Of a stretch of 55,563 nucleotides of DNA, positions 1 through 55,563 are shown piece by piece (within the stretch, counting starts at the first letter, position 1; each line of letters starts with the position of its first letter). Position numbers and translations under genes: made by a program. The notes beneath the pieces are model-generated. The model saw only the letters and a program-made list of their open reading frames with translations, was not told the origin of the DNA and searched no databases. Source of the DNA: an uncultured Anaeroplasma sp. (GTDB lineage Bacteria > Bacillota_I > Bacilli_A > Acholeplasmatales > Anaeroplasmataceae); contig CAMEJG010000008.1 in NCBI GenBank assembly GCA_945919465.1, positions 1 to 55,563 on the forward strand, read 5' to 3'.

Positions 1-261
1 CGTAAGGGCTGAAGTATGGTGATTTCTATAGTTTACTATACTTTTTGTTACGGCTGGTATTTTGCTTTGGTCCGCCAACGGCGGGAAATAATCCTGCTTT
101 TTTTATATTTGCTATTATTTTTTTAGGAAAAAAAGATCTATTTTTATGACAATGTATTATTGTTAATATCTAGTGATTATATCGTGAGTAAGTCGTGAGT
201 TAAAAAGAGGTGGCTTAGTTTTCTTTTAAGGTTATTGATAAATTTCATACTGACAAATGCA

Positions 262-399
262 GAAAAATGGGATATGGATTTATATAGAAGATATTAATAA
301 TAATATTAAGCCTAATTATATACAAAGAAAAGCATTAAAGGAATTAAGAAGATATCGAGATATGGGTATCAATAAGGCACTTATTGTTAGTGCAACTGA
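262..399 (+). pseudogene. Fragment of a second copy of the PLD/DEAH helicase
   Basis: This stretch is almost identical to positions 1469-1606 inside the intact helicase gene downstream (codons about 180-225, ending just before the Walker A motif). It has an extra T at about 279 that breaks the frame, no start codon and no continuation. It is therefore a remnant of a paralogous copy and not a gene. A second remnant of the same gene, covering later codons, lies at 7847-7970 in the same orientation. Confidence 0.85.
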
Positions 400-410
400 T
401 TCTTTTGAGC

Positions 411-524
411 CTACACCTCATTGTTACAATTAAAAAAAGTGACTTAAATACTAGATAATTTGCATTTTTTGATGATTTTAAAAGATGCAATTTTTTTGCC
501 TACAACTCATTGGCATAATTAAAG
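411..524. repeat. Short direct repeat flanking a terminator-like hairpin
   Basis: A sequence beginning GCCTACACCTCATTG at 411 recurs as GCCTACAACTCATTG at 499, each followed by an AATTAAA tail. Between them, TTGCATTTTT and AAAAGATGCAA can form a hairpin followed by a run of seven T (about 469-499), which looks like an intrinsic terminator on the plus strand. No gene that would use it survives upstream. The rest of 1-931 shows no intact gene. Confidence 0.4.
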
Positions 525-652
525 TGTTGCGAAAATTGTAAAAATTAAAATAAAAGGTATTGTGAAATATGCACTTTTTAACTTTTTTAGTATTGAAAAA
601 ATGTATTTTTTTTTAATACAATTAATATAGAGATAAGAAAATGGTGATTATA

Positions 653-861
653 ATGCTTAAATGAAAGGCAACGGAAAAATTAAGAAATTGAAAAGAAAAA
701 TATAGTAGTAAATATGCTGTTTTACTTCAAGGAGCAAGACATGTTGGAAAAAGTACTATTGCAGAAAATTTTGCAAAAGAAAACTATAAATCATATATTT
801 TAATTGATTTTTCAAATGTTAGCAAAGAAATTATTGAGATTTTTGATGAATCTAAGCCGCA
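653..861 (+). pseudogene. Remnant of an AAA ATPase (DUF4143-type) N-terminus
   Basis: Read from the ATG at 653, the frame encodes about 70 residues typical of the start of DUF4143-type AAA ATPases, including a P-loop G-A-R-H-V-G-K-S-T (about 731-757) and the ILIDFS strand. It is broken by two in-frame TGA codons at 662 and 689, one where an arginine and one where a tryptophan would be expected. It stops making sense after about 861. The rest of the protein is missing. The TGA codons are read as decay, because intact neighbours use TGA as stop and TGG for tryptophan. Confidence 0.65.
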
Positions 862-898
862 CACTCGTTTATTTATTCTGTAATTAAATGTCAAAATC

Positions 899-907
899 TG
901 GTATACT
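899..907 (+). promoter_or_regulatory. Extended -10 promoter candidate for the helicase operon
   Basis: TGGTATACT is an extended -10 element (TG-N-TATACT). It lies about 25 bases before the helicase start, which has an AAGGAG ribosome binding site at about 916-921. No good -35 box is visible. Confidence 0.4.
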
Positions 908-931
908 GTAGCTAATAAGGAGTTTTAGAAA

Positions 932-3709
932 ATGAAGGATATATTTTTAACTAATTATTCAGATATTAAGTTTCTTGATAAAATTAAAGATTCTATCAAT
1001 AAATGTAATGCTTTTTATTTCTCAGTAAGCTTTATTAAAAAAGCTGGATTAATACTTTTAGAGCATGAATTAGAAGATGCTTTAAAAAGAGGAGTAAAAG
1101 GTAAAATAATTACATCAACATATCAGAATTTTACTGATATAGCTTCCCTAGAAACATTTTATAATTGGATGCAAAAATATCCTATTTTTTCATGTCATTT
1201 AGATTTTGAATCATTTGGTGATAATGGGTTTCATTCAAAAGGATATGTATTTGAATATGATGATGAAGTGGAATTTGTAATAGGTTCTACAAATATAACT
1301 AGATTTGCACTTTTAAAAAATATTGAATGGAATGTATCATTATGTTCTAAAAATGAATTTGAATCTTATAATGAAAGTATAAAAGAATTCGATTATTTAT
1401 GGAATAAAACTTTATTATTAAATAAAGATTTAATTAATGCTTATAAAATAAGATTAGAATATGCTATTGAAAAATGGGATATGGATTATATAGAAGATAT
1501 TAATAATACTATTAAGCCTAATTATATGCAAAAAAAAGCATTAAAGGAATTAAGAAGATATAGAGATATGGGTATCAATAAGGCACTTATTGTTAGTGCG
1601 ACTGGGTCTGGTAAAACTTTCCTAGTGGCCTTTGATGCTAGAAATTATGATGCCAGGAGAGTTTTATTTATTTGCCATAGGGATAAGATTTTAAATGATG
1701 CTAAAGAAACATTTATGAGAATATTTGGTTCTGATAAAACCTATGGATTATTTGTTGGAGATAAAAAAGAAGTTGATTGTGATTTTATTTTTGCATCTAA
1801 TATTATGATGTCACAGCATTTATCTATGTTTGATCCCAAAGAATTCGATTATATATGTATAGATGAAGCACATCACAGTGCTGCATCTAGCTACAAGCAT
1901 ATCATTGAATATTTTCATCCAGGATTCTTACTTGGTATAACTGCGACTCCAGAACGTATGGATAATGAAGATGTATTTGCATTATTCGATAGGAATGTCC
2001 CTTATGAATTAAGATTGAAAGATGCAATTATTAATGATTTGGTTGTACCATTTCACTACTATGGAATTAGGGATAAGCTTGTAGATTATAAATCAAAGGA
2101 TAATTCTAAAATTTCAAGAGAAATAGCTAAGAGTGTAAATGTAGAGTTTATTTGTAATGAAATAGAGAACCATAAACCAAATGGCAAATTAAAAGCTATA
2201 GCTTTCTGTACTACCATAGCTCATGCAAGCTTAATGGCTGAAGGCTTTAATGAAATGGGCTATAATGCTATATCATTAACAGGTAAAAATGATTTAGGAG
2301 TACGTATAAAAGCATTTAATGATTTACAGGATGATAATAATGAACTTGAAATTATATGTGCTGTAGATATATTAAATGAAGGAGTAGATATACCAGAGGT
2401 TAATATGGTTTTATTTTTAAGACCTACTGAATCTCAAACAATATTCTTACAGCAATTAGGTAGAGGTCTTCGTAAATGTGAAGGAAAAGAATATGTTACA
2501 GTTTTAGACTTTATTGGTAATAATTATGATAGATCAATTCAAATAGCAATGGCTTTAGGTACATTAGGTCAATCTACTATTATTGAAAAACCATATTTAA
2601 TGGATTTAGTAAGAACAGATTTCAATTCATTAAATATACCAGGTGTAATTATTAATATAGATTTCTTATCAAAAGAAGAAATTATTAATTATATTAAAAA
2701 TGAGAATTTCAACACTAAGGATTTCTTAACTAAGGATTATTATAATTTTAAAAAGTATTTACATTTAGAAACGTATCCAACTCATATGGATTTTATAAAT
2801 AGTGATTGTGCACCAGATTTAATGAGATTAATTAAATCTAAGATAGATGGTAAAAAGAATAAATGTTATTATAATTTTTTACGTAAAATAGGTGAAGATA
2901 CATTACCTATTTTTACAAATAAACAAATAGCATTTATTGAAGATTTAGAAGAATTATTACCTCTTGTAAGAGTAGATGAATATTTAATTATTAATGATTT
3001 ATTAAATAATAATGATTTAGATTTAAATAGAATTGTTGATTTCAATTCTAAGATTGATATGAAAACATTAAATAATGCTTTATTCTTACTTAAAAAAGAT
3101 AATTTAATAACAGAAGATAATAAATTAAATATTGATAAATTAAATAATGAATTTAAAGATTATCTATTAGATACATTAAATTATGGATTGACTAGATATG
3201 AAATAGAATTTGATGAATATGAAGGTTTATTTAGATTATATGGTAATTATTATAAAGAACAAATAATGAGAGTATTATGCCAAAAAGGCTTAATGTTTAT
3301 GAAAGGTACTAAATTTGATGAAGATGGTACAACTTATATTTTTGTTGGTTTAAAAAAAGATAAGTCTAAACAAGAAAGAACAAATTATAAAGATAAATTC
3401 CTATCATCTAAGGTTTTCCAGTGGGAATCTGAAAATGATACAACATGGGATAATCCTGTAGGTGAGAAATTAATTAATACTAAAGTAATACATTTATTTA
3501 TAAGAAAAATGGATGATGAAGATGGAATAACATTACCATTTACTTATTTTGGTACAGGAAGATTTGAAAATGGAAGAGAATCATTTGTAGAAGTATTAAA
3601 TAAAGATGGTTCTAAATCAAATGCAGCTACATTATTATTTGATATTATTTTAGATAAAGAAGTACCAAAAGAATATTATTTCGATTTTGAAATACCAGAA
3701 GGTGATTAA
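932..3709 (+). CDS. PLD-domain DEAD/DEAH-box helicase with C-terminal DUF3427
   Basis: Superfamily 2 helicase of 925 residues, a normal size for this family. Residues about 1-170 form a phospholipase-D-like domain with a single H-x-K (about residue 102) and a GSTN segment. The helicase core follows: Walker A T-G-S-G-K-T near 225-230, DEAH at 311-314, a C-terminal helicase domain with QQLGRGLR, and a DUF3427 region at the end. Such proteins are thought to act on DNA as nuclease-helicases; the substrate is unknown. It begins an operon with a Nudix hydrolase and a SWIM protein. The ATG has an upstream AAGGAG. Two fragments of a paralogous copy flank the island. A defence role is inferred from domains and neighbours and is not shown. 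Confidence 0.9.
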   Translation: MKDIFLTNYSDIKFLDKIKDSINKCNAFYFSVSFIKKAGLILLEHELEDALKRGVKGKIITSTYQNFTDIASLETFYNWMQKYPIFSCHLDFESFGDNGFHSKGYVFEYDDEVEFVIGSTNITRFALLKNIEWNVSLCSKNEFESYNESIKEFDYLWNKTLLLNKDLINAYKIRLEYAIEKWDMDYIEDINNTIKPNYMQKKALKELRRYRDMGINKALIVSATGSGKTFLVAFDARNYDARRVLFICHRDKILNDAKETFMRIFGSDKTYGLFVGDKKEVDCDFIFASNIMMSQHLSMFDPKEFDYICIDEAHHSAASSYKHIIEYFHPGFLLGITATPERMDNEDVFALFDRNVPYELRLKDAIINDLVVPFHYYGIRDKLVDYKSKDNSKISREIAKSVNVEFICNEIENHKPNGKLKAIAFCTTIAHASLMAEGFNEMGYNAISLTGKNDLGVRIKAFNDLQDDNNELEIICAVDILNEGVDIPEVNMVLFLRPTESQTIFLQQLGRGLRKCEGKEYVTVLDFIGNNYDRSIQIAMALGTLGQSTIIEKPYLMDLVRTDFNSLNIPGVIINIDFLSKEEIINYIKNENFNTKDFLTKDYYNFKKYLHLETYPTHMDFINSDCAPDLMRLIKSKIDGKKNKCYYNFLRKIGEDTLPIFTNKQIAFIEDLEELLPLVRVDEYLIINDLLNNNDLDLNRIVDFNSKIDMKTLNNALFLLKKDNLITEDNKLNIDKLNNEFKDYLLDTLNYGLTRYEIEFDEYEGLFRLYGNYYKEQIMRVLCQKGLMFMKGTKFDEDGTTYIFVGLKKDKSKQERTNYKDKFLSSKVFQWESENDTTWDNPVGEKLINTKVIHLFIRKMDDEDGITLPFTYFGTGRFENGRESFVEVLNKDGSKSNAATLLFDIILDKEVPKEYYFDFEIPEGD

Positions 3710-3710
3710 A

Positions 3711-4124
3711 TTGAAGCATTATGAAGTAGTATGTGCAATTATATATAACGATGAAAATAAAATATTTTGTACAAAAAGAGGACCAGGAAGAGCTTTAGAA
3801 GGTAAATGGGAATTTCCAGGTGGTAAAGTAGAAAAAGATGAAACTCATGAAGAAACTATAGTAAGAGAAATAAAAGAAGAATTAAACTCTATTGTAAAAC
3901 CTATAAAATACATAGGATTATCAAGCTATGAATATCATAATTTATCACCATATGATGATTTTTCTATTACTTTATATGCATATAAATGTAAGCTTATAAG
4001 AGGTGATTTAACATTATCTGAGCATACAGATTCAAAATGGGTAACAGTAGAAGAAATGAAGAATATGAATTTTGCAGAAGCTGATAAGCCATTAATTGAA
4101 TTATTAAAGAAGGTGATTTTTTAA
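3711..4124 (+). CDS. Nudix hydrolase (MutT-like)
   Basis: A small Nudix pyrophosphohydrolase. The Nudix box runs G-K-V-E-K-D-E-T through REIKEEL with the expected spacing; the wider protein resembles MutT/CTP-pyrophosphohydrolase types that clear damaged or unusual nucleotides. The start is taken as TTG at 3711 because the sequence AAGGTGAT at 3699-3706 gives a well-placed ribosome binding site. That site overlaps the helicase stop codon, so the two genes are translationally coupled. Residues encoded further upstream belong to the helicase end. The length, 137 residues, is normal. Substrate cannot be read from the sequence. Confidence 0.85.
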   Translation: MKHYEVVCAIIYNDENKIFCTKRGPGRALEGKWEFPGGKVEKDETHEETIVREIKEELNSIVKPIKYIGLSSYEYHNLSPYDDFSITLYAYKCKLIRGDLTLSEHTDSKWVTVEEMKNMNFAEADKPLIELLKKVIF

Positions 4125-4582
4125 TGAAATTTATAAATCTTGCAAGTTGTAATTCACAATTTCGTGGATTGGATTGTTACAATGAAAAAAAAGTAATTGG
4201 ATATGAAAAAATAAACGATAATGAATATAAATCTAAGGTTAAAGGAAGTAATGGAGAAACCTATGATGTTTTTATTAACATAACACGACCTAGAAGTTCA
4301 AGTTGCAATTGTGCATTTGCTAATGGTAGAAGAGTTGTATGTAAGCATATGATAGCTACATATTTTGCGATAAATCCAAATAAAGTTAAAGAATTTAATG
4401 ATGATGTTGAAAGAATAAATCGTGAATACGAAGAAGCTTTAACTAGGGAAAGAGAATATAAGATTAAAGAAATTATTAAATATGTTAATTCATTAACTGC
4501 GAAAGCAGCACGTCAAGAATTAATAGAAAAACTTATTGATGAATACGATGGGGAAATGGAACGAAAGAATAGATATTGGTAA
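4124..4582 (+). CDS. Small SWIM zinc-finger protein
   Basis: A 152-residue protein with one SWIM motif: C-x-C at the Ser-Ser-Ser-Cys-Asn-Cys segment followed by C-K-H about ten residues on (about residues 64-79). The second half is charged and helical. SWIM fingers bind nucleic acids or proteins and often accompany helicases. Its ATG shares one base with the TAA stop of the Nudix gene (TAATG), so the helicase, Nudix and SWIM genes form one coupled operon. A second SWIM protein, fused to an SNF2 helicase, is encoded at 31017. The precise role is unknown. Confidence 0.8.
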   Translation: MKFINLASCNSQFRGLDCYNEKKVIGYEKINDNEYKSKVKGSNGETYDVFINITRPRSSSCNCAFANGRRVVCKHMIATYFAINPNKVKEFNDDVERINREYEEALTREREYKIKEIIKYVNSLTAKAARQELIEKLIDEYDGEMERKNRYW

Positions 4583-4821
4583 GATTTATGAAATTTTGTT
4601 GACTGCTAAATTACATAAGAAAAATAATAATATAATGAATCATAATATAAATGGAGTAAGCTATTTTAATTTGACTTTATTTGAGTCAAAACATTTAGGA
4701 TTGCTCCCTTTAATGCAATAATGATATACTTTATATGCGTATAAATTAATATTTTTTTATTTCAAACTTGCGCATAATGGTGTTTTGACAAATAATATAA
4801 GTGCGTATAGAGGTGAATATA

Positions 4822-5061
4822 ATGACTTTTGAAAGAAAAATAAAAATTATAATTATTTAGCATCAATCGCTCCAAAACCACAAAAGCATACATGTCCAGT
4901 ATGTGGTAAATATGTATTTGCCGATATTGATGATTTTGACATTTGTCCTATTTTGTAATTGGGAGAATGATTCATATGGAGAAGAATATACTGATAGTGA
5001 TGGAGGAGCCAACACTATATCTTTAAATGAAACAAGACGTAATTGGAATTCAAATAATTAA
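4822..5061 (+). pseudogene. Frameshifted CPCC-family cysteine-rich protein
   Basis: The region encodes a small protein of the cysteine-rich CPCC type (T-C-P-V-C-G ... C-P-I-C-N-W-E, then a conserved GGAN-ISLNE stretch and NW near the end). A good AGAGGTG ribosome binding site precedes ATG 4822. The frame is broken twice in homopolymers: one A appears to be missing near 4837-4843, and one T appears to be extra near 4945-4950. The two shifts compensate, so the rest reads to TAA at 5061. Either the gene has recently decayed or both are homopolymer sequencing errors; read data would settle it. Confidence 0.75.
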
Positions 5062-5070
5062 TTAAATTAG

Positions 5071-5132
5071 GGAATAGCCTCATATAATTTGAATTAAACT
5101 TATTCAAATTTTAGGTTATTCCATTTTATTTA
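5071..5132 (+). terminator. Long bipartite terminator hairpin after the CPCC gene
   Basis: GGAATAGCCT (5071-5080) pairs with AGGTTATTCC (about 5113-5122), and an inner stem pairs TTTGAAT with ATTCAAA. A T-rich tail follows. The rest of 4583-5300 holds no other gene that can be supported. Confidence 0.6.
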
Positions 5133-5220
5133 AATATTTATTTTAATATTTCAAAATAGAGCAGAATATCCAATTAATTATGAATATTTCTTGATACTTT
5201 AAAAGAGTATTAGAAAATTA

Positions 5221-5264
5221 TTTGTCATAAAAATCAATATAAATTAAGTTGAAAATATGACAAA
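5221..5264. promoter_or_regulatory. Inverted repeat TTTGTCAT...ATGACAAA, likely Xre operator
   Basis: Two perfect 8-base half-sites, 5221-5228 and 5257-5264, are placed upstream of and inside the promoter of the Xre regulator gene. The downstream arm lies between the -35 and -10 boxes. This is the layout expected for autoregulation by the Xre protein. Confidence 0.45.
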
Positions 5265-5277
5265 ATTATAATATAAT
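5249..5277 (+). promoter_or_regulatory. Promoter of the Xre / ImmA-IrrE / PIN operon
   Basis: TTGAAA at 5249-5254, a 17-base spacer, then TATAAT at 5272-5277. The regulator ATG is 24 bases further on and is preceded by GGAGG. Confidence 0.75.
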
Positions 5278-5300
5278 AATATTGAAATGGAGGCACTATT

Positions 5301-5633
5301 ATGGCAAATATAGTTGGAGTCAATATAAAAAAATTAAGAGAAGAAATGAAATTAAATCAATCAAACCTTGCAAATTTCCTTAATGTTGATCAAAGTTTGA
5401 TTTCAAAAATTGAAAATGGAGAAAGATCATTATCTATTGATATGCTTGAAAAACTTGCTTGTCTTTTTGGGGTTACTATTGATGAAATGGAAAATGAAAA
5501 TCCAAAAAAATCATCATACTCTATAGCATTTAGGGCAAATGAATTATCTTATGATGATTTGGAAACTATTTATGCTATTAATAAAATTGCAATGAATGTT
5601 TCATTTATGACTGAAAGACTAAAAGGGGAATAA
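5301..5633 (+). CDS. Xre-family HTH regulator
   Basis: A 110-residue protein whose first 60 residues form a Cro/C1-type helix-turn-helix (LREEMKLNQSNLANFLNV, then SLISKIENGERS). The last 50 residues form a short helical tail. It is the first gene of a three-gene operon with an ImmA/IrrE-type protease and a PIN-like protein, separated from the protease by only two bases. By analogy with ImmR/ImmA the protease may cleave or regulate this repressor, and the repressor probably binds the inverted repeat at 5221-5264. The ribosome binding site is GGAGG. Confidence 0.85.
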   Translation: MANIVGVNIKKLREEMKLNQSNLANFLNVDQSLISKIENGERSLSIDMLEKLACLFGVTIDEMENENPKKSSYSIAFRANELSYDDLETIYAINKIAMNVSFMTERLKGE

Positions 5634-5635
5634 TT

Positions 5636-6388
5636 ATGGATTTAACTGATTTAATGACAAAGGCTGAGATTATTAGAAAGAAAATGGGCGAAGATTGTAA
5701 TTCGCCTATTGATATTTTATCTTTAGTTCAAAATATGGATAATTTAACATTAGTATACTATCCAATGGGCAGTAATATCAGTGGAATTTGTATTAAGAAC
5801 AAAGATGGTAATTGCACTATAGCAATAAACTCATTGATGACTTTAGGTAGACAAAGATTTTCCTTAGCACATGAACTATATCATTATTATTTTGATGAAA
5901 ATATGGTAAATATTTGTTCAAAGAAAATTGGTACAGGCGAAGAAAACGAAAGAAAAGCTGATATATTCGCTTCTTACTTATTAATGCCTAGAACAGCATT
6001 ATACGAAAAAATAGTAAGTTTAAAAAATGATATAAGTAGTAAATTGACATTAGAAGACGTTATTAGAATCGAGCAATACTTCAAGGTTAGTCATCAGACA
6101 GCGTTATATCAGCTCCTTAATTGTAGATTTATTACTAAAAGAGAATTTGAACTATATATGAACATAAAAGTTAGAAGAGAAGCAGAACTTCTAGGCTTTA
6201 ATTCAGATCTATATAAACCCACAAGTGAAGATAAGCAATATTGTACATATGGTAAATATCTAAATTTAGCAAAGCAAATGCTAGATAAAGAATTGATATC
6301 AAATGGTAAATATGAAGAGCTATTATTAGATGCCTTTAGATCAGATTTGGTTTACGGACTAGAAGAAGGTGGTGACGTTATTGACTGA
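5636..6388 (+). CDS. ImmA/IrrE-family metallo-endopeptidase
   Basis: A 250-residue protein with the zinc-protease motif H-E-x-x-H at residues 79-83 (AHELYHYYFD) and the downstream helix E-N-E-R-K-A-D-I-F-A-S-Y-L-L-M-P that supplies the third ligand. This is the signature of the ImmA/IrrE (COG2856) family, whose members cleave Xre-type repressors in mobile elements or act with stress-response regulators. The C-terminal half is helical. It is preceded by AAAGGGG and lies between its putative target repressor and a PIN-like gene with which it overlaps. It ends with TGA, showing that TGA is a stop in this genome. Confidence 0.88.
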   Translation: MDLTDLMTKAEIIRKKMGEDCNSPIDILSLVQNMDNLTLVYYPMGSNISGICIKNKDGNCTIAINSLMTLGRQRFSLAHELYHYYFDENMVNICSKKIGTGEENERKADIFASYLLMPRTALYEKIVSLKNDISSKLTLEDVIRIEQYFKVSHQTALYQLLNCRFITKREFELYMNIKVRREAELLGFNSDLYKPTSEDKQYCTYGKYLNLAKQMLDKELISNGKYEELLLDAFRSDLVYGLEEGGDVID

Positions 6389-6923
6389 ACCATTATTTTT
6401 TGATACCGATTGTATCTCAGCGTTTCTGTGGGTTGATAATGAAAGTATTTTGGGAAAGCTTTTTCCTGGAAGAATTGTAATACCAAAAGAAGTTTATGAT
6501 GAGTTATCTAATCCGAAAGTTAATCAAATAAAACATTTGAAGAATCAAGTTGATTTAATGATAAAAAATGGACAAGCTGTTATTGAAACAATTGATATTA
6601 ATTCAAAAGAATATAAATTATATAAAAAACTAACAACAAGGCCAGATCCTGGGAAAAAGATTATAGGTAAAGGTGAAGCTGCATCTATTTCTTTGGCTAA
6701 AGAAAGAAATGGTATAGTTGCAAGTAATAATTTAAAAGATATTTCTTATTATATTGAGGAATTTGGGCTAATACATTATACAACAGGCGATATTATGATG
6801 ATGGCTCTTAGTAAAGGTTTAATAAATGAGGAACAAGGTAATGTCATATGGGCTAATATGATTTCTAAGCGTCGGAAGCTAGGTTATTTAACATTTAGTG
6901 ATTACATCAATTCACAAATATAA
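6381..6923 (+). CDS. PIN-like nuclease-fold protein of a toxin-type module
   Basis: A protein of about 180 residues with the outline of a PIN-like domain: an early aspartate after a hydrophobic strand (FFDTDCISAFLW), a mid-protein conserved G-K-G-E-A-A-S-I-S-L-A segment with its acidic residue, and a later strand with acidic/Asn residues near V-A-S-N-N. PIN proteins are typically metal-dependent RNases. The TTG at 6381 is preferred as start because AAGGTGGTGA at 6366-6375 is well placed; a GTG at 6369 would lie inside that site. It overlaps the protease gene by 8 bases. Together with the Xre and ImmA/IrrE genes this looks like a three-part toxin-antitoxin module; activity is inferred. Confidence 0.72.
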   Translation: MTEPLFFDTDCISAFLWVDNESILGKLFPGRIVIPKEVYDELSNPKVNQIKHLKNQVDLMIKNGQAVIETIDINSKEYKLYKKLTTRPDPGKKIIGKGEAASISLAKERNGIVASNNLKDISYYIEEFGLIHYTTGDIMMMALSKGLINEEQGNVIWANMISKRRKLGYLTFSDYINSQI

Positions 6924-6952
6924 TAATTAATCACCACTTAAAAATCATACCC

Positions 6953-7004
6953 TTAAATGAATAAAGACATAATTGTAATTCAAATAATTTATAAAATTAG
7001 GGAG
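6953..7004 (+). pseudogene. Duplicated tail of the CPCC gene
   Basis: These 50 bases match the last codons and stop region of the broken CPCC gene (about 5023-5074), including the shared AATTCAAATAAT and AAATTAGGGA blocks, with scattered substitutions. No upstream part of the gene is present. It shows that this island has gained and lost more than one CPCC-type gene. The copy ends just before the ribosome binding site of the next small gene. Confidence 0.6.
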
Positions 7005-7014
7005 AGCAAAATAT

Positions 7015-7302
7015 ATGACGACAGAAGAAAAAGATTTATTTAAAAGATTTATTAATGATGACGTTTATCATAATGATATTTCATATAAATTCACTATGAA
7101 ATCTGGTGATGTATTCATTGTTAAATATGATGGTGAAGGAGAATCAGATATTAATCCATTTACTGGGGATGATGACTATTATTATGGATTTGTTTTTCAT
7201 ATAATTAAGGTATTAAATGATTCAAGTGGTAATTATTGTGATGATTCTTTAGTAGAAATATCTAAGTATGATTATCCTATTGAAATAATGAAGATATCTT
7301 AA
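7015..7302 (+). CDS. Small acidic protein, unknown function
   Basis: An intact 95-residue acidic protein with GGGAGA before the ATG. It appears to be a small alpha/beta domain; it has a D-G-E-G-E-S-D run and a Y-Y-Y-G strand but no recognised motif. It follows a CPCC-gene remnant and precedes another decayed small gene. The company of small, single-domain, fast-decaying genes resembles immunity-gene clusters of polymorphic toxins, but that is context only. No function is assigned. Confidence 0.6.
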   Translation: MTTEEKDLFKRFINDDVYHNDISYKFTMKSGDVFIVKYDGEGESDINPFTGDDDYYYGFVFHIIKVLNDSSGNYCDDSLVEISKYDYPIEIMKIS

Positions 7303-7362
7303 ATGGTTTATATTAAATAGGAATAATATGAGATGTTCAAGAAAACTGTAGGAGAAAAATAA

Positions 7363-7683
7363 AATGGATTCAAAAGAACTTAATCAATTAATGTTGGATG
7401 TTATTCCCAAAATAACAAAAAATTTGAAGAAGAAACTAGTTGGTAAGAAGGAATTGATATAGGAAGTTTTGTTGTATTTGAAGATGTATTTATGCCATTT
7501 TTGGAATCTAAGGTTGAAGTTAATGATATTGTTATGATCGATAAGATTTATTCTTTTATTGAACAATTATGTGATATTAAAGATGAATACGTTCAAAACG
7601 TACTGAATGTAGCAATTTTTGAAAATATTGCCGATTTCGTTAATCCAGAACCTTATGTAAAGCATTTGAAAGAAAAAACATAA
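7363..7683 (+). pseudogene. Decayed small acidic protein gene
   Basis: Starting at the ATG at 7363 the frame shifts by one base in an A-run near 7415-7425. After the shift it continues in another frame, where a TAA at about 7443 replaces what was probably a CAA (Gln) codon. From there it is open to TAA at 7683. The joined product of about 106 residues is acidic and has a W-x-E-G-I-D-I-G-S-F segment and a C-terminal helix, reminiscent of small immunity-like families (possibly DUF7674; from memory). One frameshift plus one nonsense change mark it as a pseudogene. Confidence 0.65.
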
Positions 7684-7727
7684 GGATATATAACAATAAC
7701 TATCACAAATAATTTTATGTAACATAA

Positions 7728-7760
7728 GACTCACAATAAATATTTTGTGGGTCATTATTT
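7728..7760 (+). terminator. Intrinsic terminator
   Basis: GACTCACAA (7728-7736) pairs with TTGTGGGTC (7745-7753) and is followed by a T-rich tail. It ends the decayed small-gene transcript. Confidence 0.6.
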
Positions 7761-7846
7761 TTAGATTAAATAATAATATCATTTATCATATTATTAATTA
7801 TTATTACGAATTCTTAAATCATACGTTATGCATAAGAGTGAATGTT

Positions 7847-7970
7847 ATCACAGTGCTGCATCTTGCTACAAGTATATCATTGAATATTTTCATCCTGGAT
7901 TTTTACTTGGTATAACTGCAACTTTAGAACGTCTAGATAATGAGGATGTATTTGCATTATTTAATAGATA
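7847..7970 (+). pseudogene. Second fragment of the paralogous PLD/DEAH helicase
   Basis: This segment matches 1870-1993 of the intact helicase (codons about 314-355, starting within the DEAH box region: H-S-A-A-S ... G-I-T-A-T). Several substitutions are present, including Pro to Leu in the conserved T-A-T-P-E-R motif. The open frame around it (7828-8019) is only this fragment with random ends. Together with 262-399 it may be the remains of one older helicase copy split by the island. Confidence 0.85.
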
Positions 7971-8080
7971 TCTTGTTTATATATTTAGAATATTAAGTAA
8001 CATTTTAAGCAAGATTTAATCAAGATAATTGAAAAATAATAGATATTATATTAAATTATATAACAAGGAGTGATTTTAAT

Positions 8081-8143
8081 ATGTATAAACCACCTTTTAG
8101 TATAATAAAACAAATGCATAAGATTTATATAACATATTTTTAA
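8081..8143 (+). pseudogene. Stub of a Fic-like gene start
   Basis: A 20-codon frame with a strong AAGGAGTGA ribosome binding site begins M-Y-K-P-P-F-S-I, which is how many Fic-family (DUF4172-type) proteins begin. It then diverges into random residues and stops. It is probably a truncated gene start. The match is only eight residues, so the identification is tentative. Confidence 0.35.
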
Positions 8144-8166
8144 TAAATATTTCTAGCGGAGGTCAA

Positions 8167-8715
8167 ATGAAAATATTATTATTTGGAGTATCACAAGTTG
8201 GTAAATCCACTGTTGCAAAAGTACTCGCAAAAAAATTGAATTTTATCTTTATTGATCCAGATTATTATATTATTGATAAATTTGGAAGTGTAGAAGAGTT
8301 TCAAAAAATATATTCTGATATAAAGGAAAGATATAAAGTTAAAACTGATATTATTATTAAATTATGTAAAGAAAATGATAATATAGTTATTCCTGTTTCA
8401 CCAATATACTCTATTAAAGAAAATGAAAGAATAATAGCTGAATTACCAGAAGTATATAAATATAATCTAGTAGCCTCCCCTAATATAATATTTGAAAGAG
8501 TTGGATACTATGATGAAAATGGTGTTTTGCTCCCTAATTCTCTAGAATTTAAAATGAATCACAAAAAGCGTATTATGCTAGAAATAATAAATGATAATCG
8601 TTCTAATGATTACGAATTTCAATATTATGAAAAAATAGATACAGATTTATTAAAAGTAAATCAAGTAGCATGTGAAATAATAAGAAGAATTAGAAAATCA
8701 AAGAAAAATAATTAA
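8167..8715 (+). CDS. P-loop kinase-like protein (shikimate/nucleoside kinase fold)
   Basis: A 182-residue protein starting with a P-loop (G-V-S-Q-V-G-K-S-T, residues about 7-15). It contains a D-P-D after the second strand and the helical layout of small AAA-type kinases such as shikimate or adenylate kinases. The GGAGG before ATG 8167 fits well. The P-loop is followed by an aspartate pair where many of these kinases bind acceptor substrate (IFIDPDYYI). Substrate is unknown. It stands alone between the decayed island and a large helical protein. Confidence 0.65.
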   Translation: MKILLFGVSQVGKSTVAKVLAKKLNFIFIDPDYYIIDKFGSVEEFQKIYSDIKERYKVKTDIIIKLCKENDNIVIPVSPIYSIKENERIIAELPEVYKYNLVASPNIIFERVGYYDENGVLLPNSLEFKMNHKKRIMLEIINDNRSNDYEFQYYEKIDTDLLKVNQVACEIIRRIRKSKKNN

Positions 8716-8802
8716 TGCTAATAAATTAATTTAAATAATATATATTTCTATTATAATATTTAATATATATATATATAATAGTAGCAAAGTAAAGGTAAAA
8801 AA

Positions 8803-10230
8803 ATGAGCCAAATAGATAAGAAAAAAGCATTAAAACTATATAAAAATAAAATTTTAGATCTAAATAAAAATGAATTATTAAAAGAAATAGAATTACTATT
8901 TAATAATTTGTCAACAGATTCTATTTCTTCATTATTAGAAAGACATAAAATTAATTATTTATTAGAATGTGGTATTGATGAAAAAGAATTAGATTCTATT
9001 ATTGATAGGCTAGAAAGTGATGATATATACATTACTGAGGAATGTACCTACCGCAGCTATTGGGATGAAGATTATGAGTATTATGATACTTTTAATATAA
9101 CTCCAAAATTATATAATGCTGTTAACTATTGTTATATTTTATTTGAAAATAAACAATATGAAAAAGCTTATGAAATAGGAATTAAATTACTAAATATAGA
9201 ATGTAATTGTCATTGTGTTGATGAAAATAATGAGTATTATGATGATTATTGGTGTGGAATAAATGATTTTTTTAGCCGATTAAACTATAGTTTTGATTAT
9301 TTTAAATTTAAATTATTAGTATTTTCCTTAGCTTTACAAAGTGATAATTATAGTAAAGAAGCATTTAATATAAATGATTATTTTAGTTGTTATGATAGTG
9401 AAATAGATCTATCTTATATATATGATAAAGATAAATTCAATAATAGATTATTAGAATTATTAAATATATTATTAGAACAAGAAGAACTTACTATTAATAA
9501 TAAATTATTATCATTTTTTTTAAAATATTTAGATGATAAATTAATATTTAAAAAATTTGCTTATAAATTTGGTCCTTTAAATAATTATATCTTCGATCAA
9601 TATTATGAATACATGTATAAGAATAAGGAAGATACTTCAAAAATAATAACAGATGCATTAGCTATATTTACTGAAAATAAATTAATTGAAAAATACGCTA
9701 ATTTAGCCTTAAGTTTAGGAATTAATAATGATACCTATAGAATTAATTTATATAACTCAAATCCTAATAATCTAGAGTATTTTTTTATGTTATATGAGAA
9801 TAAAAATATAATAAATAATATAGAAAATATAGTAAAAACTCCATTACATAAAGCTTTGGTAGTATTAAATAAACAAAGTGTTAGTAATTTATTAATAGAA
9901 GATTTAATTCCACTATTAGATATTTTAATAAATCCAATAGAAAATTATTATTTAGATAAAATAAAAAATAATATTAAGGCTTGGAAAAGTACAGTAAATA
10001 TTAATAATGAAATAATAACATATATTTATAATAATGCCATTAAAGAGCTAGATAATCTTTGTAATGAGACTCTTGGTAAAAATAGAGATTTTTATTATGC
10101 TTTGGGAAAATATATAAAAAGATTAAATGATTTCGGATTGAGTGACGAAAATCTAATTATTAAATATTCTAATAGATATAATAGGTATCCTAGTTTTAAA
10201 AAAATATTGAAGGGATTTTTACATAGTTAA
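8803..10230 (+). CDS. Large helical protein, unknown function
   Basis: A 475-residue protein rich in Asn, Asp, Lys and Tyr with no recognised catalytic motif. It appears almost wholly helical; segments such as NKQYEKAYEIGIKLL resemble TPR or similar scaffold repeats. There are aromatic/acidic clusters near residues 83-95 and a C-N-C-H-C cluster near residue 131 that could bind metal. No signal peptide or membrane segment is seen. AAAGG precedes the ATG. It converges with rtcB, leaving only nine bases between the stop codons. It may be a scaffold or adaptor; no function is assigned. Confidence 0.7.
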   Translation: MSQIDKKKALKLYKNKILDLNKNELLKEIELLFNNLSTDSISSLLERHKINYLLECGIDEKELDSIIDRLESDDIYITEECTYRSYWDEDYEYYDTFNITPKLYNAVNYCYILFENKQYEKAYEIGIKLLNIECNCHCVDENNEYYDDYWCGINDFFSRLNYSFDYFKFKLLVFSLALQSDNYSKEAFNINDYFSCYDSEIDLSYIYDKDKFNNRLLELLNILLEQEELTINNKLLSFFLKYLDDKLIFKKFAYKFGPLNNYIFDQYYEYMYKNKEDTSKIITDALAIFTENKLIEKYANLALSLGINNDTYRINLYNSNPNNLEYFFMLYENKNIINNIENIVKTPLHKALVVLNKQSVSNLLIEDLIPLLDILINPIENYYLDKIKNNIKAWKSTVNINNEIITYIYNNAIKELDNLCNETLGKNRDFYYALGKYIKRLNDFGLSDENLIIKYSNRYNRYPSFKKILKGFLHS

Positions 10231-10239
10231 AAGAGGAAA

Positions 10240-11451
10240 TTATCTTCCCCTTTTATTAGTAGCCTTAAAATTATAGATAGGTTTTATTATTTTAATAACC
10301 TCAACAGTATCGGTGATATTAGGTAAAATATCATTAATAGATTTATAAGCAAATGGAGATTCATCTATAGTATCTATTTGAATAGAGGTAGAATAAATTC
10401 CCTCCATTGCCTTTTTAAAATCTTCAAGAGTTATTTTACTATTAGCTTCGCTTCTAGATAATACTCTTCCGGCTCCATGTGGTGCTGAATAGTTATAGTT
10501 ACTATTTGATTTTCCTTTAGCTAGTATTGCACCATCTCTCATATTAATTGGAATTAATACTAATTCATCTTGATATGCAGAAATTGAGCCTTTTCTTAAG
10601 ATTAAATCATTCATATTAATATAATTATGAACCGTATGGAAAAACTCAAAATTAGCTAAATTTAAGCCTAAATAATTCATAATATCATTTGCTATTAGTT
10701 CTCTATTTTTTTCAGCAAAATTCTGGCATATTTCCATATCAAATAAATATTTATTAAAAGAATTATTATATAATGGAATTAAATTTTCATCCTCTATAAT
10801 ATATCTATTTTTTAATTTATTTAAGCCTTCCTCTATTTTATTTTCCTTATTTAATTTCTTATATCTTTTTATTAAGCTATTAATTGCTTTTTTATATTTA
10901 TTTTTATAATCCTCTACCGCAAGATTAGTATAATATTCACATACCTGTTTACCAAGATTTCTACTTCCAGTATGTATTATTAAATATAAATTATCTTCAT
11001 CATCTTTATCTATTTCAATAAAGTGATTACCACCACCTAAGGTACCTAAGGATCTTGTTATTCTAGATTTATTATTTAAATATTCATAACAATACATTTT
11101 TGAAATATCAATATCAGTATTAATAGCTTCATTTCTAATAGCAAAGCCTGAAGGTATTTTTTTTCTTACAAATCTATCTAGCTTAATTAAATCAATATCT
11201 ATTTTACCTAATTTTACTGTTAACATTCCACAACCAATATCTACACCAACTAATGCTGCAACACAACAATCTACTATTTTCATAGTAGTACCAATGACAC
11301 AGCCTTTACCAGCATGACAGTCTGCCATTATAGATACTTTTGAATTTTTTATGAATTTTTGATTCATTAGATTTTTTATTTGTTTTTCTGTTTCATTATC
11401 TATTAGACTAGCATATACCTTAGCCTCACCATATTTACCTTTGATAATCAT
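10240..11451 (-). CDS. rtcB: RtcB-type RNA ligase
   Basis: A 403-residue RNA ligase of the RtcB family, close to the usual 400-480. Seen motifs are D-C-H-x-G-x-G (residues 44-50), the metal-binding D-I-G-C-G-M with Cys74, G-G-G-N-H-F, H-T-G-S-R, and P-H-G-A-G-R with the guanylylated histidine at about residue 325. RtcB joins RNA 2',3'-cyclic phosphate (via 3'-phosphate) ends to 5'-OH ends using GTP and Mn2+, repairing or splicing tRNA and other cleaved RNAs. It is transcribed divergently from a WYL-domain regulator, which may control it. An RNA-cleaving PIN-like protein and an RNase III are encoded elsewhere in the window, but no link is shown. Confidence 0.93.
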   Translation of the reverse strand: MIIKGKYGEAKVYASLIDNETEKQIKNLMNQKFIKNSKVSIMADCHAGKGCVIGTTMKIVDCCVAALVGVDIGCGMLTVKLGKIDIDLIKLDRFVRKKIPSGFAIRNEAINTDIDISKMYCYEYLNNKSRITRSLGTLGGGNHFIEIDKDDEDNLYLIIHTGSRNLGKQVCEYYTNLAVEDYKNKYKKAINSLIKRYKKLNKENKIEEGLNKLKNRYIIEDENLIPLYNNSFNKYLFDMEICQNFAEKNRELIANDIMNYLGLNLANFEFFHTVHNYINMNDLILRKGSISAYQDELVLIPINMRDGAILAKGKSNSNYNYSAPHGAGRVLSRSEANSKITLEDFKKAMEGIYSTSIQIDTIDESPFAYKSINDILPNITDTVEVIKIIKPIYNFKATNKRGR

Positions 11452-11606
11452 ATCATCATCTCCTTACAGCTATATTATATTTTAATTAATTAATAATAAA
11501 AATGTGCAAATATAATTAATTATTTGTTCACAATATTATATTAAAGTAAAAATACACTTGATTTTTGAACACATTTAGGGGACAATAGTATTAAGAGGTG
11601 TTTTTT

Positions 11607-12593
11607 ATGGAAAAGATTAAAGTAAATTTAAGCTATAATACTTATAATTTATTAATCCATGATATGGAAAGCTTTGCTTTCGATATGAAGGATAATATTC
11701 CTAATAGAAATTTATTTTATAATATTTTATGTAAAGAAATGTATAATATAAAAAAGAAAGAATCTGAAGAATTAAGAGAAAGATTAAGTAATATTTTACA
11801 AAATAACTTAAATAATTATAATATTATTAATGATATATTAAATGATATTGAAGATGTTTATAATTATAAAAATGAAGATAAAACTAATAGAAGTCATGGT
11901 TATTATATTTCTTTTAGACCTCAGAAAGCATTATTAAATATGTATGAGGAAATAGAAAATCTTGAGCTTAGAAATAGTACTATTAGTAATTATTATAGAA
12001 ATATGTTTAATTCTTATGCAAAGCTACCTCAGGATGAAAGAGAAAGAATTATTTTTAAAGAAGAATTAGATATTATTGAATCAGCAATTAGAAATAATAA
12101 AACTATTTTAATTAATAATAATTCTAATAAAATTGAATTAATTCCATATAAAGTTGTTAGAACTAGTGATGAATTATATAATTATTTAATAGCTGGTATT
12201 AGGAAAAAAGATAATTCTATTAAATATTTTTCATTACATTTATATAAATGTAGAAATGCTATTAAAACTAAAAATATTTATTCATTATCTAATGATGAGA
12301 TTAATAAATTTGAAGAATTATTAGAATATGGACCTAGAAACATTGAAAGAAGATGTGTTGTTACTAAAATAAAATTATCTAAAAAGGGAATAAGTCTATT
12401 TAAAAAGTTTTATTTAAATAGACCTATTCCTGAGGATATAGATAATGATATTTATACATTTAATGCATCTACTGATGAGTTGTTAACTTATTTTTCTCGT
12501 TTTGGTGTACATGCCTTAGTATTAGAACCAGAAAATTTTAAAAATCAAATGATTAATTTTCATAAAAGAGCATATAATCATTATATTAATTAG
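11607..12593 (+). CDS. WYL-domain transcriptional regulator
   Basis: A 328-residue protein whose second half has the WYL-type fold used as a ligand sensor in bacterial regulators (I-x-x-A-I-x-x-N-K-T-I, then L-I-P-Y-K-V-V, and C-terminal F-G-V-H-A-L-V-L-E-P near residue 305). The N-terminal half has a helical region with regular basic/acidic residues and may hold a DNA-binding ribbon or HTH. ATG 11607 is chosen because TAAGAGGTG is the binding site; a GTG at 11598 lies inside that site. It is divergent from rtcB and just upstream of a GH31 glucosidase gene, either of which could be its target. Confidence 0.8.
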   Translation: MEKIKVNLSYNTYNLLIHDMESFAFDMKDNIPNRNLFYNILCKEMYNIKKKESEELRERLSNILQNNLNNYNIINDILNDIEDVYNYKNEDKTNRSHGYYISFRPQKALLNMYEEIENLELRNSTISNYYRNMFNSYAKLPQDERERIIFKEELDIIESAIRNNKTILINNNSNKIELIPYKVVRTSDELYNYLIAGIRKKDNSIKYFSLHLYKCRNAIKTKNIYSLSNDEINKFEELLEYGPRNIERRCVVTKIKLSKKGISLFKKFYLNRPIPEDIDNDIYTFNASTDELLTYFSRFGVHALVLEPENFKNQMINFHKRAYNHYIN

Positions 12594-12602
12594 GAGGTTA
12601 TT

Positions 12603-14783
12603 ATGAAAATTTTTAAATATAATGGAATGGTTATTTTAGAAGAAAATGGGAAAAAAGAAATAATAAGTATTTGTAAAGATTATATTCATATTAGAGAATA
12701 TGAAGCTTTAGATTATAAATCTTATGCAGTAATTAAAAAAGATAAGCTAATAGATTTTGAAATTAAGAATAATAGTATTTTTTATTTAAATAAAAGAATT
12801 GATATTAAATCTAATTTTTTATTAGATATTTATGAAAATGATATTTTAGTTTTAAGTGATATTATTGTTAAAAAAGATTTTGATAATGATGATAATGGTT
12901 TATTAGCTCTTGAAGGTCATAAAGTATTAGATAATGATAATTATAAGTATTTTAAAGGTATTAAATTAAATGAAAATGATTATATTTATGGTTTAGGAGA
13001 TAAAACAGGTTTTATTAATAAAAGAGGTTATGAATATATTAATTGGAATACTGATGATCCTTCTCCTCAGGTAGATAGTTTTAAATCATTATATAAATCT
13101 ATTCCATTTTTTATTGTTAAAGGAATAAAAAATTATGGTATTTTTGTAGATAATACTTATAAAACTATATTTGATTTTGGAAAAAATAAAAATGATGAAT
13201 TAGTATTTGCCTCTACAGATGGTTATCTAAATTATTATATATTTTTTGGTAGTATGAAAGATATTATAAAAAGCTATACTTATTTGACTGGAAGAACTCC
13301 TATGCCTTTAAGATGGTCTTTAGGCTATCATCAATCTAGATGGAGCTATAGTAGTAAAGAAGAAGTATTATCTTTAGTAGATAATTTTAATAAATATAAT
13401 ATTCCTTTAGAATGTATTCATTTAGATATTGATTATATGGATGAATATAAAGTATTTACTGTTTCTAATGAAAGATTTAATGATTTTAAAAATATGATTT
13501 TAGAATTAAATAAAAAAGGAATTAAAATAGTTACTATTATTGATCCAGGAGTGAAGGCTAAAGAAGGTTATTTTGTTTATGATGAAGGTATAAAAAATGG
13601 TTATTTTGCGATTAAAGATAATGAAGTATATCATAATGCAGTTTGGCCGGGAGATTCTGTATTTCCTCAATTTACAGATAGTAATGTTAGAAAATGGTGG
13701 GGAGATTTAACTAAAATTATTACTGATTATGGAGTTAGTGGTATTTGGAATGATATGAATGAGCCTGCAAGCTTTAATGGTCCTATTGAATTAGATGTTT
13801 TATTTAAGGATGGTAATGATTATAAAACCCATAAAGAGATTCATAATGTATATGGTCATTTAATGGCAGAGGCTACTTATTTAGGAATAAAGAAAAACAC
13901 TAATAAAAGACCTTTTATTATAACTAGAGCTTGTTATAGTGGTTCTCAAAGATATACTACTGTATGGACTGGTGATAATCATTCAATTTGGGCTCATTTA
14001 GAAATGGCAATTCCTCAACAATGTAATTTAGGAATTAGTGGTATTCCTTTTGTTGGTACTGATATTGGAGGATTTGGTAGTGATTGTACAAAGGAGCTTC
14101 TTATTAGATGGATTGAGGTTGGTATTTTTTCTCCATTATGTAGAAATCATTCTGCTTATAAAACTAAAAGACAAGAGCCTTGGGAATTTGATGATGAGGT
14201 AATTGATATTTATCGTAAATTTGTTAATTTAAGATATAAATTAATACCTTATATTTATGATTTATTTTATAAGCATCAAACTAATGGTTTACCTATTATT
14301 AGACCTTTAGTATTAGAATATGAGAATGATTATAAATGTTTTAGTATTAATGATGAATTTATGCTAGGTGATAGTATTTTAGTAGCTCCACAAGTGAAAA
14401 ATGGAGCATTTGAAAGAATTGTTTATTTACCTAAGGGAAAATGGATTGATTTTAATACTAATAAAATATATTATGGAGGGAAATCATATATTTATGAAAC
14501 TCCTTTAGATATTTGTCCTATGTTTATTAAATTTAATTCAATAATTCCAATATTAAATGATACTAATATAGATGATATTAGAAATATTAGCTTTTATTGT
14601 TATGGTAATAAAGGTAAATATCTTCATTATCAGGATAATGGTATTGATTTTAATTATTTAAATAAAGAATATAATTTATATGAAATAGAATTTAATGAAG
14701 ATTATAATATTAAGCTTAAATATAATGGTTTTAAAGAATATGATAATATTAATATAAATATTATTAGGGGAAATAAAAGATGA
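12603..14783 (+). CDS. GH31 family alpha-glucosidase
   Basis: A 726-residue glycoside hydrolase of family 31. The nucleophile motif W-N-D-M-N-E-P is present (Asp about residue 384). So are an upstream D-I-D-Y-M-D strand, R-W-S-L-G-Y-H-Q-S-R, and W-x-G-D-N as the acid/base loop (about residue 460), followed by the usual beta-sandwich C-terminus. It releases glucose or xylose from alpha-linked oligosaccharides, probably in the cytoplasm since no signal peptide is seen. An AGGAGG binding site sits ten bases after the WYL gene, so the two are likely co-transcribed. Confidence 0.93.
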   Translation: MKIFKYNGMVILEENGKKEIISICKDYIHIREYEALDYKSYAVIKKDKLIDFEIKNNSIFYLNKRIDIKSNFLLDIYENDILVLSDIIVKKDFDNDDNGLLALEGHKVLDNDNYKYFKGIKLNENDYIYGLGDKTGFINKRGYEYINWNTDDPSPQVDSFKSLYKSIPFFIVKGIKNYGIFVDNTYKTIFDFGKNKNDELVFASTDGYLNYYIFFGSMKDIIKSYTYLTGRTPMPLRWSLGYHQSRWSYSSKEEVLSLVDNFNKYNIPLECIHLDIDYMDEYKVFTVSNERFNDFKNMILELNKKGIKIVTIIDPGVKAKEGYFVYDEGIKNGYFAIKDNEVYHNAVWPGDSVFPQFTDSNVRKWWGDLTKIITDYGVSGIWNDMNEPASFNGPIELDVLFKDGNDYKTHKEIHNVYGHLMAEATYLGIKKNTNKRPFIITRACYSGSQRYTTVWTGDNHSIWAHLEMAIPQQCNLGISGIPFVGTDIGGFGSDCTKELLIRWIEVGIFSPLCRNHSAYKTKRQEPWEFDDEVIDIYRKFVNLRYKLIPYIYDLFYKHQTNGLPIIRPLVLEYENDYKCFSINDEFMLGDSILVAPQVKNGAFERIVYLPKGKWIDFNTNKIYYGGKSYIYETPLDICPMFIKFNSIIPILNDTNIDDIRNISFYCYGNKGKYLHYQDNGIDFNYLNKEYNLYEIEFNEDYNIKLKYNGFKEYDNININIIRGNKR

Positions 14784-14844
14784 TATTAGTTAATTATGAT
14801 TATTTTTTGTGTCATAATGAAATTAAATAGTCTTGAATTTATAT

Positions 14845-14879
14845 TTGATATAGAGTATTTTTTTGTGATATAATATCAC
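14845..14879 (+). promoter_or_regulatory. Promoter with perfect palindrome over the -10 box
   Basis: TTGATA (14845-14850), an 18-base spacer and TATAAT (14869-14874). The -10 box sits inside the 15-base palindrome GTGATATAATATCAC (14865-14879), 7-base arms around a single base. A repressor binding there would block RNA polymerase directly. It drives the partner-switching operon. Confidence 0.6.
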
Positions 14880-14919
14880 TTAGAAAATAGCGTTAAATTT
14901 AAAATAAAGGATATTATTT

Positions 14920-15324
14920 ATGAAAGAATTAAGAGTAAAGGCTGAAGTTAATAAGCTTGATAATGTTATTTCATTTGTAGGTGAAATTTTAGATGATACC
15001 CTATGTAATTTTAAACAAAGATTTGCGATAGAAGAGGCAGTAGAGGAAATATTTGTTAATATTTCTAAATATGCTTATTATCCAAATATTGGTGAGGCTT
15101 TAATTAGGGCTGAGGTAATTGATGATTTTATCGAGATTACATTTATAGATTCTGGTATTAAATATAATCCATTAGAAAGAGAAGATCCTGATATTAATTT
15201 ATCAGCTGATGAAAGACCTATTGGGGGATTAGGAATCTTTATGGTAAAGAATTTAATGGATGATGTTAAATATAGATATGAGAATAATCAAAATATTTTA
15301 ATTTTAAAGAAAAAGCTAGGGTAA
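14920..15324 (+). CDS. RsbW/SpoIIAB-like anti-sigma or switch-protein kinase
   Basis: A 134-residue GHKL ATPase domain with the N-box helix E-E-A-V-E-E-I-F-V-N-I-S-K-Y-A-Y, G1 D-S-G and G2 G-G-L-G-I-F-M-V. It is like RsbW, SpoIIAB and related serine kinases that phosphorylate STAS partners and otherwise hold a target in check. It starts a four-gene operon; SpoIIE-type phosphatase and two STAS-fusion proteins follow with 4-10 base gaps. No sigma factor gene is nearby, so the held target could be encoded elsewhere or could be the fused enzymes. AAAGGAT precedes the ATG. Confidence 0.87.
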   Translation: MKELRVKAEVNKLDNVISFVGEILDDTLCNFKQRFAIEEAVEEIFVNISKYAYYPNIGEALIRAEVIDDFIEITFIDSGIKYNPLEREDPDINLSADERPIGGLGIFMVKNLMDDVKYRYENNQNILILKKKLG

Positions 15325-15328
15325 AATT

Positions 15329-16966
15329 ATGAGATTTAAAAAGATAATTAATAATATTAATTTTAGAATGATTTCCTTTATTGTTGTTATTTTATTAATA
15401 TCAAATGCTGTTGCTTGTATTATTGGATATGTAGATATTAATAGTTCTATGGAAAGTATTTATTATGAATCCGCAATAAATACTGTTAATTCTTCTTTAG
15501 AATTTATTGATGGAGATAAAATTAATTATTATTTAGATGAGGTAGATAAGGATCCTAATTTTAAAAATAATAGTGAATATTTAGAAGCTCTTCATAATAT
15601 TGATAGTATTTGTCAAAGTCAAAAGGTTATTCTTTTATATGTAATATCTATTGATAAGGATTCTAATTATATGAAATATCGCTCAGTATTTAATGCGGTA
15701 TTAGAGAATAATGATGGAGGCTATACTCCTTGGGAGCTTGGATTTGAGAATACTACTACTAATAGTGAATATCAAGAAATATATAGAAAGATGTATGAAG
15801 AGGGATTAGAAGAGGGTATTGTAGTTAGAACTAAAAATCTAAATGGTAAAATGCCTCATATTACTGCATTAGTGCCTGTACATAATTCAAGTGATGAGGT
15901 TGTGGCGATCGCATGCTGTCAAAGACAAATGACTGAATTAAATGGTACAGTAAATGGATTTTTATTTAAAAATACTCTTATTACATTTATTAATTTAGCT
16001 ATTTTAGTTTTATTAGGTACTTTATATTGCATTAGACAATTTACTAATCCTGTTAATAGGATAATAAAAGAAGCTAAGAGATTTTCTGATGAAAATACTA
16101 TTTTAGCTGATGATAAATCTATTAGTAGAATAACAGAATTAAATGATGTTTGGAAATCATTAATGCGTTTAGAGCATAATGTAGACAGATATACTAATTC
16201 ATTAGCTTCGCTTACTGCTGAAAGAGAGCGTATTTCAGCTGAATTAGAGCTAGCTACAAAGATTCAAATGGCAATGCTTCCTAATGTTTTCCCTGCATTT
16301 CCTGAAATTAAAGAAATTGATTTATATGCAATTATGCATCCGGCTAAAGAGGTTGGAGGAGATTATTATGATTTCTTCTTATTAGATGATAATCATTTAG
16401 TTTTAACAATTGGTGATGTTTCTGGAAAGGGTGTTCCTGCAGCATTATTTATGATGGGAACTAAAATATTAACTAATAATTTAGCTATAATGATTCAAGA
16501 TCCTGCTAAGATATTAGAAGAATTAAATAATAAGATTTTAGAAAATAATCAAGAGGATATGTTTGTTACTGTATGGCTTGCGATACTAGAAATATCAACT
16601 GGTAGAGTTGTTTATGCTAATGCAGGACATGAGGACCCTGTTATTAGGTCTAGTGATGGAAAGACTCGAGTATTTGAAACTAAGCATGGCTTGGCTGTGG
16701 GTTGTTTTCCTGGAATTAAATATAAGAATTATGAATTTACTTTAGAGGTTGGTGATTCATTATTTATCTATACTGATGGTGTAACTGAGGCAACAAATAG
16801 TAATAATCAACTATTTGGTATGGATAGAATCATTGATAATATTAGTAGTAATAATTGTGAGTCTGCTACAGAAATGATTAATGATATGAGAAAGTCAATT
16901 GATGAGTTTATTGGAGATGCTCCTCAATTTGATGATATAACAATGCTTGCGATAAAGCGTAAATAG
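15329..16966 (+). CDS. Membrane SpoIIE/RsbU-type PP2C phosphatase
   Basis: A 545-residue sensor phosphatase. Two membrane segments (about residues 12-32 and 213-234) flank an extracellular domain of about 180 residues. A HAMP-like linker and coiled coil (E-R-E-R-I-S-A-E-L-E-L-A-T-K-I-Q) follow. The SpoIIE PP2C domain fills the C-terminus: G-G-D-Y-Y-D, G-D-V-S-G-K-G, Y-T-D-G-V-T-E and D-D-I-T. It should remove phosphate from STAS serine residues when the outside domain senses its signal, opposing the upstream kinase. The gap to the kinase gene is 4 bases. Confidence 0.92.
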   Translation: MRFKKIINNINFRMISFIVVILLISNAVACIIGYVDINSSMESIYYESAINTVNSSLEFIDGDKINYYLDEVDKDPNFKNNSEYLEALHNIDSICQSQKVILLYVISIDKDSNYMKYRSVFNAVLENNDGGYTPWELGFENTTTNSEYQEIYRKMYEEGLEEGIVVRTKNLNGKMPHITALVPVHNSSDEVVAIACCQRQMTELNGTVNGFLFKNTLITFINLAILVLLGTLYCIRQFTNPVNRIIKEAKRFSDENTILADDKSISRITELNDVWKSLMRLEHNVDRYTNSLASLTAERERISAELELATKIQMAMLPNVFPAFPEIKEIDLYAIMHPAKEVGGDYYDFFLLDDNHLVLTIGDVSGKGVPAALFMMGTKILTNNLAIMIQDPAKILEELNNKILENNQEDMFVTVWLAILEISTGRVVYANAGHEDPVIRSSDGKTRVFETKHGLAVGCFPGIKYKNYEFTLEVGDSLFIYTDGVTEATNSNNQLFGMDRIIDNISSNNCESATEMINDMRKSIDEFIGDAPQFDDITMLAIKRK

Positions 16967-16975
16967 GAGGAAAAA

Positions 16976-18151
16976 ATGGAAGTAACAAAAACAATTAAGG
17001 ATGGTCTATTAGTAATTAATCTAATAGGAAGAATTGATGCATCAAATGCACCTGAGGTTGAAAAGAATATTAATGAAATAATTAGTAATTCTTCAGAAAA
17101 AAATTATATTATTGATGCTGAGAAGCTAGAATATATTTCTAGTGCTGGTTTAAGAGTTTTATTAAGATTACGTAAAACTGTTTCTGAATTAAAGGTTATA
17201 AATGTATCAAATGAAATTTATAATATCTTTGATATGACTGGATTTGTTGAGCTTTTAACAGTTGAAAAGGCTTATAGAAAGTTAAGTGTTGACGGCTGTG
17301 AGGTTATTGCTCAAGGGGCAAAGGGAAGAATTTATCGTTATGATGATGAAACTATTGTAAAGGTATTTTATAAAAATTCACCAATTGAAGAAATTAAAAA
17401 TGAAAGGGAATTATGTAGAAAGGTATTTATGAAGGGTATTAATTCTGCAATTCCTTATGATATTGTAAAGGTTGGAGAATTTTATGGTACTGTCGTTGAG
17501 CTATTAAATGCTAAATCATTAAGTAAACAAATTATTAAGAACCCTGATAAGCTAGAAGAATATATGCATATATTCTCTGATTTCTTAAAGAAGATTCATA
17601 CTGTAAAGGCTACATTAGACGAATTCCCTTCTATTAAAGAAGAGGGTGTTGTTTGGGTAAATGCTATGAAGGGTAGAATTAGTGATGAGGCTTTTAATAA
17701 GCTAAATCAATTAATTAATGAAATGCCTGTAACTCCAATATTAATTCATGGAGATTATCACACAAATAATGTAATGCTTGATGAAAATGGACCTATTTTA
17801 ATTGATATGGATACTGTTTCAGTTGGTAATCCAGTATTTGATTTAGTTGGTACTTATTTAGCTTGTGTAGGTTATTCAATGTTTAATCCTCAAAATTCAT
17901 TAGATTTTTCAGGTATTCCTTATGAAACTACAGTTAAAATGTGGAATTTATTTTTAAATGATTATTTTGATGGTAATAATGAAAAAATGAATGAAGCTCA
18001 ATTAAAGGTTGAAATTATAAGTGGTGCAAGAATTATTCGTAGAATGTATAAGCATAAGCTTGATAATACTGAAGAAGGAAAGAAAATTATTGAGTATTAT
18101 ACTAATAAGATAGAGAATAATATTAAGGTAGTAGATAATCTATATATTTAA
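16976..18151 (+). CDS. STAS domain fused to aminoglycoside-phosphotransferase-like kinase
   Basis: A 391-residue fusion. Residues about 1-100 are a STAS anti-sigma-antagonist domain, with the phosphorylatable serine motif Y-I-S-S-A-G-L-R near 57-64. Residues about 105-391 are an APH/choline-kinase-type domain with H-G-D-Y-H-T-N-N (catalytic Asp) and I-D-M-D (metal-binding), close to the TIGR02172 type. The STAS half is a likely substrate of the kinase and phosphatase of this operon, so the kinase half may be turned on or relocated by phosphorylation. Small-molecule substrate unknown; it need not be an antibiotic. AGGAGG precedes ATG. Confidence 0.9.
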   Translation: MEVTKTIKDGLLVINLIGRIDASNAPEVEKNINEIISNSSEKNYIIDAEKLEYISSAGLRVLLRLRKTVSELKVINVSNEIYNIFDMTGFVELLTVEKAYRKLSVDGCEVIAQGAKGRIYRYDDETIVKVFYKNSPIEEIKNERELCRKVFMKGINSAIPYDIVKVGEFYGTVVELLNAKSLSKQIIKNPDKLEEYMHIFSDFLKKIHTVKATLDEFPSIKEEGVVWVNAMKGRISDEAFNKLNQLINEMPVTPILIHGDYHTNNVMLDENGPILIDMDTVSVGNPVFDLVGTYLACVGYSMFNPQNSLDFSGIPYETTVKMWNLFLNDYFDGNNEKMNEAQLKVEIISGARIIRRMYKHKLDNTEEGKKIIEYYTNKIENNIKVVDNLYI

Positions 18152-18161
18152 AGGATAAAAT

Positions 18162-19001
18162 ATGGATGATTTAAAAAGAAAGGCTTTAATATTTGCTGGA
18201 AATGCTCATAAGGGAGCTACTCGTAAGAGTGGACTTCCTTATATTCTTCATCCTGTTTCTGTGGGACTTGAGCTAATTGAAAATGGAGCATCAAGTGAGC
18301 TTGTAGCTGCTGGTTTTTTACATGATACTATTGAGGATGCGAATATCACACCAGAAGAGATTAGAAGAGAATTTGGTGATGAGGTATTACGTATTGTAAT
18401 GTTTGATACAGAGGATAAATCATTATCATGGGAAGAAAGAAAAAATGCCACATTAAAGGCATTAGAGGATTGTGATGATAGCTGCGCTATGCTAATTTTA
18501 GCTGATAAGCTATCTAATATTAAGGATATTAAGGATTCATTAGAAAAAGATGGAGATATTGTTTGGAATCAATTTAAAAGAGGAAAAGAAAAACAAGAAT
18601 GGTTATATAGAGAATATTTGACTGTATGTAAAAGATTATCTCATTTAAAAATGTATCAAGATCTTGAACAAATTGTAAATGAAGTATTTACTAAGAAAAC
18701 ATATAATGATCGTATTGTTATTTCTTATAAGGATGATACAACAATAATTGATTTATGTGGTAGAATTGATAGTAATAATGTTGATGAATATTCTAATATT
18801 ATTTTAAATGCTAATATATTGGATAATGGTGTTATTTTAAATGCTAAGGAGCTTAGCTATATTTCTAGTGCAGGTCTAAGATTATTATTGAAGCTTAAAA
18901 AAAAGCTTATTAATAAGAATTTAGAAATGATTAATGTTAATGAAAATGTAATGGACATTTTAGAATTAACAGGCTTTAGTGAGATATTAAATATTAAATA
19001 A
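18162..19001 (+). CDS. HD alarmone-hydrolase-like domain fused to STAS
   Basis: A 279-residue fusion. Residues about 1-170 are an HD_4 domain of the SpoT/MESH1 type: H-K-G-A-T-R, L-P-Y-I-L-H-P, L-H-D-T-I-E-D and A-D-K-L-S-N, all on the expected spacing. There is no synthetase domain. Residues about 185-279 are a second STAS domain with Y-I-S-S-A-G-L-R. If active it would hydrolyse (p)ppGpp or a related nucleotide. The STAS tail should make it a partner of the kinase-phosphatase pair, tying alarmone level to that switch. It closes the operon; a terminator follows immediately. Confidence 0.9.
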   Translation: MDDLKRKALIFAGNAHKGATRKSGLPYILHPVSVGLELIENGASSELVAAGFLHDTIEDANITPEEIRREFGDEVLRIVMFDTEDKSLSWEERKNATLKALEDCDDSCAMLILADKLSNIKDIKDSLEKDGDIVWNQFKRGKEKQEWLYREYLTVCKRLSHLKMYQDLEQIVNEVFTKKTYNDRIVISYKDDTTIIDLCGRIDSNNVDEYSNIILNANILDNGVILNAKELSYISSAGLRLLLKLKKKLINKNLEMINVNENVMDILELTGFSEILNIK

Positions 19002-19034
19002 TAATCCTAATTTTTTAGGATTATTATTTTTTTG
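19000..19034 (+). terminator. Terminator of the partner-switching operon
   Basis: AATAATCCTAA (19000-19010) pairs with TTAGGATTATT (19015-19025), followed by a run of T. Confidence 0.85.
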
Positions 19035-19074
19035 TAAAGTATTTGCAAATTAATTTATATTTATAGTAAATAAA

Positions 19075-19103
19075 TTGACTTATAAAATGCTATAGAATAT
19101 AAT
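19075..19103 (+). promoter_or_regulatory. Promoter
   Basis: TTGACT (19075-19080), a 17-base spacer and TATAAT (19098-19103), 21 bases before the start of the metalloprotease-like gene. Confidence 0.75.
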
Positions 19104-19124
19104 TTTAATAATGTTGGAGGTTGT

Positions 19125-19697
19125 ATGAATAATTATTATAAAGAATTACCAGAAAATTATGAAAAGTATTATGAAATAGATGCAAAAAACAATAAAATAG
19201 GAATAATACTAAATATATTAGCTGTATTATTAGCTATTGGTGTAATGATACCATTTGTATTTATTTATGATTTTAAATTTGAGGTTAATTTATATACTGC
19301 ATTAATGTTTTTAGTTTTAGCAGTATCATTAGTAGTATATATGATATTACATGAACTTGTTCATGGATTAGTATATAAGCTATTAACTCATGAAAAACTA
19401 ACCTTTGGTCTTACATTTACAGTAGCATTTTGTGGTGTACCTAATATTTATGTTTCTAAGAAAACTGCATTGCTTGCAGTATTTGCGCCATTTGTGGTAT
19501 TTACTATTACATTTTTATTATGTATATTTTTAATTCCTAATTTAACTATTAAGCTATTATTTGTTATTTTATTCGGCTTACATTTTGGTGGTTGTAGTGG
19601 AGATTTATACGTAGGCTTTTTATTATTAAAAAGTAAAGGTAATATTTTAATGAATGATACTGGACCTAAACAAACATTTTATAAGGAAATAATATGA
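19125..19697 (+). CDS. DUF3267-type zincin-like membrane protein
   Basis: A 190-residue protein with four or five hydrophobic segments and a zinc-protease-like H-E-L-V-H-G inside a membrane helix (about residues 77-82). This matches the DUF3267 family of putative intramembrane zincins. Substrate is unknown. The HD hydrolase gene overlaps its end in ATGA fashion, so the two are translated together. GGAGG precedes the ATG. Confidence 0.85.
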   Translation: MNNYYKELPENYEKYYEIDAKNNKIGIILNILAVLLAIGVMIPFVFIYDFKFEVNLYTALMFLVLAVSLVVYMILHELVHGLVYKLLTHEKLTFGLTFTVAFCGVPNIYVSKKTALLAVFAPFVVFTITFLLCIFLIPNLTIKLLFVILFGLHFGGCSGDLYVGFLLLKSKGNILMNDTGPKQTFYKEII

Positions 19698-20353
19698 TAA
19701 CATTTGAAGATATTAAGAAAAATAAAGAAGTAAATACTTATATTCAAAAAGCTGATGAGGCTTTAATAGCCTTAGGCTATACAGAACATAGTTTTTTTCA
19801 TGTTGGTAAGGTAGCACATGATGCAGCCTTTATTTTAAAAAGCTTAGGTTATGATGATCATGATATTGAGCTTGTTAAAATAGCTGGATATTTACATGAT
19901 ATTGGTAATCTTGTAAATAGAGTTGATCATTCACAAAGTGGCGCAATTATGGCATTTCGTATTTTAGATCATTTGGATGTAGATCCTATAGATATTGCAG
20001 TGATAGTATCAGCAATAGGGAATCATGATGAAGGAACAGGTGTAGCTGTAAATCCTATTGCAGCAGCACTAATAATAGCTGATAAATCAGATGTAAGAAG
20101 AAGCAGAGTAAGAAATACTGATATAGCTAATTTTGATATTCATGATAGAGTAAATTATTCTGTTAAGAATTCTAAATTATCAATAAATGATGAGAAAACT
20201 ATTATTACATTAAATCTAGAAATAGATACTAATGTATCTCCAGTAATGGAGTATTTTGAAATATTTTTAAATAGAATGATTATGTGTAGAAAGGCTGCAG
20301 AAGCATTAAAGCTTCAATTTAAATTAATAATTAATAATCAACAAATAATGTAA
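19694..20353 (+). CDS. HD-domain phosphohydrolase
   Basis: A 219-residue single HD domain protein. Seen are H-x(about 30)-H-D in G-Y-L-H-D-I-G-N, then H-S in D-H-S-Q-S-G and a later D in A-D-K-S-D-V-R. This order fits metal-dependent phosphohydrolases of the HD superfamily. The substrate could be a nucleotide or phospholipid head group and cannot be read. It overlaps the DUF3267 gene by four bases. A strong terminator follows it directly. Confidence 0.85.
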   Translation: MITFEDIKKNKEVNTYIQKADEALIALGYTEHSFFHVGKVAHDAAFILKSLGYDDHDIELVKIAGYLHDIGNLVNRVDHSQSGAIMAFRILDHLDVDPIDIAVIVSAIGNHDEGTGVAVNPIAAALIIADKSDVRRSRVRNTDIANFDIHDRVNYSVKNSKLSINDEKTIITLNLEIDTNVSPVMEYFEIFLNRMIMCRKAAEALKLQFKLIINNQQIM

Positions 20354-20384
20354 AATCCAGTTCTCAACGAACTGGATTTTTTGT
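20354..20384 (+). terminator. Strong intrinsic terminator
   Basis: AATCCAGTTC and GAACTGGATT form a 10-base perfect stem around TCAAC (20354-20378), followed by six T. The 220 bases that follow, to 20603, hold no recognisable gene. Confidence 0.92.
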
Positions 20385-20603
20385 CGCTATATAGCCACTA
20401 GTTAAGCTTATATCTATTAGTGGAAAATGAAAAAGCCTTTTGCTGTTGATTGGTCTAAATTTAATAATATGCAATAATTAATTATTTACTTCTCAAATCA
20501 ACATCACCTATGAGCTATGATCTTAACTTTACCATAGGCCCATTAGTGATATTTTTATTTTGAAGAAATTGATGTATCTTTCATTTTTATTTTCTCATCA
20601 TAT

Positions 20604-20626
20604 AAAAAAGCTCGGTTAACCGAGCT
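20604..20626 (-). terminator. Terminator of the TerB-like gene
   Basis: The palindrome AGCTCGGTTAACCGAGCT (20609-20626) is followed on the minus strand by a run of T (plus-strand A run 20604-20609). It lies just past the stop codon of the minus-strand gene. Confidence 0.85.
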
Positions 20627-20632
20627 AAATAA

Positions 20633-21184
20633 TTACCATTGTCTTTTAAATTCCTGCCAACTATCGGGTGCTTCATCAAATCCCTCTTCAAAGAAGCATT
20701 TTAGGATATAATATTCATTCTCATCCATTGATTTATCTCCAGCTAATGCTAAATAACAAAATCCTTGAACTAAAGCCTCATAGTCACCAGAGTCTAATAA
20801 AGGTCTTAAATCTAATATAGCTCTAATTGAATTAGCTAAATCATCAGTTGAATGTTTTTCATATACATATTTACATTCAGAAACACTTAACTCTTTAAAT
20901 CCAGCCATATGACAGAATTTTACATAAGCATCATATTCACCTTGAAGGAAATCTCCATCAGATAAAATAATAAAAATAAAAATCATTTGAAATAATTTAA
21001 AAATAGCTCCATCATCATTATAATTTTTACTTTTACAATAATTACTATATTCCTCTGTTAAGGTTGCATAAGCATGAGATAATAAATTTTTTATAATATC
21101 TTCATATTCCTTATGAGTTTTTTTAGTTCTCCTATCCCAAGCTAAATTACATAGGTTAATCATATTAATTCTTTTTTTTGCCAT
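20633..21184 (-). CDS. TerB-like helical protein
   Basis: A protein of about 183 residues that appears fully helical. Two repeats of the type D-G-D-F-L-Q-G-E-Y and A-G-D-K-S-M-D-E-N-E resemble the TerB/DjlA-N fold, where acidic loops can bind metal. Function of this family in Bacillota is unclear; tellurite resistance should not be assumed. The ATG at 21184 is chosen because AGGAG lies eight bases upstream; a GTG three codons earlier overlaps that spacing. Confidence 0.6.
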   Translation of the reverse strand: MAKKRINMINLCNLAWDRRTKKTHKEYEDIIKNLLSHAYATLTEEYSNYCKSKNYNDDGAIFKLFQMIFIFIILSDGDFLQGEYDAYVKFCHMAGFKELSVSECKYVYEKHSTDDLANSIRAILDLRPLLDSGDYEALVQGFCYLALAGDKSMDENEYYILKCFFEEGFDEAPDSWQEFKRQW

Positions 21185-21229
21185 TTTATACACTCCTTTT
21201 AAATTGTTTAATTAATATCAATAATTATA

Positions 21230-21784
21230 TTATATATTATTCTTCTTAAAATTACTATAACAAAAAGAAGCTAATTCCTCTGGGGATTCTAATAATTCAT
21301 CGTCAATCCATTGAATGATTCTATTAACAATTCCACCTGCCCATAATAATCTATAATTCTTTTCTTCAAGAGAAATATTATTTATATTATGTAATACTAA
21401 TTCATTTATCATTTCTAAATATCTATATTTAAATTTAGCATTAAACATTAATTTTAAAAAATCTTTATTATCTTCAACAGTATAAAATAATTTTAAATAC
21501 CAATCCTCAGTGATCTCATCTCTAAAAGGACTACCAACTGAATTAACTATTTCATAATTTACATTATTAACAATAGATTTTATAACATTATCTAATGTTT
21601 TATAATTATTATAAAATGCCATTCTAGATACTCCAGCTTTTTTACATAATGCAGTAATAGTAATACTATTATAATCATTATTTTTCATAAGCTCTACTAA
21701 TGCTTCTTGAATAGCTTCTTTTATTGAATAATTTATTTCTTTATTATAATTAATTAATCCAGATATATTTTTATTATCAGTCAT
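21230..21784 (-). CDS. TetR-family transcriptional regulator
   Basis: A 184-residue regulator with a TetR HTH near residues 28-62 (I-T-I-T-A-L-C-K-K-A-G-V-S-R-M-A-F-Y-N-N-Y) and a helical ligand/dimer domain. It is divergent from a HAD phosphatase gene. The 20-base palindrome at 21861-21880 between the two genes is its likely operator. It may also control the TerB-like gene directly downstream on the same strand. Confidence 0.88.
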   Translation of the reverse strand: MTDNKNISGLINYNKEINYSIKEAIQEALVELMKNNDYNSITITALCKKAGVSRMAFYNNYKTLDNVIKSIVNNVNYEIVNSVGSPFRDEITEDWYLKLFYTVEDNKDFLKLMFNAKFKYRYLEMINELVLHNINNISLEEKNYRLLWAGGIVNRIIQWIDDELLESPEELASFCYSNFKKNNI

Positions 21785-21860
21785 TACAAAATACCTCTAT
21801 TTGCCATATGTGTAATATATTTAATTGAAATATTATATTATATTATTTATAATACATACA

Positions 21861-21880
21861 GTTATTACATTTGTAATAAC
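21861..21880. promoter_or_regulatory. Palindromic operator, likely for the TetR regulator
   Basis: GTTATTACATTTGTAATAAC: two perfect 9-base arms around TT, in the divergent gap between the TetR gene and the HAD gene. Confidence 0.65.
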
Positions 21881-21933
21881 CGATTAGAATTATATCAAAA
21901 TATGATATTTATATCAAGAAAGAAGTGAAAATA

Positions 21934-22653
21934 ATGCTAAAGGCTATATTTTTTGATTTAGATGGAACTTTATTACCAATGGATGAAAATGAATTTGCAA
22001 AAGGATATTTTGGATTATTATCAAATAAAATGGAAAAATATGGTTATGATAAGAATCAATTAATTAAGGTTATATTAGCTGGTACTGAGGCTATGTATAA
22101 AAATGATGGAAATAAAACTAATGAGGAAGTATTTTGGGATTATTTTAAAGGAATATATGGTAAAGAGAAATTATTAGATATGCCTTATTTTGAAGAATTT
22201 TATCGTAATGAATTTAAAAAGACTAAAGGCTTTTGTAAAGATAATCCTCTCGCAAGAGAAATAGTAGAATATGCAAAGAGTAAAGTAGAATATGTAGTAT
22301 TATCTACAAATCCTATTTTTCCTTATATAGCTACATTAGAAAGAATGAGCTTTGTTGGATTAAAGGAAGATGATTTTGATTTTATTACTTCATATGAAAA
22401 TTCTAATTATACTAAACCTAATCCTAAATATTTTCATATGCTATTAAATAAATTTAATTTAGAACCAGAAGAAGTAATTATTTTTGGTAATAATGATGTA
22501 GAAGATTATTTATGTGGTAAATATGCTAATATCGATTGTTATTTAGTAGGAAATAGTTTAATACTTCATGAGGATAAAAATATAGAATGTAAAAAAATTA
22601 ATTTAGAGGATATTAAAAAAATAATTGATTTTGAAATAGAAAAGAGAAAATAA
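21934..22653 (+). CDS. HAD-family phosphatase
   Basis: A 239-residue haloacid-dehalogenase hydrolase with motif I D-L-D-G-T-L at residues about 8-13, a threonine motif at S-T-N-P, and the late G-N-N-D-V-E-D acidic motif. The cap is helical. Substrate unknown. ATG 21934 follows AAGAAAGAAG at a good distance; a GTG at 21925 falls within that site. It is divergent from and probably controlled by the TetR regulator. Confidence 0.87.
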   Translation: MLKAIFFDLDGTLLPMDENEFAKGYFGLLSNKMEKYGYDKNQLIKVILAGTEAMYKNDGNKTNEEVFWDYFKGIYGKEKLLDMPYFEEFYRNEFKKTKGFCKDNPLAREIVEYAKSKVEYVVLSTNPIFPYIATLERMSFVGLKEDDFDFITSYENSNYTKPNPKYFHMLLNKFNLEPEEVIIFGNNDVEDYLCGKYANIDCYLVGNSLILHEDKNIECKKINLEDIKKIIDFEIEKRK

Positions 22654-22674
22654 TAGATTTATAATTAATTAAAA

Positions 22675-22700
22675 TGGCATGATTTTTTATAATCATGCCA
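22675..22700. terminator. Bidirectional terminator
   Basis: TGGCATGATT and AATCATGCCA form a perfect 10-base stem around TTTTAT, between the convergent HAD and GDPD genes. T-rich sequence lies on both sides. Confidence 0.8.
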
Positions 22701-22705
22701 ATCTT

Positions 22706-23710
22706 TTATTTATTCATATCATCTAATACATTTCTTAATAATGCAATATCATCGCTCATTATTGCATCTACACCCTTATTAATTAGATTTCTCATATCAG
22801 CTTCTTCATTTATTGTCCAGTATTGAACAGCTATATTTCTTCTATGAGCTCTACTTATATATGTATCCCAGGTTAAGTCTAAACCTGATTGCTTCATTGG
22901 TAATTGAAGACAAGCGACACTAGCATTATCAAAGATATTTACACCTAATAGCTGAGTAATAATAAATGATGTTGCTACCTTAGTAGAAGCACCTCTTAAT
23001 AGGGTTGGATAATTATCTTTTAAGTAAGCTTCAATTTCATCATTAAAAGTACCAATTACTACTCTATTTTGATATTCAGGGTAAACATTAATTAATAAAT
23101 CTGCCATTATATCAGCAGCTTCCATGCCTTTTTGGCCTGGATTTTTTATCTCAACAATAAATAACATATCTTTATTATTTTGATAAAAATAATCTAAGAA
23201 ATCCCTAAATTCAGTAATTGCTAGATCATTATTCTTAATAATTTGATTTCTATTTGGATTATCTAATGTAGTCAAATCCTTATAAGGTCTTTCTCCATTT
23301 AATTCAAATTGGTATCCAAAATTAAATTTTTTTAATTCCTCAAGAGTATAATCTCCAATATGATAGTCCTTATTTTCATCATAAGAATCACCCTCAAATA
23401 ATGCAATATCAGTAGTTCTATTTAGTTTGCCATCATGATTTAGTACTAAATGATTATCCTTAGTCATCCATAAATCAGTTTCCAAGATATCAGCTTGATA
23501 ATCCTCTACAGCGGATTTATAAGCCTTCATTGTGTTTTCGGGGTTTTGAATAGCGCCACCTCTATGTGCACATAGCATTGTGCCATTAGTAGAAATAAAT
23601 GGATTATTATCAATTGAATATTTTGGTGGTATTACATTTATTACAACCATAAATAAAATAATAACACAAACTATAGATAATACTATTGTTAATATTTTTC
23701 TTTTTTTCAT
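22706..23710 (-). CDS. Membrane-anchored glycerophosphodiester phosphodiesterase
   Basis: A 334-residue protein. An N-terminal membrane segment (about residues 5-25) anchors an outward-facing GDPD domain: A-H-R-G-G (about residue 49), E-N-T, E-T-D-L-W and N-H-D-G. It hydrolyses glycerophosphodiesters to glycerol-3-phosphate plus alcohol, with possible substrates from phospholipid or teichoic acid breakdown. The gene stands alone, divergent from a TauE-type exporter. Confidence 0.92.
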   Translation of the reverse strand: MKKRKILTIVLSIVCVIILFMVVINVIPPKYSIDNNPFISTNGTMLCAHRGGAIQNPENTMKAYKSAVEDYQADILETDLWMTKDNHLVLNHDGKLNRTTDIALFEGDSYDENKDYHIGDYTLEELKKFNFGYQFELNGERPYKDLTTLDNPNRNQIIKNNDLAITEFRDFLDYFYQNNKDMLFIVEIKNPGQKGMEAADIMADLLINVYPEYQNRVVIGTFNDEIEAYLKDNYPTLLRGASTKVATSFIITQLLGVNIFDNASVACLQLPMKQSGLDLTWDTYISRAHRRNIAVQYWTINEEADMRNLINKGVDAIMSDDIALLRNVLDDMNK

Positions 23711-23851
23711 AAATCTACCTCATTAATTAATTCCTTTCAATGTTATAGCATAATGTTTATTATTTTTCAATCAAGATTAGTTTACAAATTAAACTATTTT
23801 AATATAATATAGTACAAAAGTATTGGTTTTGTTTATTTTAGAATAATAATA

Positions 23852-23880
23852 TTGACCTTGAATTTATTAAATGCTAAACT
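23852..23880 (+). promoter_or_regulatory. Promoter candidate of the TauE-family gene
   Basis: TTGACC (23852-23857), 17-base spacer, TAAACT (23875-23880), 28 bases before the ATG. Confidence 0.5.
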
Positions 23881-23908
23881 TTTATTACAAAATAATTAGG
23901 AGTTTATC

Positions 23909-24697
23909 ATGGATATTTTTATTAAAATATTAATTTGCTTAATTGCAGGATTAGGAGCTGGATTTGGTACGGGTCTTGCGGGATTATCTGCTGCGGCAGT
24001 TATTGCCCCAATGCTTATTACATTTTTAAATGTTGATCCTTATGAGGCAGTTGGTATTGCTTTAGCTTCAGATATTTTAGCTTCAGCTATTTCTGCAATT
24101 ACTTATGGTAAAAATAAAAATCTTGATATTAAAAATGGTATTGTTATGCTTATAAGTGTTTTAGTGTTTACTTTACTTGGTAGTTATTTAGCTTCACTTT
24201 TGCCTAAAGAGACAATGGGAGGTTTTTCTATGTTTATGACATTATTTGCAGGACTTAAGTTTATTTTTAGACCTGTAATGAAGGCTAAGGAAAGTAATAA
24301 AAATAGAACTATAAAAAAAGCAATTATTCAATATATTGTATGTGGTATGTTTATTGGATTAATATGTGGATTTGTTGGAGCTGGTGGTGGTATGATGATG
24401 CTATTAGTATTAGTTAGTGTCTTAGGATATGAGCTTAAGACTGCTGTTGGTACTAGTGTATTTATTATGACTTTTACTGCATTAACTGGAGCTGGTTCTC
24501 ATTTTATTATAGGTGGAGGTATTAGTGATTGGCAGATACTTTTATTATGTATTATATTTACTTTAATAGGTGCTTTAGTTACTGCTAAATTTGCAAATAA
24601 AGCTTCTCCTAAAACGATGAATCGTTTGTTGGGCTATGGTCTTGTTGTTATGAGTGTTGTTATGATTATTGTGAATATTATACAAAAATTTATATAG
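23909..24697 (+). CDS. TauE/SafE-family membrane exporter
   Basis: A 262-residue membrane protein with about eight hydrophobic segments and two glycine-rich repeats (G-L-G-A-G-F-G-T-G-L-A-G near residue 15 and G-F-V-G-A-G-G-G near residue 156), the mark of the TauE/SafE (sulfite exporter-like) family. The transported ion, likely a sulfur compound or small anion, is not known. AGGAG precedes the ATG. A weak terminator follows at 24710-24738. Confidence 0.9.
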   Translation: MDIFIKILICLIAGLGAGFGTGLAGLSAAAVIAPMLITFLNVDPYEAVGIALASDILASAISAITYGKNKNLDIKNGIVMLISVLVFTLLGSYLASLLPKETMGGFSMFMTLFAGLKFIFRPVMKAKESNKNRTIKKAIIQYIVCGMFIGLICGFVGAGGGMMMLLVLVSVLGYELKTAVGTSVFIMTFTALTGAGSHFIIGGGISDWQILLLCIIFTLIGALVTAKFANKASPKTMNRLLGYGLVVMSVVMIIVNIIQKFI

Positions 24698-24709
24698 ATT
24701 ATAATAATT

Positions 24710-24738
24710 TGCATCTTATGTATTTAAGGTGCATTTTA
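24710..24738 (+). terminator. Terminator candidate
   Basis: TGCATCTTA (24710-24718) pairs with TAAGGTGCA (24725-24733), including one G-U, followed by TTTTATTT. Confidence 0.55.
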
Positions 24739-24764
24739 TTTACTTCTTTTGTTTTTTTTTATTA

Positions 24765-24793
24765 TTGAAATTGAATATAAATATTTATATAAT
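24765..24793 (+). promoter_or_regulatory. Promoter of the repeat-protein gene
   Basis: TTGAAA (24765-24770), 17-base spacer, TATAAT (24788-24793). A GGAGAGGAGG-like binding site sits directly before the start at 24842. Confidence 0.7.
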
Positions 24794-24841
24794 ATTTGTA
24801 AGTGTATTTCAATTAGTTTTTTTTGGAGAGGAGGATAGGTT

Positions 24842-27800
24842 ATGAAAGAGTATTTTGATACTGATGAATATAAGAAAATAGATGAATATAAAGAGCTGAA
24901 AGCTGAAAATTATTCTAATATTAACGAATCATTTATTGGAAATGAATTTAAAAATAATATTGATGAATTTTTAAATGATAATTCTAGTAGTAGTTCTATA
25001 AATAATAATAAAGCTTTAGATAGTGAAGAATTTAATAATAAATATAATAAAGAATTAAATCAAAATACAAATAATACATTAGAAGCTGATTCCTCTAGTA
25101 TTACAACTAGCTCAACTGAGGCAACTATCTCTAATGCTATTTCTACAACAGGTAGTAGTATTGCAGGTACTATTGGTACTGTTGCCACAACGGCAATTGG
25201 AGCTGTGGGAGCTGTTGCGATAGCATCTAATTTTTTACTAGCTGCACCACAAATGGATATTATTAGTCTTGATATTGGTTGTGATTATGTTCATTATGTT
25301 GTTGAGGTTAGTGATTTAGATTTAGATTCAAAATATAGTATTGTTATTGAAAATGGTTATAATCAATATGTTTGTTCAATAGAAGAAGGAACAAATGAAA
25401 ATATTGTTACAGGATTAAAGCCTTATTGTGAATATAAAATGTCTTTAGTAGTTGATAATAAGGAATTAGGAGGAGAAATTACTTATAATAGTGAATCTTT
25501 TTATACTAAAAAGCCTGAATCTCCTACTGCTGCGTTTAAATATAATTTAAATCCTGATTTTGAAAATTCATTAATGAATTTAAATTATAATATTTTTATT
25601 TCTGATTATTATCAGGAGGGTTATGATTATTATTATACTATTTCATATGCAGATGAAATAGTATATCAAAATGATGATTTATCAAATGATTATTATTTTA
25701 ATGGTAGTATTTCTTCTAAAGAAGGAGATTATCAATTTAATGTATATTGTAGATTCTTTGATGAGGATATTGTAATTTTAGATAAAACAGTAACAGTTAA
25801 ATATCCTGAAGGATTAATTAAACAAGATGTTGATTATGGAATTGATAATGTAAATATAACAGGTGATTTAAGCTCTGGATATAATTTAGAGGTTAAATTA
25901 GAAAATTATTTTGAAACTGCATCATATGAATTATTAGTTAATTCAAATAATTTTAGTCAAGTATATAAGCTTGAAAAAGATAATATCGTAATAAATGATT
26001 TAATGGTTGATTATGATTCTTTAGAATTAGAATTAATGATTAGCTATTATGATGAGACTTATACTCATAGATATTCAATTAATGATTTTACAGGCTTTAG
26101 CTTAGAATATAGTGAACCAATATTTAATAATGAAAATAATAATTATTCATTAGAATGTATTATTGATAATGATTATGAAATAGATTATGTTATTGCATCA
26201 AATAATTATGGAGAATCTGAAAGAATTGATGTTATTAATAATATAATTAATATTAATATTTGTGGTGATGTTAAGCTTGAGGCTTATATTAAAGGAAAAG
26301 ATTTAGAATTTATTAATTCTCAAAATATTATTATTAATGGAAATGTTTATTTAAAAGATATAAGATTTGGAGATAATTATAATCCTGGAATTTTAAGATT
26401 TAAAACAAATGAATTTTTACCAGATAATGCAAAAATATTTGCTAGAATGGGTAATGATGATTTAGGAGAAATAGAATATCTAGATGATTATTATCATATT
26501 GATTTAAGTAGCTATGATAATATTAATGAAATTACATTATATGTAATAGTTAATAATGAAGAAATAATCATTAACGATTGTAATATTAATTTAGAAAATG
26601 TTTCTTATCCAAGCTTTTCTAAAGAAAATATTAATATTAATGATTGTTTTGTAAGCTATAATGATGATGGAAGCTATAATACTTATTTACCAATTTGTTT
26701 TAGCAATATTGATGATGTTTGGTATCAAGTTATTTTAAATGATAATATTTATTATGAAGGTAATGATTATATTCCTATAATTACTAATTTAGATAAAAAG
26801 GAAAATTATAATATTTCTTTAGGATATTATTATAGATATAATGGTATTAGCTATTTATTAGAAAGTGTAATGCTAAATAATTTAAATATTGTTATCGAAA
26901 ATAATTATCTTGTTGAATATGATCCAAGTGATGGTAGTGGTAAATTTAGTATTAATAATTTTAATTATGATGTTTCTAATAATGCGACTATTCATTATAC
27001 TGATGATTCTAATGAAAATATTACCTTAGAATTTATAGATAATACTATTACAGGTAATTATGATATTAGTAAAGAAATAAGCTATGTAAGTATTAATTAT
27101 TCTTATAAATTAGTAGATGAAGAATTATTAAATAACAACAATATTGATATAATTGGTACTAAATATCAAGAGATGAATATTTATGCTAATCAATTATTCA
27201 ATTTAGAGATTAATGAAATTATTTATAATGATTATGATTCATCTAATAAATTATTAATTAGTTCAAATTTAGATAATAATTATTCTCTTGTTATTGAACA
27301 AAATGGAGAAATAATTAATTATGAAGAATATAATAATGGTTATTATATTTTTAATGCAGAAAATATTACGTTAGATAATTCATTCAATATAAGATTAATC
27401 GAAAATGATGATTTTATTAAACTATCAAAAAAACATGAATATACAATAATATCAGATACATCAACAATAAGTATTCCAACATATTCAAATAGTTTTGCTA
27501 ATCCAGGAGATTGTTATATCACTTATAATGATGATGGTACAATTAATACATATTTACCAATTAATTTCACATCAGATAGCACAGATATTTGGTATCGTAT
27601 AAAGCTTGTTGATGTAGTAACTGATGAAATACATTATATTGAGGGTAGTGATTATTACGCAGTAGGTAATAATTTAGCTAATTCAAGATATAGTATTACA
27701 TATCAAATATATTATAGATATAATGGAATAAGCTATTATATTAATGGTGACTATCCAAGTGGAGTCATAGAAGATTTAGATAGTAGTGGTTACGAAGTAA

Positions 27801-29881
27801 GCTATGATCCATCAGTAAATAATGAATTTACAATTATTGATTTCTATTATCCAGTATTAAATAATGCAGTAATTAATTATACTGATGGTAGTAGTGAGGA
27901 AGTAATAATTAGTAGTGATGGAATCACAATTACAGGAAATTATACATCAGGTAAGCTAATTAATTATATTACTATAAGCTATTCAACAAATCTAATAGAT
28001 GAAGATATATTAAATAGTCATAATATTTCACTTGTAGGAAATAAATATAACACTATGAATATATATCCTAATGAGGTATTAGAGCTTGAAATAAATGAAA
28101 TGGTATATGATGATTATTATGGATCTAAAAATTTATTAATAAAGTCAAATATTAATACATCAGAAGGATATTCAATGTATTTATCTCAAGAGAAAGCTGA
28201 TGAGATAATTGAGGTTACATCAACGTCAACTATTGGACAATATTTAGTATTTGATACTTCAACTTTAACGTTAGATTCTCCATTTGATATTAAGGTTAAA
28301 AAGGATTCAACTGATGTTATATTATCTAAGGCTTTTGAATATACAATTATTTCAGATACATCTACATTAAATATTCCAACATATTCAAATATTTTTGCTA
28401 ATCCAGGAGATTGTTATATAACATATAATGATGATGGTACAATTAATACATATTTACCAATTAATTTCACATCAGATAGCAGAGATATATGGTATCATAT
28501 AGAATTAACTGATGTAATGACAGATGTTATTTATTATCTTGATGGTAGTGATTATTACGCAGTAGGTTTAAATTTAGCTAATTCAAGTTATAGTATCACT
28601 TATCAAATTTATTATAGATATAATGGAATAAGCTATTATATTAATGGTGAATATCCAAGTGGAGTAATAGAGGATTTAGATAGTAGTGGTTACGAAGTAA
28701 GCTATGATCCATCAGTAAGTAATGAATTTACAATTATTGATTTCTATTATCCAGTATTAAATACTGCAGTAATTAATTATACTGATGGTAGTAGTGAAGA
28801 AGTAACAATTAGTAGTGATGGAATAACAATTACAGGAAATTATACATCAGGTAAGCTAATTAATTATATTACTATAAATTATTCAACAAATCTAATAGAT
28901 GAAGATATATTAAATAGTCATAATATTTCACTAGTAGGAAATAAATATAAAACTATGAATATATATTCTAATGAGGTATTAGAGCTTGAAATAAATGAAG
29001 TATTATATGATGATTATGATGGATCTAAAAATTTATTAATAAAGTCAAATATTAATACATTAGAAGGCTATTCAATGTATTTATCTCAAGAGAAGGCTGA
29101 TGAGGTAATTGAGGTTAGATCAACATCAACTATTGGAGATTATTTAGTATTTGATACTTTAACTTTAACATTAGATTCTCCATTTGATATCAAGATTAAA
29201 AAGAATTCAACTAATGTTATATTATCTAAGGCTTTTGAATATACAATTATTTCAGATACATCTACATTAAATATTCCAACATATTCAAATATTACCCCTA
29301 ATCCAGGAGATTGTTATATTACATATAATGAAGATGAAACATTTAATGCATATTTACCAATGAATTTCACATCAGATAGCAGAGATATATGGTATAGAAT
29401 AAAATTAACTGATGTAGAAAATCAAACTAATTATTATCTTGAAGGACGAGATTATATAGCTTCAGCAAAAAATCTTAATAATTCAAGCTATTATAGTATT
29501 ATTTATCAAATTTATTATAGATATAATGGAGTAAGCTATTATATAACAGGAGAATGGCCATCTGGTACTATTACAGGTACTCTTGATACTTCATCAACTA
29601 CACTATCAATAGATAGTGAAACATCTCAATTTACAATAAATAATTTTTACTATAATTATTTAGAAGAAGTTACAGTCAAATACACTGATGGTAGTAGTGA
29701 GGTTGTAACTGTTGATTCGACATACTCAACTGGTAATTATGATAATACGAAGGAAATTGCTTCTATTGTAGTAAATGCTTGTGAAAAGGTTATTACTACA
29801 GAATTTGAAGAGATTCTTTCTTCAAATAACATAGTACTTGTTGGTAATAAATATAAAGAAATAGAAATAATTAATTCATAG
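24842..29881 (+). CDS. Giant repeat protein with internal membrane segment
   Basis: A 1679-residue protein with no recognised family. Residues 1-100 are polar and acidic with Ser/Asn runs. Residues about 105-135 (G-S-S-I-A-G-T-I-G-T-V ... F-L-L-A-A-P) form one hydrophobic segment. The rest appears to be beta-sandwich, Fn3/Ig-like domains very rich in Tyr, Asn and Asp. Residues 866-1165 and 1166-1465 are two near-identical 300-residue repeats; a diverged copy precedes them and a partial one ends the protein. There is no signal peptide or LPxTG, so the single segment may orient a short inside N-terminus and a long outside tail. The MscS gene follows after 10 bases, suggesting a membrane pair. 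Confidence 0.85.
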   Translation: MKEYFDTDEYKKIDEYKELKAENYSNINESFIGNEFKNNIDEFLNDNSSSSSINNNKALDSEEFNNKYNKELNQNTNNTLEADSSSITTSSTEATISNAISTTGSSIAGTIGTVATTAIGAVGAVAIASNFLLAAPQMDIISLDIGCDYVHYVVEVSDLDLDSKYSIVIENGYNQYVCSIEEGTNENIVTGLKPYCEYKMSLVVDNKELGGEITYNSESFYTKKPESPTAAFKYNLNPDFENSLMNLNYNIFISDYYQEGYDYYYTISYADEIVYQNDDLSNDYYFNGSISSKEGDYQFNVYCRFFDEDIVILDKTVTVKYPEGLIKQDVDYGIDNVNITGDLSSGYNLEVKLENYFETASYELLVNSNNFSQVYKLEKDNIVINDLMVDYDSLELELMISYYDETYTHRYSINDFTGFSLEYSEPIFNNENNNYSLECIIDNDYEIDYVIASNNYGESERIDVINNIININICGDVKLEAYIKGKDLEFINSQNIIINGNVYLKDIRFGDNYNPGILRFKTNEFLPDNAKIFARMGNDDLGEIEYLDDYYHIDLSSYDNINEITLYVIVNNEEIIINDCNINLENVSYPSFSKENININDCFVSYNDDGSYNTYLPICFSNIDDVWYQVILNDNIYYEGNDYIPIITNLDKKENYNISLGYYYRYNGISYLLESVMLNNLNIVIENNYLVEYDPSDGSGKFSINNFNYDVSNNATIHYTDDSNENITLEFIDNTITGNYDISKEISYVSINYSYKLVDEELLNNNNIDIIGTKYQEMNIYANQLFNLEINEIIYNDYDSSNKLLISSNLDNNYSLVIEQNGEIINYEEYNNGYYIFNAENITLDNSFNIRLIENDDFIKLSKKHEYTIISDTSTISIPTYSNSFANPGDCYITYNDDGTINTYLPINFTSDSTDIWYRIKLVDVVTDEIHYIEGSDYYAVGNNLANSRYSITYQIYYRYNGISYYINGDYPSGVIEDLDSSGYEVSYDPSVNNEFTIIDFYYPVLNNAVINYTDGSSEEVIISSDGITITGNYTSGKLINYITISYSTNLIDEDILNSHNISLVGNKYNTMNIYPNEVLELEINEMVYDDYYGSKNLLIKSNINTSEGYSMYLSQEKADEIIEVTSTSTIGQYLVFDTSTLTLDSPFDIKVKKDSTDVILSKAFEYTIISDTSTLNIPTYSNIFANPGDCYITYNDDGTINTYLPINFTSDSRDIWYHIELTDVMTDVIYYLDGSDYYAVGLNLANSSYSITYQIYYRYNGISYYINGEYPSGVIEDLDSSGYEVSYDPSVSNEFTIIDFYYPVLNTAVINYTDGSSEEVTISSDGITITGNYTSGKLINYITINYSTNLIDEDILNSHNISLVGNKYKTMNIYSNEVLELEINEVLYDDYDGSKNLLIKSNINTLEGYSMYLSQEKADEVIEVRSTSTIGDYLVFDTLTLTLDSPFDIKIKKNSTNVILSKAFEYTIISDTSTLNIPTYSNITPNPGDCYITYNEDETFNAYLPMNFTSDSRDIWYRIKLTDVENQTNYYLEGRDYIASAKNLNNSSYYSIIYQIYYRYNGVSYYITGEWPSGTITGTLDTSSTTLSIDSETSQFTINNFYYNYLEEVTVKYTDGSSEVVTVDSTYSTGNYDNTKEIASIVVNACEKVITTEFEEILSSNNIVLVGNKYKEIEIINS
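27437..29881 (+). repeat. 900 bp in-frame tandem repeats
   Basis: The same sequence phase recurs at 27437, 28337 and 29237, exactly 900 bp apart, so there are two full units and one partial unit. Nucleotide identity between the first two is high, with changes scattered. A more diverged unit of about 865 bp begins near 26600. The near-identity points to recent duplication or homogenisation by recombination. Confidence 0.92.
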
Positions 29882-29891
29882 GAGGAAAAAT

Positions 29892-30929
29892 ATGAAAAAG
29901 GATAAAAAGAAAATTTTTAGAATTATTGAAATATCTTTAGCTATCTTAGTAGTAGTAGCATTTCTTGTAGCTATTATTGTTGAATCAGCAGCCAAAGATA
30001 GTGATTTTGGTATTTGGATGAAGGAAAATGTTTGGGATATTGATGCAACTCTAGCATCATTAAATGCACATGTTCCAACATTAATTCATTGTTTAATCTA
30101 TATTGTTGTTATAGTTGCAGTATGTAGATTAATTAGATTAATATTCCGTAAGCAAATGAAAAAGAATAACCGTACTAAAACAGTTATTACTTTATTTGAT
30201 GGAATTGTTAAATATACTTGTGCTATAGTATTAATATTTTTAATACTTCAAGCTTGTGGTGTTAATACAGCTGCTTTATTCGCATCTGTTGGTATTCTAA
30301 CTTTAGTTATAGGCTTAGGCTGTCAAAGCTTAATAGCTGATGTTGTTGCTGGAATGTTCATTATATTTGAAAATGAATATAATGTAGGTGAAATAGTTTC
30401 TATTGGTGATTTTAGAGGAACAGTTATTGAAATTGGTATTCGTGCTACTAAGCTATTAGATATGGCTGGAAATATCAAAATAATCAATAATAGTGATATT
30501 TCAAATGTAATTAATATGTCTAGAGAATTATCACTAGCTTCTGTTACTTGTGAATTTCCATATGATGTCCCAGTTGAATTTGTTGAAACTTTATTAAAGG
30601 AAAACTTCCCTGAGTTTAAGAAAAAGATTCCTGCAATAGTAGAGGGTCCATATTATAAGGGTGTATCATATTATGGAGATAGTAATGTTTCTGTAATGGT
30701 AGTTGCTAAATGTAAGGAAGAAGATAGATATCAGGTACAAAGAGATCTATTACGTGAATATCGTGCTGTATTCCTTAAAAATGGTATTGATTTATCATTC
30801 CAGCAGGTTGTGCTTAACCAACCAGTTGCTTCTGGTATTGAGGTTACTGAATCTCAAAGAAAACAAGCTGAAAAATTTATGATTAATCAAAAGAAGCAAT
30901 CTCAAGGTTTAGAAGAACAACAAGATTAA
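29892..30929 (+). CDS. MscS-family mechanosensitive channel
   Basis: A 345-residue channel with three hydrophobic segments and the pore-helix signature G-V-N-T-A-A-L-F-A-S-V-G-I ... G-L-G-C-Q-S-L-I-A-D-V-V-A-G, then the beta domain (E-N-E-Y-N-V-G-E-I-V). It releases ions and small solutes when membrane tension rises. It is co-transcribed with the giant repeat protein upstream and closed by a terminator. The C-terminal tail is rich in Gln and Lys. Confidence 0.92.
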   Translation: MKKDKKKIFRIIEISLAILVVVAFLVAIIVESAAKDSDFGIWMKENVWDIDATLASLNAHVPTLIHCLIYIVVIVAVCRLIRLIFRKQMKKNNRTKTVITLFDGIVKYTCAIVLIFLILQACGVNTAALFASVGILTLVIGLGCQSLIADVVAGMFIIFENEYNVGEIVSIGDFRGTVIEIGIRATKLLDMAGNIKIINNSDISNVINMSRELSLASVTCEFPYDVPVEFVETLLKENFPEFKKKIPAIVEGPYYKGVSYYGDSNVSVMVVAKCKEEDRYQVQRDLLREYRAVFLKNGIDLSFQQVVLNQPVASGIEVTESQRKQAEKFMINQKKQSQGLEEQQD

Positions 30930-30938
30930 TATTATAAA

Positions 30939-30981
30939 GAGAAAAGTATTTTCTTAAAAAGACTATGCTTTTCTCTTTTTT
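30939..30981 (+). terminator. Intrinsic terminator
   Basis: AGAGAAAAG (30939-30947) pairs with CTTTTCTCT (30968-30976), followed by eight T. Confidence 0.8.
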
Positions 30982-31016
30982 TTCGATATAATTAGAATAC
31001 TTATATGGAGGTTTTT

Positions 31017-34000
31017 ATGAAAAAGGGCGATTTAATATTTCATAAAAGTTTAAAATTTGGAGTAATTGATAATATTGAGGGGCTTTATTATACTATCAAT
31101 TTTTTGGATTATGGACAAAGAGTAATATCAGAAGACTTTTTAAAAATGGATGATAAAATGATAGTAGAAATTCCTGATTATTTTATAAATAAAATAAATA
31201 GTGAAGATTTTTTTGAATCCTATAAGCTTACTACAATAGAGAAAGGAGAAGATTACTATCATCAAAATCTAGTAAAAAGCTTTTATATAAAAAATAAAAA
31301 ATTTTTTGCTAAAGTTGAAGGTAATGATATTTATGATGTAGAAATTTCTTTCTCGAAAGAATCATCTTGTACCTGTCCTGTAGGCTATAAATGTAAGCAT
31401 AGTGTTGCAGCCTTTTTAAAGCTTAGAGATAACATAAAAGAGCTTACCTCACTTAGAGGTAATGAAATAGAAAATGATTTTAATTTTTCAAAATATTTTT
31501 TATTTACTAAGGATGATTATATTGAACAATTTCCTATTAAAAGATTTCAAAATATTAAGAATGATATATTAGCTTTAGATGATATATCATTTATTAATTT
31601 TGTTAATGAAGCTTTTAACAAATATAATAAAGATAGAGTATATTCATTTATTAAAAACTATTGTATCTTTTTTATGTCTATAAAGGAATTAACTAATAGA
31701 GTAGCTAAAATACTTAATACTCCTGAGCATGCCGATGATAGAATAATTTTTAATAGAATTAAAAGAGAAACTACTATAGATATCAATAAAGCTTATTATA
31801 AAAATGATGTATTAAGTAGTTTAAATGGATTATTACTTGAAGATAAATATGAAGAAGCATTTAATGCTTTATTTGATAATTGTAGTCATATTAATTTTGA
31901 TAATTATTATTATGATGAGATATTATCTAATTTATCTAAAGATTATGTTAATGATAATTTTGAAATTATTTATAAAAATTTAAAAGTTATTAATTCTGAT
32001 AAGATAAAGAAAGTATTGAATTATTTAAATTTAGATAATTCTCTTAAATTATACATTCAAAGACCAAGCTTAATAGAGGATATTAATGTAATTACTAATT
32101 TTCCAGTAGAAGCTCAATTTTCTATATTAAATGAAATAGATCCTAATTTATCATATAGCTTTATACTTGATAATTATAATACTTTAATGAACTACCCAAA
32201 AGAATTAGCTCATATTGTTATTAGATTAATTAAAATAATAAAAACAAAAGCTAGAAAGGCTAGCTTATATAATATAATATCTAATTTACCACATGAAAGA
32301 TATTTATTATTTTTATTAGAAACTAATGATTTATTTTTTAATGAAAAAAGATTAATGGAAGAACCATTAAATGATAATCTTTTATCTAGACCAAGCTATA
32401 TGAAAATTAATTCAGATGATTTATTTTATTATTTTGATTTGAATTATTTTATTCATACAGATGATAATAATTTTTATTTAGATATAGAATTAGTATTTAA
32501 TGATACAAATATAGCTAAAATAGAATTAATTGATATGGAAGAAGAATCATTAAAATCAATTGATTCTTTTAATAATTTGAATATAGCAAATTATTGTCTT
32601 GATTATGTATTAGATAATTATAAAGAAGATATTAATAATAAATATCAACTATTTATAAATGAAAAAGAAGCACGTGAGCTAGAATTAAGTCTAAAAGAAA
32701 TAAATAAATCATTAGATGTAATAGAAAGAGATACAGTATTAACCGATTTAAATTCTAATCCTACTGTAAGACTTGAGGTTGAATTAGTTAAAATATATTC
32801 TGGATTGTCTTTAGAATTAAAAATAGGTAACGAACAATTATATAAGGTTAAAGATTTGCTTGATTTTGTAATGTTGTTTCTTAATAATGAGGAAAAGAAA
32901 TATGGTAAAAAATTAACCTTTAAGCATGATACTGATTATTTAGAAAAGCCATATGATGAATTTATAAAATATTTAATGGAAATATTTATTCCAGGAGGAA
33001 GTTATTATTATCAATCCTCTTATAGAAATTCATTAAATGATAAGAATCTTAAGAAAATATTATATATATTAAAGAATACATATCTAAAATTTCATGATGT
33101 TAATTATTTATTATCATTAGATCCTATTGATGTTAAATATATTATTGATGATGAATATAAGCTTCAATTAAGTGGTATTGATAATAAAAACTTAATAATA
33201 TTAATGGATGATACTTATTTTTATTTTGACAAAGATAATCAAAAAATAAATGTTTTAAATATTAATAAAAAGGAATATCCATTATTTAAATTATTTATTC
33301 AAAACCAAAATAAAACTATTAAGCCTATTAAAGAAAAAATAAGAGATGTAATTGTTTCTAGATATAAAGATAAAATAGAATTATCTGAAAGAATTAAATC
33401 AGATTTTAAGATTATTGATTTAGATATAGATGCATATTTTGATTGGACAAGCTATGGTATTACAGTTTCAAATAAGTATTCTAAAAATAACATACCATTA
33501 AATATTGATGAGATTAGTAATATTAGTGATTTATCTAAGCTTAATACCTATCAAAATTATCTTAAAAATTTAGGTTTTATTGATGGAGTAATGAGTGATG
33601 AGGATAATCAAATTAAATTCTTAAAAATGGATTTTTCATACCTTAGAAGTATCGCAACAGTCTATTTATCTGATGCATTAAGTAATAAAACTATTACTCA
33701 ATTTAAAACTCCAATTGTTAGAATTCAATATAACAATAATATGCTTGATGCGTTTGTTACTGAAAGTGAATATAGTGAAGATGAATTAAAAGAAATATAT
33801 AGAGCTTTAAAGAGAAAGAGAAAATATGTAATATTAGGTACTAATAATATTGTTGATTTAGATAATGAAGAAACAAATGAATTTTATCAAACTGTTACTG
33901 ATTTAAATTTAAATCAAAAAGAACCTAATGAAAGAAATTATATTCCAACTTATCAAGTAATAAAAGCTTATGCTCATATTAATAATTGTCAAATTGATGA

Positions 34001-35429
34001 TTATTTATCAAATATGGTAAATGAAATAAAGGAATATAAAAATTTTGATATTGAATTACCTAGTATTAATGCAGAATTAAGAGATTATCAGGTTGTAGGC
34101 TATAAATGGTTATCAATATTAAAAAAATATCATATTGGTGGTATTTTAGCTGATGATATGGGGTTAGGAAAAACCTTACAAATTATCACTCTTATTTTAG
34201 CTGATAATAGTGAATTACCTTCACTTATTGTATGTCCTAAGAGCTTAGTATTTAATTGGAAGAATGAATTTAATAAGTTCGCACCACAAATTGAAGCTAT
34301 AGAAATTTATGGTGGTATGACAGAAAGAAGAAATATTATTTCTCAAATTGATCCTAATAAAAAGGTTGTATATATTATTTCATATGATTCATTAGGAAGA
34401 GATTTAGATTATTTAAATCATTATTTTAATTTTCTTGTGTTAGATGAGGCTCAAACTATTAAGAATGTTAATGCTAAAAAATCAATTAATGTAAAACAGG
34501 TTAATGCTTGTTATCGTTATGCATTAACTGGTACACCAATTGAAAATAATGTTATTGATTTATGGAGTATTTTTGATTTCTTAATGCCAGAATATTTTGA
34601 TGAATTAAGTAAATTTAAGAGTAGATATTTAAATGATAATAAATATACTGATTATATTGCTAAAATGGTAGCTCCATTCATTTTAAGAAGAACTAAAAAG
34701 GATGTATTAAAGGATTTACCTTCTAAATATGAAAGAATTGTAACTTGTGAAATGAGTAAAGAGCAAAGAAAGATTTATGATTCTATTTGTAATGAGGCAT
34801 TAGATAGACTTTATGTTGAAAATAAAAAGAGTATTGAGGTATTAGCATTATTAACTAGATTGCGTCAGGTATGTATCGATCCTAATTTATTTATTGAAAA
34901 TTATAATAGTCCTAGTGCTAAATTAGAATTATTAAAAGAATTACTAAAAGAATATTTATTTGAAGGACATCGTATATTAATATTTTCTCAATTTGTTTCT
35001 GCTTTAAAATTAGTAGAAGAATATTTAGAAGAAATGAATATTAAATATTATATGATTACTGGTGATACTGATGCGAAAAAGAGATTAGAGCTTGCGAATA
35101 ATTTTAATATCTCAAATGAAATTCCAGTATTCTTAATTTCTCTTAAAGCTGGTGGTACAGGTTTAAATTTAATTGGTGCTGATACAGTAATTCATTTAGA
35201 TCCATGGTGGAATAGTAGTGCTGAGGATCAAGCGACAGATAGAGCGTATAGAATTGGTCAAACAAAGAATGTTGAGGTTATTAAGCTGATTTGTGAGGAT
35301 TCTATTGAGCAAAGAGTTATAGAATTACAAAATATTAAGAAGGATATTATCGATAAATTAATCGCAAATGATGATCAAAGAATATCATCAATATCAATTG
35401 AGGATTTGCAATTTATTCTTAAAAAATAA
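31017..35429 (+). CDS. SWIM and SNF2-family helicase
   Basis: A 1470-residue DNA-dependent ATPase. A SWIM finger C-x-C-P ... C-K-H lies near residues 117-130. About 900 residues of helical/beta region follow (SNF2-associated). The SNF2 core then has D-D-M-G-L-G-K-T at 1046-1053, D-E-A-Q at 1143-1146, T-G-T-P-I-E-N and C-terminal S-L-K-A-G-G-T-G-L-N and Q-A-T-D-R-A-Y-R-I-G-Q. Such Bacillota proteins may remodel DNA-protein or RNA polymerase complexes; function is not settled. ATG 31017 is chosen because GGAGG overlaps the ATG four codons earlier. It is longer than many relatives. Confidence 0.9.
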   Translation: MKKGDLIFHKSLKFGVIDNIEGLYYTINFLDYGQRVISEDFLKMDDKMIVEIPDYFINKINSEDFFESYKLTTIEKGEDYYHQNLVKSFYIKNKKFFAKVEGNDIYDVEISFSKESSCTCPVGYKCKHSVAAFLKLRDNIKELTSLRGNEIENDFNFSKYFLFTKDDYIEQFPIKRFQNIKNDILALDDISFINFVNEAFNKYNKDRVYSFIKNYCIFFMSIKELTNRVAKILNTPEHADDRIIFNRIKRETTIDINKAYYKNDVLSSLNGLLLEDKYEEAFNALFDNCSHINFDNYYYDEILSNLSKDYVNDNFEIIYKNLKVINSDKIKKVLNYLNLDNSLKLYIQRPSLIEDINVITNFPVEAQFSILNEIDPNLSYSFILDNYNTLMNYPKELAHIVIRLIKIIKTKARKASLYNIISNLPHERYLLFLLETNDLFFNEKRLMEEPLNDNLLSRPSYMKINSDDLFYYFDLNYFIHTDDNNFYLDIELVFNDTNIAKIELIDMEEESLKSIDSFNNLNIANYCLDYVLDNYKEDINNKYQLFINEKEARELELSLKEINKSLDVIERDTVLTDLNSNPTVRLEVELVKIYSGLSLELKIGNEQLYKVKDLLDFVMLFLNNEEKKYGKKLTFKHDTDYLEKPYDEFIKYLMEIFIPGGSYYYQSSYRNSLNDKNLKKILYILKNTYLKFHDVNYLLSLDPIDVKYIIDDEYKLQLSGIDNKNLIILMDDTYFYFDKDNQKINVLNINKKEYPLFKLFIQNQNKTIKPIKEKIRDVIVSRYKDKIELSERIKSDFKIIDLDIDAYFDWTSYGITVSNKYSKNNIPLNIDEISNISDLSKLNTYQNYLKNLGFIDGVMSDEDNQIKFLKMDFSYLRSIATVYLSDALSNKTITQFKTPIVRIQYNNNMLDAFVTESEYSEDELKEIYRALKRKRKYVILGTNNIVDLDNEETNEFYQTVTDLNLNQKEPNERNYIPTYQVIKAYAHINNCQIDDYLSNMVNEIKEYKNFDIELPSINAELRDYQVVGYKWLSILKKYHIGGILADDMGLGKTLQIITLILADNSELPSLIVCPKSLVFNWKNEFNKFAPQIEAIEIYGGMTERRNIISQIDPNKKVVYIISYDSLGRDLDYLNHYFNFLVLDEAQTIKNVNAKKSINVKQVNACYRYALTGTPIENNVIDLWSIFDFLMPEYFDELSKFKSRYLNDNKYTDYIAKMVAPFILRRTKKDVLKDLPSKYERIVTCEMSKEQRKIYDSICNEALDRLYVENKKSIEVLALLTRLRQVCIDPNLFIENYNSPSAKLELLKELLKEYLFEGHRILIFSQFVSALKLVEEYLEEMNIKYYMITGDTDAKKRLELANNFNISNEIPVFLISLKAGGTGLNLIGADTVIHLDPWWNSSAEDQATDRAYRIGQTKNVEVIKLICEDSIEQRVIELQNIKKDIIDKLIANDDQRISSISIEDLQFILKK

Positions 35430-35435
35430 CAAAAT

Positions 35436-35464
35436 TTGCTTATTTTTTAATTTTATATTATAAT
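35436..35464 (+). promoter_or_regulatory. Promoter of the nucleotidyltransferase gene
   Basis: TTGCTT (35436-35441), 17-base spacer, TATAAT (35459-35464). AAAGGAGG precedes the ATG. Confidence 0.65.
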
Positions 35465-35489
35465 TAGTACACTAAAGGAGGACTAATTT

Positions 35490-36389
35490 ATGGATTTAGT
35501 CATTTTAGCTGCTGGAATGGGCAGTAGATTTGGTGGTTTAAAACAAATTGAACCAATAGATAAATATGGAAATTTTATAATTGATTATTCTATTTATGAT
35601 GCAAAAAGAGCAGGCTTTGATAGAGTAGTATTCATTATTAAAGAAGAAAATTATGAAATATTTAAAAATACTATAGGAAAAAGAGTTGAAGATAAGATTG
35701 AAACTCATTATGCATTTCAATCTCTTGATTTGATTCCAGAGGGTTATACTTTACCTAGTGATAGAGTAAAACCATTAGGTACAGCTCAGGCTATTTTAGC
35801 TGCAAAGCCTTATGTTAGTGATAAATTTATTATTATTAATGCAGATGATTTCTATGGTAGTGATGCTTTTAAGGTAGCTGCTGATTTCTTAAGAGGTTCA
35901 AATGATCCTAATACTTACGCTAATGTTGCGTATCGTGTAACTAATACTATGACTGAAAATGGTTCTGTAAAAAGAGGTGTATTAGTATTTGATGAGAATA
36001 AGAAGCTTAATTCTTTAATTGAATCTAAAATAGAAAAGGTTAATAATGATATTATCGCAACACCACTTGAGGGTGGTGATGTTATGAACATTTCTTCTGA
36101 TACATTAGTTTCTATGAATATGTTCTGTTTTAATAAAAATATTATGGATTATATTGAAGAAGGATTTAAGCCATTTATGGAAGCAAATAAGAATAATTTG
36201 GCTTCTTGTGAATATTTAATTCCTACTGTTGTTTCAGATTTAATTCATGATAATAAAATTTCTGTTGATATTTTAGCTACTAAGGCAGTATGGTATGGTA
36301 TCACTTATAAGGAAGATAAAGATAATGTAGTTAAATCATTAGAAAATCTAATGAATAATGGAGAATATCCAGAAGGAATTTGGAAATAA
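35490..36389 (+). CDS. Sugar-phosphate nucleotidyltransferase-like protein
   Basis: A 299-residue NTP-transferase of the GT-A fold. The N-terminal L-A-A-G-M-G-S-R-F-G-G-L-K-Q is the nucleotide-binding loop; N-A-D-D-F-Y-G is the metal-binding strand. It probably activates a sugar phosphate or similar compound to an NDP form for surface polysaccharide or cofactor synthesis. Substrate is not readable and neighbours do not help. It has its own promoter and terminator. Confidence 0.88.
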   Translation: MDLVILAAGMGSRFGGLKQIEPIDKYGNFIIDYSIYDAKRAGFDRVVFIIKEENYEIFKNTIGKRVEDKIETHYAFQSLDLIPEGYTLPSDRVKPLGTAQAILAAKPYVSDKFIIINADDFYGSDAFKVAADFLRGSNDPNTYANVAYRVTNTMTENGSVKRGVLVFDENKKLNSLIESKIEKVNNDIIATPLEGGDVMNISSDTLVSMNMFCFNKNIMDYIEEGFKPFMEANKNNLASCEYLIPTVVSDLIHDNKISVDILATKAVWYGITYKEDKDNVVKSLENLMNNGEYPEGIWK

Positions 36390-36399
36390 TATTTAATGA

Positions 36400-36444
36400 A
36401 TGATTATATAGCTTAGATAGATATGCTATATAATCATTTTTATT
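36400..36444 (+). terminator. Intrinsic terminator
   Basis: ATGATTATATAGC (36400-36412) pairs perfectly with GCTATATAATCAT (36425-36437), followed by a T-rich tail. Confidence 0.85.
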
Positions 36445-36485
36445 TTTTAAAGAAAAAAATTAATTAATTATTTTTTTAAAAAATA

Positions 36486-36514
36486 TTGACTATTTACTTT
36501 TAGTATTGTACAAT
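36486..36514 (+). promoter_or_regulatory. Promoter of rplM-rpsI
   Basis: TTGACT (36486-36491), 17-base spacer, TACAAT (36509-36514). Confidence 0.8.
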
Positions 36515-36519
36515 ACCAA

Positions 36520-36585
36520 ATGGTACATTTTAAGCAATTATCCACAATTGCCCTAATTTAATTATTTAATTTAGGAGGAAAAAAC
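36520..36585 (+). promoter_or_regulatory. Candidate L13 leader RNA
   Basis: A short leader before rplM with two hairpins: GCAATTATCCACAATTGC (about 36533-36550), then CCTAA pairing with TTAGG, the latter reaching into the AGGAGG binding site. Its place matches the ribosomal-protein L13 leader known from Bacillota, by which L13 represses its own operon. Sequence match to that family was not computed. Confidence 0.45.
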
Positions 36586-37020
36586 ATGAATACTTTCATG
36601 GCAAACAATCAAACAGTTCAACACAATTGGTATGTAGTTGACGCAACTGGCTTAACATTAGGACGTTTAGCTACAGTTGTTGCTTCTTACTTAAGAGGAA
36701 AGCATAAGCCAATCTATACTCCACATGTAAATTGCGGAGATAATGTCATCGTTATTAATGCTGACAAAATCAAATTAACTGGTAACAAGTGGAATGATAA
36801 GCTTTATCGTAGACACTCTGAATACAGTGGAGGTCTTAAGACTCAAACTGCAAAAGAGGTTATGGAAAAGTATCCTACTAGAATGGTTGAAAATGCAGTA
36901 TATGGTATGCTACCACATACAAAGCTTGGTGACCAAATGAGAAAGCAGTTATATGTTTATGCATCTAATGAACATCCACATGCTGCTCAAAAGCCAGTAG
37001 AATTAGTGGTAAAGGCATAA
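36586..37020 (+). CDS. rplM: 50S ribosomal protein L13
   Basis: A 144-residue ribosomal protein L13 of normal length, with [13 protein letters not shown] near the start and G-M-L-P-H-T-K-L-G in the second half. It binds 23S rRNA early in large-subunit assembly. It is transcribed with rpsI, 13 bases downstream, as in most bacteria. Confidence 0.98.
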
Positions 37021-37033
37021 GGAGGATATAGAA

Positions 37034-37432
37034 ATGGCAAAGAAATTAGTTCAATACTTAGGAACAGGCCGTCGTAAGAGCTCTGTTGCACGTGTATACT
37101 TACGTGCAGGTAAAGGAAAAATCACTATCAATGGTCGTGATTTTGAAGATTATATTCCTTCAGCAGCAGTTCGTTTAGACGTATTACAACCATTAGAGTT
37201 AACTGAAACAACTGAAAAGTTCGATGTTCTTGTTAATGTATGTGGCGGTGGTATCACTGGTCAAGCTGGTGCAATCCGTTTAGGTATTACACGTGCATTA
37301 TTAGAGGTTAATCCAGATTATCGTGCTGTATTAAAGCCAGCTGGTTTAGTTACACGTGATCCACGTGCTAAGGAACGTAAGAAATACGGTCTTAAGAAGG
37401 CTCGTCGTGCTCCTCAATTCTCTAAGCGTTAA
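37034..37432 (+). CDS. rpsI: 30S ribosomal protein S9
   Basis: A 132-residue S9 of normal length with [11 protein letters not shown] at the start and the basic C-terminal tail ending in F-S-K-R that reaches the decoding site. Its last codons double as the attachment site of an integrated element: AATTCTCTAAGCGTTAA is part of a 28-base repeat found again at 51555. The coding sequence is kept intact by the insertion. Confidence 0.98.
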
Positions 37433-37443
37433 TTGTTTGATAA
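37416..37443 (+). other. attL: left attachment site in the 3' end of rpsI
   Basis: 28 bases, starting AATTCTCTAAGCGTTAA and ending TTTGATAA, are repeated exactly at 51555-51582. They include the last codons and stop of rpsI. An integrase gene faces inward about 350 bases on. Further similarity (AAAATTGCGAAAA) continues just past both copies. Confidence 0.9.
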
Positions 37444-37468
37444 AGAAAATTGCGAAAATAAAAGAAAA

Positions 37469-37501
37469 AGTCTCATTATTTCTCGAAATGAGGCTTTTTT
37501 T
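37469..37501 (+). terminator. Terminator inside the left end, restoring rpsI termination
   Basis: AGTCTCATT (37469-37477) pairs with AATGAGGCT (37487-37495), loop ATTTCTCGA, followed by seven T. The terminator past the right end (51611) has the same ATTTCTCG loop start, so the element appears to carry its own copy of the host terminator. Confidence 0.8.
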
Positions 37502-37503
37502 AT

Positions 37504-37637
37504 TGCCTAAATAGATTGTTTTAGGTGATTAAGAATTAGACGTTGCCTAATTGTTGCCTAACGGTTGGTTAATATAAGGTTTTTAGATGGTTTTGTAATA
37601 GAAATCATCTTTTTTTATTTCTATAGGATTAGGCAAC
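37504..37637. repeat. Left-end arm-type repeats (GTTGCCTAA)
   Basis: TTGCCTAA at about 37503, a pair GTTGCCTAA at 37542-37550 and 37553-37561 (11-base period), and an inverted copy TTAGGCAAC at about 37629-37637. The same pair occurs at the right end (51409-51428). An ATAGAAAT...ATTTCTAT inverted repeat lies between. They are likely integrase arm-binding sites. Confidence 0.65.
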
Positions 37638-37707
37638 TAATTCATCTATAAATATGGTAACAATTACTTATAATCTTTAAAAATGTTAAATCCAACATAA
37701 AAAGGGG

Positions 37708-37736
37708 TTGACAACAAATGTTGCTTGTTGTAAAAT
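37708..37736 (+). promoter_or_regulatory. Integrase promoter with overlapping inverted repeat
   Basis: TTGACA (37708-37713), 17-base spacer, TAAAAT (37731-37736). The spacer is bounded by ACAACAA (37711-37717) and TTGTTGT (37725-37731), an inverted repeat placed to control the promoter. Confidence 0.75.
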
Positions 37737-37798
37737 GAAAATGTAGTTATCCAACGCTTAAAGTGGCTAACTAAATTTTCGAAGAAGGAGGTAGTGCT

Positions 37799-38890
37799 AT
37801 GGCAAAAAGAAATCTTAAGAGAGCAAATGGTAATGGTTCTATTGTGAAGCTGAGCGGTAAACATAGAAAACCTTATGCATGTAGGGTATGTGTTAGAACT
37901 GAAACAAAAATAGATCCTGATAATCCATTAAATTCAGTTGTGGTTATAAAAAGAAAATATATTGGATATGCTGAAACATATGATGAGGCTGTTCGTATAT
38001 TAGCTGATTATTTTGCTAAGCCGATTGACTTGGATTATAAGGATATTACATTTAAAGAACTTTATGAAATGTGGATCAAGACAAAAGAGGATACGGTAAG
38101 TAAATCTTGGTATAACTCTGTTAAAGCATCATTTAATGCAATGGAAGAATTGCATAATAGAAAGATAAATGACCTTAGAACTCACGATTTTGAGCTTTTG
38201 TTTGAGTATACAGATAAAATGTATCCTACAATGAAAAAAATGCTTATATTACTTCATCAAATGTTTGATTTTGCTGATTCTCACGATATGATCTATAAGA
38301 ATTATTCTAAGTATATTAGTCTTGCTAAATATACTGGTAAAAATCCAAATAGCATCAAAAGAGATATCTTCAAAAAGGCTGATATTAAGCGTATTTGGAA
38401 GTACTCAAGTGATTTATATAATAGTATTGTTATCATTTTGATCTACACAGGTCTTAGAATCTCAGAGTTATTTGATTTAAAGAGAGAAGATGTTCATATT
38501 GAAGAACAATATCTTGATATTAAAGCAAGTAAAACAGAAGCTGGTGTTAGATTAGTTCCAATTGCAGATGTAATAATGCCACTTGTAAAGAGATGGTATG
38601 ACAAAGGCAATGCATATTTAGTCTTTAACACTCGTGGTAACCAGTTTAAGTATCGCGATTATCGTGATTCATACTGGAATAAGCTAATGGAAGAATTAGG
38701 GTTGAATGAACATCGACCACATGATACAAGACATACATTTGTATCACTATATCAAAGTGTTGAAAATTCTGATGAGCGTATTTTAAAAAAGATTGTAGGA
38801 CATCGTGGTACTCAAGATTTCACATTAAAGGTTTATACGCAGTTTGAAATGCAAAGACTTCTTGAAGAAGTAAATAAAATTGTTGTTTAG
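37799..38890 (+). CDS. int: Tyrosine-recombinase integrase
   Basis: A 363-residue integrase of usual length. The N-terminal part contains an arm-binding-type region and a SAM-like core-binding domain (about 75-175). The catalytic domain holds Arg220 (T-G-L-R-I-S-E-L), His308-x-x-Arg311 (P-H-D-T-R-H), His335 (G-H-R-G) and nucleophile Tyr346 (V-Y-T-Q). It should insert the element at the 28-base rpsI site and, with the next gene, excise it. GAAGGAGGT precedes the ATG. Confidence 0.95.
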   Translation: MAKRNLKRANGNGSIVKLSGKHRKPYACRVCVRTETKIDPDNPLNSVVVIKRKYIGYAETYDEAVRILADYFAKPIDLDYKDITFKELYEMWIKTKEDTVSKSWYNSVKASFNAMEELHNRKINDLRTHDFELLFEYTDKMYPTMKKMLILLHQMFDFADSHDMIYKNYSKYISLAKYTGKNPNSIKRDIFKKADIKRIWKYSSDLYNSIVIILIYTGLRISELFDLKREDVHIEEQYLDIKASKTEAGVRLVPIADVIMPLVKRWYDKGNAYLVFNTRGNQFKYRDYRDSYWNKLMEELGLNEHRPHDTRHTFVSLYQSVENSDERILKKIVGHRGTQDFTLKVYTQFEMQRLLEEVNKIVV

Positions 38891-38901
38891 GAGGAAATTA
38901 T

Positions 38902-39120
38902 ATGGAAAATGATACTCGCAAATTATCTGATATTATATCTGATGACAAGTTGTGTTTATCTGTAAAAGAAGTTGCAAAAATTCTTGGACGTAGCGAATAC
39001 TATGTTCGAGCTCTTGTGAGAGAACAAATAATCCCTGGTAAGTGCATTATGAGAAAGGGGCATCGAGGTTCGTATTTTATCTATAAAAACGAATTTCTTA
39101 AGATGATTGGATGTTGTTAA
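38902..39120 (+). CDS. Excisionase-like HTH protein
   Basis: A 72-residue protein with a winged-helix/MerR-like excisionase domain (L-S-V-K-E-V-A-K-I-L-G-R-S-E-Y-Y-V-R-A-L-V-R). It follows the integrase by 11 bases with AGGAGG before its ATG. The second element at 51904 has a counterpart in the same place. It likely directs excision by bending the attachment region. Confidence 0.8.
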   Translation: MENDTRKLSDIISDDKLCLSVKEVAKILGRSEYYVRALVREQIIPGKCIMRKGHRGSYFIYKNEFLKMIGCC

Positions 39121-39131
39121 ATAAAAAAAGA

Positions 39132-39183
39132 TTCAACCAGTAAAACTAGTTGAACCATCTCTAATGTTATTTTAACATTTTTA
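39132..39183 (+). terminator. Hairpin pair after the excisionase gene
   Basis: TTCAACCAGT/ACTAGTTGAA (39132-39154) and AATGTTA/TAACATT (39163-39179) followed by TTTTTA. The second is a plausible terminator of the integration operon. Confidence 0.55.
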
Positions 39184-39223
39184 CTGTTTGAATACAATGT
39201 TAATACATTCAATAGTGATAATT

Positions 39224-39955
39224 ATGGTAAAAGAAAAAAAGACTTTTATTATATATAAGCAATTTGCTCCGCTCGTATTAGGTCTTTCGAATGAAAAAGC
39301 AGGTTTGTTGTTCAAGGCACTATTTGATTATACGTTAGGTAATGAAATAATTATTCCTAAATCAATTGAACCTATATTTCCAGTTTTTAAGGTTAGTATT
39401 GATGATAATGACACAAAGTGGGAAGAGGAAAGACAAAAAAGAAGAGATGCTGGTAGCAAAGGTGGTAAAGCCAAAGCTAAAAATGCTAAGCAAGCATTAG
39501 CAAATCCTAGCAATGCTAACCAAAGCCAAGCAAAATTAGCAGTAAATGACAATGTTAATGCTAATGCATATGTAAATGATAATGAAAATGTAAATGAGAA
39601 TGGAGATGAATCTCTTTCTTCCTCAAATAAATTTGAGGGAGAGTGTGATTTGATGAGACCAGAGTATGTTTTTGATTTATTTTGGAAGATTTATCCAAAA
39701 AGAGTTGAAAAGGGAAAAGTATTTGATTGGTTCGAACGTAATTATCGTTTATTAACAAGAAAATTTGTTGATAATATGCTTGGTACGATTAATGATTTTG
39801 TAAAGTACCACGTGCAGTGGAGCCAAGAAGGAGATAGATTCATTCCATATCCTTTGAAATGGTTAGAATCTGGTGGTTATGACGATGAATTGACACCAGA
39901 AGAAATGAAAGGGAAGAAACGAACAGATGAAAATGGTGGCTTTGATGAGTTATAA
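39224..39955 (+). CDS. DUF6291-type phage/plasmid replication-associated protein
   Basis: A protein of about 243 residues. Residues 1-75 match the start of DUF6291 proteins (F-I-I-Y-K-Q-F-A-P ... K-A-L-F-D-Y). A basic G-S-K-G-G-K-A-K-A-K-N-A-K stretch and an Asn-rich low-complexity linker (about residues 95-145) follow, then a helical C-terminus (F-D-L-F-W-K-I-Y-P-K-R). Such proteins occur in phage and element replication regions, probably as initiators or loaders. ATG 39224 fits family starts best; no strong binding site is seen. Confidence 0.6.
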   Translation: MVKEKKTFIIYKQFAPLVLGLSNEKAGLLFKALFDYTLGNEIIIPKSIEPIFPVFKVSIDDNDTKWEEERQKRRDAGSKGGKAKAKNAKQALANPSNANQSQAKLAVNDNVNANAYVNDNENVNENGDESLSSSNKFEGECDLMRPEYVFDLFWKIYPKRVEKGKVFDWFERNYRLLTRKFVDNMLGTINDFVKYHVQWSQEGDRFIPYPLKWLESGGYDDELTPEEMKGKKRTDENGGFDEL

Positions 39956-39978
39956 AAAAGAAGCTAACGGATGTTAGC
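39954..39978 (-). terminator. Terminator of the minus-strand regulator gene
   Basis: GCTAAC (39963-39968) pairs with GTTAGC (39973-39978); on the minus strand a T-rich run follows (plus A-run 39954-39961). Confidence 0.75.
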
Positions 39979-39983
39979 CTCAA

Positions 39984-41288
39984 TTAGTTATTCCAATTAT
40001 TGTATTTTTGTCTTGCTAAGAACCTTGCAAACTTGGTAGCAAATTTATTGTTAAATTTAATAAAGCTATTGTATAAAGCTTCAAGTTGTGAATAATTTAT
40101 TGTTTTAGTTTTATCTTTATATGTGAGTTTTATCTCATAGAAAGATTGGTCGTTATTAGAAACTCTAACACCTTTATTTACAACTTCTAGTTTTATACCA
40201 TAGAAAGATAAGAATAACTGGAATTTAACGTAATCTATAGGATTACCTATAATTGCTTTATAAAAGTGTTCATTGTAATGCTTAGATAAATCATATAGCA
40301 TAGTTAATTCATCTTTCATTGATGCACAGATAGATAATATGTCACCTGGTACGTCAATGTTATCATATTCATGCATATATATAGCTGATACAATTTCTTG
40401 TTCAGTATTACCTAGTAATAGAGAAATATTAGTAGGTGTTATATTATTCAATGCAAGTAGCATTTTGTTAATCAATTCTTTTGTGATTGGCTTTTCGCCA
40501 GTTCTTAATTTTAGGTAGTAAGATGACGATATCCCTAGGTCATTTATGATTTTTTCTTTGACATCATATTTATCTATAAGGGATTTGAATACTATTTTAG
40601 TAGGTGTTTTGTTTAGTTCAAAATTTGAATTGATTTTAGAGACAATTTCATCATAATTATTGGTTGTTTCAGCTAATCTATAATTATGGTTTTTGTTGTC
40701 CCAAACATTTTTAATGGCGTAATATTTATATTCGCTAAAATAATTAGATTTGTCTATTTCGAAAGATGAGTCTAATTCACTGAAGTTTTCTATTAACCAG
40801 TTGTTAATGTATTCATTGATTAATATTGAATTCTTTTCAACTGGTTTAGAGAGCTTATCTTTAAATTCATAATCAACATTGAAAAATAACGATAGGTATA
40901 CAGCAGAAGCATATCTAATATCATTAGAGTAGTTATAACTATTTATGAAAAGATTAACAATAGATAATGTTTCGTTAAGATTATCTGTTAAATCATTTAA
41001 TGCATATTTTTTAGCCTCTTTAACAAGATTTCCTGTAAACTCTGTAATAGATTTAATCTCGTCTTGTGATAAGTTTAAAATGCTTGAAATTTGAGGCATA
41101 TAATCAGAGCCAGATCTATCATTAAGTTCTATTAAAGAGTAAGCTTGTTCGCTTATTCCTAGTGTTTTGGCTATGTCATCACCTTTTAGTTTTTTTTCTA
41201 AACGTTTAGATATTAATATTGTTTGCCTATTAGATTTAATATACTCATGCTTTATTAAATCAACAGTTGGAATTTTATAAAATTTCAT
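39984..41288 (-). CDS. Large HTH-containing element regulator, unknown family
   Basis: A 434-residue protein. Two helix-turn-helix-like segments are seen: near residues 33-70 (G-D-D-I-A-K-T-L-G-I-S-E-Q-A-Y) and near 245-275 (N-D-L-G-I-S-S-S-Y-Y-L-K-L-R-T-G-E-K). The middle is helical and the end is a basic domain (F-A-R-F-L-A-R-Q-K). It is the only minus-strand gene of the element and is divergent from the mobilisation part, which fits a main repressor of element functions. No family could be named. Confidence 0.6.
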   Translation of the reverse strand: MKFYKIPTVDLIKHEYIKSNRQTILISKRLEKKLKGDDIAKTLGISEQAYSLIELNDRSGSDYMPQISSILNLSQDEIKSITEFTGNLVKEAKKYALNDLTDNLNETLSIVNLFINSYNYSNDIRYASAVYLSLFFNVDYEFKDKLSKPVEKNSILINEYINNWLIENFSELDSSFEIDKSNYFSEYKYYAIKNVWDNKNHNYRLAETTNNYDEIVSKINSNFELNKTPTKIVFKSLIDKYDVKEKIINDLGISSSYYLKLRTGEKPITKELINKMLLALNNITPTNISLLLGNTEQEIVSAIYMHEYDNIDVPGDILSICASMKDELTMLYDLSKHYNEHFYKAIIGNPIDYVKFQLFLSFYGIKLEVVNKGVRVSNNDQSFYEIKLTYKDKTKTINYSQLEALYNSFIKFNNKFATKFARFLARQKYNNWNN

Positions 41289-41363
41289 ATTATCACCTAT
41301 CGTGTTGATTATAACATTTTTATCAAAAAATATAAATAGTATTGTAGAAAAGAGGAAAATAAA

Positions 41364-41711
41364 ATGGATGAAAATATTAAAAAAATAGAGGAATCTATGA
41401 TTATAGAAGATTCTGAATTATTATCTGAAATGTGCAATCATGATTTTGACATTGTTAATTGTAAGAAAATGATGATAAAAATATCTAAAGGATTATTATT
41501 TTTAAATTCTTTTGAATTAAGGATGAGAGACGATTTCAAAACTGTTTATGATTCATTATTTGACACGTACTATGATTGTTTTAAATATATTAGAAAGTTT
41601 ATAAATGAATCAGAAAATGCATTCGAATGTACAACTCTAAAATTGTTAATGATTCTATTGAATTACACAAAAGAGAATCTTCGTTACAGTGATTATTTTG
41701 ATTGTTTATAA
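41364..41711 (+). CDS. Small helical protein before oriT, unknown
   Basis: A 115-residue acidic helical protein with AGAGGAAA before the ATG. It has no recognised motif. It sits between the regulator and the oriT-like hairpin, a place often taken by accessory mobilisation proteins, but nothing in the sequence proves that. Confidence 0.55.
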   Translation: MDENIKKIEESMIIEDSELLSEMCNHDFDIVNCKKMMIKISKGLLFLNSFELRMRDDFKTVYDSLFDTYYDCFKYIRKFINESENAFECTTLKLLMILLNYTKENLRYSDYFDCL

Positions 41712-41725
41712 GATTTATAAAATAG

Positions 41726-41823
41726 GATGTATCATCTGAAGAAATGAGCCGTAGGCTTAATCCTTGATAAAGGGGATAACTTACTATCCCCTTTACAAGG
41801 GTGTGGCTTATTGATGATACATC
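41726..41823 (+). other. oriT-like nested hairpin with MobV nick-site core
   Basis: A 98-base structure: GATGTATCATC (41726-41736) pairs perfectly with GATGATACATC (41813-41823), AATGAGCC with GGCTTATT, CCTTG with CAAGG, and a central AAAGGGGATA/TATCCCCTTT around ACTTAC. Directly after the central stem comes AGGGTGTG-GCTTA (nick expected after 41805), close to the TAGTGTG/TTA core of MobV origins such as pMV158, where an inverted repeat also stands just 5' of the nick. The relaxase gene follows. Confidence 0.7.
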
Positions 41824-41839
41824 AAGAAAGGAAATTAAA

Positions 41840-43042
41840 ATGAATTATGGTATTTTTAGAATTAAACCTATAAAGAATGAAGGTTATTTAGTTAACATTA
41901 CTAAACACAATTCAAGAGCCAATTTAGATATGCCATCACTTAAATATTGTTCAGATAAATATGGTGATGGATTATCACCAATAAGAGGTACTGGTGATTA
42001 TTTAAAAGATTTTAATAATGCTTTATTTACCCATACAGAATTTGATGAAAATTTTGATATTACAACCGGTTGTTGCAATACCACTTCAATAGTTCCTAGA
42101 ATTCAAAAGAATTCTATTTTAGGATATGATATTGTATTTACAACTTCAGAATCAATTGGTGATGATGCTGTATATAAAGAATGGTATAAAGACAATTTAG
42201 AGTTTTTAATTAAACATTTTGGCAAGGATAATGTACATTCAGCATTTATACATGATGATGAACAATTTGAAGGAAAAAAGACTCCTAATCATATGCATAT
42301 TTTTGTCACACCATTTTGGGAAGGAAAAGGCAGATGGATTTTAGGGGCAAAGCATTTTACTGGTACAACAAATGAATCTAGCGGTAAACAAAAATTATCA
42401 AAACTTCAAGATGATTATTACAATGAAGTTAGCAAAAAATATGGTCTTGATAGAGGATTGAAAGGCTCTAAAGCAAAGCATTTAGATCCGTCTGTTTTTA
42501 AAGCAAGAAAAGAACAATTAAATGAATATTATAAGAAAAATCCAGATGCTGTAATAGTTGAAAGAATGGGAAAAAAATGGGATTGGTTTACTAATCTATC
42601 GACTGAAAATCAAATACTATGGATTGAAAAAGCATTTAATAGATTAAAATCAGATGATATAAGAGCCGAGGCAAAAGAACATTATACTGAAATGCTTAAT
42701 AAAATCCAAAAGGAAAAGCCAGAGCTTTTATCACTAATTGGGGGATTGTTAAATAAGATAAATATTGCAAATGGCAATACTTCATTAAAGAACTTTAAAA
42801 CTGGATTAATAAAGGATACTCAAGGAGTAAAAATATCTAATTATCAAGAGTTTGCTGTGTCCTGCTTTGCTGTAGGCTTTATTAAAGGACTCCTAGCTGG
42901 AAATGTCAGCGATAATAGAGGAAGTGTTAATACAATTCAAAAGAGTTCTTTAGTTGAATTATATATGTATGAATATGGATTGGATTTTTCAGAGGCTGTT
43001 AAGCTTGTTGAAAAGAAAAGAGAAGCACAAGAAGAAATTTGA
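41840..43042 (+). CDS. mobV: MobV-family relaxase (Pre/Mob)
   Basis: A 400-residue relaxase. The histidine motif T-P-N-H-M-H-I-F-V-T-P is at about 148-158 (His151, His153). Downstream Y-G-L-D-R-G-L-K-G-S-K-A-K-H is typical of Pre/Mob proteins. N-terminal H-N-S-R may hold the catalytic residue. It would nick the oriT just upstream, stay bound to the 5' end and lead the strand into a recipient using a helper's transfer machinery. ATG 41840 follows AAGAAAGG. The C-terminal third is helical and diverged. Confidence 0.88.
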   Translation: MNYGIFRIKPIKNEGYLVNITKHNSRANLDMPSLKYCSDKYGDGLSPIRGTGDYLKDFNNALFTHTEFDENFDITTGCCNTTSIVPRIQKNSILGYDIVFTTSESIGDDAVYKEWYKDNLEFLIKHFGKDNVHSAFIHDDEQFEGKKTPNHMHIFVTPFWEGKGRWILGAKHFTGTTNESSGKQKLSKLQDDYYNEVSKKYGLDRGLKGSKAKHLDPSVFKARKEQLNEYYKKNPDAVIVERMGKKWDWFTNLSTENQILWIEKAFNRLKSDDIRAEAKEHYTEMLNKIQKEKPELLSLIGGLLNKINIANGNTSLKNFKTGLIKDTQGVKISNYQEFAVSCFAVGFIKGLLAGNVSDNRGSVNTIQKSSLVELYMYEYGLDFSEAVKLVEKKREAQEEI

Positions 43043-43312
43043 TATTAGAATGTTTCAATTATTGAATCGAATAAAATATAAAAAAATGATGAAAATGTTT
43101 TCCTATAGTTTCTGATATGTTTTTTCTCAAAAAAGCTTAATATATGATTGATTATATAAAATAAAACACAAATTTTTTAAGATTTTTCTCCAAAAGGCTA
43201 ATTGATTATTTTTATTAGATTTGACTGATGATTCTTATTGTGCTAAAGTACTTTTAAATCGATATATGTTAGGCCTGATAATATCAATAAAGATTTAGAA
43301 GAAGGTGACTTT

Positions 43313-43483
43313 ATGACAATAGAATTAAATGAAGAAGAAGCTCAAACATTAAAGGGGATTCTTTTGGTTGAAACAAATGAACTTAATGAGCTCGTTCATC
43401 AAACTGAAATTAATGAAAAAGATAAGAAAGAATTGACAGTTGAGCTTGAAAGAGTAAATTCAATAATAAAAAAATTGAATTAG
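43313..43483 (+). CDS. Small acidic coiled-coil protein (56 aa)
   Basis: A 56-residue frame with a strong AAGAAGGTGA binding site before the ATG. It is acidic and predicted as one long helix (L-N-E-L-V-H-Q-T-E-I-N-E-K ... V-E-L-E-R-V-N-S-I-I-K-K-L-N). It resembles small orphan proteins of mobile elements. No partner toxin is adjacent. Apart from this gene, 43043-43610 holds only the regulatory repeats of the restriction operon. Confidence 0.5.
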   Translation: MTIELNEEEAQTLKGILLVETNELNELVHQTEINEKDKKELTVELERVNSIIKKLN

Positions 43484-43515
43484 ATTTTTAAATGTTATGT
43501 TTTTCTTTATGTATT

Positions 43516-43571
43516 TGATGAGAAATCATAAAAATTTAATAATTAATTAAAAAAAAATGACGAGAAATCAT
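43516..43571. promoter_or_regulatory. Direct repeats upstream of the first HTH gene
   Basis: TGATGAGAAATCAT (43516-43529) and TGACGAGAAATCAT (43558-43571), 42 bases apart. A TATAAT at 43582-43587 follows the second. They probably bind the HTH protein encoded next. Confidence 0.5.
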
Positions 43572-43610
43572 TAAATTGTGCTATAATCTTTATGCATGGA
43601 GGGAATCAAA

Positions 43611-43811
43611 ATGTTATCTTATAATAAACTATGGAAACTTTTAATTGATAAGAATATAAATAAAACTGATTTGCATGAGATTACTGGCCTTAGTCAATCG
43701 ACTATTACAAAATTATCGAAGGGTGAAAATGTCAATACTGATGTGCTAGAAAGAATTTGTGTTGCATTGAATTGTAAGATAGAGGATATAGTCGAGGTGG
43801 TTTATAAATAG
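43611..43811 (+). CDS. Cro/C1-type HTH protein, possible R-M controller
   Basis: A 66-residue HTH protein (T-D-L-H-E-I-T-G-L-S-Q-S-T-I-T-K-L-S-K-G). It is the first gene of the methyltransferase operon, sized like R-M controller (C) proteins. ATG 43611 follows GGAGG; the ATG five codons earlier contains that site. It likely sets the timing of methylase versus nuclease expression. Confidence 0.8.
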   Translation: MLSYNKLWKLLIDKNINKTDLHEITGLSQSTITKLSKGENVNTDVLERICVALNCKIEDIVEVVYK

Positions 43812-43812
43812 T

Positions 43813-44385
43813 ATGGGTGAAGATATAAAAATAGAGCGTGTTTGGGCTATGCCAAATAAAAACACTTTTGACATAAAACCTATTCATGATTTATTAAGTG
43901 AAGAAGTAGACAATAGTTTGCTTTGGATAGACCCTTTTGCAAATAAGAATAAATTAGCTAGGATTACAAATGATTTGAATCCTGAATATGAAACTGACTA
44001 TCATATTGATGCATTAGATTTTTTACGTTTGTTTGATTCTAACGCAATTGATGGAGTTCTTTATGACCCTCCTTATTCACCTAGACAAGTTAGTGAATGT
44101 TATAATGATTTTGGTTATAACGTTACATGGGATACTACTAAAGCATCTTTTTGGTCAAATCATAAAAAAGAGATATCTAGAATTGTTAAAATTGGCGGAA
44201 AAGTAATTACTTTTGGTTGGAATAGTGGAGGAATAGGAATGAAGTATGGATTTCAAATTCAAAGAATTTTGATGGTTCCTCATGGCGGGTGGCATAATGA
44301 CACTATATGCGTAGTCGAAGTTAAAGTTAAAAATGTATCTATTGGAGAGGAAATTTTGGAGGCCAATGATGGAAATAGACAATAA
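43813..44385 (+). CDS. Small DNA methyltransferase with DPPY motif
   Basis: A 190-residue methyltransferase. D-P-P-Y-S (about residue 77) is the catalytic motif of amino-methyltransferases, typical of N6-adenine enzymes. An upstream W-I-D-P-F-A-N-K-N segment may take the place of motif I. It is short, with little room for a separate target-recognition domain. It sits between the controller and the larger methyltransferase, which overlaps its end. It may modify one strand or a second site of the R-M target. Confidence 0.75.
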   Translation: MGEDIKIERVWAMPNKNTFDIKPIHDLLSEEVDNSLLWIDPFANKNKLARITNDLNPEYETDYHIDALDFLRLFDSNAIDGVLYDPPYSPRQVSECYNDFGYNVTWDTTKASFWSNHKKEISRIVKIGGKVITFGWNSGGIGMKYGFQIQRILMVPHGGWHNDTICVVEVKVKNVSIGEEILEANDGNRQ

Positions 44386-45619
44386 TTATAAAAGAAAATA
44401 TGACGAAAAATGGAATTTTAAAGATGGAAGTATGAAAGACTTAGTTCATGGATTACATCCATATCCAGCTATGATGATGCCATTGATTGCAAGAACAATG
44501 TTTAATGAGTATGGTAAAGGGGAAAATACGGTTTTTTTAGACCCATACGTTGGCTCTGGCACTACTTTAGTTGAAGCACAATATTATGGCGCAAAAAAAG
44601 CATTTGGAATTGATTTGAATCCGTTAGCTGTTTTGATTTCTAGAACTAAGACGGAAGTAATAAACTTGGAAATGGTCAAAGCGAAAATCGACGAGTTTGA
44701 TTCTTACTTAGCCGGTAATCCAGTTGCTGTTGCTCCTGAGTTTTCAATTAGAAACTCATGGTTTAGTGAAAAAATGATAAATGAGTTAGCTATAATAAGA
44801 AATTTCTTTTTCAATATGGAAGATAATACAGTAAATGATTTTTTTAAAACTTCATTTTCTGAAGTTGTAAGAAGTGTATCAGAGACACGAAATGGTGAAT
44901 TTAAACTATATAGAATGTCAAAGAAGTCATTAGAAAAATTTAACCCTGATGCAATAGGTATGTTTAGAGAAGTTATAAAAAGAAATTTTGAAATACTTAA
45001 ATCGATTAGTTATAAACGCAGTACTGAAATAGAAATATTTAATGATAATACTATGAATATACCTAAGTATGATGAGTTGGTTGGGGGAGTTGATTTGATA
45101 ATTACCTCTCCTCCATATGGTGACAGTCATACAACAGTTGCTTATGGTCAGTTTTCTAGGCTATCAAATGAATGGCTAGGATTCGCAGAAGCAGGGTCTT
45201 TAGATAGAAGATTGCTTGGCGGGGCAAGAGTTAAAGATAGAGTATTTGATATACAAGAACTTGACGAAGCAATCGAAGAAATAAAAGAACGAGATAAAAA
45301 GTTTACTCGTGAAAGATGGTGGGAAGTTACAGCTTTTTATAATGATTATGAAGAATCGATAAAATCTGTTGCAATTACAGTGAAAAAAGGTGGACATGTA
45401 GTCTATGTTGTTGGAAATAGAAGAGTTAGAAATGTCGAATTACCAATGGATGTTATAACATATAAAATGTTTGAAAAACTTGGATTTGAACATGTAGTGA
45501 CTCATGTTAGAGATATTTTGAACAAAAGAATGCCTTCTAAAGCTTCTCCTTCAAATGAAGAAGGCGAAGGTATATCTACAATGATGAATGAGTATATCGT
45601 TGTAATGAAGAAAAAATAA
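44369..45619 (+). CDS. DNA methyltransferase with TSPPY motif
   Basis: A 416-residue DNA amino-methyltransferase. Motif I D-P-Y-V-G-S-G-T-T lies near residue 52 and catalytic T-S-P-P-Y-G near residue 240, the order motif I before IV. TSPPY is common in N4-cytosine (and some N6-adenine) enzymes. ATG 44369 follows GGAGG with spacing 6; an ATG directly before it is closer. It overlaps the small methyltransferase gene by 17 bases. A terminator follows. It most likely protects host DNA from the tandem nucleases downstream. Confidence 0.88.
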   Translation: MEIDNNYKRKYDEKWNFKDGSMKDLVHGLHPYPAMMMPLIARTMFNEYGKGENTVFLDPYVGSGTTLVEAQYYGAKKAFGIDLNPLAVLISRTKTEVINLEMVKAKIDEFDSYLAGNPVAVAPEFSIRNSWFSEKMINELAIIRNFFFNMEDNTVNDFFKTSFSEVVRSVSETRNGEFKLYRMSKKSLEKFNPDAIGMFREVIKRNFEILKSISYKRSTEIEIFNDNTMNIPKYDELVGGVDLIITSPPYGDSHTTVAYGQFSRLSNEWLGFAEAGSLDRRLLGGARVKDRVFDIQELDEAIEEIKERDKKFTRERWWEVTAFYNDYEESIKSVAITVKKGGHVVYVVGNRRVRNVELPMDVITYKMFEKLGFEHVVTHVRDILNKRMPSKASPSNEEGEGISTMMNEYIVVMKKK

Positions 45620-45637
45620 ATAATTATAATACATAAA

Positions 45638-45668
45638 ACTCTTAAGTTTCGTACTTGAGAGTTTTTTT
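45638..45668 (+). terminator. Terminator of the methyltransferase operon
   Basis: ACTCTTAAGT (45638-45647) pairs with ACTTGAGAGT (45653-45662) and is followed by seven T, so nucleases are transcribed separately. Confidence 0.85.
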
Positions 45669-45682
45669 GTTTTTGGGTAAAA

Positions 45683-45698
45683 GTCACCCATAGGTGTC
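45683..45698. promoter_or_regulatory. C-box-like operator before the nuclease operon
   Basis: GTCACCCATAGGTGTC is a near-palindrome (GTCACC/GGTGTC, one mismatch) 50 bases before the second HTH gene. Layout resembles C-boxes that control R-M nuclease expression. Confidence 0.5.
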
Positions 45699-45747
45699 AT
45701 TTTCCTCATACGAAAAGAATATAATATTGCTGAAAGGAAGCGATAAT

Positions 45748-46059
45748 ATGTCTAATATTTCGTGGTTTGACCAGAAATGTGCCGAAAAAACATATAAAAA
45801 ATGTTGCGAGAAAGGCTTGAGTAAATACTCAGAGATTGCTGTAGAACTAGGACTATCAGAATCTTTTGTAAAAGCTATTTTTTCTGAGCACAGAAAAAAA
45901 TTAAATTTATATCATTTAATAAAATTATCATATGCATTAAATTGTACTTTGTATGATTTTATCCCTAATCAAAAAGATTATGCTTTCAAGTATGGTGAAG
46001 ATATAGACGAAGAAGAAGGTTTTTATAAATCGATAGAGGAGGAAGACAACTATGAATAA
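45748..46059 (+). CDS. HTH regulator leading the nuclease operon
   Basis: A 103-residue protein with an HTH near residues 25-60 (Y-S-E-I-A-V-E-L-G-L-S-E-S-F-V-K-A-I-F) and an acidic tail (D-I-D-E-E-E-G). ATG 45748 follows AAAGGAAG. It overlaps the first nuclease gene by 8 bases, so it is translated with it. It probably binds the near-palindrome at 45683-45698 and times nuclease expression. Confidence 0.75.
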   Translation: MSNISWFDQKCAEKTYKKCCEKGLSKYSEIAVELGLSESFVKAIFSEHRKKLNLYHLIKLSYALNCTLYDFIPNQKDYAFKYGEDIDEEEGFYKSIEEEDNYE

Positions 46060-46795
46060 AGAAGAAGAACTAATTGAAAAGTTTAAAATCATTAAGTCTA
46101 GAGGATGGATACCTACAAATAGGCACGGAGACCAGTGCTTGGGAAATGCATTTGAGGATTTAATAGGTAAAACAGAGGATAATAAGTCTGAGGCAGATTA
46201 CTTTGGTATAGAATTAAAAGCCCATAGGACAATAACTAAATCAATGGTATCTTTATTTTCGAAATCTCCATCATATCCTAAAGGAGTTAATACATATTTA
46301 CGTGAAACATATGGCGTCGTTGAAGATGATTATGGTAAAAAAGTGTTAAATACTACAGTTAGTGGATTGAAAGAAAACACCCATCGAGGTGGATACGGTT
46401 TTAAAGCTGTAGTAGATAGGGAAAATGAAAGAATTTTATTACAAGTGCGAAATCTAAGCACAAATGCAATAGTTGACGATGAGATTTTTTGGAGCTTTTC
46501 TGTTTTAGAAAAGGCATTAGAAAAGAAAATCAAAAAAGTTGCTGTTTTATATGGTGATGAAAAAATCGAAGAAGGTCAACATTTTGTCAGATATACGAGT
46601 ATGAGAATTTTGGAAGGATTAACATTTGAAAAATTATTAAGTAGTATTGAAGAAGGCCTTTTATTAATTGATATTAGAATTGGTGTTTATGCCAGCGGGA
46701 AAAATGCAGGGAAAACTCACGACCATGGCACTGGATTCAGAATTCATTTGGAAAATTTATTAAATACATATGGAAAAGTAAGGGTAATTGAGTAA
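46052..46795 (+). CDS. MvaI/BcnI-family restriction endonuclease, copy 1
   Basis: A 247-residue restriction nuclease of the MvaI/BcnI family, near the usual 240-250. The active site reads Asp49 ... Glu54-x-Lys56 (A-D-Y-F-G-I-E-L-K). A conserved G-N-x-F-E-D-L-I-G helix precedes it and H-D-H-G-T-G-F-R ends it, matching the histidine used in base recognition by the family. MvaI and BcnI act as monomers cutting one strand at a time at CC-W/S-GG. The next gene is a diverged paralogue starting at its stop codon. Confidence 0.88.
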   Translation: MNKEEELIEKFKIIKSRGWIPTNRHGDQCLGNAFEDLIGKTEDNKSEADYFGIELKAHRTITKSMVSLFSKSPSYPKGVNTYLRETYGVVEDDYGKKVLNTTVSGLKENTHRGGYGFKAVVDRENERILLQVRNLSTNAIVDDEIFWSFSVLEKALEKKIKKVAVLYGDEKIEEGQHFVRYTSMRILEGLTFEKLLSSIEEGLLLIDIRIGVYASGKNAGKTHDHGTGFRIHLENLLNTYGKVRVIE

Positions 46796-47601
46796 TGAGT
46801 AAAAAGACATACAAAGAGTTGTTACAAGAAAAATTTGATGAGTTAAAAAACAAATGGCATCAAACAAATAGAAAAGCTGGAGATGAATGCCTTGGAAATA
46901 CATTTGAGGATTTGATAGGTAAAAAAGAAGACAATTTGTCTGTCGCTGATTTTGGTGACATAGAAATAAAATCGCATAGGATATCAACGAATTCAAAAGT
47001 ATCATTATTTTCAAAGTCACCAAATGGTAGAGGAGTCAACTCTAATTTGAGAAAAAAATATGGTCAAGTAGATGATGATGGTTATACAGTTCTAAATGTT
47101 TGCGTTTCTACAACTGAGTATTCACAATATAAGGATGAATATAAGTTCAAATTAGAAGTAGATGATGATGCGAAAAAAATATGGTTACTTGTCAAAGATA
47201 AGAATGGCAATGTTGTTGAAGACAAAAATATTGGAGAGAAAAATGGAATCTTCTGGGAATTTAAAAAGATAGAAAATGTTATTGATAAAAAAATCAAAAA
47301 CATAGCCATAGTCTATGGTGAGGAAAAGACAGAAGAAAAAGTTCATAAAGTCAAATTTACAAAAATAGTTTTCATCATGAATATAACGTTTGATAATGTA
47401 ATAAAAAAAATAAAATCTGGAGACTTATATTTAGAACTTAGATTAGGTGTTTATAAGAGTGGAAAAAACATGGGAAAAAACCACGACCATGGCAGTGCTT
47501 TTAGAATGCCTATTGGGACTTTATTAACTATAAAAGATGAAAATGATAATGTGATAGAACAGATTGAATCAAATGATTCTATAGGCATTAGTTGTGATTA
47601 G
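46795..47601 (+). CDS. MvaI/BcnI-family restriction endonuclease, copy 2
   Basis: A 268-residue paralogue of the preceding nuclease. It keeps Asp52 ... Glu57-x-Lys59 (A-D-F-G-D-I-E-I-K), C-L-G-N-T-F-E-D-L-I-G and H-D-H-G-S-A-F-R, so both copies look active. Its ATG shares one base with the stop of copy 1 (TAATG). The two differ across the middle part where recognition residues sit. Two active copies beside two methyltransferases suggest either an asymmetric target with one nuclease per strand or two targets; neither can be read from sequence. Confidence 0.88.
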   Translation: MSKKTYKELLQEKFDELKNKWHQTNRKAGDECLGNTFEDLIGKKEDNLSVADFGDIEIKSHRISTNSKVSLFSKSPNGRGVNSNLRKKYGQVDDDGYTVLNVCVSTTEYSQYKDEYKFKLEVDDDAKKIWLLVKDKNGNVVEDKNIGEKNGIFWEFKKIENVIDKKIKNIAIVYGEEKTEEKVHKVKFTKIVFIMNITFDNVIKKIKSGDLYLELRLGVYKSGKNMGKNHDHGSAFRMPIGTLLTIKDENDNVIEQIESNDSIGISCD

Positions 47602-47661
47602 GATAGTAATAATTCAAAGAAAGCATTAATTATAAGTTGAATCGCTCATTACAACGACATA

Positions 47662-47810
47662 AATCTTTGCTACAAAAATCAAAATCTTTGCCTCATTTTT
47701 AGAAATCCTTGCTACTTTTTATAGTAAAAAGCTAGTAAAAAGCAGTAAAAATGTTGCAAAATTGGAAAAAATCACAAAAAATAACCCACAAAGGTGACAA
47801 AAAAGACCGT
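47662..47810. repeat. Cassette-boundary repeat, copy A
   Basis: AT-rich spacer after the nuclease operon with AATCTTTGCTAC, AAAATCTTTGCCTC, TTTATAGTAAAA, GTTGCAAAAT and GGTGACAAAAAAGACCGT in order. The same blocks in the same order recur at 48211-48337 (copy B), and a more diverged set follows the next cassette at 50889 (copy C). No gene lies in it. Confidence 0.75.
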
Positions 47811-47826
47811 TTATAAAAACAAAAAG

Positions 47827-47855
47827 AGCCACTCAAAATTTGGGTGGCTTTATTT
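47827..47855. terminator. Terminator next to the tRNA fragment
   Basis: AGCCACTC (47827-47834) pairs with GGGTGGCT (47842-47849); T-rich on both strands. On the minus strand it follows the tRNA 3' half directly, as a native tRNA terminator would. Confidence 0.7.
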
Positions 47856-47861
47856 CTTAAC

Positions 47862-47904
47862 TGGCGTCCACGACTGGATTCTAACCAGAGACCTACGCTT
47901 TAGG
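47862..47904 (-). pseudogene. 3' half of a tRNA-Arg(CCT) gene
   Basis: The minus strand reads as the end of a tRNA: anticodon loop CTCCTAA (anticodon CCT), T-loop region CTGGTTAGAATCCAG, a seven-base 3' acceptor strand, G discriminator and encoded CCA at 47862. The 5' half is absent and cannot pair. Such halves, starting in the anticodon loop, are left where elements integrate in tRNA genes. It cannot make a tRNA. Confidence 0.6.
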
Positions 47905-48072
47905 AGGAATACATATGGAGAGTTTATTGTAATAGAAGATGCTACAGAAGAAAGTACTGGAAGGAAAATTTTGCTGATTTAATTATGCAGGAAAGCGATG
48001 AGCATCTTTTTGATTTCTTTCATCAGTTATAATTTCTATGGTATGAATGAATCAGATAATTTGATTTTAAGA

Positions 48073-48178
48073 TAGTGGTATATTAGTGGTATATCTAATG
48101 TACCACTAAGTATAAAAATAGATGTACCACTAATATACCACTAAGTATAAAAATAGATATACCACTAATATACCTCTA
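48073..48178. repeat. TACCACTAA iterons
   Basis: At least four TACCACTAA-type repeats in direct orientation (48101, 48125, 48137, about 48160) and two inverted copies TAGTGGTAT (48073, 48084), with a larger 25-base repeat containing GTATAAAAATAGAT. The dimer ATACCACTAATATACCACTA recurs at 51116-51135. This could be a replication origin or regulator cluster. No gene lies here. Confidence 0.65.
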
Positions 48179-48210
48179 TGATTCCTTAAAATTATATTAT
48201 TGATTAATAA

Positions 48211-48337
48211 AAATCTCTGCTATCAAAATCAAAATCTTTGCCTCTTTTTTAGAAATCTCTGCTACCATTTATAGTAAAACACAGTAAAAACGTTGCAAAA
48301 TGGTAAAACTCGAATAAGTGGTGACAAAAAAGACCGT
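48211..48337. repeat. Cassette-boundary repeat, copy B
   Basis: Same ordered blocks as at 47662-47810, including the shared end GGTGACAAAAAAGACCGT. It lies just before the RNase III cassette. Confidence 0.75.
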
Positions 48338-48411
48338 GTTTGAAACTGAGAAAAAGTACCAGCATTTTATATAAATAGGATATTATTAGAACTTACTTAT
48401 TATAAATAACT

Positions 48412-48440
48412 TTGACTATTGGTTCCATATTTGTTATACT
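48412..48440 (+). promoter_or_regulatory. Promoter of the RNase III cassette
   Basis: TTGACT (48412-48417), 17-base spacer, TATACT (48435-48440). The start codon is 225 bases downstream, giving a leader of about 218 bases. Confidence 0.75.
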
Positions 48441-48573
48441 ATTTTTGTAAGAGAATGGAAGAGTTCTTAAAATATGGGACATAAAGTAATATGGGTGGAT
48501 TTATATAATCTTGTTGGAATGAGCGAATTTATATAAATATTATTAAATTATGTAAACTATTTTAATAACTAGG

Positions 48574-48664
48574 CCGATGATGTATTGGATGCCATAGGTG
48601 TATTCTTTTTTTGTCATCGCCAATAGAAGTTCTCCTTACAAAAAAATGTAAAGGAGATTTTTTT
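48574..48664 (+). promoter_or_regulatory. Structured leader that hides the RNase III ribosome site
   Basis: TCTCCTTAC (48631-48639) pairs with GTAAAGGAGA (48648-48657, one bulged A), burying AGGAG, followed by seven T reaching the ATG at 48665. An earlier stem pairs GGCCGATGA (about 48572-48580) with TCATCGCC (about 48614-48621) around a loop containing a T-run. The last hairpin looks both like a terminator and like a translation lock, and a hairpin in an RNase III mRNA is a natural self-cleavage site. Confidence 0.65.
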
Positions 48665-49696
48665 ATGAACAAAGAGGAATTAGAATTAATTCAAAACACA
48701 ATTGATTATCATTTTGATAATGATGATTTGCTTCAGCAAGCTTTTACAAGAAGAAGTTATACTGAAGAGAATGGTAGTGAAAACAATGAGGTTCTAGAGT
48801 TTATTGGTGATAAAGCTCTAGATATTGTTGTTATGAAGGTGCTAATGAAAAGATTTGGTCATATCACTGATGGTGACTACCAAGAATTTAAAACTAAATA
48901 TGATGAGGGTAAATTCACCGAGATTAAGAAAGAATTGGTAGAGCGCAAGATGCTTTCAAGATGCATTGATAATCTTGGCTTTAATCAATATTTAATTATG
49001 GGAAAAGGTGACAAAAAGAAAAATGTCCAAGAAGAAGAATCTGTAAAAGAAGATTTATTTGAGGCAATAGTTGGTGCAGTGGCGATTGATTCTGATTGGG
49101 ATTTTAATGCAATTGAAGAAGTTGTAAAAATGATGCTAGATTTTAATGCTTTTTTTAACAAAAAAGAAAATGAAATCGAATATGTACAAGAAGTACAAGA
49201 ATGGTCTCAAAAAAATCATAATGAGTTACCCAATTATTCGTTTTATGAAACTTATGATGGATATAACTGTACATTATATTTGCCAGGGATAAATTATAGG
49301 TTTGATTCTAATGCTAAGAGTAAAGCTGGAGCTCGTTTCTTAGCTGCAAAAGAGGCTTATGAATATCTAGATTATAATGATTTGCTTTATAATATGGAAG
49401 ATGAAGTTGGTGAGCCTGATTATGAAAGGGCAATTAATCAATTACAGGAATTATACCAAAAAGGATTTATTAATAAGCCAGAATATGTATTTGAAGAAGA
49501 ACAAGATTATAGTGGCAATTCAATTTGGGTATGCACATGCTATATAAATGGTATTGATGAAAAATTTACTAATGAGTCATCTAGCAAGAAAGAATCAAAA
49601 AAAGATAGTGCATATGATATGGTATGTTATTTGCTAGAAAGATCTAACCCAAACGAAGAAGATAATTATTATGAGGAGGATGAGTGGGATGATTAA
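48665..49696 (+). CDS. Accessory RNase III with two dsRNA-binding domains
   Basis: A 343-residue RNase III. The signature N-E-V-L-E-F-I-G-D-K-A-L-D gives Glu42, Glu45 and Asp49; D-L-F-E gives Asp130 and Glu133, so the catalytic set is complete. Two dsRBDs follow (about 178-240 and 258-335); housekeeping RNase III has one and about 230 residues. It cleaves double-stranded RNA. It is element cargo, co-translated with a helical protein gene overlapping by 8 bases, under a long structured leader. This suggests a defence role against RNA of invaders, which is inference. GGAG is within the leader hairpin. Confidence 0.9.
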   Translation: MNKEELELIQNTIDYHFDNDDLLQQAFTRRSYTEENGSENNEVLEFIGDKALDIVVMKVLMKRFGHITDGDYQEFKTKYDEGKFTEIKKELVERKMLSRCIDNLGFNQYLIMGKGDKKKNVQEEESVKEDLFEAIVGAVAIDSDWDFNAIEEVVKMMLDFNAFFNKKENEIEYVQEVQEWSQKNHNELPNYSFYETYDGYNCTLYLPGINYRFDSNAKSKAGARFLAAKEAYEYLDYNDLLYNMEDEVGEPDYERAINQLQELYQKGFINKPEYVFEEEQDYSGNSIWVCTCYINGIDEKFTNESSSKKESKKDSAYDMVCYLLERSNPNEEDNYYEEDEWDD

Positions 49697-50885
49697 TCCG
49701 TTATTACCTCTTCAAAATCAAGAGTCTATAGAAAACTTCACGAAAATGATGGATCAAATAATTCATGAGAATGAACTGGCTTTAAAGAAGATTTTTAGTA
49801 AAGAAATAAAAGAATCTTTTCTGATTACAATTCTAAAAAAAGTAAAAATGTCATATCCAGATATTTTGAAAAATTATCCTAATGCTTTTAATCTAAACCC
49901 TGTTAATTTTATGGCTGGTAATGATGATAAAATTGATTATGATATTTGTTGTCACATAGTTGGTATACATAAATTTAATATGTTGTTCTTGCGAGATGAT
50001 GAGAGAGGTTCTTTTCAAAACGATTCAAAATATCAAGATAAGCTAGTTAATCAAGTCATTGAACATATAAAACTAAGAAGCTATGGAAGTTCATTCTTTA
50101 GAATGAAACCAATAATGTCTGGGGATAGATTCCTATATTTCCCAATAGGATATGATATGTTTGTGATTACTTCGTATATGTATTTGTTGCTTGATAATCC
50201 TGATATTAAAGGACATAAACTATTCCATTTCTTTCATTCAATCCTAAATGAAAGTATAAGCGCATTAACTCTTATTGAAAACGGATTATTAATACAGGCT
50301 TATCCTCAAATAAGAAATTTAATTGAATTATATTTTAAATATGAAGTGTTATTTGATAAGCCAGAGGGATTAAAAGAATATTATAAGTTTTGTGACTATG
50401 AGATAAATTATAATTCATATAATGAATTTGATGATGAATTTAAAGCAAAATTCGAGCCTCATAGAGAAGAAGCAAGCATTACAGAATATCTTCACTATGG
50501 GTGGATAGATTCAATTTTTAACTTTAATTATCTAGAAAAAGAAAAAAAGTATTCACTTCCAGGATTATATAATTATTTAAAAATGATTCATTCTAAAAAA
50601 TCAAATATTGATGATTTAAAATTACTTCATAACATATGTCATGCATTTAGTCATGGTTCTACGATATCAAAAGCATATTTGCTTCAATCATTCTTTGAAT
50701 TAATTCCAGGTTTATATAATGTTTTAAGAGCTATATTAATTGACATGTGTAACATTATGAAACAAGATGTCATTATAAACGGAATTAACATTAGAAAAAA
50801 GATGGAATCTGATTGGGATATCTTATGTGAAAAATCAAAAATAATGACAATGGATAAAGTTAAATTATATTATGGAATAAAATAA
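49689..50885 (+). CDS. Helical partner of the accessory RNase III (DUF5677-like?)
   Basis: A 398-residue, mostly helical protein. The middle L-I-E-N-G-L-L-I-Q-A-Y-P-Q-I-R-N-L-I-E-L-Y-F and later H-N-I-C-H-A-F-S-H-G-S resemble DUF5677-type proteins, whose conserved R-x-L-I-E and H-G segments form a helical bundle. No known nuclease motif. ATG 49689 is chosen since GAGGAGG sits nine bases before it; two earlier in-frame ATGs overlap that site. It overlaps the RNase III gene, so they likely act together as sensor, effector or regulator. Confidence 0.65.
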   Translation: MINPLLPLQNQESIENFTKMMDQIIHENELALKKIFSKEIKESFLITILKKVKMSYPDILKNYPNAFNLNPVNFMAGNDDKIDYDICCHIVGIHKFNMLFLRDDERGSFQNDSKYQDKLVNQVIEHIKLRSYGSSFFRMKPIMSGDRFLYFPIGYDMFVITSYMYLLLDNPDIKGHKLFHFFHSILNESISALTLIENGLLIQAYPQIRNLIELYFKYEVLFDKPEGLKEYYKFCDYEINYNSYNEFDDEFKAKFEPHREEASITEYLHYGWIDSIFNFNYLEKEKKYSLPGLYNYLKMIHSKKSNIDDLKLLHNICHAFSHGSTISKAYLLQSFFELIPGLYNVLRAILIDMCNIMKQDVIINGINIRKKMESDWDILCEKSKIMTMDKVKLYYGIK

Positions 50886-50888
50886 AAA

Positions 50889-50990
50889 ACTTTGACCAGA
50901 AAAACTAAATCTTTGACCGAAAAATCAAAAAAGTTTGACCATAATATTAGTTGAAGTGTCTAAAAAACACTAAAAATGTTGCAAAATCAA
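50889..50990. repeat. Cassette-boundary repeat, copy C (diverged), with TTTGACC repeats
   Basis: Three TTTGACC repeats, an AGTGT...ACACT hairpin and AAAAATGTTGCAAAAT, which also occurs in copies A and B. It stands directly after the RNase III cassette. No gene lies in it. Confidence 0.5.
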
Positions 50991-51068
50991 TATAAGATAT
51001 ATGAAATCCATTAAAAATGTGATTTTTAAAACCATACAAATTTTATCTAGCTTTGATATAGAATGCTT

Positions 51069-51111
51069 AGCAATGCTAAGTTTTGCTATTGTATGTTTAG
51101 CATTGCTTTTT
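51069..51111 (+). terminator. Terminator downstream of the RNase III cassette
   Basis: AGCAATGCTAA (51069-51079) pairs perfectly with TTAGCATTGCT (51097-51107) and is followed by four to five T. Confidence 0.75.
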
Positions 51112-51170
51112 AGATATACCACTAATATACCACTATGGTGATTTATTGGAATGATATTTTGAGTACTTGA

Positions 51171-51326
51171 AGATTATATTTTATACTAAATGTTTGTAAA
51201 GATAAAGAAGGACAAACAAAAAATGCTACGAATATAAATTCTTTAAAAAAGATAATTGACGGTAAATATAATGATCTATACGATAGTTGCATCATAAATA
51301 AATTAAAAGAGAATTATTTTGAATAG
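51171..51326 (+). pseudogene. C-terminal fragment of an unknown gene
   Basis: An open frame of about 51 codons without a start codon, ending at TAG 51326. It encodes a lysine- and asparagine-rich tail (C-K-D-K-E-G-Q-T-K-N-A-T-N-I-N-S-L). It reads like the real end of a lost gene, but no family could be named. Confidence 0.3.
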
Positions 51327-51408
51327 AATAAGAGGTTTATAATCAAAACACATTGGTGTATAATAATATCGGTAATATAGTGTGTTATCGGTGAATATGT
51401 AGCATTTG

Positions 51409-51428
51409 GTTGCCTAATGGTTGCCTAA
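51409..51428. repeat. Right-end arm-type repeat pair (GTTGCCTAA)
   Basis: GTTGCCTAA at 51409-51417 and 51420-51428, the same 11-base period and direction as the pair at 37542-37561 near the left end. It lies 127 bases inside the right attachment site. Confidence 0.65.
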
Positions 51429-51554
51429 TGTTTAAAAATTTAATAGCATCAAAAAAACACTAAAAATTCTTATAATAATGCGATTTTTATTGAAATTTTC
51501 TAGTTTTTTGACAATTCTCTAAGAGATAATTAGTTGTTCATTTATAGATGAAAA

Positions 51555-51582
51555 AATTCTCTAAGCGTTAATTGTTTGATAA
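51555..51582 (+). other. attR: right attachment site
   Basis: Exact copy of the 28 bases at 37416-37443, including the last codons of rpsI, here not joined to the gene. It marks the right edge of the mobilizable element and the left edge of the second, decayed one. Confidence 0.9.
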
Positions 51583-51610
51583 TAGTAAAATTGCGAAAAA
51601 ATATAAAATT

Positions 51611-51642
51611 AGCTCAGGATTTCTCGGCCTGGGCTTTTTTTT
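51611..51642 (+). terminator. Terminator past attR, copy of the rpsI terminator
   Basis: AGCTCAGG (51611-51618) pairs with CCTGGGCT (51628-51635), including G-U pairs, then eight T. Its loop begins ATTTCTCG like the one at 37469. Confidence 0.85.
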
Positions 51643-51739
51643 GGCTTTGTTAAGCCATTTTTTAAGGTTTGTTGGTAAATTTGTTACTTTAATTTGTTTT
51701 TGATAAAAGAATGTAATTACTATGCATTTTTATATCGTA

Positions 51740-51762
51740 ACTAACAAATAACTAACAAATTA
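51740..51762. repeat. Arm-type repeats of the second element
   Basis: ACTAACAAATA and ACTAACAAATT in direct repeat with an 11-base period, a spacing equal to that of the GTTGCCTAA pairs of the first element but with another sequence. A related TTTGTTGGTAAATTTGTTA lies at about 51668-51686. Confidence 0.5.
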
Positions 51763-51914
51763 TGCTAAGAGGAGTGGATTCAACATTTACAAAGAAATTA
51801 ACAGGATATAGTGCTGGTAATGTTGATGAAGATGTTTATACTCATATTGGTATTGGTGATTTATATAAAATTGTTAATGATGCATTTGAGGAGGATATGA
51901 AATATGTGGGGTAA
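51762..51914 (+). pseudogene. C-terminal remnant of a second integrase
   Basis: A 50-codon frame whose end reads S-A-G-N-V-D-E-D-V-Y-T-H, the nucleophile-tyrosine region of tyrosine recombinases. The histidine expected in G-H-S is tyrosine here (G-Y-S). The first 300 or so residues are missing. It ends just inside the next gene, whose ribosome site it contains, just as in an intact int-xis pair. Confidence 0.8.
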
Positions 51915-52125
51915 AAAGAAAAAATCAGATCGTTTATTATTCGTTAAAGATGTAGCAAAGATATTACATATTAATGAGCAATCAGTTAGAGAATGCATTA
52001 AAAGAGGATATTTAGCAGGTGTTGCGATGAGAGTTGGGGATAATTCAAGATTAACCTACTATATAATTGTAGAAGATTTTTATCAAAGATTAAAAATAAA
52101 CCCAAAAAAATTAAAGTTGAAGTAG
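51904..52125 (+). CDS. Excisionase-like HTH protein of the second element
   Basis: A 73-residue protein with an excisionase-type HTH (F-V-K-D-V-A-K-I-L-H-I-N-E-Q-S-V-R-E-C-I-K-R). It is placed like the excisionase gene at 38902 relative to its integrase. GAGGAGG precedes the ATG. Since its integrase is gone, it is an orphan unless it acts with the first element's integrase. Confidence 0.7.
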   Translation: MWGKKKKSDRLLFVKDVAKILHINEQSVRECIKRGYLAGVAMRVGDNSRLTYYIIVEDFYQRLKINPKKLKLK

Positions 52126-52129
52126 TAAC

Positions 52130-52156
52130 CAAGGTTTGAAATATAACCTTGTTTTT
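52130..52156 (+). terminator. Terminator after the orphan excisionase gene
   Basis: CAAGGTT (52130-52136) pairs with AACCTTG (52145-52151), followed by five T. Confidence 0.75.
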
Positions 52157-52287
52157 ATATTTTTCTCAAAAAATATCTATAAGCTTGTATAATTGTTATT
52201 TTTGAATGGATTTTTCTCAAACTTCATAGCCAATATATAGGATTTATGATAAAATAACAACTAGAGTGTACGTTTTAGAGGTAATAA

Positions 52288-52353
52288 ATGGAAAGATTAG
52301 AAGAGTTAAAAAAAGCATTGAAAAGTTCAAAAAATGTGATTAACTTTGATTAA
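52288..52353 (+). CDS. 21-residue small frame before gajA
   Basis: ATG 52288 has an AGAGGT site and encodes a short charged helix (M-E-R-L-E-E-L-K-K-A-L-K-S-S-K-N). It ends 38 bases before the gajA start. It could be a leader peptide or a leftover gene start. Short length makes this weak. Confidence 0.25.
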   Translation: MERLEELKKALKSSKNVINFD

Positions 52354-52391
52354 TTATTTACTTTTAAATAGGTGTTTTGGAGGAGAAATAT

Positions 52392-54176
52392 ATGCTACTA
52401 GAATCAATTAGAATAAAAGGATTTAGAAATTTTGAATCATCAATTATAAATTTTAACAAAGATACTTTGATTATTGGCCCTAATGACATTGGTAAGACAA
52501 ATCTAATATATGCTTTAAGAATATTACTTGATAGAAGTTTATCACAAGATGATTTAACTATGAAAGAATCTGATTTTAATATTAACAATATATCAAATGA
52601 ATTATCAATTGTTGTATGCTTTAATAGTTTTGACAAAAAAGATGATGAAAAAATTATATCCAAATATGGAAAATTTAGAAATAATGATGATGGGCGACTT
52701 TTTATCGGTTATAAAGCATATCGTTCCAATGAAGAACCTTATGAGTTTTATATTGGAGATAATTGGAATATAGTTGATAATCCTTTATGCAAAATCGATG
52801 GACGTGGTTATACGAGTTCGATTTTTTTAGCTTACTTGGATAGTTCTCGTTCGTTAGGTAATTACTTAAAAACTTCTAAAACTAGAATGATCAATAGATA
52901 TAAAAACAATAGAAATCCAGAAGTGATTAATAATGATAAAGAAATATTAGATAACGCTAAAATTAATTATAATACCGCAAACATGCAATTAGAACAGATT
53001 TCTTATGTGAAAGAATCTGCTGGTTTTATTTCTAGTAAAATTGATCATTTTGGAGAAGGCAGAAATAATGTTGTTCTATCTACTGTTGATTCGTTTGATG
53101 AATTTGAAAAAAAATTAGAATTAGTTTCTTTTGTTGATGGCAAGAAAATAGAAATTGGCGGCGATGGTAGAAGTAATGAAATTTATTTAATTATGTGGAT
53201 AGAGGAACAATTAAATTACGCAAGAGAAAAAAGGTGTGCGATTTTATTTGCAATTGAGGAGCCTGAAAATCATCTATATTTTCCTTTGCAAAGTTTAGTC
53301 TCTAAATATATTCAACAGAATTTACAAAATTATCAATTTATTGTTTCTTCACATTCTCCTGTTGTATTTAATGACTTCAATCCTTCATCAATAATTAGAC
53401 TAAAATATGGTTCTACTAATAAAACCGTGGTTGCAAATAATGGATGTTGTAAAGAAATAATTGAACCATTTTATACATTCGGATTCAGGCATAATATTAT
53501 GACAAATGAAATGTTTTTTGCAGACAGTGTATTGTTAGTAGAGGGAGTGTCAGAAAGATTGCTATATTCTGCCATTTCTAAGGCTGACAATAATATTTTA
53601 GAAAAAAGTAATACTCGAGTAATACAAGTTGATGGAGTAGGATTTAGCGTATATGTAAAGATTCTTAAATCGTTAGGAATTGCTTTTACAATTAGAACGG
53701 ATAATGACTTTATTCCTGTGAAATATGGTACAGGAAGAAAAAAGACTAAATATTACTTAGGTGGACTACTAAGACTTATATCTATATATGAAGATTTTTC
53801 TCTTGGCAATTATATTTTTGATAAAGATAAGTTTAAAAATTTAACTCAAAAGCGAATTCCTAAGGATTTGAAAAGTTTGTTCAAAGATTATGTTAAAGAA
53901 TTGGAAAATGTAAATCTATTTTTATCAAAGGTTGATTTAGAGTATGATACCTATAATTCCCCTTTAAAAGAAACTATTGATATGTTCTATAATGGGAAAG
54001 GAATTAATTCGAACGATATAATAGATGAAATGAGAAAGAGTAAAGGGAATAATATGTTTGAATTACTTCAGTTTATACCGGATGAAAAATTGAAATTAAT
54101 TGATAAGAATACAAAATTGGGTCGACCACTATTTAATGCTATAAGAATGGGTGAAAAACATGCTGACGTACAATGA
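52392..54176 (+). CDS. gajA: OLD-family ATPase-TOPRIM nuclease (Gabija GajA-like)
   Basis: A 594-residue protein with an ABC/SMC-like ATPase and a TOPRIM domain. Walker A G-P-N-D-I-G-K-T is at 29-36, Walker B with Glu289-Glu290 (F-A-I-E-E-P-E-N-H-L-Y) and the S-S-H-S-P switch. TOPRIM follows: V-E-G (Glu384) and R-T-D-N-D (Asp437, Asp439). Length and its UvrD-type partner match GajA of the Gabija anti-phage system, a nucleotide-regulated DNA nuclease. GGAGGAG sits before ATG 52392. The partner gene overlaps its end. Confidence 0.85.
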   Translation: MLLESIRIKGFRNFESSIINFNKDTLIIGPNDIGKTNLIYALRILLDRSLSQDDLTMKESDFNINNISNELSIVVCFNSFDKKDDEKIISKYGKFRNNDDGRLFIGYKAYRSNEEPYEFYIGDNWNIVDNPLCKIDGRGYTSSIFLAYLDSSRSLGNYLKTSKTRMINRYKNNRNPEVINNDKEILDNAKINYNTANMQLEQISYVKESAGFISSKIDHFGEGRNNVVLSTVDSFDEFEKKLELVSFVDGKKIEIGGDGRSNEIYLIMWIEEQLNYAREKRCAILFAIEEPENHLYFPLQSLVSKYIQQNLQNYQFIVSSHSPVVFNDFNPSSIIRLKYGSTNKTVVANNGCCKEIIEPFYTFGFRHNIMTNEMFFADSVLLVEGVSERLLYSAISKADNNILEKSNTRVIQVDGVGFSVYVKILKSLGIAFTIRTDNDFIPVKYGTGRKKTKYYLGGLLRLISIYEDFSLGNYIFDKDKFKNLTQKRIPKDLKSLFKDYVKELENVNLFLSKVDLEYDTYNSPLKETIDMFYNGKGINSNDIIDEMRKSKGNNMFELLQFIPDEKLKLIDKNTKLGRPLFNAIRMGEKHADVQ

Positions 54177-55518
54177 TTTATCACAAGAACAAAAAAATGT
54201 AGTTGAATCAGATGGTAATGTTGTGGTATTAGCTTGCCCAGGAAGCGGGAAATCAACTACAATTAGTTTTAAGATTTCAAAAGAACTATCAGCGGTTAAT
54301 GATTATCAAGGCGTTATTGCAATTTCATACACCAATAAAGCAAGTAAAGAATTAGAAGAAAAAGTACAGAAATTGTCATCAAATGTTAAAAATTCTTTTT
54401 TTGGTACAATTGACAAGTTTTGTTTAATGGAAATAATTGTTCCTGGAACCATTAAAAATAACATCGAATTAAAAGTGTTATTAGATGAGATGATTGAAAT
54501 TGATGGATTAACAAAAGAACAAATAAAAAATTTATCTTATGAGGAATTATTAGAATATCAAAAGCAGCAAATATGTGATGGAAAAGTTTTTTTGAGGTTA
54601 ATAGCTTTTTTTGCGGATTATATATTAAAAAACAATGACATTGTAATTCAATATATAATTTGCAAGTATAGAGCGATATTTATTGATGAATTTCAAGATT
54701 GTGACGAATATCAATATTCTATTTTTAATTATTTGGTTAAAAAAGGATTAAAGGGTGTTGCTGTAGGTGATCCCGCTCAATCTATATTTGAATATGCTCA
54801 TAAAAGTTCAAAATATTTAACATCTTTAGCTTCTAATACAGAATTTAATGTATTCACATTAAATAAAAATCGTAGATGCCATCAATCGATTATAGATTAC
54901 TCTACACGATTTATTTCGACTAAATATTCAACTACACCTCAAGTAGATTTAAGAGTTGGAAGAATTTTACTTCCAGGTAAGGAAATTGATATTGCCAAAT
55001 ACATAGATTCAAAAATAGATAGTATTAAAAACAAGTATTCTATAGATAATTTATCTGAAATTGCTATTTTAACTAGATGCAATCGTACCGGACAAATAAT
55101 TAAGAATAGTTTAAAAACATCATGTATTTTGTTTGATGAAACCGAACTTGAGAAACTTGCTAAATCATCAATAGATGCTCAAGCCTGTATTGAAATTATT
55201 AAGTATTGCTATGATAGTGATTCTGCGCAAATTGCGGAAGATATTGTTGAAACATTTTGTTCACGCAATTTATCTAAAAAGAAAAAAGAACAGTTAATAA
55301 ATGAGATACAAAGTCTTAAAGATAATGTTTCTTACGAATTTTTTATTAATGTTGTAAGTTCTATTTTAGGTAGACCGGTTTTAATGAAAGTGGCTGACGA
55401 ATTGAATAATTCATTAAATGACGAAGATATTTTAAGTAATATCTTAACTATTAATGACAATAAGGTTTCTATAATGTCTATCCATAAGTCTAAAGGTCTT
55501 GAATTTGATTTTGTATAG
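54160..55518 (+). CDS. gajB: UvrD-like helicase (Gabija GajB-like), probably truncated
   Basis: A 452-residue superfamily 1 helicase part: Walker A G-S-G-K-S-T at 28-33, T-N-K-A-S-K-E-L motif Ia, D-E-F-Q-D at 176-180, G-D-P-A-Q-S-I, and S-I-H-K-S-K-G-L-E-F-D at the end. A TAG at 55516-55518 stops it directly after that motif. GajB of the known system is about 490 residues and needs a final arginine-finger motif, missing here. No other frame of the last 45 bases continues it. Overlaps gajA by 17 bases. The pair is likely inactive or relies on a distant piece. Confidence 0.8.
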   Translation: MLTYNDLSQEQKNVVESDGNVVVLACPGSGKSTTISFKISKELSAVNDYQGVIAISYTNKASKELEEKVQKLSSNVKNSFFGTIDKFCLMEIIVPGTIKNNIELKVLLDEMIEIDGLTKEQIKNLSYEELLEYQKQQICDGKVFLRLIAFFADYILKNNDIVIQYIICKYRAIFIDEFQDCDEYQYSIFNYLVKKGLKGVAVGDPAQSIFEYAHKSSKYLTSLASNTEFNVFTLNKNRRCHQSIIDYSTRFISTKYSTTPQVDLRVGRILLPGKEIDIAKYIDSKIDSIKNKYSIDNLSEIAILTRCNRTGQIIKNSLKTSCILFDETELEKLAKSSIDAQACIEIIKYCYDSDSAQIAEDIVETFCSRNLSKKKKEQLINEIQSLKDNVSYEFFINVVSSILGRPVLMKVADELNNSLNDEDILSNILTINDNKVSIMSIHKSKGLEFDFV

Positions 55519-55563
55519 AACAGCACTTTATTTCAGGGCATAATTATCAAATTATTTAAGGAT

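Follow-up and report, generated by a model that had tools for sequence, protein, structure and literature searches.

A mobile restriction-modification cassette with two methyltransferases and a tandem of conserved and diverged MvaI/BcnI-family nucleases in an uncultured Anaeroplasma sp.

We analysed a 55,563-nucleotide stretch of DNA (the window) from an uncultured Anaeroplasma sp., in which a restriction-modification locus occupies positions 43596-47601 with the order HTH1-M1-M2, terminator, HTH2-R1-R2, all on the forward strand. A small Cro/C1 regulator, HTH1 (43611-43811; Pfam HTH_26, 8e-22; a longer open reading frame starts at 43596), is preceded by two forward-strand direct repeats 42 bp apart, TGATGAGAAATCATAAAA and TGACGAGAAATCATTAAA (43516-43575), which were found by repeat search and are possible operators. 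HTH1 is followed by M1 (43813-44385), a 190-residue DPPY methyltransferase matching phrog_11619 (5.5e-47), and by M2 (44369-45619), a 416-residue TSPPY methyltransferase matching the PADLOC MTase_II (type II) model (7.8e-104); the two genes share 17 bp. An intrinsic terminator with a 13-pair stem and a T tail (45635-45665) separates this modification unit from the restriction unit, HTH2/R1/R2. HTH2 (45748-46059) overlaps R1 by 8 bp, and its match to Pfam HTH_3 (7e-4) scores 20 bits, under the cut-off of 23. In relatives, HTH genes are likewise found directly 5’ of the nuclease gene, annotated as such in L042 and L045 and as a gene of similar size in L031, and HTH2 is probably the controller of the restriction unit. 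R1 (46052-46795; Pfam MvaI_BcnI, 2.4e-48) and R2 (46795-47601; 1.2e-34) are MvaI/BcnI-family nucleases, R1 the conserved copy and R2 a diverged paralogue. The stop codon of R1 shares bases with the start codon of R2 in TAATG (..gagTAATGag..), indicating translational coupling, and a terminator-like hairpin follows 3’ of R2 (47825-47851, forward strand).

The cassette is carried on an integrative mobilizable element of ~14 kb. Two identical 28-bp repeats, of which no such copies are expected by chance, form its attL-like left end (37416-37443), at the 3’ end of an S9 ribosomal protein gene, and its attR-like right end (51555-51582). Between them lie, together with the restriction-modification genes, a tyrosine integrase (37799-38890, forward strand; Pfam Phage_integrase, 8e-20) and a MobV/Pre relaxase (41843-43042, forward strand; Pfam Mob_Pre, 5e-20; NCBIfam MobV, 4.8e-20, under that model's cut-off). 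A congener with a related element, G1324, has the att sequence once and a relaxase gene that is 94% identical in DNA across 800 bp; other genes come after it, and such a cassette is absent. Interspersed repeats of the AGTGGTATATTAGTGGTATATC type at 48047-48208, parts of which also adjoin the G1324 relaxase gene, may be an origin of the element or its iterons.

MvaI cuts CC/WGG and BcnI cuts CC/SGG, both as monomers of the PF15515 family. Against the PF15515 profile R1 scored 165.5 bits and R2 120.8 bits (curated cut-off 25), and they matched the solved structure of R.MvaI (2oa9) at 8.3e-59 and 3.7e-46, respectively; the two are 46% identical across 241 residues. Aligned with MvaI, whose catalytic residues are E36, D50, E55 and K57, R1 has E35, D49 and E54-x-K56 and R2 has E38, D52 and E57-x-K59, and the HDHG motif is kept in both. 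In BcnI, His77 and His219 read the central base pair. At these positions R1 has Ser and Gly and R2 has Ser and Ala, so the Gly to Ala difference suggests that target reading may differ there too. An AlphaFold model of R2 (pLDDT 84), least certain in the loop before HDHG, superposed on DNA-bound MvaI (2oaa) with a TM score of 0.88 over nearly the whole chain; the MvaI fold is thus predicted for R2 from its model and for R1 from sequence alone. MvaI and BcnI monomers nick one strand, release the site, recapture it in the reverse orientation and cut the second strand (PMC4081073). Both open reading frames are full length, which rules out a second-copy artefact or a single split gene, and no further MvaI/BcnI gene turned up in the host draft assembly. 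These results bear out an earlier note on this DNA, which had described a restriction system with two methyltransferases, a coupled pair of MvaI/BcnI nucleases keeping the D...E-x-K site and HDHG, and two HTH genes in two operons. Site counts in the window gave no signal of avoidance for CCWGG (26 against 26.3 expected), CCSGG (1 against 1.4) or GATC (59 against 59.2).

Two adjacent copies are rare. The family is present in 19/395 genomes of the host class, 4/391 of the L032 class and 31/395 of the L034 class, and among these 54 family-positive genomes the window genome alone holds an intact adjacent pair, the two copies of G166 being on separate contigs. Apparent tandems in Azobacteroides (L047), G1195 and G1018 each proved to be a single broken gene, and none of 17 plasmid records held two MvaI/BcnI nucleases. 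Single-copy relatives resemble parts of the locus closely: L032 has an M2 63% identical to ours beside a lone nuclease 65% identical to R1, and L031 has an HTH gene and a lone nuclease 72% identical to R1, with no M2 found in a search of its genome. On plasmids of Parabacteroides, Macrococcoides, Methanobacterium, Liquorilactobacillus and Geobacillus, one nuclease likewise stands beside M2-type genes; in Macrococcoides this nuclease shares 92% identity with MvaI.

The DPPY and TSPPY motifs mark M1 as a predicted m6A methyltransferase, of phage type, and M2 as a predicted m4C methyltransferase. M2 is the usual partner of MvaI/BcnI nucleases, and its homologues adjoin MvaI/BcnI genes on plasmids. 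A halobacterial methyltransferase group linked to CCWGG/CCSGG in a survey was also considered, and no tie to M2 was established. M1 matched no Pfam or NCBIfam model; its structure model (pLDDT 87) is a bare Rossmann methyltransferase core in which a separate target-recognition domain was not seen, and fold comparison returned generic Rossmann methyltransferases only. Outside the window, six loci combine M1 with M2 and a single nuclease; they lie in Lactococcus, G051, G757 and the viral contigs L101-L103. In all of these except G757, M1 and M2 are fused into one protein of ~670-730 residues (L041 4809-6995; L093 5740-7779; L101, L102 and L103), a predicted double methyltransferase for m6A and m4C. 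The presence of two methyltransferases thus does not imply two nuclease subunits. Seven other loci also have M1 together with M2, either fused to it, next to it or elsewhere in the locus, and the window M1 groups with these M1s in the tree; it is therefore unlikely to be a chance phage orphan. In the family genome sample M1 was found in no genome besides the window's. Further M1 relatives (L105-L137), some more than 70% identical to the window M1, are mostly orphan genes in viral contigs, where they might serve as phage self-protection against these systems.

The trees point to different origins for the parts of the locus. The window M1 falls inside the restriction-modification-linked M1 clade, whereas M2 pairs with that of L032 (100/99), apart from the M1-associated M2s, and a relative of HTH1 (75% identical) lies 5’ of the M1-M2 fusion in L093 (G051). 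Thus the HTH1-M1 unit appears to have been joined to an M2/HTH2/R1-type system, and the locus reads as a mosaic of M1 from the M1+M2 lineage and M2/HTH2/R1 from a one-methyltransferase system. The occurrence of M1 beside two different M2/nuclease lineages suggests to us that its mark matters to these nucleases.

In the nuclease tree R1, L031 and L032 form one clade, R2 lies just outside it on a long branch, and MvaI comes next; this placement rules out import of R2 from the M1-linked nuclease clade. R2 breaks 12 of 62 columns fixed in its clade, compared with 0 to 7 of 50-57 for other members, and its changes include positions beside HDHG. R1, in contrast, is as conserved as the single-copy relatives and shows no sign of subfunctionalisation; the deviations lie mainly in R2. 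By the NG86 method, dN/dS was 0.37 for R1-R2 and 0.14 for R1-L032, which puts R2 under constraint but with faster change; dS was near saturation. Where the outgroups were distant, R2 outpaced R1 only modestly: unique changes in R2 and R1 numbered 34:17, 39:22 and 34:18 in three comparisons (p 0.02-0.04) and 33:22, 32:22 and 29:19, not significant, in others. A sister-pair topology, which would mark a recent duplication, was neither favoured nor rejected for R1+R2 (p 0.28) or for the second tandem described below (p 0.37).

The earlier note had suggested a search for other tandem pairs of this family, and one came to light in L104, part of a 50-kb viral-collection fragment (IMG/VR contig 3300025718_000163). 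Scans of the viral collection with R1 or R2 as single query gave no matches; with family alignments, only L104 and its kin were recovered. Between positions 4522 and 9896, L104 carries M1, M2 and three MvaI/BcnI nucleases: Ra faces M1, and M2 is followed by a convergent abutting tandem, Rc-Rb, whose members are 54% identical. Upstream lie a GHKL-type ATPase gene and an SfsA-like gene. Rc and Rb fall in the clade of nucleases that go with M1, not in the R1/R2 clade. Rb departs from 24/110 columns fixed in its clade, compared with 0-5 for other members. Both tandems pair a conserved leading gene with a deviant downstream one; for Rb against Rc, the asymmetry reaches significance only when the outgroup is a near relative. 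Rb reads HDRG in place of HDHG, and the Thr before this motif is Ala in Rb and Asn in R2.

In what follows we infer enzymatic activities, targets, a specificity change in R2 and what M1 protects. The reading to which we give about an even chance takes R1 for an ordinary enzyme of the MvaI type, with M2 as its protecting methyltransferase, and R2 for a neofunctionalised paralogue with altered target reading. The locus would then be a mobile type II cassette assembled from two sources, in which R1 would act as a monomeric nuclease under HTH2 control and M2 protection. From its relationship to MvaI, the R1 target would most likely be CCWGG or a close relative, and R1 would most likely nick the strands sequentially, as MvaI does. 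R2, which keeps the catalytic residues and, in the model, the MvaI fold and is altered at positions fixed in relatives, including next to HDHG, would most likely cut a related, non-identical site and so widen the restricted set. M1, taken with HTH1 from an M1+M2+nuclease lineage, would add a second protective mark. In favour of this reading, R1-type and M2-type proteins occur together without R2 in L032 (65% and 63% identity), R2 sits on a long branch and breaks many fixed columns, its model matches DNA-bound MvaI, M1 and M2 group with different lineages, and L104 repeats the deviation of the downstream copy in another clade. R2 is constrained but faster-changing, with changes beside HDHG; the simplest interpretation is that its target has changed or widened. 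However, the faster change could be relaxation instead of new function, and because BcnI also has HDRG, variation in HDHG need not mean a new target. The modest rate asymmetry with distant outgroups, the sister grouping of R1 and R2 that the tests do not reject and the near-saturated dS also count against it. We consider it rather unlikely that R2 is redundant or decaying, sharing R1's target or having weak or no activity, as a dosage copy or one en route to loss. The rarity of the tandem (1/54 genomes, 0/17 plasmid records) would suit duplicates that do not last long, the dN/dS of the pair is raised, and Pro76, fixed in R2's own clade, is missing from a loop. On the other hand, the four catalytic residues, HDHG and, in the model, the full fold are intact, dN/dS is well under 1, and the L104 tandem also has intact copies.

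The earlier note had offered either strand splitting or two separate specificities. For the former, R1 and R2 would each cut one strand of a single asymmetric target, with one methyltransferase per strand, functionally as in Bpu10I, BbvCI or LlaJI but on the MvaI fold, which we regard as improbable. The coupled nucleases differ from each other, as do the two methyltransferases, whose predicted m6A and m4C marks are compatible with an asymmetric site, and single substitutions of His219 in BcnI give strand-specific nickases; we keep the possibility because strand-biased nicking would be a small step in the MvaI fold and two methyltransferases fit an asymmetric site. Also in its favour, Type IIT systems generally have two methyltransferases, sometimes in one chain, MvaI makes one nick per binding event (PMC4081073), and LlaJI is a known precedent with two nucleases and two methyltransferases (PMC11779793). 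However, strand splitting predicts an obligate pair, as in Type IIT, and joint divergence, and neither was seen: R1-type enzymes with 65-72% identity stand without R2, and R1 has not diverged alongside R2. Two methyltransferases are indeed present, but the M1+M2 pair also serves the six single-nuclease loci, and L104, the other tandem-bearing locus, has three nucleases instead of a pair. Thus the make-up of the system as the note described it stands, strand splitting loses ground, and two separate specificities is the better half of its interpretation. It is very unlikely, in our view, that M1 is the cognate methyltransferase of R2, giving nested systems M2/R1 and M1/R2 with unrelated targets. 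In L104, M1 does face a nuclease of its own, Ra, while M2 faces the tandem, and the window M1 was joined from another lineage; but five loci have an M1-M2 fusion and just one nuclease, and R2 is no close relative of the nucleases found alongside M1 in other loci. A long shot, finally, is that R1 and R2 are strand-biased MvaI-fold nickases that jointly cleave a site which is pseudo-symmetric or asymmetric, its two strands marked separately by M1 (m6A) and M2 (m4C); a heteromeric enzyme would then have arisen from a monomer separately in the window and in L104.

Compared with known systems, the locus is closest to MvaI and BcnI in the sequence and catalytic residues of R1 and R2 and in the predicted fold of R2, and MvaI/BcnI relatives share the M2-type neighbour and the HTH gene before the nuclease. 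However, those systems have a single nuclease, whereas the window has two diverged adjacent copies and an extra, phage-type M1. The Lactococcus plasmid (NZ_CP065985, WP_014570307/308), G051 and G757 combine M1+M2, an MvaI/BcnI nuclease and HTH genes, with M1 74-80% identical to ours; they have one nuclease, and their M2 and nuclease come from another clade, with ~34-38% identity. LlaJI, Bpu10I and BbvCI, two-nuclease systems for asymmetric targets, also have two nuclease genes and two methyltransferases but are not of MvaI/BcnI type, whereas the window nucleases each look like a complete MvaI-type enzyme. MhoVII of Mycoplasma hominis has two fused methyltransferases, recognizing GATG/CATC with both marks m6A, and one nuclease, as in the M1-M2 relatives, and that nuclease is not reported to be related to MvaI/BcnI (PMC12898733). 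L104 is like the window in having M1, M2 and an abutting nuclease tandem with a diverged downstream copy, and unlike it in its third nuclease facing M1 and in the clade of its nucleases.

R1 and R2 offer a natural test case for how restriction enzymes acquire new targets and yet spare the host: one monomeric enzyme is present side by side in a conserved and a changed version, under common modification genes. Duplication under existing protective methylation, as a route to new specificity, could be tested with this pair, and controls are at hand in the solved structures of the parent fold, the single-copy relatives and the second case, L104, in another clade. The recurrent M1-M2 fusion is of interest in its own right as a predicted two-mark (m6A plus m4C) protein.

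Inside the element, at 48611-49696, a protein with RNase III and dsRNA-binding domains is encoded beside a DUF5677 gene. Just beyond the right att repeat, near the contig end, are the Gabija defence genes GajA (6e-140) and GajB (1e-124) at 52377-55518. The same window that holds this two-mark system also encodes, at 932-3709, a large helicase-nuclease matching PADLOC models of type IV methyl-directed restriction (1e-123).
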